Origin: Alphaproteobacteria bacterium | GTDB lineage: Bacteria; Pseudomonadota; Alphaproteobacteria; SMXP01 | Assembly (NCBI GenBank): GCA_028285305.1 | Contig: JANQPV010000004.1 | Coordinates: forward strand, 1-41,684 | Direction: 5' to 3' | DNA: 41,684 nt | In this document: piece after piece, positions 1 to 41,684 of the stretch | Layout of the letters: each line of letters starts with the position of its first letter | How positions within the stretch are numbered: the stretch's first letter is position 1 | Notes under the pieces: model-generated | The model's input: the letters and a program-made list of their open reading frames with translations, nothing else | Told to the model about the DNA's origin: nothing | Databases searched by the model: none | Program-made: the position numbers and the translations under genes

Positions 1-174
1 CGAAATCATGCGAAGAATAAACAAGGCCAACTAATCGGCGCGGCTTGAACGGAGCAATCGCACAAAGAGTGGCCGCGCCGAGACGCAGGATTCGGCCGGC
101 GCTCCGGCATGGCCTTGACATCACCGTCCCCCTCCTCCCACAACTGCCGGAACGATCACGCTCAAGGTCCCGCC

Positions 175-1302
175 ATGCTGAACAAACTCGACGATTATCC
201 CATCCACCAAACGCCAGAGCCCATTGCTCATCCCGCAACCAGCGACCGCAACGTCTATGACCGCACCTGGTTCAACGGCTACACGGCGGACGGCTCCTAT
301 TATTTCGGCATCGGAATGGCGATCTATCCGCACCGGGGCATCCTGGACGGCGCTTTCAGCGTAGTCGAAAAGGACGGCCGCCAGCATTGCTTCTTCGGCT
401 CCCGGCGCGCACCTCTCGAGCGCACCGAAATGGAGGTAGGTCCCTTCCGCCTAGAGATCATCGAACCCATGCGCCGGGTGCGTGTCATTCTGGACACGAA
501 TGAAAGCGGTGTCGCCTGCGACCTCACCTTTTCCGCCCGCACGGCCCCCATCCAAGAAGAGCGCCAAATCCTCTGGACCGGCGCCCGGCGTACCATGGAT
601 GCCACCCGCTTCGATCAATTCGGCCGCTGGTCGGGAACGATTTCTCACCCCGATGGCGAAATCACCGTGCGCGAAGAAGACTGCCACGGCACCAAAGACC
701 GATCTTGGGGCGTGCGCGGTATCGGCGAGCCGGAATCAGGCGGCGCCCCGACCATGCCGCGGGGCATTTGTTTCATCTGGGCGCCTCTGTTTTGGGAGGA
801 CCACATTTCCCATGCGATCTTCTTTGACGGGCCCAAAGGCGAAGCCCTCGTCCGCGAAGGTCTCACGGCCCCGCTCTTTCCATCCGAAGACGCCGTCCCC
901 GACACGGCCGAGCCCCTGGATGAGCGCATGGCCACCGCCTGCCACCGGCTTACCTATCACCCGGGCACAAGGCTCGCGAAGTCCGCCGAGATCGACCTTG
1001 TCGCCTTAAACGGTGAGACACGGACGATTGAGCTTGAGCCCATCTTGAAATTTCAGATGAAGGGCCTTGGGTATACCCATACGGAATGGGGGCAAGGCAT
1101 GTGGAAGGGAGAGCTGGCCATCGGCGGCGAGTCCTTCGATCCGCGCCAACTCGATCCCCTCGCCTTCGAAAACATCCACGTTCAACAAGTCGTGCGCGCC
1201 TACGACGGCGCCCGCACCGGCATCGGCGTGCTGGAGCAGATCTGCATCGGGCCCTATGCGCCGGCAGGGTTCACGGACTTTCTCGACGGCGCTAGCGACT
1301 GA
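175..1302 (+). CDS. Lipocalin-like CrtC/AttH-type protein (DUF7064/7065-like)
   Basis: Protein of 375 residues, probably a two-domain beta-barrel of the hydroxyneurosporene-synthase (CrtC)/AttH superfamily. Visible hallmarks are the N-terminal WFNGYTADGSYYFGIGM stretch followed by a GxxDGAFSV turn, a central TKDRSWGVRG segment typical of the family, and a C-terminal GYTHTEWGQGMWKGEL strand. Members occur in steroid, terpenoid and lipid catabolic neighbourhoods, but no reaction is established for this type, so the function is unknown. I chose the ATG at 175 because AAGGTCC lies just upstream and the conserved region starts soon after; an in-frame ATG at 109 would add 22 residues of low-complexity Ser/Pro sequence. 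The 3' end overlaps the convergent DUF3604 gene by 11 bases. The family call rests on recalled motifs and is moderately secure. Confidence 0.6.
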   Translation: MLNKLDDYPIHQTPEPIAHPATSDRNVYDRTWFNGYTADGSYYFGIGMAIYPHRGILDGAFSVVEKDGRQHCFFGSRRAPLERTEMEVGPFRLEIIEPMRRVRVILDTNESGVACDLTFSARTAPIQEERQILWTGARRTMDATRFDQFGRWSGTISHPDGEITVREEDCHGTKDRSWGVRGIGEPESGGAPTMPRGICFIWAPLFWEDHISHAIFFDGPKGEALVREGLTAPLFPSEDAVPDTAEPLDERMATACHRLTYHPGTRLAKSAEIDLVALNGETRTIELEPILKFQMKGLGYTHTEWGQGMWKGELAIGGESFDPRQLDPLAFENIHVQQVVRAYDGARTGIGVLEQICIGPYAPAGFTDFLDGASD

Positions 1303-3235
1303 AGCGCGGATAGGGTTGGAACCATATCGGCGAGGACCAAGCGCGCTCCCGCACTGTTGCTTCCACACCTTCGGGAGGCGCTGATCCTAAACGCAACGCG
1401 TCGTAAGTTGAATACCTGCACGTTGGATTTTGCAGCACACGCACATAATAGAAAGTCGGTTGTGCAGGCGCATAGTCTTCATCAATCCACAAAGCCTTAA
1501 GCTCCGTGGCGCCTTCCCCGGTGAGCGAGCAGTCCGCCAGATCAACGCTTGCGCCGCTCTCGGGACAAACCTGCGTAACTGGATCGGGGTCGGAACCATT
1601 TGCACACGCAACATCGATCACGCGTTCTTCTGGCCCCTTCTCGCCCAGCCAACCCTTGATGATTTGGATTTTCTGGAGCGGTGCGCTGTCGGTATCTTGC
1701 GCGGCCCATACGATAAAGGAGGGTGTTTTTGCCTGAGCGGAGAGAACCGCGCCCATCGGCACGCCGGCAACATAAGCCCGCTCGACAAGGTTGGTGGATG
1801 CCAAAATGTCACTGGAATAGTCCCAGCTCGCAAAGAAGCGCAGCGCTATCCGTGTACCGCTTGTCGCATAGGTTTCACGCGCTTTCATCGCATCGAAGAT
1901 GGCATCTCGGGTGTTTTCAGAAGCCCAAACCGCCGCCAGACCGCCCGGATTGCGCTGCATCTGTTGCGGGCGCCTCTTCACAAGACCCTCGTGCCGCCGC
2001 ACCGCGGGAGATGTAAAAAGGCCGGTTGATCCCCGGTAGTCCCACTCTTCCGTATCTCCCGGATTGCCGTTGTGAGTATCGGTACTGCCGATGAACCCGA
2101 ATCTGAGCGGATTGAACCCAAACTCCTGCTCAAGCGCGAGACCCTTCTTGAGACCGTCGCGAGCCATTGATGTCGGATGAATTCAGCTGCTTGTCTGTCC
2201 CTCTGCACAAGGAGGGAAATATTGCTCGAAGTTACATTCTTCATCCGTCGTTCCCACCCCGACAGCGCATTCGGAAGCACCCTTTATCTGCATAATTTCT
2301 GCAAGCGGCTCGGAGTCTCGCCGTAGCGCCCAATCGTCTCGCGTGTACGGATCGCCGTCGATCGTTACGTCCGCATACGCCAGTCCCCAAGTCTTGTTCA
2401 TATTGTGAGGAATAGTAAGCACGTCGCACTCGCCAACGCAGGTGTCATCGAGCGAACGCCACAGATCAAGAACCGTCGGAGCCTCGAAGGCCGACACGGC
2501 AAAGTCGGGCACCGCACTACCGCGAAAGATGACGTTGCGGTGAAGTTTTCCGCGATCCGGCAAAGGCGGCGAATACTCATAGGCGGCAAAAGTTGTAAAC
2601 TCTCCTGGGCGATTATGGGCATCCGCCGCCGCAACAATCTTCGACCAGGTGGTTTTTGCCGGCCCGATGCAGTCATGCTCTGCGCAAAGATCCTTTGGGC
2701 GTTGAGGAGGGCGTTGTTCCCCTTCCATGCGCAATCTCATAAAGAACGAAATCGACGGCCGATCGAATTGATCGCAATACGAACGGACATCGGGCGAAAC
2801 GTCTTCAAGTGCGCAGGTTTCGAAAAGGCCGAATGACTCTGCATGATCGGTGAGCGCAACAAAGTCGAGCGGACGCCCGATCTGCATCACCTCCCCTGCT
2901 GAGTTCCTAACCGCTTCGCCGTTTGCAAAGCGGTAAGCATCCTCGGGACTTAATCGTGTCCCGAACAAATAGGCATCAAAGGACAAGTTTGTGTGCACAT
3001 GCAAATCGCCAAAGTATAAATTCCTTGCGACAGTCTCCTGCGGCGTGAGGCGTGGCCGGACCGGAGGTTGATCAAAAGCGTCTTCATCTTGCGCGGCGAC
3101 TTGCGCCGCTCGTTCGGCTTCACCTTCTTCCGAGAGATCGACAAGCGATCGGTTCATGAACGATGAATAAAACCACCAGCCACCCAATCCTGCAGCCACG
3201 GCCAACCCGGCGAACACAACGACAACTCTGTTCAT
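1292..3235 (-). pseudogene. DUF3604 protein, PHP-like, interrupted by an in-frame TGA
   Basis: A full-length DUF3604 reading frame of 648 codons broken only by TGA at 2185-2183; both halves are in the same frame and together match the intact paralogue at 14589-16442 end to end. The PHP-like metal motifs are present: HVH after FGDL, TDHAE, an YEYS glutamate, IPHN and, after the stop, GSTDTH. The N-terminus has a membrane segment (about residues 4-23) with no obvious cleavage site, so the product would be anchored and face the periplasm. ATG 3235 is preferred (GGGAGAG, 7 nt upstream) over a GTG two codons earlier. After the stop, ATG 2167 could restart translation (SMARDGLKKGL) but has no clear ribosome site. 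The lesion may be a true nonsense mutation, a sequencing error or readthrough. DUF3604 proteins are poorly characterised. Confidence 0.8.
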
Positions 3236-3430
3236 TTGCACTCTCCCAAGGTGATGAAGACACCAAACTGAAAGATTTGTATCAGGGCGATGCCCGAAAT
3301 AGACAGGCCATATTCAGACATTCGCAATTCCTTCGCTCTTGGGTGCCCGCTCAAATTAAATATCCGTAAGGTCTAAATGACGCCGAATTGTAATCTTGTT
3401 CTCGCCTCTTGACCTGGGTAAATTAGAGAT

Positions 3431-4075
3431 ATGGTGGACCGTAGATCGATACTTTCTGGTATGGCCGCAATGGGCGCCGCTTTCACCCTGCTTGGACGGC
3501 AAGCATGGGCGACGGCGCAGCTTTCCAAGTCCGATATCGACGATTTGGACCGCGTCAGCGATTACATCAATCAGATCAAAACCCTGCAGGGAAATTTCGT
3601 TCAAGTCGCCTCTAACGGCGTGAGAGATGGTGGTCGTTTCTATTTTCGCCGCCCGGGCCGATTGAGGTTTGAATACGAGGACCCCAACCCGATTCTTATC
3701 GTTTCTGACGGGACATGGCTGGCCGTGACGGATCGTCAACTCAAAACGGTGGACCGCCTCCCATTGTCGAGCCACCCATTGAAAGTTCTGCTTCGCAAGA
3801 AAGTGAATTTGGCCGCAGAAGATAAGATCATAGGCGTCCACCGCATTCCTGGCAGTTTGTCTGTCATCGCGAGGGACAACGAGGGTTTGTTGCAAGGCGA
3901 GCTCGAGATTGTGTTCGCAGACCCAGCAATCGAGTTGCTGCAGTGGAAGATTGTCGACGCCCAGGGCTTTGCCATCACGATCGCTTTGCGCGACCTCGTG
4001 CGCGACGACAAAATTGATTCGAAATTGTTTTCAATCGACGAAGAAGAGAATCCGTTCAGGGATCAACGCCGGTAA
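3431..4075 (+). CDS. lolA: Outer-membrane lipoprotein carrier protein LolA
   Basis: LolA is the periplasmic chaperone that takes lipoproteins from LolCDE at the inner membrane to the outer membrane. The 214-residue protein starts with an RR-containing signal sequence (residues 3-27, cleavage near AWA) and shows the family core: KTLQGNFVQ, then GRFYFRRPGRLRFEYEDP, LIVSDGTWL and a DRQLKTVDRLPLSSHPLKVLL segment. The length is normal. The pattern lolA followed closely by xthA is common in alphaproteobacteria and supports the call. The start has only a weak AGAG site 5 nt upstream; no better in-frame start exists nearby. It is transcribed away from the broken DUF3604 gene, with 195 bases between the two starts. 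Confidence 0.93.
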   Translation: MVDRRSILSGMAAMGAAFTLLGRQAWATAQLSKSDIDDLDRVSDYINQIKTLQGNFVQVASNGVRDGGRFYFRRPGRLRFEYEDPNPILIVSDGTWLAVTDRQLKTVDRLPLSSHPLKVLLRKKVNLAAEDKIIGVHRIPGSLSVIARDNEGLLQGELEIVFADPAIELLQWKIVDAQGFAITIALRDLVRDDKIDSKLFSIDEEENPFRDQRR

Positions 4076-4201
4076 CCTTACCGAACGGAACCCAGAATCC
4101 ACACTAAATCGCAGCTTTTGGGCACTATGTTGATTTAGAGTCACACACAAGGCCAGAAAGAAAGATATTGCAATTTTCTGGAATCATGCTACTTTAATAA
4201 C

Positions 4202-4347
4202 ACAGCAATCGAGAGAACGGTCAGATCAGCGTTGCCCCCCCGCTTGCGGTTTGGCCCTTGAGTTGCTATCGCCGGATTATCCCCTCCCGGCGGAACGCGC
4301 AGATAGCGTTAAAGCGTCTGGTTGCCCCAAGGCCAGACGCTTTTTTT
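4202..4347 (+). ncRNA. Candidate trans-acting sRNA with anti-Shine-Dalgarno loop
   Basis: The sequence shows two consecutive hairpins. The first has an outer stem 4265-4270/4302-4307 (GCTATC with GATAGC) and an inner stem CGCCGG/CCGGCG (4270-4275/4287-4292) that exposes the loop ATTATCCCCTC, complementary to GGGGA-type ribosome-binding sites. The second is a strong intrinsic terminator. A further C7 run lies at 4233-4240. The 5' end near 4202 is inferred from a TTGCAA/TACTTT promoter-like pair and is uncertain. Alphaproteobacterial sRNAs of the 'CUCCUCCC' anti-SD type have this build (C-rich unpaired loops, Rho-independent end), but this sequence matches none that I can name. It could instead be a leader with an attenuator for the gene at 4408. 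Confidence 0.45.
4311..4347 (+). terminator. Strong Rho-independent terminator
   Basis: An 11-bp perfect stem, AAAGCGTCTGG (4311-4321) with CCAGACGCTTT (4333-4343), has an 11-base loop and runs into seven T (4341-4347). It ends whatever is transcribed upstream and isolates the following gene at 4408 unless there is read-through. Confidence 0.88.
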
Positions 4348-4407
4348 CTGCCTGGGGCCTCTTCTTTATGTGTTGGTCTTCACGGAAATCCAAAGCAAGG
4401 TGAGATC

Positions 4408-5013
4408 ATGACCGACCAAACATCCGATACTCTCTCCGAAGACGAATTGGACACGATTGCCGAAGACATTCCGGGGATGATCGCTTTACGGGAAGCAGCC
4501 CATGAAGCTGAGCGCACAGCATGGTTCGCGGATGTGGGCGGGCCGGTCACGGCCTCTTTGAAATCCACGGCGCAAACTTACCTGGATGGGTTGGGCTTTC
4601 CCCACACGGATATTGCCTTGGTTCAAACCTGGGAAGAAGCAGCAGGATTAGCCGAGAATCCGGAGCTTGATTCACTCCATTGGGAAGCCGAAGAAAGCAT
4701 CCGGGCGAGCCTCCTGGACGATGTCTTAAGCCACATGAGTGAGGAAGGTTTAACCATCGGCCTGAATTACCTGTCCGCCAAGACATCCCCTTCCATCAAA
4801 TCGGCAACCGAGGATCTGGGCGCTCTGTGGGATGTAGAGGACGAAGCGCTTCTAACCGCTGCAACAGGAGCGGCCGTCCACGCCGTGCACCTTTTTGCTC
4901 TATCCAACGTGGCGGAGTGCGAGGACACCCATCCCGCTAAAACAAAGTTTAGGCTCTTCAAAGCGGGCCGTTGGCCAATCAGCATTACAGGAAACACATT
5001 CAACCTATTCTGA
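4408..5013 (+). CDS. Conserved-looking acidic hypothetical protein
   Basis: I do not recognise this 201-residue protein. It is acidic and mostly helical by appearance, without signal peptide, membrane segment or cysteine motif (one Cys only). The N-terminus (residues 1-60) is rich in Glu/Asp with alanine heptads, and the C-terminus ends in a basic-aromatic tail, FRLFKAGRWPISITGNTFNLF minus its last residue, unlike the rest and perhaps a binding motif. ATG 4408 is chosen for the AAGG site 8-9 nt upstream; the open frame extends back to 4258 but would then run through the upstream terminator. xthA starts 35 bases downstream, so the two are probably co-transcribed. Confidence 0.7.
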   Translation: MTDQTSDTLSEDELDTIAEDIPGMIALREAAHEAERTAWFADVGGPVTASLKSTAQTYLDGLGFPHTDIALVQTWEEAAGLAENPELDSLHWEAEESIRASLLDDVLSHMSEEGLTIGLNYLSAKTSPSIKSATEDLGALWDVEDEALLTAATGAAVHAVHLFALSNVAECEDTHPAKTKFRLFKAGRWPISITGNTFNLF

Positions 5014-5048
5014 CGGAAACCGAACACAAGAATTCAAAGGGGGGAAGC

Positions 5049-5852
5049 ATGAGCAGCATCAAGCTCGCGACGTGGAATATTAACTCTGTCCGCCTACGTC
5101 CAAAACTCATCGAACAGTTTGTGACTGCGGAGAACCCGGACATCTTATGTTTGCAAGAAATCAAATGCGCAAACGAACAGTTCCCATCCAAGTTCTTCGA
5201 AAAGCTCGGCTATGGACATATCGCAGTACATGGACAAAAGGCCTATCACGGGGTCGCAACCGTTTCAAAAGTCCCCATTGAAGAGACCACAAGATCTTTC
5301 TTCGCAGACAAAGACGACGCCCGCCATATCTGCACCAGGATTGCCGACGACGTCGAGATCCATAACTTCTACATTCCCTCCGGAGGAGACGAACCCGATA
5401 GAGACAAGAACGAAAAATTTGACCACAAACTAAAGTTCATCAAGGATGCCGCAGCTTGGTTCAAAAAGCGCAAGAACAAAAGGCAAAACAAAATGGTTCT
5501 GGTGGGGGATTTGAACATTGCCCCGCTCGAAAACGACGTGTGGTCTCACAAACAGCTGCTAAAAGTGGTCAGTCATACACCGATCGAAGTGGAACACTTA
5601 GGGGAACTGCAAGCCTCCCACAATTGGGTGGACTTAGTCCGCACAGAACGACCGGAACCGGAAAAGATCTTTTCTTGGTGGAGTTACCGCTCCCCCGACT
5701 GGACCAAAAACAATAGAGGGCGTCGCTTGGATCACATTTGGATTACGCCCGCGCTCCAAGATCGGACGCACAGCACCAAGGTTCTGACTGAAGCCAGAGG
5801 CTGGGAGAAGCCATCCGATCACGTACCGGTGATCGCCCGTCTCGACGTGTGA
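5049..5852 (+). CDS. xthA: Exodeoxyribonuclease III (AP endonuclease)
   Basis: A 267-residue enzyme of the exonuclease III / AP endonuclease family, cutting DNA at abasic sites and trimming 3' ends in base-excision repair. Family residues are visible: TWNINSVR with N10, LCLQEIK (metal-binding Glu37), the Tyr-Pro segment NFYIPSGGDE, VGDLNIAPLENDVW (catalytic Asp and Asn), RLDHIW and the C-terminal SDHVPV histidine. The length fits the bacterial type. ATG 5049 is preferred because of the strong GGGGGAAGC just upstream; the upstream extension reads as spurious sequence. It sits behind the acidic hypothetical gene and faces the response regulator at 5899, with 46 bases between the stops. Confidence 0.95.
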   Translation: MSSIKLATWNINSVRLRPKLIEQFVTAENPDILCLQEIKCANEQFPSKFFEKLGYGHIAVHGQKAYHGVATVSKVPIEETTRSFFADKDDARHICTRIADDVEIHNFYIPSGGDEPDRDKNEKFDHKLKFIKDAAAWFKKRKNKRQNKMVLVGDLNIAPLENDVWSHKQLLKVVSHTPIEVEHLGELQASHNWVDLVRTERPEPEKIFSWWSYRSPDWTKNNRGRRLDHIWITPALQDRTHSTKVLTEARGWEKPSDHVPVIARLDV

Positions 5853-5898
5853 TAATCGGCTTTTGGGCGCGGCCAGCCTACTTCATGCACCGAAAAGA

Positions 5899-6585
5899 CT
5901 ACGGCACCAGACGGTACCCGCCGGTCTCCGTGACCAGCAGAGTCGCATTCGAAGGATCAGGCTCGATCTTCTGGCGCAATCGGTAAATATGCGTTTCCAG
6001 GGTATGGGTCGTGACGTTGGAATTGTAGCCCCAGACCTCGTGCAGGAGGACATCCCGTCCGACGACCCGATCGCCGGAACGGTACAGATATTTGAGAATA
6101 GCCGTTTCTTTTTCCGTGAGACGGATCTTTTTGGCCTCTCCTTCTTCCATCATTTTCGCGCTCGGCCGGAACGTGTAGGGACCAATCTGGAACACAGCAT
6201 CCTCACTTTGCTCGTGGCTGCGCAAGTGAGCACGAATTCGCGCAAGCAACACCCCAAAACGAAATGGCTTAGTCACATAGTCGTTGGCGCCCGCGTCCAG
6301 GCCCAAAATCGTGTCAGCTTCGGAGTCATGTCCGGTCAACATAATGATGGGACAATTCACCCCCGCCTTGCGCATCAACCTACACGCCTCGCGGCCATCG
6401 ATATCGGGCAGGCCCACATCGAGGAGGACAAGATCGACGTGTTCTGCTTTTGCTTTTTCCAGGCCCGAGGAACCAGATGGCGCTTCTTCCGTCACAAATT
6501 CATCATGCAAATCAAATTGCTCTACAAGCGAAGCGCGCAAAGAGTCATCGTCATCGACGATCAGAATCTTTCTCAATGTGGTCAT
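5899..6585 (-). CDS. cenR: OmpR-family response regulator, CenR-like
   Basis: A two-component regulator of 228 residues: receiver domain (about 4-118) with the acidic pair D11-D12, phosphoacceptor D56 (LLDVGLPD), T84 and K106 (TKPF), then a winged-helix OmpR/PhoB domain with RLTEKETAILKYLYR and the recognition region THTLETHIYRLRQKIE. The long conserved stretch HEQSEDAVFQIGPYTFRPSAK is what I recall from CenR, the essential cell-envelope regulator of alphaproteobacteria, so the name is given with moderate certainty. The second of two adjacent ATGs (6585) sits 5 nt after AGGAGG, better than 6588. The cognate kinase (CenK) is not in the window. Confidence 0.85.
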   Translation of the reverse strand: MTTLRKILIVDDDDSLRASLVEQFDLHDEFVTEEAPSGSSGLEKAKAEHVDLVLLDVGLPDIDGREACRLMRKAGVNCPIIMLTGHDSEADTILGLDAGANDYVTKPFRFGVLLARIRAHLRSHEQSEDAVFQIGPYTFRPSAKMMEEGEAKKIRLTEKETAILKYLYRSGDRVVGRDVLLHEVWGYNSNVTTHTLETHIYRLRQKIEPDPSNATLLVTETGGYRLVP

Positions 6586-6808
6586 CATGTCCTCCTTATA
6601 CACGTTCGCGGCACACAGTAAATTCCCGATAACAGCACCGCTGGCGCATAAGATGTGCCGAGTAGCGGCCAAGTTGAACTGACATTTTCTCAACCGCGCT
6701 CACGGACCGGTGAAGTATGGTGAGCGAATTGTCTAGAAGCTCTCTTCACTGTAACGCCCAAACACGCCCAAAGGATCACCCAAGGGGCCCCGGCAGTTGG
6801 GAGACAAC

Positions 6809-7504
6809 CTATACGTTAGTCCCCCGGGGGCCAAACAGAGATGTCCCGACCCGAACATGAGTGGCGCCCAACTCTATCGCCAGTTCGAAGTCAGCGCTCA
6901 TTCCCATACTGACAAGGTCAAGGCCGTTTCTTTCAGCCATTTTTTTGAGCAGCGCAAAGTGTAGACTTGGCTCATCATCTTTAGGCGGAATACACATGAG
7001 CCCGCCCACATTGAGTCCGTGACGTTCCACACAGTCTCTCACAAAAGCGTCGGTTTCAGAGGGCGAAACGCCGGATTTCTGAGGTTCTTCGCCGGTATTG
7101 ACTTGCACGAAACACAATGGGCGTTTGCCGCTGCGTTGCATCTCCGCTGAGAGCCTATGAGCAAGTTTTGGGCGGTCAACGGAATGAATCGCGTCAAAGA
7201 GTGTAAGCGCCTCGGAAACTTTGTTGGTTTGCAGCGGTCCTATAAAATGTAAGACCACATCCGGATGCTCCTTTTTGAGCTGCGGCCATTTTGCGGCTGC
7301 CTCTTGAATCCGGTTTTCCCCGAAGTGCCGGTGACCGAGCTCCAATAACACCTCTATCTTTTCCACCGGCTGTTTCTTGCCAACCGCTATCAAACACACA
7401 TCAGGCATCAACCGCCGATGGTAACTTTCACCGCGCTTCCGGGCATCGGCAATCCGGGATTTCACGTCTTCGTAGCGCTCAGCGATTTCGGCTTTATCGA
7501 TCAT
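6809..7504 (-). CDS. YggS-family PLP homeostasis protein
   Basis: A 231-residue single-domain alanine-racemase-fold protein (YggS/PROSC/PLPBP), thought to bind and buffer pyridoxal phosphate rather than catalyse a known reaction. Seen: LIAVGKKQP with Lys43 in the PLP-lysine position, HFGENRIQEA, LHFIGPLQTNK, SVDRPKLA, VQVNTGEEPQKSG, GLMCIPP, LSMGMSADFELAIELGATHVRVGTSLFG (shortened here: the SMGMSADFE and RVGTSLFG motifs). The alanine-serine usually before the lysine (AVSK) is AVGK here, a small departure. The divergent gene at 7529 starts 24 bases away, so the two share a promoter region. Confidence 0.92.
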   Translation of the reverse strand: MIDKAEIAERYEDVKSRIADARKRGESYHRRLMPDVCLIAVGKKQPVEKIEVLLELGHRHFGENRIQEAAAKWPQLKKEHPDVVLHFIGPLQTNKVSEALTLFDAIHSVDRPKLAHRLSAEMQRSGKRPLCFVQVNTGEEPQKSGVSPSETDAFVRDCVERHGLNVGGLMCIPPKDDEPSLHFALLKKMAERNGLDLVSMGMSADFELAIELGATHVRVGTSLFGPRGTNV

Positions 7505-7528
7505 ACCTTAACCCTATATCCTGGCGAG

Positions 7529-8170
7529 ATGCCCGCGCCTATCAAACACAACCCCAAGCTGACCCGTTTGTCCTGGATTGGTCGCCCGAAAGACATTGCA
7601 CCCGCTTTCTTCTTTACCGACGACAAGCGAGCCAACAATGCTTTAGATATCGCTCAAGCCTTGCCCCCGGAAGTCGGTATTGTTTTTCGTAGCCTCGAGC
7701 CAGAAGAGCTAAGATGCACGAAAACGAAGCAAATGGCCGAATTGGCTGAGAGTCAGCGCAGATGTATGTTCGTTTCGCAAAGACCGGAACTCGCCCATCA
7801 GCTTGGGGCTACAGGGGTCCATCTGCCGGAGCGGGAGGCCTATCGTGCCAAGCAGATTCGTAGACTGTTTCCGAGCCTCAGAATCTCAACCGCCTGCCAT
7901 TCCTTTAGCGTCCTCTCATCCCTATGCCGAGACTCCATCGATCTAATATTTCTTTCACCCTTGTTTTCAACCAAAAGCCATCCTCGCGAAGCGGGCTTGG
8001 GCGTGCTCAAATTCGCGCATTGGCGTAACGTGGCACTCCGCCGGAGTTCAAGAAAGCCGCTCATTTACGCTCTCGGAGGTATTAATGCAGACAACATTCA
8101 CCGCCTGTCAGCCACCGGTGCAGACGGATATGGTGCAATCGGGATGTTTGCTGAAGCCGGTTTAGAATGA
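7529..8170 (+). CDS. Thiamine-phosphate-synthase-like (ThiE/TenI family) protein
   Basis: A 213-residue TIM-barrel protein of the ThiE/TenI family. ThiE joins the pyrimidine and thiazole halves of thiamine; TenI is a thiazole tautomerase. Seen: FFFTDDKR at the first strand, QLGATGVHLPE (family GVHL), LSPLFSTKSHP, and the phosphate-binding ALGGINADN and GADGYGAIG. The usual ThiE residues around the pyrophosphate (GQ/D motif) are not evident, so a TenI-like or otherwise divergent role is likely; I therefore give no gene symbol. ATG 7529 follows GGCGAG; a longer start at 7418 would overlap the divergent YggS gene. The 3' end overlaps the convergent porin gene by 9 bases. Confidence 0.75.
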   Translation: MPAPIKHNPKLTRLSWIGRPKDIAPAFFFTDDKRANNALDIAQALPPEVGIVFRSLEPEELRCTKTKQMAELAESQRRCMFVSQRPELAHQLGATGVHLPEREAYRAKQIRRLFPSLRISTACHSFSVLSSLCRDSIDLIFLSPLFSTKSHPREAGLGVLKFAHWRNVALRRSSRKPLIYALGGINADNIHRLSATGADGYGAIGMFAEAGLE

Positions 8171-9298
8171 AACCATCGTTTCGAGGAAGACCACAGTCGA
8201 GTCTTCGCTCGGTGCGGACGCTGGCCGGTCCGATTCGACGAACTGAACACCGCCACCAATGGAAAAGATGTCGTTGTGGGAATAGTCCAGGCCGCCTTGT
8301 ATGGCATTTGTTTCTTGCGGGAACTCCGCGCCCAAGAGACCAATGGTCGCCAGACCGATTTCGCTGTCGTCAGACCCGTACGCCACCATAAAGCCCCACG
8401 GACCCCGTTCGTAGGAGGCACCGATATCGTAGGCAATATACTCACCGCGAGAATCGCCCAGGCCGCTTTCCTTAAAGGAACCTCCAATAGTGAAGCCGCC
8501 CATCGAGAAATTGGCCCCCAGCGAATAAGAGTTCAAAGTGTCTTGGAAAGGAGAAATGTCGTCCACATCGGCACGCAAGAACGACGCGCTCACACCGATT
8601 GTAACTGCATTGATCTTCTGGAGATAATCAACGCCGACTTCGACAATGTTTTCGTAGTCGCGCGTGTCCACGTAGACCGCCGAATTCTCGCAGTACTCGC
8701 TTTCGCAATCCCGCGAACTCGGCGCATAGGAAATACCGCCTTTAAGTCCCAAGATACGCGGCGACTGGAACGCAACCTTTAGAGAATAGTCGTCGAAGCC
8801 GTTCCGCACGGAGTTTACAGAATTAATGACATTCAAACGGGACAGGTCCGTATTTCGATCGTTCACACCGTTCGCATAAAAGACCGTGGGCGAAAGATAC
8901 GCGTATTGCGCACCAATCCCATCCAACCGGCCGAACTGCACTCTGCCGAAGAACGTGTCCATAAAAATGAACGCTTGCTCAACGAACGTGCCCTCGGGCT
9001 CTTGGATTGAGCCGGTGCCCTCCTCTGCATTTGCTTCAAACTCAAAACCGATCTTGATGCCATTGTCGAAAATTGCATCAAGACCCAGATGAAGTTCAGC
9101 ATCCCCGGCGAAAGAATACCTGTCATTAGACGGCACAGCGGAGTCGGAATAACCGGCAACACCGGATACAAACCCCGACACGCTACGTTCATAATCGGCC
9201 GACAGCGCCGGGGTAGAGAGTGAGCCAACCAGAAGCGCGGCGGCACTTATAGCACCTCCGATCTTACTACCCAGTATCACTTTCCCACGCCTATTCAT
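8162..9298 (-). CDS. Gram-negative porin
   Basis: A 378-residue outer-membrane beta-barrel of the general bacterial porin type. It has a signal peptide (about residues 1-33, cleavage near ALS-ADY), alternating amphipathic strands, an eyelet-like RVQFGRLDG segment (typical porin FGRxxG), long loops rich in Asp/Asn/Ser and a C-terminal phenylalanine (TMVSF) as required for BAM-dependent assembly. Two cysteines in a loop (CESEYC) could form a disulphide. ATG 9298 is preferred over an in-frame ATG 7 codons earlier because GGCAGG precedes it and the basic n-region then has normal length. Substrate cannot be told from sequence. The promoter should lie in 9299-9676, which also contains a CtrA box. 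Confidence 0.9.
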   Translation of the reverse strand: MNRRGKVILGSKIGGAISAAALLVGSLSTPALSADYERSVSGFVSGVAGYSDSAVPSNDRYSFAGDAELHLGLDAIFDNGIKIGFEFEANAEEGTGSIQEPEGTFVEQAFIFMDTFFGRVQFGRLDGIGAQYAYLSPTVFYANGVNDRNTDLSRLNVINSVNSVRNGFDDYSLKVAFQSPRILGLKGGISYAPSSRDCESEYCENSAVYVDTRDYENIVEVGVDYLQKINAVTIGVSASFLRADVDDISPFQDTLNSYSLGANFSMGGFTIGGSFKESGLGDSRGEYIAYDIGASYERGPWGFMVAYGSDDSEIGLATIGLLGAEFPQETNAIQGGLDYSHNDIFSIGGGVQFVESDRPASAPSEDSTVVFLETMVSF

Positions 9299-9676
9299 TT
9301 GCCTGCCGAATCGCCGCAATTAACCAACTTTATGTAATGATGGCCGGTTATTGGCGTCAAGTGAACAAGTCTTAATGGTACCCTCATCCGGCCATTTCTC
9401 TGGGAAATGTCTCACAAATTCAACACCTTGAGGAACCACCGGATTAAGATTGGGTTAAGCTTTGAGGACGCTAAAAAATCAGGTTCAACCCTAGTTTTGT
9501 CATATTTGCACGGGATACCGAACATGCTAAGAGAAATCGCTAGATTCGCTCCACGCCGCAAACTGTAGCGTCGGGTGGCTGGAGAGACGTAACATTCTTG
9601 TGGATGCCGGGGAATTAACTGCGACAGCGGCGCGAACCAGCGTCTGAGCCGGGCGTAACAAAGACACGGAAATACA
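9299..9676. other. Divergent promoter region between porin and lipoprotein genes
   Basis: 378 bases without a credible gene. It must hold both promoters. The only site I can name is the CtrA-like box at 9444-9458; the neighbouring AT-rich stretch (9470-9545) has no clear -35/-10 pair. Confidence 0.5.
9444..9458. promoter_or_regulatory. CtrA-type box TTAA-N7-TTAA
   Basis: TTAAGATTGGGTTAA matches the full CtrA recognition consensus with exact 7-base spacing. It lies 146 bases upstream of the porin start and 219 bases upstream of the DUF3576 lipoprotein start, so either outer-membrane gene could be under cell-cycle control. Binding itself is inferred. Confidence 0.55.
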
Positions 9677-10303
9677 ATGGTTGGACAGGTGCTAAAATCG
9701 GTTTTGTGCATAGGGCTGCTGACCGCCATGGCAGGATGTGGATCTCTTGAAGAAATCCCGGATGAGGACATGTTTGGCAATGAGATACCGGCAAAGAGGG
9801 AACCTCAACGACAAACCGCAGAACGCTTCCCGCCTCAGCAACCCACGAGCAGCTCTTCTCAGCAGACCTCGGGTCGCTCCGCCAGCATTGACGACGAGGA
9901 CGATGGGCTAGGCTTTACTGACATATTGCCCTTCTTCGGAGACAAAAAGGAAGACCCGGTCGAGGCCGGCGGCGCCGCGCCCGTTCTTGGAGTGAACAAT
10001 TTCTTGTGGCGGGCGACGCTGGACACGCTGTCCTTCATGCCCCTTTCCTCGGCTGATCCGGTGGGCGGTGTGGTTATCACCGATTGGTACGCCGACCCCT
10101 CGAACCCGGAAGAGCGCTTTAAGGTCACCGTATATATTCTGGACCAGCGATTGCGGGCCGATGGGCTACGGGTGTCGGCATTCAAACAAGTTCAAGACAG
10201 CGGTGATTGGCGGGACTCGCCCATCGACAAAACGACAGTGGCTGACCTAGAGAACGCGATCCTAACCCGCGCACGCCAACTGCGGGTTGCCGGCCTCCAA
10301 TAG
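9677..10303 (+). CDS. DUF3576 lipoprotein
   Basis: A 208-residue lipoprotein with signal peptide and lipobox AMAGC (Cys21). It continues with a disordered Gln/Ser/Pro-rich linker (about residues 38-70), an acidic patch, and a C-terminal DUF3576 domain (about 95-208) containing NFLWRATLDTLSFMPLSSADP, shown here only as FLWRATLDTLSFMPL, and GGVVITDWY. DUF3576 proteins typically sit just upstream of leuS in alphaproteobacteria, exactly as here, and are presumed envelope proteins of unknown role. The 89-base gap to leuS fits co-transcription with leuS-lptE-holA. Confidence 0.88.
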   Translation: MVGQVLKSVLCIGLLTAMAGCGSLEEIPDEDMFGNEIPAKREPQRQTAERFPPQQPTSSSSQQTSGRSASIDDEDDGLGFTDILPFFGDKKEDPVEAGGAAPVLGVNNFLWRATLDTLSFMPLSSADPVGGVVITDWYADPSNPEERFKVTVYILDQRLRADGLRVSAFKQVQDSGDWRDSPIDKTTVADLENAILTRARQLRVAGLQ

Positions 10304-10392
10304 CGCTTTTCTCACATCGCGAAATTCGTTAAGGGGGCATTCATCAGAATTGTCCCAAATTGAACCATGCAAGAACGACAGGTTCAGGTCCC

Positions 10393-12990
10393 ATGACCAA
10401 CCGTTACAATCCCAAAGAGAGCGAACCCAAGTGGCAGCAGGCCTGGTTGGAAAACGAGTGTTTCACAACCACAAAGGCGCCGGGTAAGCCGAAATATTAT
10501 GTGCTTGAGATGTTTCCCTATCCCTCGGGGCGCATCCACATGGGACACGTTCGCAACTATACGATTGGTGACGTGATTGCCCGCTACAAAAAGGCGAAGG
10601 GTTTCAATGTCCTCCATCCAATGGGGTGGGACGCCTTCGGCATGCCGGCAGAAAACGCGGCCATGGAGCGAAATGTCCATCCGGCGGAATGGACGTATGC
10701 GAACATCGACGCCATGCGGTCGCAACTTAAACTCATGGGGCTCTCTTTTGATTGGGACCGTGAATTCGCCACATGTGATGTGACCTACTATCGCCACCAG
10801 CAAGAGCTGTTCTTAGATTTTTTGGACAAGGGCTTGGCGTACCGAAAGGAGGCGAGCGTAAATTGGGATCCAGTCGATCAAACCGTCCTCGCCAACGAAC
10901 AGGTCATCGACGGCAAGGGCTGGCGCTCCGGCGCACCCGTCGAAAAGAAGAAGCTCTCCCAGTGGTTCTTCAAGACAACAGCCTATGCTGATGATCTGCT
11001 CGAGAGTCTTCAAACTTTGGAGCGCTGGCCGGAAAAAGTCCGCATTATGCAGGCCAATTGGATCGGCAGGTCCGAAGGCCTAAAGATGACGTTCCAGTTG
11101 GTGGGCGAGGGCGCGCCGGAAGACGGTCTAGGGATATATACGACACGGCCTGACACGCTGTTTGGCGCTAGTTTTTGTGCTGTCGCACCGGATCACCCGA
11201 TCGCAGAGTCATGGACAGCCAAAAACAGGGAAGCAGCCGAATTCGTTGAACGGTGTCGCCGCTCCGGCACCAGCGCCGAAGAAATTGAAACCGCTGAAAA
11301 ACTGGGGTTTCGCCTGCCGTTTTCAGCGAAGCATCCGTTCATTGAGGGCAAGGAATTGCCGGTCTTCATCGCCAATTTCATCCTTATGGAGTATGGCACC
11401 GGCGCGATCTTCGGCTGTCCGGCCCATGACCAACGCGATCTCGATTTCGCCCGCAAGTACGGCTTAGACGTGACACCGGTTGTCGTCCCGGAGCAAGAAG
11501 ACCCGGTCACCTTCGAGATTGGGGCCGAAGCCTATGTCGGCGACGGCAAACTAGCCAACTCCGATTTTCTAAACGGTTTAGAGGTCGAAGCAGCCAAAGA
11601 TCTCGCAATCCGCAAGATCGAGGAAAGAGGCGAGGGCACCCGAACGGTAAATTTCAAACTGCGTGATTGGGGCGTGTCCCGTCAGCGCTATTGGGGCTGC
11701 CCCATACCGATCATCCAATGCGACACATGCGGGCCGGTGCCTGTTCCAAAAGCTGATTTGCCTGTCGAGTTACCCAGCGACATTGATTTCTCTGAGCCGG
11801 GCAATCCCCTCGACCGGCACCCCACGTGGCGGAACGTCAAATGTCCGAAATGCGGCAGACCTGCGCGGCGGGAAACAGACACGCTCGACACATTTGTCGA
11901 CTCCTCATGGTACTTTGCGCGTTTCTGCGACAGCCACGCAAAGACCCCGGTGAATACCACCGACACAGATTATTGGCTGCCGGTTGATCAATATATCGGC
12001 GGCATCGAGCATGCCATTCTGCATTTGCTTTATTCGCGGTTTTTCGTGCGAGCGATGAAGGATACGGGACACCTGTCTTTGAAAGAACCTTTTGCCGGTC
12101 TCTTCACCCAAGGAATGGTCACTCACGAAACGTATACGGACGAGCACGGCAAAGCCGTACTGCCCGATCTTGTCCGCATCGAGACTCAGGGCGAAAGCCG
12201 CTCGGGGATCCACGTGGAAACCGGAAAGCCCGTTTCCATTGGCGCCACCGAGAAAATGTCCAAGTCCAAAAAGAACGTCGTCAATCCGGAAGAAATCATC
12301 AAGCAATACGGCGCCGACACCGCCCGTTGGTTCATGCTGTCTGACTCTCCGCCCGAGAGAGACGTGGAATGGACCGACGCTGGCATCGATGGAGCCTGGA
12401 AATTCGTCCAACGTCTTTGGACCATCGTTCACGAGCTGGGCGCGAGAGTGGACCCGGGTGACACCCAAAAGGCCGAACCGAGCAAAGAGGCGATCGGCCT
12501 TCGGCAGTTGACTCATCGCTCTATCGCTTCAATTACCGAAGCGATTGAGACATTCCGCTTTAATCTCGCAGTCGCCCAGATCTATGAGTTGAGCAATACG
12601 ATTCGCAAATCTGGACCGGCGCTCAAAGATGCAAACGCCGCCGACAATGAGATATTGGCAGACGCGGTCAAAGCGCTCGTCCAATTGGTCGCCCCCATGA
12701 TGCCGCACTTCGCCGAGGAGGCTTGGTCAAATCTGGGCTACACAGGACTTGTGGTTGATCAGCCCTGGCCCGAAGCCAAGAGCGAATACAGCGAAATCGC
12801 GAACGTAACTATGCCGATTCAAGTAAACGGCAAGCGGCGCGCGGAATTGAGCGTTCCAAAAGACGTTCCCCAAGCTGAGATCGAAAAACTGGCCTTAGCG
12901 AACGATCGCATCCAAGAAATGATTGGTGACAAAGCCATAAAGAAAGTTATCGTGGTCCCCCAACGGATCGTGAATATTGTTGTGGGCTAG
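10393..12990 (+). CDS. leuS: Leucyl-tRNA synthetase
   Basis: Class I leucyl-tRNA synthetase of 865 residues, charging tRNA-Leu. The HIGH-type motif is HMGH at residues 49-52 ([10 protein letters not shown]), the CP1 editing domain carries [11 protein letters not shown] and [14 protein letters not shown], a zinc-type pair CDTC/CPKC appears before [13 protein letters not shown], and KMSKS lies at about 621-625 ([11 protein letters not shown]). The anticodon-binding and C-terminal domains follow. Length is normal. ATG 10393 matches the usual N-terminus (xNxYNPxxxEPKWQ); the frame opens 11 codons earlier without family similarity. The next gene, lptE, starts 2 bases after the stop. Confidence 0.98.
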
Positions 12991-12992
12991 GT

Positions 12993-13493
12993 ATGGGTCG
13001 CCGCTTTATTGCTCTTTTAGGTTTTTCCTTGTTGGCTGGATGCGGGTTCCAGCCGATGTACGGGTCGCTTTCTCCCAACACTCAAGCCGGAATCGAGCTG
13101 GAGAATATTGAACTGTCGATCCCCAACACGCGTCTAGGCGCCCTTCTTCATAATCAGCTGGCCGATACAATCTATTCACAAGGCGCCCCCGCGGAACCGG
13201 CTCACCAGCTGGCCATTCAGATAGACTCATTCGAGCGCAGCACGGCCTTGAGAATTGATGCCTCAACGGCGCGGGAGATTTTCGAGCTGCAAACCCGTTT
13301 TCAGCTGACCGATATTGAATCAGGAGAGGTGGTTTACACAGGAGCCAGGACGACCACCGCGTCATATGACGTTGTCGACTCGCAATTCTCCACTCTTGTT
13401 TCTAAGGAAGACGCTCAAACACGCGCAGTCCGCCAAATGAGCGACGATATCAAACTAGACCTAGGATGGCACTTTTCTCAGCTGACTGAGTAA
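12993..13493 (+). CDS. lptE: LPS-assembly lipoprotein LptE
   Basis: A 166-residue lipoprotein with lipobox LLAGC (Cys17) directly followed by GFQPMYG, the typical start of alphaproteobacterial LptE. LptE plugs the LptD barrel that inserts lipopolysaccharide into the outer membrane. Beta-strand segments (IELENIEL, LAIQIDSFER, FELQTRFQLTD, GARTTTASYDVVDSQFSTL) and a C-terminal helix fit the fold. It is only 2 bases downstream of leuS and 47 bases upstream of holA, the standard alphaproteobacterial order. Confidence 0.92.
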   Translation: MGRRFIALLGFSLLAGCGFQPMYGSLSPNTQAGIELENIELSIPNTRLGALLHNQLADTIYSQGAPAEPAHQLAIQIDSFERSTALRIDASTAREIFELQTRFQLTDIESGEVVYTGARTTTASYDVVDSQFSTLVSKEDAQTRAVRQMSDDIKLDLGWHFSQLTE

Positions 13494-13540
13494 AAGATCT
13501 ATAGTTCGCCGCACTGCGTGCTTATACACACGTCCAATCA

Positions 13541-14449
13541 ATGAAACTCAGCCCCGACCATATTGAGAAATTGACGGATGGACAGCTCAGTTCAACGTTA
13601 ATTGCACTTGTACACGGTTCGGACGTTGGCTTGGTCGCGGAGACCGCAAAGGGTGTTCTCGATCGACTGGGCGTCTCTAAGCAAGATCCATTTCACTATA
13701 ACGAGCTCGAAGAAGACACTTTTAAGTCGAGACCTGCGAGCCTTATGGAGGAACTCGAGACATTGAGCTTTGACGGCGGAAAACGGTTGGTCTTGCTCCG
13801 AGCCTCCCAAGAGAGAACAGCGACGCTGATCAACACTCAATTGGATAAGTTGGAAACCAGCGACAATCCACCCGTCCTCTTACTGATTAAATCGGTCCCA
13901 CTGAAAGCGAACAATCCCCTGCGCAAAACAGCGGAAAAGGCCAAGAATATGATTGCCTTTTCATGCGAGCCGGACAATGCGGCAAGTCTGAAGTCCGTCA
14001 TCCAGCAGACACTGCACCAAGAAGGCCTAACCATTCAAAGCGATGCACTCTCCACGCTGCTCGAGGAGTTTGGCGACGATCGCGCCTACACACGAAACGA
14101 GCTCGAAAAACTGATCCTATTCAAATCGGGCGACAAAAGCCCGATCACGCTTGAAGAAGTTTCCGAACTGACCGCAGCCCAAAACAATGCCACGCTGTTC
14201 GAAATCGCCAAGGCCGTAACCGGCAAAAAACCGCAACAGGTCGAAAAGCTTTTGAACAAGGCTTTCGTCCAAGGCGAGTCGCCGGTTGGCATTGTGCGCA
14301 CGGTCTTGCGATTTGTCGAGCGCACCAAACCTCCCGTATCGGGCGCCATCTTCTCGGCTCTCTACGAAGCGGAACGACAGCTCAAGTCCACGAGTTACCC
14401 GGACGTTGCCATTTGCCGCCAAACATTGATCAGGATCGCAAAACGCTGA
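13541..14449 (+). CDS. holA: DNA polymerase III delta subunit
   Basis: HolA is the clamp-loader subunit that opens the beta clamp. The 302-residue protein has the degenerate AAA+ N-terminal domain (ALVHGSDVGLVAE in place of a P-loop, as normal for delta), the segment SLMEELETLSFDGGKRLVLLR, and the C-terminal collar with NNATLFEIAKAVTGKKPQQ. It is somewhat shorter than the roughly 340 residues common in the family. The gene lies third in leuS-lptE-holA. Just past the stop, an imperfect nested hairpin (CCGGCA 14454-14459 with TGCCGG 14468-14473) lacks a T-run and is only a doubtful terminator. The usual follow-up gene parB is absent here. Confidence 0.93.
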   Translation: MKLSPDHIEKLTDGQLSSTLIALVHGSDVGLVAETAKGVLDRLGVSKQDPFHYNELEEDTFKSRPASLMEELETLSFDGGKRLVLLRASQERTATLINTQLDKLETSDNPPVLLLIKSVPLKANNPLRKTAEKAKNMIAFSCEPDNAASLKSVIQQTLHQEGLTIQSDALSTLLEEFGDDRAYTRNELEKLILFKSGDKSPITLEEVSELTAAQNNATLFEIAKAVTGKKPQQVEKLLNKAFVQGESPVGIVRTVLRFVERTKPPVSGAIFSALYEAERQLKSTSYPDVAICRQTLIRIAKR

Positions 14450-14588
14450 ACCGCCGGCACCCATTTCTGCCGGAAATTTGCGGTTCTAGAGCGAAAGGTG
14501 CTAGATCTCCACGATACAACAAATCGCCGTTCGAAGCCGCAACACGCAACCGAACCAAAAGCGATCGACAAAGCGGGTGAGGAAAATC

Positions 14589-16442
14589 ATGAGCATACGC
14601 CTATCTCTTCTTTCTATATGCATATGTACACTGACCAATACGGCGTTCGCCCAAGACAATCCATCCGAGCGGCAAGCCTTCTTTGGCGACGTGCACATTC
14701 ACACCCGCAATTCGTTTGACGCCTTTGTCTTTGGCACCCGGACCACTCCGGATGACGCCTATCGATTCGCAAAAGGGGAAAAGATCAAGCATGACGGCGG
14801 ATATGAAATTCAGCTCGCCGGACCGCCGCTCGACTTTCTGGCCGTGACAGACCACGGAGAATATTTGGGCGTCATCCCGGCCATGGCGACACCCGGCCAC
14901 CCCCTGTCGAAAACCGAAACGGCGAAAGCCGCCTTCGGCGAAAACGCTGAACAGGCCCAGGCAACGTTTCAACAAGTAGGCGGCTCTTTTGTCATCGGCG
15001 AGCCCATCGAAGAGATCAATGATCAAGAACATATGAATTCGATCTGGTCTGAGACCGTGGCGACAGCGGACAAACACTACAAGCCGGGCGAGTTCACGAC
15101 CTTCGCCGGCTACGAATTCACGGCCATGCGGTTGCTTGATCAGGACGCGGGAGCTGCTGCCAATCTTCACCGCAACGTCATCTTCCGAGACAAAGCCCCC
15201 GGCCAACTCTTCACCACACTGAATTCCATCAATCCGGAAGATCTCTGGGCTTGGATGGAAGACCAACGCAAAGCGGGTATTGATGCCCTCGCGATCCCCC
15301 ACAATTCAAACGCCTCCAATGGGGAGATGTTCGCTCTGCAATCCTATGACGGCAGCGATCTGACCGCAGAGTACGCCCGCCTGCGAATGGCGAATGAACC
15401 CATTGTGGAAATCACCCAGATCAAAGGCACCTCCGACACCCATCCGCTCTTGTCCCCTAATGACGAGTGGGCCGATTTTGAACAGTACGAACAGTTTATT
15501 GGCAGCGCGGCCAAATCCTCAGTCAATGAAGGGGATTTCGTCCGCGCATCCTTGGCCCGCGGTTTGGCGATCGAGGACGAGATTCAAGTCAATCCTTATG
15601 CCTTTGGTCTTATCGGATCTAGCGACACCCACGTGGCAGCTGCCACGTTGGTGGAAGAAACCCACTGGGGCAAATTCCCGACGGATGGGGCAGGGCCCGA
15701 GGCCAGAAATTCGGTTCCCCCGAAGGGAGCAAAGACGTGGACAACGAGCACGGAAGCCGGAGGCCGTCTTCTTGCTGCCGGACAATATAGCGCCAGCGGT
15801 TTGGCAGCGGTCTGGGCCGATGAAAATACCCGCGATGCCATTTTCGATGCCATGCGCCGCCGCGAAACCTTTGGCACCTCGGGGCCGCGCATGAAGGTGC
15901 GCTTTTTTGCCGGCACCGGCTTCACGCCGGATATGTTGAACAAGACAACCATGCTTGAAGAAGCCTACGCGTCAGGTGTGCCCATGGGCGGAGAGCTGAC
16001 CGATGACAACGGCGCCATGGCGCCCGGCTTCATTGCTTGGGCCACAAAAGATCCCATGAGCGCACCCTTACAACGCCTACAGATCATTAAGGTCTGGGCC
16101 GAAGGCAATGCACTAAAAGAAGCTGTCTATGACGTCGCTTGTCCGGGAGGCGCCGAAGTCGATCAACTGACCCACCGCTGTCCCGACAATGGCGCCAGCA
16201 TTGATGTGAAGACCTGCGAAACAAGCGAGGGAACCGCCGCCAGCGAGCTCAAAGCCTTTTGGAGCGACCCTGAATTCGATCCACGCATGGATGCGGCGTA
16301 TTACGTCCGTGTGCTGGAGAACCCCACATGCCGCTGGTCCACCTGGGATGCAATCCGCAACGGCACACCGCCCAACCCGGACTTGCCCGCAACGCTCCAA
16401 GAGCGCGCCTGGTCCTCACCTATTTGGTACAAAGCGAATTAG
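14589..16442 (+). CDS. DUF3604 protein, secreted PHP-like putative metallohydrolase
   Basis: A 617-residue intact paralogue of the broken gene at 1292-3235. A signal peptide (residues 1-21, AFA cleavage before QD) exports it to the periplasm. PHP-like metal-binding motifs are in order: GDVHIHT (H36, H38), VTDHGEY, YEFT, IPHNSN and GSSDTH. A conserved C-terminal beta region holds PLQRLQIIKVW, several cysteines and RAWSSPIWY at the end. DUF3604 proteins lack a firm function; a phosphoesterase- or amidohydrolase-like reaction is inferred from the metal motifs. ATG 14589 is used (GAGG 6 nt upstream); an in-frame GTG lies 4 codons earlier. It stands alone between holA and the TetR gene. Confidence 0.85.
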   Translation: MSIRLSLLSICICTLTNTAFAQDNPSERQAFFGDVHIHTRNSFDAFVFGTRTTPDDAYRFAKGEKIKHDGGYEIQLAGPPLDFLAVTDHGEYLGVIPAMATPGHPLSKTETAKAAFGENAEQAQATFQQVGGSFVIGEPIEEINDQEHMNSIWSETVATADKHYKPGEFTTFAGYEFTAMRLLDQDAGAAANLHRNVIFRDKAPGQLFTTLNSINPEDLWAWMEDQRKAGIDALAIPHNSNASNGEMFALQSYDGSDLTAEYARLRMANEPIVEITQIKGTSDTHPLLSPNDEWADFEQYEQFIGSAAKSSVNEGDFVRASLARGLAIEDEIQVNPYAFGLIGSSDTHVAAATLVEETHWGKFPTDGAGPEARNSVPPKGAKTWTTSTEAGGRLLAAGQYSASGLAAVWADENTRDAIFDAMRRRETFGTSGPRMKVRFFAGTGFTPDMLNKTTMLEEAYASGVPMGGELTDDNGAMAPGFIAWATKDPMSAPLQRLQIIKVWAEGNALKEAVYDVACPGGAEVDQLTHRCPDNGASIDVKTCETSEGTAASELKAFWSDPEFDPRMDAAYYVRVLENPTCRWSTWDAIRNGTPPNPDLPATLQERAWSSPIWYKAN

Positions 16443-16518
16443 CGAAACCAGAATCCCGGGGTCGAGTGTACCTCGCGCACACACGGCCCTCGGCTGCGCG
16501 AGACTCACTTGAGAACAC

Positions 16519-17118
16519 TCACGGTCTGCCACGCCCCAAAAGCCCGTCCATCACGCGCTCGATCCATTCGCGGGTAATCGCCTCTCCCATTATCAGATGG
16601 CGGAAATAAACTGCGCCAGCAGCAGAAGCAAAGAACGCCTCTTCATCGAAATCGCTTGCAATCTCGCCACGCTCAATGGCCCGTGCAAAGATCGGCGCAA
16701 CATCTAATTGGCGAACGGCCCACAATTTTGACTGCTCGATCGGCTCAACCTGTTGACGGAGTGTGAGCGCGGCAATGAGCGCGGCAGACCCCAAAGGTCC
16801 GGAGATGAATTCACCGATCTGCTCTAAGATCGCCACCAGATCCTCCCGCAGCGACCCGGTGTCGGGAATCAGGATCTGATCCGATGTCGCCTGCAGCACC
16901 GCCTCTTCCACCAACAAGGCGGGGGAGGCCCAGCGCCGGTAGAGGGTGGCGCGGCCCACGCCGGCGCGCTGCGCCACCTCTTGAAATGTCACGGCCTCTA
17001 TTCCCCTCTCTAGCAACAAGTCTTGCGTTGCCGCAAAGATCCGCCGGGAGACATCTGCCGTGCGTCCGCCGGGCCGCTTTCCCGTTGAAGATTTTTTTCT
17101 CATTCCGTGGCTTGACAT
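16519..17118 (-). CDS. TetR/AcrR-family repressor
   Basis: A 199-residue regulator with a basic N-terminal tail and a TetR DNA-binding domain (about residues 24-70) showing TFQEVAQRAGVGRATLYRRW, then a helical ligand/dimer domain ending in a TetR_C-like LRQQVEP...FARAIERGEI arrangement. It is divergent from the flavoprotein monooxygenase gene, with 70 bases between starts that contain one long palindrome, so it most likely represses that operon and itself until a substrate binds. AAGGAG 5 nt before ATG 17118 fixes the start. Confidence 0.92.
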   Translation of the reverse strand: MSSHGMRKKSSTGKRPGGRTADVSRRIFAATQDLLLERGIEAVTFQEVAQRAGVGRATLYRRWASPALLVEEAVLQATSDQILIPDTGSLREDLVAILEQIGEFISGPLGSAALIAALTLRQQVEPIEQSKLWAVRQLDVAPIFARAIERGEIASDFDEEAFFASAAGAVYFRHLIMGEAITREWIERVMDGLLGRGRP

Positions 17119-17128
17119 GCGATCTCCT

Positions 17129-17150
17129 TAATGAGTCATATGTATCATTA
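17129..17150. promoter_or_regulatory. Palindromic TetR operator
   Basis: TAATGAgtCATATGtaTCATTA is a 22-base palindrome with mismatches only at the two lower-case dinucleotides, placed between the divergent TetR (start 17118) and monooxygenase (start 17189) genes. Size and position fit a TetR operator. Confidence 0.7.
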
Positions 17151-17188
17151 ACAAACTCCAAAGTCCAACCTTATGGGAGCGAATTCAC

Positions 17189-18832
17189 ATGAATACGACA
17201 CGTGTTATCATTCTTGGCGGCGGTCCTGTTGGTCTCGGGTCAGCCCTTGAACTTGCCCGATTCGGCATCAGGTCTGTACTGATAGAAAAACACGAGGGCA
17301 CCTCCTGGCATCCGAAAACGCGGAACTTCAACACACGTACGATGGAGATTGCCAAAGGCTGGGGCGAGGCTGTCTACAAACGTCTGCGAAACGTTGACAC
17401 GCCGCCAGGCTGGAAAAGCCCCATTCGTTTCCTCTACAGCGCCACAGGAGAAGAATTCGGCACGATCGATTCCAAAGGGTTCGAAGGTCCAGGGCCCGAC
17501 GTCAGCCCGGCCGAACCCATCATGTCGTCTCAAGACTTGATCGAAGAGATCATGCTCGATGGCGCGCGCGCGAGCGGCCTCGTGGACCTCCGCTTTTCAA
17601 CGGAAGCAACCCGGCTCTTGAAGGGCGGCGATGAGGACCACGTGGTTCTTGAAATCAAAGACATGAAGACCGGAGCCGTTGAAACCATCGAGGCAGAAGC
17701 CTTAGTGGCAGCCGACGGAGCCGACAGCTTCGTCCGTAAATCTCTCGGCTTAGAATTGGAAGGCTCAAAAGATCTCAGCCATATCGTCAATTGCTACTTC
17801 AGCGCCGACATTGAGCCTCACTTGGGGGAGCGCATCGGCGTTCTGTTCTTTGTCACCAATCCCGGCGCCCGGGGCGTCCTACAGCCCCTCAACGGCGCCG
17901 GAAAATGGCTATGCCAGATTAATGTGAGGGCGGATGAATGGTCTTTGGACGAATTTACAAAGGACCGAGCACGGGAATGGGTTCGCGCTGCTGCAGGAAT
18001 CGAGGACCTAGAAGTGGATGTTCATTCCCTTGGCCTATGGAAACTCAACGCCACGGTCGTAGAGCGCATGGTCCAAGGGCGCATTGTCATTTGCGGTGAT
18101 GCCGCTCATCAATTCCCACCAACTGGGGGGCTCGGCGTGAATACCGGATTGCAGAGCATGCACAATGTCATGTGGAAGCTGGCAGCGTTTCTGAATGGCG
18201 ATGCACCCTGGTCTCTCGTGGAAACCTACGAGACTGAGCGCAAAGATGTGTCCAAGGAGATTGTCAATCAATCCCTCACCAACTCCTTCAATGTGGGCTT
18301 GATCAGCAAGGCGGCCGTGTCGGGCAGCGACAGTGGACTGTCCACACAAGAAGCGGTTCGGGCCACACGCCGTTATGGCAACCACCTGGGCGTGGAGTTT
18401 GGTGCCCGCTATGCGTCCTCTGTTATCACTCCAGACGGCACGGAACCTCCTTCCGTTGAAGATACGTATTCGGACTATGTGCAATCGGCATCGCCCGGGT
18501 GCCGTGCACCCCATGTTCAATTAGGACTCACGAATCTGTCTACTTTGGATCTCATTGGCACCCACCTCACTCTCTTAGTGGGACGCGAGGGCGAGGCCTG
18601 GTCTGAGGCAGCACACGAAGCATCATCCAGGCTTTCGTTTCCCATTGACTGCTTTGCAATTGGAAAAGCGGGCCTCACAGACCCAGACAACACATTTGAA
18701 GCCGCTTACGGAGTTCAGTCGGATGGCGCTGTCCTCGTTCGCCCCGATGGCCATGTGGCTTGGCGGAAGGTATCTGGCCCCGCGGACCATGGATCACTCC
18801 ATGAGGCAGCAAGCAGGGCGCTGGGGCGATAG
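17189..18832 (+). CDS. Class A flavoprotein monooxygenase (PheA/TfdB-like)
   Basis: A 547-residue FAD-dependent, NAD(P)H-using hydroxylase of the type that acts on phenols and other aromatics. Seen: the Rossmann GGGPVG motif at residues 10-15 followed by Glu33 (LIEKH) that binds the FAD ribose; the DG motif in ALVAADGADSFVRKSLG; and the GD motif GDAAHQFPPTGGLGVNTG near residue 305. The C-terminal thioredoxin-like domain (about 430-547) is typical of the phenol-hydroxylase subgroup. Substrate cannot be assigned. GGGAG precedes the ATG by 9 nt. The esterase gene follows after 100 bases, and the TetR gene with its operator lies upstream, so this is the first gene of a small catabolic unit. Confidence 0.9.
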   Translation: MNTTRVIILGGGPVGLGSALELARFGIRSVLIEKHEGTSWHPKTRNFNTRTMEIAKGWGEAVYKRLRNVDTPPGWKSPIRFLYSATGEEFGTIDSKGFEGPGPDVSPAEPIMSSQDLIEEIMLDGARASGLVDLRFSTEATRLLKGGDEDHVVLEIKDMKTGAVETIEAEALVAADGADSFVRKSLGLELEGSKDLSHIVNCYFSADIEPHLGERIGVLFFVTNPGARGVLQPLNGAGKWLCQINVRADEWSLDEFTKDRAREWVRAAAGIEDLEVDVHSLGLWKLNATVVERMVQGRIVICGDAAHQFPPTGGLGVNTGLQSMHNVMWKLAAFLNGDAPWSLVETYETERKDVSKEIVNQSLTNSFNVGLISKAAVSGSDSGLSTQEAVRATRRYGNHLGVEFGARYASSVITPDGTEPPSVEDTYSDYVQSASPGCRAPHVQLGLTNLSTLDLIGTHLTLLVGREGEAWSEAAHEASSRLSFPIDCFAIGKAGLTDPDNTFEAAYGVQSDGAVLVRPDGHVAWRKVSGPADHGSLHEAASRALGR

Positions 18833-18932
18833 CCGCTCTCTCGAAACGCGGCGTCAGGCGGCCACTCTCGCGTCCTTGTTTAATCCGCCGCGCGCGCTAA
18901 GCTTTGCAAGAAAGGCATTGAGAGGAGATAAC

Positions 18933-19991
18933 ATGGAAAATCTGCCAGGCAGGCTGAGCGATCCAAACGCCACATTTGAGACGGATCCGCGCTCCGATCC
19001 CCGGATCGTGGAGGCCTTCAAACTCATCGGTGGCCTCGCCCCCGGCGTGGAAACACCGGATGCAGGTGCTTCATACCAAGAGGCTATTCGCTTTTGTGCG
19101 GAGTTCGAAAGTGCCGGCGCCGCCGGGCATGAGGCAATGTGGGAAACGATGCCGGACTATCCTTCGGTCACATCCGCGACCGAAACCATCGAAGGCGTGG
19201 ATGGCAATCCCATCAAGCTGTTCATCCATCGACCCAAGGACCAAAACGGCCCTTTGCCGTGCATCTATCACACTCATGGCGGCGGCATGGTCATCATGAG
19301 CGCAGAGGATCCGGGATTCGTCCGCCTCCGCAACGAGCTCGCGAGCAAGAACCTCGTCGTCGTTGGGGTGGAGTTCCGAAACGGCGCGGGCCGCCTGGGC
19401 AATCATCCCTTTCCGGCCGGTCTCAACGACTGCGCCAGCGGATTGAAATGGGTAAAGGCGAACGAACGAGATCTCGGCATCGACAAAATCGTGATTAGCG
19501 GGGAGTCGGGCGGCGGAAACCTGAGCCTCGCCACAACGCTCAAAGCCAAACAGGAAGGATGGCTGGATCATGTGGACGGCGTCTATGCCATGTGCCCTTA
19601 CATCTCAGGGGCTTACGCCCATCCGCCTACGGAGTTGATGTCTCTGAAAGAAAACAACGGCTACATGGTCGATACGGCGCAGATGGCGCACATGGTCACC
19701 GCCTACGACCCGGACGGAGCACATACTGACAATCCCTTAGCTTGGCCGCTCGGAGCCACTCCAGAGGACCTCCAAGGATTACCGCCCCATGTAATTTCCG
19801 TAAACGAACTTGATCCCTTGCGCGATGAAGGCATGGCGTACTATCGCAAACTCTTGGCGGCGGGTGTACCGGCAGTGGGCCGCATTTCACTTGGAACCCC
19901 TCATGCGGGCGACCAACTATTTGCCGACATCGTCCCCGATGCCTTCGCGGATCTCGCAGGGTCGATTACCGGATTCGCAAAACGGCTTTAG
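18933..19991 (+). CDS. Alpha/beta hydrolase of the HSL family
   Basis: A 352-residue esterase of the hormone-sensitive-lipase (Abhydrolase_3) type. The oxyanion motif HTHGGG lies near residue 113-118, the nucleophile elbow GESGG near 189-193, the acid in NELDPLRDEG near 295 and the histidine in GTPHAGD near 322. No signal peptide is seen, so it acts in the cytoplasm, probably opening an ester or lactone made from the neighbouring monooxygenase product (inference from the pairing). AGAGGAGATAAC before ATG 18933 is a strong site; the frame is open further upstream but that part overlaps the monooxygenase gene. Confidence 0.9.
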   Translation: MENLPGRLSDPNATFETDPRSDPRIVEAFKLIGGLAPGVETPDAGASYQEAIRFCAEFESAGAAGHEAMWETMPDYPSVTSATETIEGVDGNPIKLFIHRPKDQNGPLPCIYHTHGGGMVIMSAEDPGFVRLRNELASKNLVVVGVEFRNGAGRLGNHPFPAGLNDCASGLKWVKANERDLGIDKIVISGESGGGNLSLATTLKAKQEGWLDHVDGVYAMCPYISGAYAHPPTELMSLKENNGYMVDTAQMAHMVTAYDPDGAHTDNPLAWPLGATPEDLQGLPPHVISVNELDPLRDEGMAYYRKLLAAGVPAVGRISLGTPHAGDQLFADIVPDAFADLAGSITGFAKRL

Positions 19992-20156
19992 GACTGATCA
20001 TCGCATTTACACTCAGGTCCTAATCATATGAGGCGAACGGGTGGCAGGAAGGCCTATTCTCACCCCGAGAAAACTTAGAAGAGTTGCGTGCATTCATAGA
20101 CCGCGGGCCACCACGGACTTAAGGTGGAAAGCCGTTGGTGGCGGCTTAGCATCAAT

Positions 20157-20175
20157 TAAGGGGTCAGACCCCTTA
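20157..20175. repeat. Perfect palindrome TAAGGGGTC-A-GACCCCTTA
   Basis: A 19-base perfect inverted repeat centred on one A, between the convergent esterase and SDR genes. The GGGGTCAGACCCC core is one I associate with dispersed repeats near REP-associated (RAYT/IS200-like) transposases; no transposase gene is present. It may also act as a bidirectional terminator, though there is no T-run. Confidence 0.6.
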
Positions 20176-20190
20176 TAGTACCCAATCGGC

Positions 20191-21009
20191 TCAGCCTTTC
20201 GCCGCTTCTCGATTGACGAAGCGGGCAAGGATGCTCTTATAGCTCGACGGCAGCATCCGCGTTACAAAGGACAGCACGCGCGCGTCGCCCCCGATGAGGA
20301 TTCGTGACGTCCGCTTTCGGATCCCCTGCGCAATAATTTCGGCCGCTTGCTCCGGTGTCGTCCGCGCCGCCCGTTCGAACCGCTCGGCCGGATCTTCATC
20401 GCTCGGATCCATGTTCTCGGTCACCTTGGCATTGCGCGCGATGTTGGTCTTGATCCCGCCCGGATGCACGCAGCCGATATGGACGCCGGTACCTTTCATC
20501 TCGATCCAAAGGGATTCGGTGAAACCGCGCACCGCAAACTTGCTGGCGCAATAGGCCGACTGGGTCGGCACCCCGAACAATCCAAATACACTTGAGATGT
20601 TAATAAGGGACCCGGACGATCGCTGAAGGTGGGGAAGGAAGGCCTTTGAACCATAAACCACGCCCCGAAAATTCACATCCATAACCCGTTCGAAGTCCTC
20701 AAGCGCACCATTGGCAAAGTTGGCGACGACACTCAGACCCGCATTGTTAATCACCACGTCCACGGATGAGTGCGCGGCCGCCACCTCTTCCGCATAAGCG
20801 AACATGGCGTCCTGGTTCGAAACGTCGAGCACTTTGGTGTGCACGCCGGCGGCTCCTGCCGAACGCGCCATCCCAGCCGTTTCTTCGAGCCCCGCCGCAT
20901 TGACGTCGGAAATGGCGAGATAAGCCCCTTCACGGGCAAAATAGCAAGCAAGAGCCCGCCCAATCCCGGAGGCGGCCCCGGTTACAACAACGGTTTTTCC
21001 TTTGAACAT
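20191..21009 (-). CDS. SDR-family oxidoreductase
   Basis: A 272-residue classical short-chain dehydrogenase/reductase. TGAASGIG at residues 10-17 binds the dinucleotide and Asp35 (ISDVN) suggests NAD(H) over NADP(H). NNAG is at 88-91 and the catalytic set is Ser140, Tyr153 and Lys157 (YCASK). A PGGIKT stretch follows the active site. The C-terminal basic-hydrophobic tail (about 235-272) resembles that of SDRs acting on lipids or steroids. Its substrate is unknown. The ribosome site is weak. It is transcribed toward the palindrome at 20157. Confidence 0.9.
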   Translation of the reverse strand: MFKGKTVVVTGAASGIGRALACYFAREGAYLAISDVNAAGLEETAGMARSAGAAGVHTKVLDVSNQDAMFAYAEEVAAAHSSVDVVINNAGLSVVANFANGALEDFERVMDVNFRGVVYGSKAFLPHLQRSSGSLINISSVFGLFGVPTQSAYCASKFAVRGFTESLWIEMKGTGVHIGCVHPGGIKTNIARNAKVTENMDPSDEDPAERFERAARTTPEQAAEIIAQGIRKRTSRILIGGDARVLSFVTRMLPSSYKSILARFVNREAAKG

Positions 21010-21142
21010 AAACGTTCAGCTTCATCCACGACGAGTGATACGAAGCCAGGCCCTTATCGGGGCCGAAACGATGCGTCAAGCGTCATTCCGGCACCAGAAC
21101 CAAATCGTTTCGCCGGCCTCAAATCTGACTTCGAGCCGAGTC

Positions 21143-21544
21143 TCAATTCTTAAATCCCTCAAGATGGTGTTTGCCCTTATCGCCGATTTCGTCCCACACC
21201 GCCTTGGATCCCACCCAAATGTGATGGGCGGCGCGAAGTTTCTCCCCGCCGTCGGTAATCAGCCCCGCCGGAATGAACATTCTCTTTTCATCATTGGGCC
21301 CGGGAAGGCACGAACCACAGACAGAGCAGAAATGGGACTCCCAATCCGCATCCGGCTTTTTCCAGCTGGAGATATGGTCCTCACCACTGAGCCACCGAAA
21401 GGCATCATTGGGAACCACCACAACGGCGATCCCATTGCCGCCCGTGTACCGGCGGCAAATGGAACAGTGACAGACAAAGACATCGCGAAGGTCCCGATCG
21501 ACCTCAAATGCAACAGTTCCGCAGTTACAAGCGCCGCTGGCCAT
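21143..21544 (-). CDS. GFA-family (glutathione-dependent formaldehyde-activating-like) protein
   Basis: A 133-residue zinc-binding protein of the Mss4-like GFA family. It carries the metal-binding cysteines in ACNCG (residues 6 and 8), CHCSICRR and FCSVCGS. The family name comes from formaldehyde adduct formation with glutathione, but most members have no proven activity. ATG 21544, 5 nt after GGGAGG, is a better start than the in-frame GTG two codons upstream. A 133-base gap separates it from the SDR gene downstream; co-transcription is possible. Confidence 0.88.
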   Translation of the reverse strand: MASGACNCGTVAFEVDRDLRDVFVCHCSICRRYTGGNGIAVVVVPNDAFRWLSGEDHISSWKKPDADWESHFCSVCGSCLPGPNDEKRMFIPAGLITDGGEKLRAAHHIWVGSKAVWDEIGDKGKHHLEGFKN

Positions 21545-21645
21545 GCACACCTCCCGAGACCGCCCTTACAAACGGACGTGATCCCGTTCTAATGCACCTA
21601 GCTCAGGCGCCCAAGCCCCTGGCGGAGCGCACCCGGCCGAAATTC

Positions 21646-22245
21646 TTAGGCGTTTTGAAGATTTTCCTCAACCGCGTCCCAGTTCACCAATTTATCGAGG
21701 AACGTCTCGATATACGTTGGACGGGCGTTCTGGTAGTCGAGGTAGTAGGCGTGCTCCCACACATCAATCGTCAGAAGCGCCGTCTGATTGTGCGCCATAG
21801 GTAAATCGGCATTGGCCGTCGTCGTCACCTTTAGCTTACCCCGCTCCTCGACAAGCCAGGCCCAGCCACTTCCGAACTGACCGGCGGCGGCCGCCGCAAA
21901 TGCATCTTTGAACGCCTCGACGCTGCCAAAGTCTCGCTCAAGTGCAGCGGCCAAAGATGCACCCGGTTGGCCGCCCCCTTGGCCCGACATACAGGCCCAA
22001 TAGAAGGAGTGATTCCAAACTTGGGCTGCGTTGTTAAACAGACCCTGATTGCTGTCGACCCCGATGCAAGCCCGAATGATGTCTTCGAGAGAGGCATTTT
22101 CCAGATCGGTCCCTTCAACCGCCGCGTTCGTTTTAGTCACGTAGGCGGCGTGATGCTTGCCATAGTGAAAATTGATCGTTTGCTCGGAGATATGCGGCGC
22201 CAGGGCATTGGACGGGTAGGGCAGGTCGGGCAATTGGATGGTCAT
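21646..22245 (-). CDS. sodB: Superoxide dismutase, iron type
   Basis: A 199-residue Fe/Mn superoxide dismutase, converting superoxide to peroxide and oxygen in the cytoplasm. Metal ligands are His27 (NFHYGKHH), His79 (VWNHSFYW), Asp161 and His165 (DVWEHAYY). Gln in AAGQFGSGW (about residue 123) and the FNNAAQVWNH context point to the iron form. No signal peptide. The gene lies between a redox regulator (ActR-like) and a GFA protein, a loose oxidative-stress neighbourhood. Confidence 0.96.
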   Translation of the reverse strand: MTIQLPDLPYPSNALAPHISEQTINFHYGKHHAAYVTKTNAAVEGTDLENASLEDIIRACIGVDSNQGLFNNAAQVWNHSFYWACMSGQGGGQPGASLAAALERDFGSVEAFKDAFAAAAAGQFGSGWAWLVEERGKLKVTTTANADLPMAHNQTALLTIDVWEHAYYLDYQNARPTYIETFLDKLVNWDAVEENLQNA

Positions 22246-22398
22246 ACTTGGGCTCTCTCTAAAAATAGATTAGTGGGACTTTCAAGCGAAGCCGTAAGAA
22301 CTGAACATGTCAGTCCGGTGACGGTCTCGCGGGAGCAGTCCGCAGTCTCATGTATTACGCAGAAAACGTATTAAAAGACCTGTATTGCAGTAAATTTT

Positions 22399-22423
22399 CC
22401 GCACGAGCCGAACGGTCGTGCGG
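22399..22423 (-). terminator. Hairpin downstream of actR, possible terminator
   Basis: CCGCACGA (22399-22406) pairs with TCGTGCGG (22416-22423) around a 9-base loop, about 50 bases past the actR stop. The sequence after it on the minus strand is AAAATTTA, so there is no proper T-run; termination is a guess. Confidence 0.3.
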
Positions 22424-22473
22424 GAGCAATAGCGCCTACTCTGCAACTCTCCGCCCAAAGACCATTTAGTTCG

Positions 22474-23031
22474 TTATTGAGGCGAATGTTTCGCGAGGAT
22501 CCGCTGCAACGTTCTTCGGTGCATGCCCAATCGGCGGGCTGTTTCAGATATATTGTCATCGCACAGCGACTTTACGCGCTGAATATGTTCCCACCTGACC
22601 CGATCCGCCGACATGGGGTTTTCAGGCAGTTCGGGACGTTCAATTTGGGACGAGAGCAGCGCCTGCTCGATTTCATCGGCGTCGGCAGGTTTCGAGAGAT
22701 AATTGGCCGCCCCGGCTTTGATCGACCGCACGGCACTCGCGATGTTCCCATAGCCGCTGAGGATCACCGCACGCGCATCGGGACGGATGGATTTCAAAAA
22801 CTGAACAATTTCAAGGCCATTACCGTCGTCGAGGCGCATATCGACAAGAGCAAAAGCGGGAGCTTGGGTTCCGATATATTCGATAGCCTGCCGTACGCCG
22901 ATTGCACTTTCCACGGCAAAACCGCGCGCTTCCATGGCGCGGGCCAAGCGGGTGCGGAACGGTTCATTGTCATCAACGATGAGAAGAGACCGCTCATGTT
23001 CAGGCAAAGAACTTAGTTCTGTGCTCATCAT
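22474..23031 (-). CDS. actR: Redox response regulator ActR/RegA/PrrA type
   Basis: A 185-residue global redox regulator. The receiver domain (about 14-125) has D20/D21, phosphoacceptor D64 (LVDMRLDDG), the S92-G-Y-G loop and K114 (LSKP). The C-terminal Fis-type helix-turn-helix NISETARRLGMHRRTLQRIL is nearly identical to that of RegA/PrrA/ActR proteins, which govern photosynthesis, nitrogen fixation, respiration or acid tolerance in alphaproteobacteria. The partner kinase (RegB/PrrB/ActS), usually next door, is not visible on either side. AAGGAG precedes two adjacent ATGs; either 23031 or 23028 could be used. Confidence 0.93.
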   Translation of the reverse strand: MMSTELSSLPEHERSLLIVDDNEPFRTRLARAMEARGFAVESAIGVRQAIEYIGTQAPAFALVDMRLDDGNGLEIVQFLKSIRPDARAVILSGYGNIASAVRSIKAGAANYLSKPADADEIEQALLSSQIERPELPENPMSADRVRWEHIQRVKSLCDDNISETARRLGMHRRTLQRILAKHSPQ

Positions 23032-23782
23032 CGAACTCCTTATTTAGGACTACGACGCAAGACAAAGTCTGGAGCACTTTGAATCGCGAACTCCAGCCTT
23101 ACTCCTCGTGGTCTTCACGAAACCGAACTCAGCGGGCCCAATGTGGACCCGCCCGTCGATAGCGGCGAAGCGTCTTCAAATCTTGCCTCAATGGGCAAAA
23201 CACGCCTTTTGACAAAGGACGTAAGACGCATCTGATGAATGTCATTCAAACCTTTTTGCTAAATCGCCCCCATTGCTAGATCGCAGACGACAATCGAACC
23301 ATCTATTCAAGCGCTACTATGGGCTGTGCATGCGTTAAAATACATGGCAAAGTCATCAAATATGAACGTTGCTTTGTGACGAATTCGGCAGATAGAGAGG
23401 CTCACCTCTTTGCTTACCGCACTCTCAAAGACTTCAACATTTCATCCGGTTTGGAAAAGAAACCATCCCCGCCCCGACTCAGTTCAACTTGGGTAGGAGG
23501 GGATTGGAGAACCATTCGCTCTCACGGATTCCTTTTTGACCTCTTGATCTTCATATCTAACGCGTGCTGGTCGAGAGAGCCTATACCACAACACAAGAGA
23601 GAAACGAATTTTAGTTTCATCGGAATCTCCTTTTGAAAACCAGGAGATGAGACCGTTTTCCTGAACCTTGATGCGATCCGCTGACACATCAGAATTCCCT
23701 AAATGGTGGTTCACTTCTCCGCAGTCGCCCTTGATCCAAATCGATCGCCCCGACGTAAAGCAGTCATCATGGAGACATACAA
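23032..23782. other. 750-base region without a convincing gene
   Basis: It must hold the actR promoter at its left end. Two overlapping open frames on opposite strands (105 and 76 codons, 23319-23636 and 23484-23714) have no recognisable motif, no good ribosome site and irregular composition; I do not call them. No sensor-kinase remnant could be recognised where actS/regB would be expected. Confidence 0.5.
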
Positions 23783-23932
23783 ATGAAGTTTAAGGAAAAG
23801 GCGAAATCAATCCCCAAACCCCAAAAACAGTCACACCTCTTTCGCAGGGGAGAACGCCCTTTTGCGAAGAGACTGGGTGATAAGTCTGCACACCGATTGC
23901 ACTATCATCTCTATGAAGATTTGCTGTCATAA
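23783..23932 (+). CDS. Possible small basic protein (49 residues)
   Basis: A short frame with GGAGA 7 nt before the ATG, encoding a Lys/Arg-rich peptide beginning MKFKEKAKSIPKPQKQ and ending HLYEDLLS. It has no membrane segment or cysteine. The good ribosome site and the codon pattern make it plausible, but there is nothing to compare it with. It ends 24 bases before the DCC-family gene, so it could be the first gene of that transcript. Confidence 0.35.
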   Translation: MKFKEKAKSIPKPQKQSHLFRRGERPFAKRLGDKSAHRLHYHLYEDLLS

Positions 23933-23956
23933 GTCGTCATCTGACGAGACGTACTC

Positions 23957-24376
23957 ATGACTGACAACGAGTCCATTACGGTCTACTACGATGGCGCTTG
24001 TGCCCTGTGTCGCCGAGAAATCGCCTTCTATAAGAAACGCGCGGCCACCGATATAGAGTGGTGCGATATTTCCGAACGGTCGGGAAACGTCAACGACAAT
24101 ATTGCGCCCGATCTGACCCGTAAAGAAGCTCTATCCCGTTTTCACATTCGGACAAGTGATGGAAAGCTCCGATCTGGTGCAAAGGCGTTCGCCGCGCTCT
24201 GGAAAGGCGTACCGGGTTTCGGACCACTGGCGCGGTTTGTCGATTGGAAGCCTGGTGGAGCGCTGGCTGAGGCCGCCTATTCGGTATTTTTGCTTATACG
24301 CCCCGTCCTCGTCGCACCACTGAATGCGTGGGACAGAATGAGAAAAGTCCGTTCAGAGAGGAAATTTTTACGCTGA
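23957..24376 (+). CDS. DCC-family thiol-disulphide oxidoreductase-like protein (DUF393)
   Basis: A 139-residue protein whose N-terminus carries the DCC signature YYDGACALCRRE, a CxxC pair at Cys15/Cys18 in a thioredoxin-like fold. The rest matches the family pattern (GAKAFAALWKGVPGFGPLARF, then a hydrophobic helix around LLIRPVL). Members are assumed to handle thiols, but no partner is known. It stands alone on the plus strand, facing a TetR gene. Confidence 0.88.
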   Translation: MTDNESITVYYDGACALCRREIAFYKKRAATDIEWCDISERSGNVNDNIAPDLTRKEALSRFHIRTSDGKLRSGAKAFAALWKGVPGFGPLARFVDWKPGGALAEAAYSVFLLIRPVLVAPLNAWDRMRKVRSERKFLR

Positions 24377-24497
24377 GCTCAAAGTGCCAGGTGAGATCTT
24401 CACTCCGGAAACATCCGCCACCTTCTGAAAAACTCTCCGCGGCAATTCCTGCCGCACCGATTCAGCCACCTGAAACAAAAGCTAAACCCAAAACACC

Positions 24498-25076
24498 TTA
24501 AGCACGCAGCGACTCAAAGATTCCATCGATGGCGCGCGCTACACTCTCCGCGGAATCATTGTTCTCGCCCAAATTGTAAAGTGCCGCTTCCGCCACGAGG
24601 GCATTGAGCAAGCGGGCGGTCAAGGCCGGCTGCTCTAATGTGATCTCACCGTCATCCGCGGCCTCTTTCAGGAGGTTTTCAAACGCCTTCAGACTAAATG
24701 AGTCTTCGATCCTTTTTGCCCTCTGTTGTCCGAGAGCGGACGGTCCGATTTCGAACAAGATCTTTGAAACACTGGGTGTTTTGACCTCGCCCAGCCAGGC
24801 CACACATGCATCTCGAAGCCGCACGAGAGGCGGCAAGGCCTCATCCACGCTTTGGAGGGCACGCTCAATCGCACGCCGCGATTCGTCCGTATAGATGGCC
24901 TCAACAATTTCGGTCTTACTTCGAAAATGATGATAGAGCGCACCTTTGCTGAGCTCCGTTTCAGACAGCACGCTGTCGACGGATGTCGCGTCGTAACCAC
25001 GCTTCAGAAATGCAGCCCTAAAGGCCTTGACCAGTTTGGCCCGGGTAGTTTCGGAGCGTTGTTTCTGGGTCACCAT
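24498..25076 (-). CDS. TetR-family repressor of the SnoaL-like gene
   Basis: A 192-residue TetR regulator with the DNA-binding domain at about 8-55 (SVDSVLSETELSKGALYHHFRSK, given here as SETELSKGALYHHF) and an all-helical ligand domain. It is divergent from the SnoaL-like gene at 25166; the 89 bases between starts contain a perfect palindrome, so it likely represses both genes. AAGGTGG lies just before the ATG. Confidence 0.92.
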   Translation of the reverse strand: MVTQKQRSETTRAKLVKAFRAAFLKRGYDATSVDSVLSETELSKGALYHHFRSKTEIVEAIYTDESRRAIERALQSVDEALPPLVRLRDACVAWLGEVKTPSVSKILFEIGPSALGQQRAKRIEDSFSLKAFENLLKEAADDGEITLEQPALTARLLNALVAEAALYNLGENNDSAESVARAIDGIFESLRA

Positions 25077-25113
25077 AGACCACCTTTACACCAGCACACT
25101 CATCATGTAAAAC

Positions 25114-25130
25114 AAACCGACAGTCGGTTT
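25114..25130. promoter_or_regulatory. Perfect palindromic TetR operator
   Basis: AAACCGACAGTCGGTTT is a perfect 17-base palindrome between the divergent TetR and SnoaL-like genes. The ACCGAC-N-GTCGGT form is common among TetR operators. Confidence 0.75.
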
Positions 25131-25165
25131 TTATCTAACAAAGTTTCGTTTCACCGGAGGAAGCC

Positions 25166-25525
25166 ATGGAAACTCATATTGAGAACCTAAACCGGATGCT
25201 CGCCGTCTGGAACTCAACAGATGAAACAGAGATCCGCGATTTGACCGAAACGGCCCTAGAGCACAATGTCCATTTTGTGGATCCCAACCACAACATTATC
25301 GGCCGCGAGGCGTTCATTGACATGGTGCATCTGGTCCATAGCCAAATTCCGGGGGCAGTCTATTCCCGTGCAAGCCGGATCGATGTGCAAAACAATCATT
25401 GCCGGTATCACTGGGCGATCCACCAGAACAATGAACTGATTATGCCTGGCTTTGATGTCACCGAAGTCAATGACGCCGGTAAAATCGTCAAGGTGATTGG
25501 GTTCTTTGGAGAATTGGGCTCTTAG
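25166..25525 (+). CDS. SnoaL-like / NTF2-fold protein
   Basis: A 119-residue protein with the cone-shaped NTF2/SnoaL-like fold by pattern: an N-terminal helix (LNRMLAVWNS), VHFVDPNHNIIGREAFIDMV, a sheet ending in CRYHWAIHQNNELIMPGFDV and KIVKVIGFFGEL. Such proteins are isomerases, cyclases, dehydratases or ligand binders; nothing here fixes which. The gene is under the divergent TetR gene with its palindrome and appears to be a single-gene unit. GGAGGAAGCC before the ATG is a strong site. Confidence 0.8.
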   Translation: METHIENLNRMLAVWNSTDETEIRDLTETALEHNVHFVDPNHNIIGREAFIDMVHLVHSQIPGAVYSRASRIDVQNNHCRYHWAIHQNNELIMPGFDVTEVNDAGKIVKVIGFFGELGS

Positions 25526-25632
25526 CCTTGGTCCAGCGGCCTTGGAAAGCTCTTTGACCGGAAAAGCGAGCAAGCCGCAATGGTGGAGATGTACTCCGCA
25601 AACGCAGTACGACGGGCGCCGGCCCGCTAGCT

Positions 25633-25694
25633 AAAGTCCTTTTCCGTCAGTATGGGATCGCTCAGGCAGTCGAGTAACAAGCCACGAACGAGAT
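25633..25694 (-). repeat. Fragment of a tetR 3' end (left copy of a direct repeat)
   Basis: 62 bases match 28685-28746 inside the intact tetR at 28646, with 7 mismatches (89 %). In the coding frame it reads LVRGLLLDCLSDPILTEKDF against LVRGFLLDCLSDPTLTEKDF. The reading frame is preserved, so it is a remnant of a related tetR rather than a random match. Similarity stops abruptly at 25694. Confidence 0.85.
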
Positions 25695-25700
25695 AATCAC

Positions 25701-25811
25701 GCGGCGGTGCTGCACCTTGGGAAGGGGGTGAAAGCCCCATCCCAGCGGGACCCTTACAATTGCACCGCCGCTGTGCGGCTTGAGTTAAACGGCGCTCTCG
25801 GCTCAACGCAC
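25701..25811. ncRNA. Strongly folded element, HEARO/omega-RNA-like in outline
   Basis: Two adjacent structures are visible. The first is a perfect 10-bp stem GCGGCGGTGC/GCACCGCCGC (25701-25710/25762-25771) enclosing GGGA..GGGG/CCCC..TCCC (719-743 of the same block, loop TGAAAG). The second is GTGCG..TTGAG with CTCAA-CGCAC (25773-25784/25802-25811). The motifs CACCTTGGG, GTGAAAGCCCC and CCCTTACAATTGCACCG recall to me the scaffold of HEARO (IscB-type omega) RNAs; a group II intron fragment is the alternative. No HNH, TnpB or reverse-transcriptase gene is nearby. Orientation is probably plus if the omega idea holds. The family is a guess; the fold is plain in the sequence. Confidence 0.35.
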
Positions 25812-26145
25812 TGACGGCTCTTTTCACATGAGGCCACCACTCACATAGAAGCCAAAAAGGGGGGATTGTTTTCTTGAAAGCAGCGAAGTCTCCATCCGGC
25901 CCAATCCTGACGTAAATTGATTGCGCTTGAGGCGTCACCTTTTGGCTTAGTTAAGAACGTTCAATGTATGATTGGGTCCGACAAAAGACCTGGGCATTTT
26001 CGAAGGCGCAGTTCGTAAGCTCGGCTGGTCATACACCTCAAAGACGGCACGCGCGTAGGCGTTGGCGAGTTGCGTGACGCGGTAAGTCAAATTGAGAGTT
26101 ACGAACAGAGGAAGACCGGCACGCTAAGGATCACTGGTACGATGC

Positions 26146-26373
26146 TCAACTGAGTCCGCCGTTACCCTCTTTCGTCCCTGCAATGACTGATCGTCCCTTA
26201 ACTGCTTCGCGGCACTTGGAACATTTTCCTCGGTCGATGTCAGACTTAGCTAGTTTGTGACCGCAATTCCTGCAAGCCGGCAATTCTTGTGTTTTTGGAC
26301 CACGCTCTGGACTCTCCTGAAAAACACGTTTGGATCGCCCAGGTGCAACATAGTGCCTCGACAGCTTGATCAT
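26146..26373 (-). CDS. Small zinc-ribbon protein, unknown function
   Basis: A 75-residue basic protein with two CxxC knuckles (ACRNCGHK and GKCSKCRE, 11 residues between the pairs), a zinc-ribbon pattern seen in nucleic-acid-binding and adaptor proteins. The N-terminal half is basic and Pro/Arg-rich, probably disordered. The ribosome site is poor. It belongs to the AT-richer insert between the tetR repeats. I know no family for it. Confidence 0.5.
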   Translation of the reverse strand: MIKLSRHYVAPGRSKRVFQESPERGPKTQELPACRNCGHKLAKSDIDRGKCSKCREAVKGRSVIAGTKEGNGGLS

Positions 26374-26467
26374 AGTTGAAGATCCGATTTTGCTGAGATG
26401 TTCGCCAAAGAAGTTGTGAAGGCGGACCTGGACTAACCCAGACCCGCCTAGGGCGTTTTCGCCTTTG

Positions 26468-26656
26468 TCAGCCTGCAGCGGCCAAAATGCAAAGTATGAT
26501 GAAGCCTACAATGATCATTTCAGCTAAACCGCCACCACTTTCGCCACCGATTCCAATACCGAATGAGGGGCCACCTGAGCATTCCTTTTCTTGGGACGGC
26601 TCGGCCGAAATACTGTCGATTTGCTTTGCGCATTCTTCAATTATGATGTCTTCCAT
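26468..26656 (-). CDS. Gly-rich small tail-anchored membrane peptide
   Basis: A 62-residue peptide in three parts: an acidic N-terminus with two Cys (MEDIIIEECAKQIDS to QEKEC), a Gly/Ser segment (SGGPSFGIGIGGESGGG), and a C-terminal hydrophobic helix (MIIVGFIILCILAAAG). AAGGA 7 nt before the ATG supports translation. The layout (acidic leader, GG motifs, glycine-rich part, hydrophobic end) resembles precursor peptides of class II microcins as well as small membrane toxins, but no transporter, protease or immunity gene is evident nearby. It is the third element of the insert and convergent in sense with the zinc-ribbon gene downstream on the same strand (94 bases apart). Confidence 0.55.
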   Translation of the reverse strand: MEDIIIEECAKQIDSISAEPSQEKECSGGPSFGIGIGGESGGGLAEMIIVGFIILCILAAAG

Positions 26657-26853
26657 GACAATGTCCTTTACTTGTATGTTGGGTTATCGACATCCAGAAG
26701 ATAAACATTAAGTCGCTACTTGTAGCAGCAAGAGATTGGCAAAAATCAATTGAATCTAACGAGCGATTTGCCGGTTTTTTGCCGGGGGGCGACTATTCAA
26801 AAACAAGGATCCGTGTAAGGATACCAACTACGAGTGTCAGAACGCATTGACAT

Positions 26854-28356
26854 GTGAAAATTTCCTGGAGGAGATGGCTGGAGCGCGCCCCTACGATGAG
26901 AACCAGAATCAGCTCACTATCATTGAGTCAATTGCAGCCGAAGGAACGGGCTAACATTATTAGGGATGTTCTCTCCGTTAACGTAGAGCAACTCGCTTCG
27001 GCCGAGTATTTCGACGTCAAAGAAGGCAAAAAGACACGTGTATTCTCGCGGCTAACATCTACGTCATCAATAGCAAAACTGTTTAGACCAGCCAATACGA
27101 CCACACCGTGGAGAGCGGAATACTCCATCCCGTTTGTATTGTGGTTACAGCAAGAACAAGGATATAAGAATGCCCCTCTGACTTTGTTTGTAGCTAACGC
27201 GACCACTGAAGAAGAATTCTTAGATCTGTTGTATAACGGAGACCCAGAGGAAAAACCTCTGGTGAAGAACAGTAGTGCGATTTCCATTCCAAAGTACCGG
27301 CGTCCGGAGGAGAATAGGGTCAGTCTACTGATTAAACAAGCTCTGGCAGTTTCCCGGGACCCTGAGTATTTCCGTAAGCCATCTGCAACAGAACATAGCC
27401 TTGCGGAGCGGAACGCGCGTGACTTGGATGAGTTGCTTGTGCAGGGCGACGTGTTATTGCCTCCTGACGAACTTATAAATATGGGCAATATTCTAGAACT
27501 TTGCACCGGATGCGGAAAGGGAGCGGAAGAATACCCAGTCTTTGCATCCAGTTTCGAGAGCCAATGGGATCGACTGGACGAGCTGGAAATGTCTTTAGAA
27601 ACAGATGAGCATTATATTGGCCTGGCGCAACTTGGGTCTAGAATTGTTCAAGGAAAGATAATCAGTGGGCGGCTTGAAGAGGCGCGGCCAGACGCACAAG
27701 CGATAGAAGACTGGATTACCCGAGGACTTATTCGTAAGGACAATTATTGGGGCGTGGCTCTGGATGCGAGGATTAATCAAGTCCTGATAGAATCTGAAAT
27801 AGCAGTAGATATATGGATTGAGGAATTCCCAAGGATAGCTGCAAATAACTGCAGTGAGAATTCTTTTGAGTACTTCAAGGCTTTGAAGTGCAGGGCATGC
27901 CGCGCGATTTCCTGTGGTTCTCCAAAGGCACGCGAATGCGTAGAAGATGCGAAAGAGGCATTTGCTAGATATGAGACTCGATTGGCGGCTCATTCGGAGC
28001 ACTTAGAACACGAGCGAGGTGATTTAGCGTATTTGGAAATTCATTTTATCGCAGAAAATTCATCGTTGCGAGGTAGATCTCAAGGCAAAGACCTGCGTGA
28101 CATTGTGGGGATTGAGAAATTAGAAGAAAACGTGAAACTCCGGAACGCCCCAATCAGAAATGCCCGCGCGCTTTTGCTACTTTGGAAGGCCACTGGACGT
28201 GAGAGAACTGATCTCTTGATAAGGGCGCAGCGATTGGCCTGGAAGCAGCCGTCGTTAAAGCACATTTGCCTATTTAGCGTGTCTGGTCTACGCGACGAAA
28301 TTACCGGCGCGTTGCGTATTGCAGGTGGATTGGAACCTAGAGAAGCACGACTTTGA
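26854..28356 (+). CDS. 500-residue protein of unknown function
   Basis: I recognise no family. The protein is mostly helical, without signal peptide or membrane segment, with an early Ser/Leu-rich part, a cysteine cluster in the middle (ELCTGCGKG, and later KCRACRAISCGSPKARECVED) that could bind metal, and a C-terminal helical-repeat-like section (RNARALLLLWKATGRERTDLL). Codon use is AT-richer than its neighbours (many AGA, ATA, TTA, GAA), a sign of foreign origin. The start is uncertain: GTG 26854 has no ribosome site, while ATG 26896 lies 20 bases past the only GGAGG. A GGAGGAG directly before ATG 26875 opens a 26-codon frame out of phase with the main one. The function might be defence-related given the island context, but nothing shows it. 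Confidence 0.7.
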   Translation: MKISWRRWLERAPTMRTRISSLSLSQLQPKERANIIRDVLSVNVEQLASAEYFDVKEGKKTRVFSRLTSTSSIAKLFRPANTTTPWRAEYSIPFVLWLQQEQGYKNAPLTLFVANATTEEEFLDLLYNGDPEEKPLVKNSSAISIPKYRRPEENRVSLLIKQALAVSRDPEYFRKPSATEHSLAERNARDLDELLVQGDVLLPPDELINMGNILELCTGCGKGAEEYPVFASSFESQWDRLDELEMSLETDEHYIGLAQLGSRIVQGKIISGRLEEARPDAQAIEDWITRGLIRKDNYWGVALDARINQVLIESEIAVDIWIEEFPRIAANNCSENSFEYFKALKCRACRAISCGSPKARECVEDAKEAFARYETRLAAHSEHLEHERGDLAYLEIHFIAENSSLRGRSQGKDLRDIVGIEKLEENVKLRNAPIRNARALLLLWKATGRERTDLLIRAQRLAWKQPSLKHICLFSVSGLRDEITGALRIAGGLEPREARL

Positions 28357-28645
28357 CAGTACTTCCAACGATTGCAGTCAGTCAGTGATTCGAAGCTTAT
28401 CTGTGAAAGGCGCTTTTTGGGTCGATAGAATACAAAGAGTTTTGGTCTCCGTCATTTTGAGCGCAGCCCGCGTGCTTGGTCACTATTCGTCAAAAGTTCA
28501 GAGTTGTACGGCAAACGAGCCGTTCCTTAACTTTGGCAAGAATGTCAACTATTGGCGAAAGCCCGACGTTGGTCAATCACACCAGACGGGAAGAAAAAGA
28601 CCGATCACTTTGGCCCTCATGGAACTTCGCGCGCGTGAAGTGTCA

Positions 28646-29209
28646 TCACGTGAACGACGACAGCAAGGCGTTGGCTCGCTTCCCAAAATCCTTTTCCGTC
28701 AGTGTGGGATCGCTCAGGCAGTCGAGCAGAAAGCCACGCACCAGATTGGTGAGCGCACAAGCAAGACGCTCAGGTTGTTTGTAGCCAGAATACTTCAAAT
28801 CACCCGCCAGCCTGTCAATGCCCTCTTGTACCCAGTTTGTCAGAAGGTCCGCGAACTCAGGGTTACGGCTGCCGTAAAGCGCCAGTTCCAGATCGAGGCG
28901 TACGGACGAGCTGTCCGTAATTTCCTCCTTCACGACGCTCGCCAAAACATCGATGACTTGCGCCCTTGTCATGTTCTTTGTTGGCTCCCAACCGATCTTG
29001 CTCCGGTAGTCCTGAAAGGATCCCAGATAGGCCTCAAAGGCTTTGCGAATGAGCCCCTCTCGGGTCGGAAAATGATAGCCGACGACGCCGTGTGAAAGAC
29101 CGGCTTTTTGCCCCACGCGCCGGTGCGTGACGGCATCCACCCCTTCTTTGTCGATCACCTGAAGCGCGGCTTCCAGCACTTGCAGCCGCGTCTTCTCACC
29201 AGCTTTCAC
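28646..29209 (-). CDS. TetR-family repressor of the flavoprotein operon
   Basis: A 187-residue TetR regulator. The DNA-binding part (about 8-52) reads VTHRRVGQKAGLSHGVVGYHF; the rest is helical and ends LSDPTLTEKDFGKRANALLSSFT minus the last residues. GTG 29209 is the start (GGTGAGG 5 nt upstream). It is divergent from the membrane-protein gene at 29341 and the gap carries a very long inverted repeat, so it should repress that operon. Its 3' part is duplicated as a fragment at 25633-25694. Confidence 0.9.
   Translation of the reverse strand: MKAGEKTRLQVLEAALQVIDKEGVDAVTHRRVGQKAGLSHGVVGYHFPTREGLIRKAFEAYLGSFQDYRSKIGWEPTKNMTRAQVIDVLASVVKEEITDSSSVRLDLELALYGSRNPEFADLLTNWVQEGIDRLAGDLKYSGYKQPERLACALTNLVRGFLLDCLSDPTLTEKDFGKRANALLSSFT
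28685..28746 (-). repeat. Right copy of the tetR-derived direct repeat
   Basis: Intact coding sequence near the 3' end of the tetR gene, matching 25633-25694 at 55 of 62 bases. The two copies bracket the insert with the three unknown genes. Confidence 0.85.
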
Positions 29210-29275
29210 GTTCGCCTCACCCTATTTCCGTTCGTCACATCGACGCGATAGGCACCGCCGCGAGGAATAACAAAA

Positions 29276-29321
29276 TTCTTGACAAATGTAAAAGAACATA
29301 TATCTTTACATTTGTCAAGAA
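29276..29321. promoter_or_regulatory. Long inverted-repeat operator with embedded -35 elements
   Basis: Left arm 29276-29295 (TTCTTGACAAATGTAAAAGA) and right arm 29303-29321 (TCTTTACATTTGTCAAGAA) are complementary apart from one extra A, with a 7-base spacer. Each arm contains TTGACA reading outwards into its own gene's promoter, so repressor binding would block both divergent transcripts (tetR and the membrane-flavoprotein-dioxygenase operon). Confidence 0.85.
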
Positions 29322-29340
29322 AACGGACGGAGGTTGCCCC

Positions 29341-30051
29341 ATGAAGGAACTCTCAAATCGCATCAACACGTTGGGTGTGGTGGCCGGTGCCGTCTTCATC
29401 ATCACCGGCATCCTCTCTTTCTTTCTACCTCTGGATGCCCCGGCCCCCACGCAAGAAGACACAGCTCTTTGGCACATGAACACAGCGGGCCCTTATCTTT
29501 TCGGATGGCTCAATCAGATTATCGCCATGCTTGCTCTGTCGGTGGTCTTGGCGGTGGCCGCATGGCAGATATTTCCCGCCGCACCGCTTCGTGCAGGCAC
29601 GGTTTGGGTCTTGACGGTGAGTTCAACGGTCGTCTTCCTTATCTCCAAGTTCCTGTCCATTTGGGCCGTCCCGTTGCTGGCCAAAGCCATTGCAGCAGGA
29701 AGCAACGAAAGCGAAGCAGCCGCAACTTTGTTGTCTGCGCTCGGACCATCAACGGCATTCGGTCTTATTCCGTCCATGGATTATCTGGGATTTTGGCTTT
29801 ACGCCCTCATCGGCTTTTTTGCCTTTCGGCCGCTTTTTCGCCTATCCTGGAGCGCGAAGATCGCCGCGGTCGTATTGCTCATATATGGGATTGCGTTCCA
29901 CCTTGTCGGCATCGCTGTCTTGATCGACATCCTGTCTCAAAGCCAAGTGGGCGACAGCGTCATGTCAATCGCCTATCTCGTTGCCATCGCGGCCATCGCA
30001 TCCCTGTTTCACTTCCGGGCGCCTGTCCTATCGAACCCCAAACGAGCATGA
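29341..30051 (+). CDS. Multi-pass membrane protein, first gene of the flavoprotein operon
   Basis: A 236-residue inner-membrane protein with about six hydrophobic helices (near residues 12-30, 52-75, 84-110, 143-163, 168-190 and 205-225) and no catalytic motif I can name. Between helices 1 and 2 lies a conserved-looking DTALWHMNTAGPYLFGWLNQI segment, quoted only as WHMNTAGPYLFGW. It may transport or anchor something for the next two genes: the flavoprotein starts 9 bases downstream. GGAGG 7 nt before the ATG is strong, and the inverted-repeat operator ends 19 bases upstream. Confidence 0.75.
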   Translation: MKELSNRINTLGVVAGAVFIITGILSFFLPLDAPAPTQEDTALWHMNTAGPYLFGWLNQIIAMLALSVVLAVAAWQIFPAAPLRAGTVWVLTVSSTVVFLISKFLSIWAVPLLAKAIAAGSNESEAAATLLSALGPSTAFGLIPSMDYLGFWLYALIGFFAFRPLFRLSWSAKIAAVVLLIYGIAFHLVGIAVLIDILSQSQVGDSVMSIAYLVAIAAIASLFHFRAPVLSNPKRA

Positions 30052-30060
30052 GTGAGGACG

Positions 30061-31950
30061 ATGACCAATCGAAAACCGATTACCCGCCGGGACTTTCTCA
30101 ACGGAACAGCGGTGGCCGTCACCGCGGCTGGACTGGCTCCTCATGGATGGGCCCAGTCCCTTGTCGGCGGCACCGCCTCGTTTAGAGACGATACGTACTA
30201 TCCGCCAAGCCTCACCGGCATGAGAGGTAACCATCCAGGGGCCTTCGACGCTGCCCATGCACTCGCGTGGAACGACAATGCCCCATCCATGTTCCGCGAC
30301 ACCGGCGAAGACTATGACTTGGTTGTTATCGGTGGCGGGCTGAGCGGTTTGGCGGCAGCTTTGTTTTTTCAACAAGAACGCGGGCCAGACCAGCGTATTC
30401 TCATTCTCGACAATCACGATGATTTTGGCGGCCACGCCAAGAGGAACGAATTCAACGTCGCAGGCCGCATGTTGCTCGGCGTCGGCGGCAGCATCAACTT
30501 GGAGGCGCCGAAAAACTATAGCCGGACTGCCAAAGCTCTCCTCAAAGACCTCGGCATTGACATGACGAAGCTCGAAGCGGCGAATGATCCAACTTACATA
30601 ATGTCTGGAGGCGGGCGCAACACGGGCTATTATGTCAAAACGAGCCGAGGTGAATCGCGGATGATCACCGGGCGCTGGATGGGGGCGTTGCGCGGAAAAA
30701 CCGATCCCGCACCGTTCATCGAACAACTCCCGTACACGAAGGAAGACAAGGCGGCGCTCCTCAAGTTGGTTGGAGGCGAGTGGGATTTCCTCGTTGGCCT
30801 GTCTGTTTCCGAGCGCGCTGACTATCTGTCCTCTCACTCCTATTACGAGTTTTTGACCGACAAGGTGGGACTTTCCGAAGAAGCCCTTTCTTTCGCCGAC
30901 CCGATCCTGCGCCCGAACTATGGCGTGGGCGGAGACGGTCTGTCTGTCAGCGAAGCCCTATTTGGGGGGGCACCGGGGCTTCGCGCAGTGGGATGGCCCT
31001 GGGCCTGGGGCGAACGCCTCTTCTACAATGAGGACCGCCCGTTCCATGCATTAGTCTTTCCAGATGGCAATGCCTCAGTCGCACGGCTCATGGTCCGCAG
31101 ACTGATCCCTGACGTGGCGCCCGGCACCACAATGGATGACATCGTCAATGCCCGCTTTGACTATAGCAAGCTCGACGCAGAAGGATCGCCGGTGCGAATT
31201 CGCCTCAACAGCACAGCCGTTCGTGTACAGCAAGAGGGTGAAAGCGTCTCCGTCTCCTATGCTGTGGACGGCCGTGCTCACCGCGTTCGGGCAAAACACT
31301 GTATCCTGGCATGCTACAATGCCATCATTCCACATCTATTGCCTGAGCTCCCGGATGAGCAGAGAGATGCGCTGAAATACGGCTCAAAAGTACCGCTCAT
31401 TTGGACGAATGTCGCCCTACGCGATGGCTCCCCTTTCCACCGCGCCGGGTCTGACATCTTTCTGTGTCCGAATAGCTTCTTTCAATTTGTGACAAAAGCA
31501 CCCCCGACCAAGATGGACGGCTATCAGGCACCACAAGACCCTGCCGATCCGCTCGTCGTCTTCATGTGGCATATGCCCGTTCCCCGAAAGCAAGAAGGAC
31601 AAACCGCCCGCGATCTCTTCAGGTTGGCACGCTATGAGCTTCTTGAAACCCCCTTCTCCAAATTCGAAGAGGAGGTCAAGGCACAACTCACCGACATGTA
31701 CGGCGAGTACGGATTTGTAGCTGACAGGGACATTGAAGCCATTACAGTCAATCGATGGTCGCACGGCTATGCTTATATCTATCTAGATCTCGATGACCCA
31801 AAGTTTAAAGACGGACAACACCCCCATGAGATCGGCCGCAAACAGTTCGGACGCATTTCAATCGCCAACACCGATTCCGAGGCGAGAGCTTACCTTGACG
31901 CCGCCATTGACGCGGCTTGGCGCGCAGTGGAAGAACAACTCTCTCTGTAA
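30061..31950 (+). CDS. Tat-exported FAD-dependent oxidoreductase
   Basis: A 629-residue flavoprotein with a twin-arginine signal (TRRDFLNGTAV, cleavage near GWA-QS), so it is folded with FAD and exported to the periplasm. The FAD fold has VVIGGGLSGLAAALFF near residues 86-101 followed by ILDNHDDFGGHAKRNEF, an amine-oxidase-like layout (spermidine-dehydrogenase-type proteins share GGHAKRNEF). The C-terminal part contains VNRWSHGYAYIY, typical of amine-oxidase-like enzymes. Oxidation of an amine or alcohol is likely; the substrate is unknown. ATG 30061 is chosen over GTG 30052, which would sit directly on the previous stop. Confidence 0.88.
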   Translation: MTNRKPITRRDFLNGTAVAVTAAGLAPHGWAQSLVGGTASFRDDTYYPPSLTGMRGNHPGAFDAAHALAWNDNAPSMFRDTGEDYDLVVIGGGLSGLAAALFFQQERGPDQRILILDNHDDFGGHAKRNEFNVAGRMLLGVGGSINLEAPKNYSRTAKALLKDLGIDMTKLEAANDPTYIMSGGGRNTGYYVKTSRGESRMITGRWMGALRGKTDPAPFIEQLPYTKEDKAALLKLVGGEWDFLVGLSVSERADYLSSHSYYEFLTDKVGLSEEALSFADPILRPNYGVGGDGLSVSEALFGGAPGLRAVGWPWAWGERLFYNEDRPFHALVFPDGNASVARLMVRRLIPDVAPGTTMDDIVNARFDYSKLDAEGSPVRIRLNSTAVRVQQEGESVSVSYAVDGRAHRVRAKHCILACYNAIIPHLLPELPDEQRDALKYGSKVPLIWTNVALRDGSPFHRAGSDIFLCPNSFFQFVTKAPPTKMDGYQAPQDPADPLVVFMWHMPVPRKQEGQTARDLFRLARYELLETPFSKFEEEVKAQLTDMYGEYGFVADRDIEAITVNRWSHGYAYIYLDLDDPKFKDGQHPHEIGRKQFGRISIANTDSEARAYLDAAIDAAWRAVEEQLSL

Positions 31951-31966
31951 ATGGAGGCTTTGAAGT

Positions 31967-32767
31967 ATGACCATCCCGCAATTTCCTCATGATGCTGATC
32001 CGCTTACCGTTTCAGATGCCTTTGAAAAGGCCGGATGCGTAGTGGTAACAGATGTTCTGAATGAAACCGCACGCAACTCCATCCGCGCGGAGCTGGCCCC
32101 CCACATGGAAAAGGCCCGTGTTGAGCAAGAAGACGATCCGGAAGAGTTTTATCCCGGCCGAACCCGCCGCGTGACCGCTCTGGTAAGCCGCTCGCCGACG
32201 GTCACAGATCAGCTGGTCGCTCACCCGGTCTCGAAGAACATGTGCGATACGTTCCTCTTGCCGAACGGGGAGTTTGGCTACCAGCTCCACGTGACGGCCG
32301 CGCTCGAAGTTGGTCCCGGAGCGCGCACGCAAGTGCTGCACCGCGAAGAAGATTCGTTTACGTTCTTTCCGTTGCCACGGCCGAACTTGATCGTTGCCAG
32401 CATGTGGGCCGTTTCGGACTTTCGTTCGGACAACGGTGCCACCTTGCTGGTACCTGGCAGCCACAAATGGACGGAGGATCGCATCCCCAAAGACAACGAG
32501 ATCGTTCAGGCAGAAATGCCCGCAGGTTCCGTTCTCTTTTGGTCGGGGGGTTTGCTCCATGGCGCCGGCGCCAACACGTCTGAGGATTGGCGGTACGGCG
32601 TGATTCTCACCTATTCTCTCGGCTGGCTGCGCCAGGAGGAAAACCAGTATCTGGATGTCCCCCCGGAGCGGGTTGCGGCCCTGTCGCCAGAAGTACGGAA
32701 AATAGCTGGGTTTGACATGTACAGCGCCCTCGGATTGTACGATCCGTCCGCGATGGAGCGAGGCTAG
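31967..32767 (+). CDS. Phytanoyl-CoA dioxygenase (PhyH) family protein
   Basis: A 266-residue non-haem iron, 2-oxoglutarate-type dioxygenase. Seen: the N-terminal FEKAGCVVVTDVL, a probable metal pair in VLHREED (His and Glu), DNGATLLVPGSHKW (the usual PGSH element), and a distal His in LLHGAGANTSEDWRYGVIL, cited as LLHGAGAN. The facial triad appears as H-x-E rather than H-x-D, a departure worth testing. Third gene of the TetR-controlled operon, 16 bases after the flavoprotein; GGAGG lies before the ATG. A hydroxylation step in the same pathway is likely. Confidence 0.85.
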   Translation: MTIPQFPHDADPLTVSDAFEKAGCVVVTDVLNETARNSIRAELAPHMEKARVEQEDDPEEFYPGRTRRVTALVSRSPTVTDQLVAHPVSKNMCDTFLLPNGEFGYQLHVTAALEVGPGARTQVLHREEDSFTFFPLPRPNLIVASMWAVSDFRSDNGATLLVPGSHKWTEDRIPKDNEIVQAEMPAGSVLFWSGGLLHGAGANTSEDWRYGVILTYSLGWLRQEENQYLDVPPERVAALSPEVRKIAGFDMYSALGLYDPSAMERG

Positions 32768-32918
32768 ACGAGAGGCCCAAACGCCGCAAATCCGACCGGG
32801 TTCGAGACGATCCGGCTCACACATATACCCCAGGGTCGGCTTTCACCGCGAATATCTGGACGGGCGCCAGTGGAGACTGTTAGCCTGTAGGCAGTCTTAG
32901 GTCTATAAGGCTCGGGAA

Positions 32919-33953
32919 ATGCAAACTGAGACCTTCACATCGCGAGCAGCAGCGCTCGGCGAGTTTGTTGAAGTCGTCCGAGAATTGGGAGGCGACCCTG
33001 AGCAATTGCTCGACGAAGAAGGTCTGAGCATCCGTGATCTGAACGATCCCGAAAATTCAATTCCCGCCTTGAGCGTGGGCCAACTGATCATCAATGGAGC
33101 CGAGCACACAGGTCACCCGCACTTCGGCGCCACCCTTGCCACCCGGCGGGATATGCAATCCTACTTCGGTGCGCTCGGCCGCCTCGTTTGGGCGGCGCCG
33201 GACCTAGGCACTTCCATGAAGGAGTTCTCGAGGTACATTTCATTACACATCGAAGGCAGCCAGTGGACTCTGGACGTAGACGATGAATTGGCTCGGCTAA
33301 CAAACTCCGTCCCGGCCCAATCGCCCCATCCGCAGCTTGTTGAACACAATCTCATTCTTGTACGGCGGCTCTTTGGCGCCATTAGCCATAATCGGTGGAC
33401 ACCCTATTTCGCCTGTTTCTCCACACCCCGGCCCAAAGATACCCAGTTTCTGCGGAGAGTCCTTGGTTGCCCCTTGAGATTCAATGCCGAATTCAATGGG
33501 ATCGAGTTTCACAGTTCGGACCTGTTCCTGAAACTGCCCTCCTCCGATAAACAACTCGGCGCCATTCTTCACTCCTACGTGGATCCTGTCTACGGCCGCC
33601 AAGACACTAATCTTCCCGAACAAGTGACGGAACTGATTCAAAAGAATCTGTTGTCAGGGCGTTTTTCCATAGACTCTGTATCGCGATTTTTTCCTCACTC
33701 ACGAAGTACGTTACAGAAAAGGCTGAGTGAACAGGGAACCAGTTATCAGAAACTGTTAAACTCTGTACGCGATCAAAAGGCGGCGGACATGCTCCTCAAT
33801 ACGGATATATCCATTGGTGAGTTGAGCGACTTGCTGGGCTACAGGACCATTGATGCCTTTTCGAGAGCCTTTAAGAACCGGCTCGGCGAGGCCCCGAGTC
33901 AATGGCGCCACCGTCGGCGCTCAGGTGACCGATCAGGTCTACCCTCCGAATAA
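32919..33953 (+). CDS. AraC-family transcriptional regulator (OruR/arabinose-binding type)
   Basis: A 344-residue activator with an N-terminal arabinose-binding-like (Arabinose_bd) domain (about 15-200, HPHFGATLATRRDMQSYFGALG quoted as TRRDMQSYFGALG) and a C-terminal AraC double helix-turn-helix with SVSRFFPHSRSTLQKRLSEQG and ELSDLLGYRTIDAFSRAFKN. The gene lies 151 bases after the PhyH gene and 136 bases before the cupin-FAH-SnoaL operon on the same strand, so that operon is the likeliest target. No operator half-sites were obvious. Confidence 0.9.
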   Translation: MQTETFTSRAAALGEFVEVVRELGGDPEQLLDEEGLSIRDLNDPENSIPALSVGQLIINGAEHTGHPHFGATLATRRDMQSYFGALGRLVWAAPDLGTSMKEFSRYISLHIEGSQWTLDVDDELARLTNSVPAQSPHPQLVEHNLILVRRLFGAISHNRWTPYFACFSTPRPKDTQFLRRVLGCPLRFNAEFNGIEFHSSDLFLKLPSSDKQLGAILHSYVDPVYGRQDTNLPEQVTELIQKNLLSGRFSIDSVSRFFPHSRSTLQKRLSEQGTSYQKLLNSVRDQKAADMLLNTDISIGELSDLLGYRTIDAFSRAFKNRLGEAPSQWRHRRRSGDRSGLPSE

Positions 33954-34089
33954 GAGTCGCCCCTCAAATCAGCCTTTTGAAGGCAAATCTGGGCAAATTA
34001 ACAAAAAAAGGAGGCGAATTATCAAATCCCGTGGGATCGTCATGGCTAGTCTTTAGCCGCTTACCGATCAACTATGGAGGGGAGAGACG

Positions 34090-34644
34090 ATGCCCCAAGA
34101 TGTCAGACGCGTTGTGACTGGGCTGGATTCAAAAGGAAGAGCCCGTGTCTTGATGGATGGACCAAGTCCTCACTACGAGGACCGGCCGTCCGGCCGCATC
34201 ACCGAAATCTGGTCGAATGCGGAATCGCCGGCGACCTATGATAACGCGGGCGACCGCGCGATTTGGCCCATGCAACACGATCCCGAGCCCAACGGCACCA
34301 TATGCCGCGTTCTTGAGATGGCGCCGGGATTTGAAATCCCGGCGGATACCCCTCCAGAGGAACTTCTGGCGCTCGCAAAATCGGTGTTTGCAAGCATGCA
34401 GAGCGATTTTGTTCCCACCCTCGAATCGGTCCAGCGTCATCCGTCGTTTCACAAGACCGACTCATTGGATTATCTCGCAATTCTGTCCGGCCGCCTGACA
34501 ATGCTGATGGACGATGACGAAGAAGTTACACTGGGGCCTGGCGATGTCGTGGTTCAGCAAGGCGTTATGCATGGCTGGCGGGTCGAAGGTGACGAGCCCG
34601 TTCGCATGTTTGCCGTTCTGATCGACGGTCACCCAGCCAAATAG
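34090..34644 (+). CDS. Cupin-domain protein
   Basis: A 184-residue single-cupin protein. The cupin barrel covers about 105-175: FHKTDSLDYLAILSGRLTML (quoted as HKTDSLDYLAILSG), then LGPGDVVVQQGVMHGWR with the second-motif His. One His in HKT and one in VMHGW could bind a metal. The N-terminal half (TEIWSNAESPATYDN) is unrelated and seen in cupins of hydroxylase or hydrolase clusters. GGAGGGGAGAG gives a strong start. First of three genes with a fumarylacetoacetase-type hydrolase 19 bases downstream. Confidence 0.85.
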   Translation: MPQDVRRVVTGLDSKGRARVLMDGPSPHYEDRPSGRITEIWSNAESPATYDNAGDRAIWPMQHDPEPNGTICRVLEMAPGFEIPADTPPEELLALAKSVFASMQSDFVPTLESVQRHPSFHKTDSLDYLAILSGRLTMLMDDDEEVTLGPGDVVVQQGVMHGWRVEGDEPVRMFAVLIDGHPAK

Positions 34645-34663
34645 AAAAAGCGAGAGACAGCTC

Positions 34664-35563
34664 ATGAAACTCGTAACGTATGAAGACGAAAGGGGACATG
34701 CCAAACCCGGCATGCTGATCGAGGATGACTCCCAAATCGTCCCCATCACGCAATACGCATCCCTTCAAGACATCATTGAAGGAGGGGGTGAGGCCCTCGA
34801 CCACCTTAAGTCCGTAGACAGAGCCAGCGGAATTCCAGCAAGCGAAACGCGATTGTTGGCCCCGCTTCCCCGGCCGGTTCAGATCCGGGATGCTCTGTGT
34901 TTTTTGGACCATATGCGCAACGCCGGCAGGATCGCTGTCACCCTTCAGGGAAAAGAACCGGACGCCTTTGAACTCTCGCCCGCCTTTGTGACCGCGCCCC
35001 GCTATTACAAAGCGAACCGGATGTGCGTGGTCGGACCCGATCATGATATCGAATGGCCGGAAGGCTGTAACATGCTCGACTACGAACTGGAGCTTGGGAT
35101 CATCGTCGGCAAAGAAGGAAAAAACATCCCCCGCGACCGGGCCAGAGACTATATTTTTGGCTATACGATCTTCAATGATGTGTCCGCACGCGATCTACAG
35201 GTGGAAGAAATGGCTGCCGGATTAGGTCCGGCAAAGGGCAAAGACTTCGACACGGGCAATGTGCTCGGGCCCTGTATCGTCACAAAGGACGAGGCCGACA
35301 TCGATAATCTCACCATGATCGCACGGTTGAACGGCGAAAAGGTTTCCAAAGGCAATTCAAGCCAGATGGATCACAAAGTCGATGACATCATCGCTCACGT
35401 CAGCCGAAACGAAACCATCTACCCCGGCGAAGTACTGGGGTCGGGAACGGTTCCCCTCGGCTGTTTGATGGAGCACGGACGATCACTTTCGCCGGGTGAC
35501 GTCGTCGAACTCGAAGTCGAAGGGATCGGCGTATTGCGAAACAGGTTCATAAAAACAAACTAG
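34664..35563 (+). CDS. Fumarylacetoacetate hydrolase (FAH) family protein
   Basis: A 299-residue enzyme of the FAH/2-oxopent-4-enoate hydratase/isomerase superfamily, cleaving or hydrating ring-opened dioxo acids. N-terminal cap (1-70), then the catalytic barrel with metal-binding Glu in the NMLDYELELGIIVGKEG region (DYELELG) and Asp in FNDVSARDLQ, and GPAKGKDFDTGNVLGPCIV (GKDFDTGNVLGP) typical of the family. The late GEVLGSGTVPLGC fits the substrate pocket. It sits in the middle of the cupin-FAH-SnoaL operon and is the likely central hydrolase. Confidence 0.92.
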   Translation: MKLVTYEDERGHAKPGMLIEDDSQIVPITQYASLQDIIEGGGEALDHLKSVDRASGIPASETRLLAPLPRPVQIRDALCFLDHMRNAGRIAVTLQGKEPDAFELSPAFVTAPRYYKANRMCVVGPDHDIEWPEGCNMLDYELELGIIVGKEGKNIPRDRARDYIFGYTIFNDVSARDLQVEEMAAGLGPAKGKDFDTGNVLGPCIVTKDEADIDNLTMIARLNGEKVSKGNSSQMDHKVDDIIAHVSRNETIYPGEVLGSGTVPLGCLMEHGRSLSPGDVVELEVEGIGVLRNRFIKTN

Positions 35564-35610
35564 TCCCAAATTCATAATCTCTATGAAACCACCTCGATAG
35601 GAGCTTCGTT

Positions 35611-36252
35611 ATGACTGACACCAACCAGGGCGCGCTCGAGCAACGGATCGAAACTCTCGAAAAGGAACTCACCGAAATAAAGGACCGCGAAGCCATCCGT
35701 GAAGTCATTCACCGCTATTGCCACGCCGTCGACCGGTGCGACCTCGAAGAACTCAAAGGCTGTTACCACGCGGACGGCTATGACGATCACGGATTCTTTG
35801 CCGGCAACGCCCATGAATTCGCCGACTATGTCATCCCGGTCCTGGAGCAAATAGACTCAAGTTGTCATTCAATCTCGAACACGCGCATCAAGATCAAAGG
35901 CAACCAGGCCGCGTGCGGGTCCTATTGGTCGGTCATTCATCGTTTAAGACATGAAGCCGGATTCGCCGATTTCTGGCATCAGGGACGGTATCTGGATGTA
36001 TTCGAAAAACGCGGCGGCGAGTGGAAGATACTGCATCGGGTGATCGTGGGCGATTTCGACCGATGGATTGAAACGATCGATCTAAGAGCTCAGATGGAGG
36101 ACAGTCCCAACGCAACACTCGCGGGTTGTCGCGGAGACAAGGACCCGGGAAATCTGTGGTTCGATTTGACCCAACACAGACCAGATCGGACCGCGATGGA
36201 AGATCTCTGGGGCGTGTTTCACGCGTTGAGCGACGCCACTCGGCCCAACTAA
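35611..36252 (+). CDS. SnoaL-like / NTF2-family protein (SnoaL_4)
   Basis: A 213-residue protein with a coiled N-terminus (LEQRIETLEKELTEIKDRE), then the SnoaL_4 pattern IREVIHRYCHAVDRCDLEELKGCYHADGYDDHG quoted as HRYCHAVDRCD and YHADGYDDHG, and GRYLDVFEKRGGEWKILHRV (YLDVFEKRGGEWKI). Such proteins are often ring-cleavage or dehydration partners in aromatic or terpenoid catabolism, but enzyme or binding role is open. Third gene of its operon (47 bases after FAH), AGGAG precedes the ATG. It ends 11 bases before the convergent CmcJ/NvfI gene. Confidence 0.85.
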   Translation: MTDTNQGALEQRIETLEKELTEIKDREAIREVIHRYCHAVDRCDLEELKGCYHADGYDDHGFFAGNAHEFADYVIPVLEQIDSSCHSISNTRIKIKGNQAACGSYWSVIHRLRHEAGFADFWHQGRYLDVFEKRGGEWKILHRVIVGDFDRWIETIDLRAQMEDSPNATLAGCRGDKDPGNLWFDLTQHRPDRTAMEDLWGVFHALSDATRPN

Positions 36253-36263
36253 CAGACGGAACT

Positions 36264-37541
36264 TTAGAAAAACACAAACGATCTAACCACCAGATTTTTC
36301 CGGCAGGGGGCATCCTCCGGCTGGGTCGGATCGATGGCGGCAGTGTGGAACGACCAGCGCGAGACACTGCCGTCAGTGACGGAGTCGTAGCACTTCAGCA
36401 TGGAAACTTCTGTCGGGGTTTGGTCCGGAAACCAATACCACTCATGCTCCGGCCGGTACGTAAAGCGCGTTGTTTCTCCAACCCGGTCATCATAGATCCG
36501 GTAATTGGTGATGTAGGGCTGATCGGCAAAAGAGGGCCACGCACAGAGAACAAACGGATTCTGCTTCACTGTTTCCATGGGCTTGGCGAGGTTGATGGAC
36601 ATAAACCGGCGGGACATTTTCGCGTCCGCCTCTTCTTCCGTGTAATGCTGTTCCCGTCCAAAGTTCCGGAGGTTCTTCGTCAACAGTTCCCGGCACCGCA
36701 CCCGGCCGCTATTGTCGTTGAGATCGTTGTGCACAAGATTGGCATAGGTTGCATTGACGCCCGGATTCTTGTCGTCTTGGTTTTCCGTGCGGTCCCCCTG
36801 ATAGTCCTTGTCGAACACATCGTGGTTATAGACGAGCGCATCCGTCGCATCCGGAAAGAACTCCAAAAGAAGCTTCTCCATTTCCGGATAATAGACCCGC
36901 TCCACTTCGTGGGCATCATAGAAGTTTTGGCATTTGGACTCGCAGTGGGCGAGAGACACGCCGAGCTTGTCCATACACTCCGGGCTATTGGGTGACAGGC
37001 CGGGATAGTATTCCCCGATGCGCCGCGCATCCCGCAAAATCTGAGGAAAGTAGAGACACCGCCGTACATTATCCATTTCATCTTTACGCAGAAGACTGGC
37101 GTCTTGCTCCCGCGCCGGGTCGCGCCAGAGCCCGTTGGACGAAACAACCGAATAAGACGGCCCCTCATGGATCGAATACCGCAGCGGGATCGCAATGCCC
37201 CCTTCCGGCGCCTCAATCTTGTTCTCGCGGATATAGTCAAGACATTCCGCATACCGGCGAAATCCCAGACCCCATTTGGTTTCGATGGGGCCAGGAGGGG
37301 CATTGTCTAAAAGATCGTTAATCGCCTGGCCCTCGCCTTCGGCGATCAGCCGAAGCGCATCGTCAATGGCTTTGGCCGTTCCTGCATCCCCGTTGCTGTC
37401 AAACGACATGTAAGACAGCCCGCCGTTGGCCGCGATGGGCGCCGCTTGCCCTTCGGTCAGCTCAAACTGGGGAATGTAGGCTTTTGCAGCGGAACCAGCG
37501 GATTTTGGCGCGTTCTCCGCGCTATCGTGGGTGTGCACCAT
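36264..37541 (-). CDS. CmcJ/NvfI-family oxidoreductase
   Basis: A 425-residue protein of the CmcJ/NvfI (AsaB-like) family, non-haem iron oxygenases known from cephamycin and fungal meroterpenoid biosynthesis. Recognised elements are YANLVHNDLND (His/Asp pair), RFMSINLAKPM (SINLAKP), EWYWFPDQTPTEVSMLKCYDS (WYWFPDQTP) and RWSFHTAAIDP with the distal His, ending RKNLVVRSFVFF. All expected histidines seem present. AAGGAGG before the ATG is strong. It probably follows the LLM gene in one minus-strand transcript, 108 bases downstream of it. Bacterial substrates are unknown. Confidence 0.82.
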   Translation of the reverse strand: MVHTHDSAENAPKSAGSAAKAYIPQFELTEGQAAPIAANGGLSYMSFDSNGDAGTAKAIDDALRLIAEGEGQAINDLLDNAPPGPIETKWGLGFRRYAECLDYIRENKIEAPEGGIAIPLRYSIHEGPSYSVVSSNGLWRDPAREQDASLLRKDEMDNVRRCLYFPQILRDARRIGEYYPGLSPNSPECMDKLGVSLAHCESKCQNFYDAHEVERVYYPEMEKLLLEFFPDATDALVYNHDVFDKDYQGDRTENQDDKNPGVNATYANLVHNDLNDNSGRVRCRELLTKNLRNFGREQHYTEEEADAKMSRRFMSINLAKPMETVKQNPFVLCAWPSFADQPYITNYRIYDDRVGETTRFTYRPEHEWYWFPDQTPTEVSMLKCYDSVTDGSVSRWSFHTAAIDPTQPEDAPCRKNLVVRSFVFF

Positions 37542-37649
37542 GGCGGCCTCCTTCGAATGCTGCCGAATGATGACATATGGATGAAACTCTGCCTAGCGGG
37601 ACCGGCGGGAGGCAGATGTGCAGCGGGTCACACACGCATTTTTGGTCAC

Positions 37650-38488
37650 CTAAACCGACGGCGGCCCGGCCTGAATGCGTTTGCGCAAGGTCTCCAAGTC
37701 TTCGACGGCGGGCAAGGTGCCGTCGACCCACCAGTTCGCCCCCGCCTCTTCTAGGGCGCTCGCGCGATCTTCGTCCTGTTCTTTGTCATTGGTCGTATTC
37801 GCGCCCACCGACAAGTTGAAGGGTTTATCGCTCTCCCGATGTTCCTGAATATAGCTTGATATAGCCGCCACATCCTGCGGCGTCAGGGGGTCTACAAAGC
37901 CGTCTTTCATGGCGTAGACGCCGTCATAGCGCGCCGCGCGGCGGAACGGCTTTTTGTTTGGCCACGTGCCCGCGAGCCAAATCGGCACGTTGGCTTTGGC
38001 TTCAAAGGGTGTCGGTGAATGAACATGATAGTGCTCCCCGTCGAATGACACGGGGTCCCACTTAAGATCGCGGTGAGAACAGAGAGACTCTCATCAATCA
38101 TCTGACCGCGCGTCGGCAAATCGCGCTCTTCTCCCAAATCGTCGAACTCAGCTGTCCCCACACCGAGACCAGCCCCGAAGATAAAGCGGCCCTCTGAAAG
38201 GCGATGAATCGCCAATATCTCACGGGCGAGCTTGGCCGGTCGGCGGCGCGCAACCGGAGTAATGGATGTCCCAAGAAAGATTTTCTCCGTACGCTGCGCC
38301 ATGAGCGCGAGCGCGATCCAGGGCTCCGCATGAGGGCCCCCTTCCGCCATTCCCGGAAAATGCAAATTGACGTGGTCCCAAACCAGCGCCGCGTCCCAAC
38401 CGCTTTGTTCGGCCTCATACGCCAAATCGGCCAGAACCCGTTCATCGCTTAAGTGTTCGAAAAGTGGAAAATTGAAGGCGAACTTCAC
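37650..38488 (-). pseudogene. LLM-class flavin/F420 oxidoreductase, frameshifted
   Basis: A luciferase-like monooxygenase gene whose first part (KFAFNFPLFEHLSDERVLADLA, quoted as KFAFNFPLFEHLSDERV, to LTAILSG) and last part (VSFDGEHYHVHSPTPF to the end) lie in two overlapping frames. The joint reads SG(D)PVSFDGEHY if one G is restored in the run GGGACCCC near 38057-38059, giving about 280 residues, normal for the family. GTG 38488 is the likely start (GGAG 6 nt upstream), giving MKFAFNFP. The conserved SITPVARRRPAKLAREI and GAGLGVGTAEFDDLGE motifs are intact. A single-base deletion in a short G-run can be a sequencing error, so the gene may be functional. Confidence 0.85.
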
Positions 38489-38573
38489 AGCTAGCTCCAA
38501 ATTTGGGTCACGATCAGGTTCTACCATGTATATTTCGAGAGCTTCCTGAAGGGAATAATCTCATTTTGGAATC

Positions 38574-38709
38574 CTGACACTGTGAGTTGGGATCGGTTTT
38601 GAAATGGCTTCTCTGGGAGGAGTTCCCTTAAGCGGCCAGCCAGCGAACGGGGAGCCAAACCCGTTCTGTGAATGAAAACGAGCGCTCCCAGAGCCACTTC
38701 CTGTGTCAG
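38574..38709. repeat. 136-base imperfect palindrome upstream of bluB
   Basis: Outer arms CTGACAC (38574-38580) and GTGTCAG (38703-38709), a longer inner stem CTCTGGGAG (38611-38619) with CTCCCAGAG (38685-38693) extended by TGG/CCA, and a central hairpin GAACGGG/CCCGTTC (38645-38651/38660-38666). It lies between the divergent LLM and bluB genes. It could be a non-autonomous mobile element or a structured leader; no target-site duplication is seen. Confidence 0.55.
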
Positions 38710-38809
38710 AAGTGGACAGTTAACCAACCTGTCCTACTGTTCCAAAGGACGACGATCGAACGCCCCAACAGGTCGCCGCTCCGCGCGCTGTGTCGAAAAA
38801 GAGATAAGC

Positions 38810-39448
38810 ATGACCGGACCGCAATTTGACGAGAAGTTCAGAGAACAACTCTATTCGCTGTTTCAATGGCGACGCGATGTCAGAAGCTTTAGATCTGATT
38901 TAATCAGTACCGAAACGCTATTGGAACTCCTTAATGTAGCAACTCTGGCTCCGTCCGTCGGCAACTCTCAACCCTGGAGATTTGTCCTTGTAGAGGATGA
39001 CAGACTTCGCGAGAGCGTTCGCGAAAATTTCAGAAGGGAAAACCAGGCAGCCCTCGAAGACTACGAAAACGAAGATGCTCAAAAGTATGCTCGGCTCAAG
39101 CTGAGCGGCTTAGAAGAAGCGCCCGTCCATCTGGCGGTCTTTGTCGATGAGTGCAGCAAAGAGGGAAAAGGACTCGGGGCGCGAACAATGCCGGAGGTCA
39201 AAACTTACTCAGTCATCTTGTCTATTCACACCCTGTGGCTCGCGGCCCGCGCCCGCGGAATCGGACTGGGGTGGGTCTCAATCTTGGACCCCCAAAAGAT
39301 ACAAGAAACACTGGGCGTTCCAGCGCGTTGGAAACTAGTTGGATATTTCTGTCTGGGATATCCCGCAGAAGAGAATGACGTGCCCGAATTAGAGCGACTC
39401 GGCTGGCAAGACCGGAAGTGTATCGACGAATTCTTGACGATCCTCTGA
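38810..39448 (+). CDS. bluB: 5,6-dimethylbenzimidazole synthase BluB
   Basis: BluB breaks reduced FMN with oxygen to form 5,6-dimethylbenzimidazole, the lower ligand of vitamin B12. The 212-residue protein shows the hallmark WRRDVRSFRSDLI (FMN-binding RRDVR), LAPSVGNSQPWRFVLV (APSVG-Q-PW loop), KLSGLEEAPVHLAVFVD and the WLAARARGIGLGWVSILDP segment, matching BluB more closely than ordinary nitroreductases. APSVGN replaces the usual APSVGF/L-M-Q by one residue. ATG 38810 matches the family start; the frame opens far upstream without similarity. No other cobalamin gene and no B12 riboswitch is visible nearby, so it is an isolated ligand gene. Confidence 0.88.
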   Translation: MTGPQFDEKFREQLYSLFQWRRDVRSFRSDLISTETLLELLNVATLAPSVGNSQPWRFVLVEDDRLRESVRENFRRENQAALEDYENEDAQKYARLKLSGLEEAPVHLAVFVDECSKEGKGLGARTMPEVKTYSVILSIHTLWLAARARGIGLGWVSILDPQKIQETLGVPARWKLVGYFCLGYPAEENDVPELERLGWQDRKCIDEFLTIL

Positions 39449-39525
39449 GATCGAAAACAACACACCGATAGCCCAAATCGCGCTATGCTCTTAGCCTCTA
39501 TTTCAATTTTTGAGGGGACTATGCC

Positions 39526-40055
39526 ATGTCACTTGCAGAGCTGGGTGTCGTCAGTGAAATCGTCGGATCAATCGCCGTACTCTTTACACTAATTGTTCTC
39601 GTTTTCCAGATCAGCAGAGCGAGAAAGGAAATCACACGGGCGAACGCCCGCGAATTGATTCGCCACAACAACGAAATTTTGCTGAGATTATCTGAAAACC
39701 CAGAACTCTTAGATGTACACATTCGGGGCCAAAAAAGATCTTGAATGCCTTACTGATGCCGAACGCATAAAATGGGGAACCTGGCTTTTCGCTTGGATCA
39801 CCCAATCGGAACAAGGATTTGTTGATCAGTACCAAAAGGATGTTTCGGGAATAGAGTTGGACGAATACGTGGAAGGGAGTAGCCCTTACACTTCGCAGCA
39901 AAGGAGGCAGAGCCTTCTGGCCACGCATTCGGAGCTGGTTCGATCCGGCCTTTTGTGATGCGGTGGAGCGCCAAATGGCAAAGTCCAACACAACCTATTT
40001 GGAACGCCTCACCGACCCCGCATGGACCGCCCCGGCTAACCGAGAGCCCAATTAA
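39526..40055 (+). pseudogene. Small membrane protein gene with three frameshifts
   Basis: A conserved-type protein with one N-terminal membrane helix (VVSEIVGSIAVLFTLIVLVF) followed by a cytoplasmic helical domain, split over four frame segments. Segment 1 ends at an A6 run (39731-39736; one A too many); segment 2 (DLECLTDAERIKWGTWLFAW to SSPY) ends where TAC is followed by an extra AC (39890-39891); segment 3 is FAAKEAE; after a missing G near 39912 segment 4 reads AFWPRIRSWFDPAFCDAVE and ends NREPN at TAA 40053-40055. That end overlaps the LysR gene by 4 bases, as a real gene end would. The reconstructed protein is about 176 residues. Three lesions in one gene argue for decay. Confidence 0.8.
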
Positions 40056-40984
40056 CTTGAAACGAACGAACTAAGGGCCTCCCGAAGCCATTGCAGCGTG
40101 ACTTGGACTTTACGTTCTTCCAGCGCCGCCCGGCGGCAGACAAAATTATAGTGCCTCGACCGGTCTTGTGCCTCTGGGAAGACCGGGAAGATGTCGTCCC
40201 CGTATCCGGGAAATGCGGAAATGAGCGGTTGCATCGACATCGCAATCCCGAGCCCGGCTTTCACCGCATCAAGGGCGCCCAGAACGGAATCAAAAACGAT
40301 TGCGTTTTTTGCGTCCAGCCGTCCGCCACCATGAGAAGCGTACCAATCCTGCCATGCGGAGGGATTCTGACGCACAAATAAGAGTGTATGCTGATTAAAG
40401 TCCTCGAGCGTTTCAAGAGCAGGAGCTCCATCCAAATACCCCTCCGAGGCGACCGGCTGTCCGCGCACCTGAATGAGAGGCAGACACTCAAGGCCCGCAC
40501 TATGGTCCGCCCCAAAGCGTAACGCAATATCCGCTTCCCCGTTTAGAACGTCCGCATAGGCGTTCGACGTTTCAAGCCGAAGCTCGAAACCGGGGTGTTC
40601 CGTATGAAAACGGTTGAGATTGGGCAACAGGATCACGCTTGTGAAGAAGGGCAAAGCGCTCAGACGGATCGTGTTCCTGTCTCTCGTCGTTTGGACAGCA
40701 CGTGTGGCGGCACGCAGGTCTGTGAGTGACTTGTGAACAGCGGCCAAATAGTCCCGCCCTACGTCCGTCAATTTGATAACGCGGCCAACCCGCTCGAACA
40801 GATGGACACCCAGACTATCTTCCAGCTCCTTAATCGCATGGGAAACGGCTGACGGCGTTCTCCCCATCTCCTTAGCCGCGCGCGCGAACGACTCATGGGA
40901 CGCCGCCAACTCAAAAGCGAGCAAGGCTGCCATCGAGGGTAGAGAAACAGGGTTTTGAATAGATGAATTATTCTCATCAATCAT
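40052..40984 (-). CDS. LysR-family transcriptional regulator (GcvA-like)
   Basis: A 310-residue LysR-type regulator: winged HTH at about 15-75 with ASHESFARAAKEMGRTPSAVSHAIKELED (quoted as SFARAAKEMGRTPSAVSHAI) and a periplasmic-binding-like effector domain (about 90-300, SNAYADVLNGEADIALRFG as NAYADVLNGEADIALRFG). The subgroup resembles GcvA/AmpR-type regulators. ATG 40984 is preferred (GCGAG about 9 nt upstream); the frame is open 29 codons further without similarity. It is divergent from the thioesterase gene, with 73 bases between, holding a T-N11-A box. Confidence 0.9.
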   Translation of the reverse strand: MIDENNSSIQNPVSLPSMAALLAFELAASHESFARAAKEMGRTPSAVSHAIKELEDSLGVHLFERVGRVIKLTDVGRDYLAAVHKSLTDLRAATRAVQTTRDRNTIRLSALPFFTSVILLPNLNRFHTEHPGFELRLETSNAYADVLNGEADIALRFGADHSAGLECLPLIQVRGQPVASEGYLDGAPALETLEDFNQHTLLFVRQNPSAWQDWYASHGGGRLDAKNAIVFDSVLGALDAVKAGLGIAMSMQPLISAFPGYGDDIFPVFPEAQDRSRHYNFVCRRAALEERKVQVTLQWLREALSSFVSS

Positions 40985-40999
40985 GAAAGAAACTCGCTT

Positions 41000-41012
41000 T
41001 TCATGCGTTGAA
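41000..41012. promoter_or_regulatory. LysR box (T-N11-A)
   Basis: TTCATGCGTTGAA is an inverted TTCA/TGAA pair with 5-base spacing that satisfies the T-N11-A rule, 15 bases upstream of the lysR start and 46 bases upstream of the thioesterase start. Confidence 0.45.
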
Positions 41013-41057
41013 TGCCGAAAGAGAATAGAGAAACTGAATACGAACATTGAGTCAACG

Positions 41058-41684
41058 ATGCCAATTTTCACAAAAGATGAAAATAGTTTATGGGTCAGCG
41101 CGCCCCAAGCGAGCGGTCCCTTTCACGGTCTTCAAGGTGGTGCCGTTGCGGCACTCATGGTCTCCGAGCTGGAGCAGCAAGCGCAAGATCAGGAGTTGGG
41201 GTTGGCCGCTTCGGCGTCGGTCGAATTCGTTCGTCCAACGCCCTCGGGCCCCCTTCGCACCGAGCCCGAGTGTCTCCGCCGGGGCCGGCGCGTCAGCGTT
41301 CTCACAAACGCCGTCTATGACGGCGACTCGCTCACGGCGAGGGCAACAGTGTGTTTTATCAACCCACGTTCCTTACCCGAACTATCCAACCGAGAAACAA
41401 CTGCACACGATCCAGCCTCTCTACCGGTGTTTCCGGCACAGCAAGCACCGCACGGCGGACTCTGGATGATGGACTTATTTGAGGTCCGCAAATCCGGTGA
41501 AGGCATCGTCTGGTTTCGCTACACCGATGACATCGTTGCGCCGATGTCGGCAATGGGGCGCGTCCTCGGTCCCGCCGATTGGACCCACGGCCTCGGACGG
41601 CCCGCGAAACCCAAACTCGCCGACCCCAACATCAACCTTCAAGTCACATTAGCCAGGCATCCCGGCGGTGAGTTCATCGGCATT
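41058..41684 (+). CDS. Thioesterase-family (4HBT_3/TesB-like) protein, 3' end outside the window
   Basis: An open frame of 209 codons runs off the right edge. It begins MPIFTKDENSLWVSAPQASG and carries the hot-dog-fold pattern GPFHGLQGGAVAALMVSEL, ASASVEFVRPTP, RRVSVLTNAVYDGD and ATVCFINPR of acyl-CoA thioesterase-like proteins, followed by the second half with WMMDLFEVRKSGEGIVWFRY and a DWTHGLG segment. It likely hydrolyses an acyl-CoA in the cytoplasm. The divergent LysR gene is the probable regulator. Ribosome site is weak (GAG near -10). Confidence 0.8.
   Translation, partial: MPIFTKDENSLWVSAPQASGPFHGLQGGAVAALMVSELEQQAQDQELGLAASASVEFVRPTPSGPLRTEPECLRRGRRVSVLTNAVYDGDSLTARATVCFINPRSLPELSNRETTAHDPASLPVFPAQQAPHGGLWMMDLFEVRKSGEGIVWFRYTDDIVAPMSAMGRVLGPADWTHGLGRPAKPKLADPNINLQVTLARHPGGEFIGI

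Follow-up and report, generated by a model that had tools for sequence, protein, structure and literature searches.

Three ORFan genes between an intact tetR gene and a decayed copy of its 3' end, a possible case of 3'-end displacement in an Alphaproteobacteria bacterium

The window that we have analyzed, 41,684 nucleotides within a 243-kb contig of the 5.4-Mb genome of an Alphaproteobacteria bacterium, holds a stretch of ~3 kb that lies between an intact tetR gene (tetR1) and the decayed tail of a second tetR and whose three genes belong to no known family (Table 1). At this locus, we have observed a direct repeat limited by codon 156 and by the end of the gene, one intact and one decayed copy, a foreign composition and, to the right, a conserved module. 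Such an arrangement would be compatible with the entry of foreign DNA with three ORFans at the 3' end of tetR1, bringing a homologous 3' end and displacing the old one, as prophage e14 did in icd. We hold this reading tentatively, with a probability of roughly 0.45. The agent may have been a site-specific integrase, homology-facilitated illegitimate recombination or a duplication plus insertion.

Table 1. Features in and around the interval (positions of the window).
Feature	Position	Strand	Remarks
Left flank: tetR2 (24498-25076, -) and divergent SnoaL-like gene (25166-25525, +)	24498-25525		Pair recurs elsewhere in the class
tetR relic: last ~31 codons, residues 156-186, in-frame TAG	25600-25696	-	Putative displaced 3' end, attR-like copy
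22-nt identical core TGGGATCGCTCAGGCAGTCGAG, common to 28705-28726	25653-25674		Longest identical run; candidate crossover core
Insert, bounded by the two tetR 3' ends	25695-28645		~2.95 kb; no integrase, transposase or tRNA found
75-aa ORF, CxxC...CxxC zinc-ribbon-like motif	26146-26373	-	Sub-threshold matches only
62-aa ORF, Gly-rich, hydrophobic C-terminus	26468-26656	-	AAAGGA ribosome-binding-like site upstream
488-aa ORFan	26890-28356	+	Largely helical in low-confidence model; start uncertain (GTG 26854 also listed)
Intact tetR1, TetR_N + TetR_C_31	28646-29209	-	Presumed regulator of the divergent module to the right; 3' end is the right copy, 28667-28746
Membrane protein (29341-30051) and FAD oxidoreductase with TAT signal (30052-31950)	29341-31950	+	Native partners of tetR1

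The initial annotation had reported two 62-base copies (25633-25694 and 28685-28746) with 89% identity. Counting from the sequence returned the same value (55 of 62 identical, 7 differing positions), and local comparison with blastn extended the repeat to 80 nt, with the direct copies 25615-25694 and 28667-28746 being identical at 67 of 80 ungapped positions (84%, E 8e-21). This repeat was the only significant DNA match of the insert inside the window, and its longest identical run measured 22 nt. At the protein level, the left copy aligned with the right-hand TetR, which is 187 residues long, from residue 156 to residue 186, with 71% identity over 31 aa (E 1e-10), and contained one in-frame TAG. 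This supported the earlier description of the left copy, which would be a truncated relic related to the intact tetR1. Along the gene, the repeat was abruptly limited at codon 156, and its other edge fell within one codon of the stop of the intact gene. As the homology is confined between codon 156 and the gene end, the relic corresponds to the terminal ~31 codons of the gene. The repeat thus appears to be the 3' terminus of the gene, with the intact gene on one side and a truncated copy on the other, and its ending at the gene end points to 3'-end displacement on integration and not to a generic flanking repeat. A diverged copy of a gene's tail beyond foreign DNA is the usual scar of entry into the 3' end of that gene.

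The insert had also been described as AT-richer than its surroundings. This applied to the 488-aa gene (GC 0.477 vs. 0.55 for the rest of the window) and to the DNA around it (0.45-0.52), and did not apply to the left 451 bp of the insert (0.543). The AT-rich stretch is therefore shorter than the interval, the GC drop beginning ~450 bp from the left boundary. The different codon use claimed for the enclosed genes was found in all three, with z values against 29 window genes of -4.4 for the 488-aa ORF and of -2.4 and -4.4 for the 62-aa and 75-aa ORFs, the last two being noisy owing to the small size of these ORFs. Altogether, the DNA between the copies is foreign in composition. We have taken the 488-aa ORF as coding, because an open frame of 488 codons is far beyond chance; its true start is uncertain, since a short open piece (TCENFLEEMAGARPYDENQNQLTIIESIAAEGTG, ~26850-26951, + strand) overlaps it in another frame. 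The 62-aa and 75-aa ORFs are less certain as genes, though the former is preceded by a good ribosome-binding-like site.

None of the three enclosed ORFs reached the cut-off for any Pfam or NCBIfam family, as had been anticipated from the sequence, and their PHROG and PADLOC matches were weak and sub-significant. The 75-aa ORF contained two CxxC pairs, with zinc-ribbon matches below threshold. The 62-aa ORF had one viral match (35 aa, 40%), which we attribute to chance in view of the Gly-rich stretch and the lack of wider similarity. The 488-aa protein had no relative in Pfam, PHROGs, PADLOC, NCBIfam, PDB sequences, plasmids, phages, IMG/VR viral contigs or a GTDB pattern scan, the latter reaching close relatives only, and its AlphaFold model was unusable (mean pLDDT 40.7). 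The initial annotation had proposed that the insert genes be searched for in other genomes. This yielded nothing for the 488-aa gene among 60 relatives, 385 genomes of the class and 398 of the phylum (overlapping samples, ~840 look-ups), and in its own whole genome the insert was present at this locus alone.

The origin put forward initially was an integrated element, or a tandem duplication followed by insertion. This is partly supported, by the relic, the foreign composition and a related locus where the tetR module has neither insert nor relic; a recent duplication is disfavored by the 16% divergence of the copies, and no integrase was found. In the 3-kb interval, we have recognized no gene or remnant of an integrase, excisionase, relaxase or transposase, either among the insert ORFs or in six-frame pieces. 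There were no convincing inverted repeats at the interval ends and no transposase match. Judged by these features, the interval does not appear to be a transposon or insertion sequence, as defined by terminal inverted repeats, a short target-site duplication and a transposase. No tRNA was detected in or around the interval, no Rfam RNA scored above the gathering score, and the 22-nt core was not found in viral contigs.

Under the favored reading, the incoming block would have carried the three ORFan genes together with its own homologous tetR 3' end. The crossover would have occurred in the shared block, for which the 22-nt identical run is the candidate core. After integration, the native 5' part of tetR1 would read into the incoming 3' end, and it is this joining that would keep the regulator intact. 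The original 3' end would have been moved ~3 kb to the far side of the insert, where it would have lost its function and then decayed, as the in-frame TAG suggests. A site-specific recombinase, since lost or supplied in trans, may have been the agent. Elements that target gene 3' ends have an integrase gene inside, usually adjoining the attachment site. Because the insert gave no recombinase match, we do not file the locus as an e14/icd-type element, only as one that would work like it.

Prophage e14 entered icd of Escherichia coli after codon 362, and the displaced icd copy of 165 bp carries 12 nucleotide changes, with two conservative replacements (PMC11148124; PMC6379469). Like the e14 locus with its displaced icd' / icdC, the present locus has an insert in the 3' part of a coding gene, an intact hybrid gene on one side and a diverged, displaced 3' end on the other, as well as a direct repeat whose differences are mostly silent. 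In contrast, e14 is phage-like, larger, and has an integrase gene, whereas the insert described here is ~3 kb long and holds ORFans only; moreover, at ~97 nt the repeat is shorter than that of e14, and with 84% identity over 80 nt it is also more diverged.

The same anatomy could have arisen without an integrase by homology-facilitated illegitimate recombination, a reading that we consider rather unlikely. Here, linear DNA carrying the tetR of a related bacterium would have paired with the native tetR, with a crossover inside the gene on one side and a non-homologous joint inside the native 3' end on the other. This would account for the missing integrase and for copies that have diverged, as well as for the sudden joint without homology at codon 156. 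In Vibrio T6SS clusters and Rhs loci, displaced 3' ends have already been attributed to such a process (PMC5361080). As in these orphan immunity loci, incoming DNA anchored by homology would displace the old 3' end, left as a relic. Unlike there, where the constant 5' part belongs to a toxin/effector locus and the new 3' end alters function, the regulator keeps a similar C-terminus. Against this mechanism, it is rare in experiments (PMC5361080; PMC3240628) and offers no sequence signature to look for at this locus.

The divergence between the two copies bears on a further explanation, in which tetR was duplicated in tandem long ago, DNA was then inserted or genes arose between the copies, and most of the left copy was lost by deletion. 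The 13 nucleotide differences across 26 aligned codons were distributed over 5 synonymous and 5 non-synonymous codons, and in the shared 20-codon core there were 4 synonymous and 2 non-synonymous ones (p ~0.02). Under random substitution, an equally strong synonymous excess was obtained in 2-4% of the trials (p ~0.02-0.04), with few sites. As the 20-codon core was picked after the alignment had been seen, this excess is suggestive only. It would fit two 3' ends that came together only after evolving apart, each in a functional gene, and it may argue against a purely neutral decay. Recent tandem duplicates would be near-identical, so that a recent duplication is disfavored by copies that differ at 16% of sites with a synonymous excess. 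An ancient one would fit the synonymous divergence if both copies had been functional for some time. It would also agree with copies that are adjacent and in the same orientation, in a module that otherwise has one tetR. We regard it nevertheless as unlikely: it needs at least three separate events, more than the alternatives, alignment revealed no homology between the sequences downstream of the two tetR ends, and sequence comparison detected no trace above noise of the remainder of the second tetR anywhere in the insert.

The right-hand gene matched both TetR_N (1.8e-8) and TetR_C_31 (1.9e-12), and is divergent from the genes of the membrane protein and the TAT-signal FAD oxidoreductase. The closest relative of this module was found in an alphaproteobacterial (Emcibacteraceae) MAG, with identities of 47, 46 and 56% for the three genes. 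There, tetR is also divergent from the other two, and one additional gene lies between the membrane protein and the oxidoreductase. The recurrence of this grouping identifies the right-hand tetR as the native partner of the module. The initial annotation had expected relatives lacking the insert to carry one tetR only. This was partly borne out, as the Emcibacteraceae MAG had neither relic nor insert downstream of its tetR; a chromosome empty at the same site was not found, the few same-family genomes examined being all devoid of the tetR1 module. The family search for tetR1 returned no relatives beyond those already found. The tetR1-membrane protein-FAD oxidoreductase unit had few detected relatives (one Emcibacteraceae MAG), and none of the libraries searched described its function. 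By itself, the FAD oxidoreductase is widespread (15 of 378 phylum genomes, including that of the window); in the loci examined, no tetR1 or membrane-protein neighbor was detected within 1.5 kb of it. The SnoaL gene to the left of the insert had no match in the Emcibacteraceae genome, which has a different left neighbor. Since the tetR2/SnoaL-like divergent pair and the tetR1 module each recur elsewhere on their own, the left and right modules are independent.

The presence of another tetR pair in the left flank would suit a scenario of two independently acquired tetR genes, where the relic is the tail of a related tetR from a lost neighboring module and the ORFans are unrelated local sequence. 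The 16% difference of the relic and the unrelated flanks would be equally expected. Yet the relic shares 71% with tetR1 over 31 aa, a much closer match than any between tetR1 and the other tetR genes in the genome (at most 41%, over 60 N-terminal domain residues), which makes this scenario improbable. It is hardly credible that these 3 kb make up a compact unit, complete in itself, that integrates at tetR 3' ends and in which the 488-aa ORFan serves as a new type of recombinase or helper. Most likely, the three ORFs are accessory genes carried as cargo by an integrated element that is inactivated or non-autonomous.

Taken as the entry of foreign DNA at the 3' end of tetR1, this small ORFan-bearing insert with a displaced 3' end would be a modest further case of an already known type of event. 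It resembles the ORFan-rich clusters of atypical genes of Cortez et al. 2009 (PMC2718499) in being a small run of compositionally atypical genes without relatives, and differs from them in that a specific junction repeat marks where the block starts and ends. Such clusters usually carry no trace of their arrival, and the locus gives one of them a well-delimited junction. Should relatives confirm the arrangement, the 3' end of a transcriptional regulator would join the protein-coding genes known as insertion points; otherwise, the locus would represent ordinary turnover of the accessory genome.

Some minor observations were made in and near the interval. To the left, between a response regulator and a DCC1-like gene, 925 bp (23032-23956) are also AT-richer (GC 0.475) and hold no convincing gene. 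Just inside the codon-156 boundary of the relic, at ~25702-25771, there is a 10-bp perfect inverted repeat (GCGGCGGTGC/GCACCGCCGC) with an inner hairpin, whose fold was not significant (z -1.7). It was considered as an integron attC site and rejected: a GTTAAAC box is present, with no RYYYAAC partner seen by eye. The 103-aa ORF at 25627-25938 (- strand) consists of unrelated sequence running in frame into the tetR relic and ending at its TAG, and is probably a chance fusion. Within the insert, a 44-codon open piece (26019-26150, + strand) containing LKDGTRVGVGELRDAVSQIESYEQRKTGTLRITGTMLN gave a weak match to DUF7709 (E 0.067) and is possibly another gene remnant.
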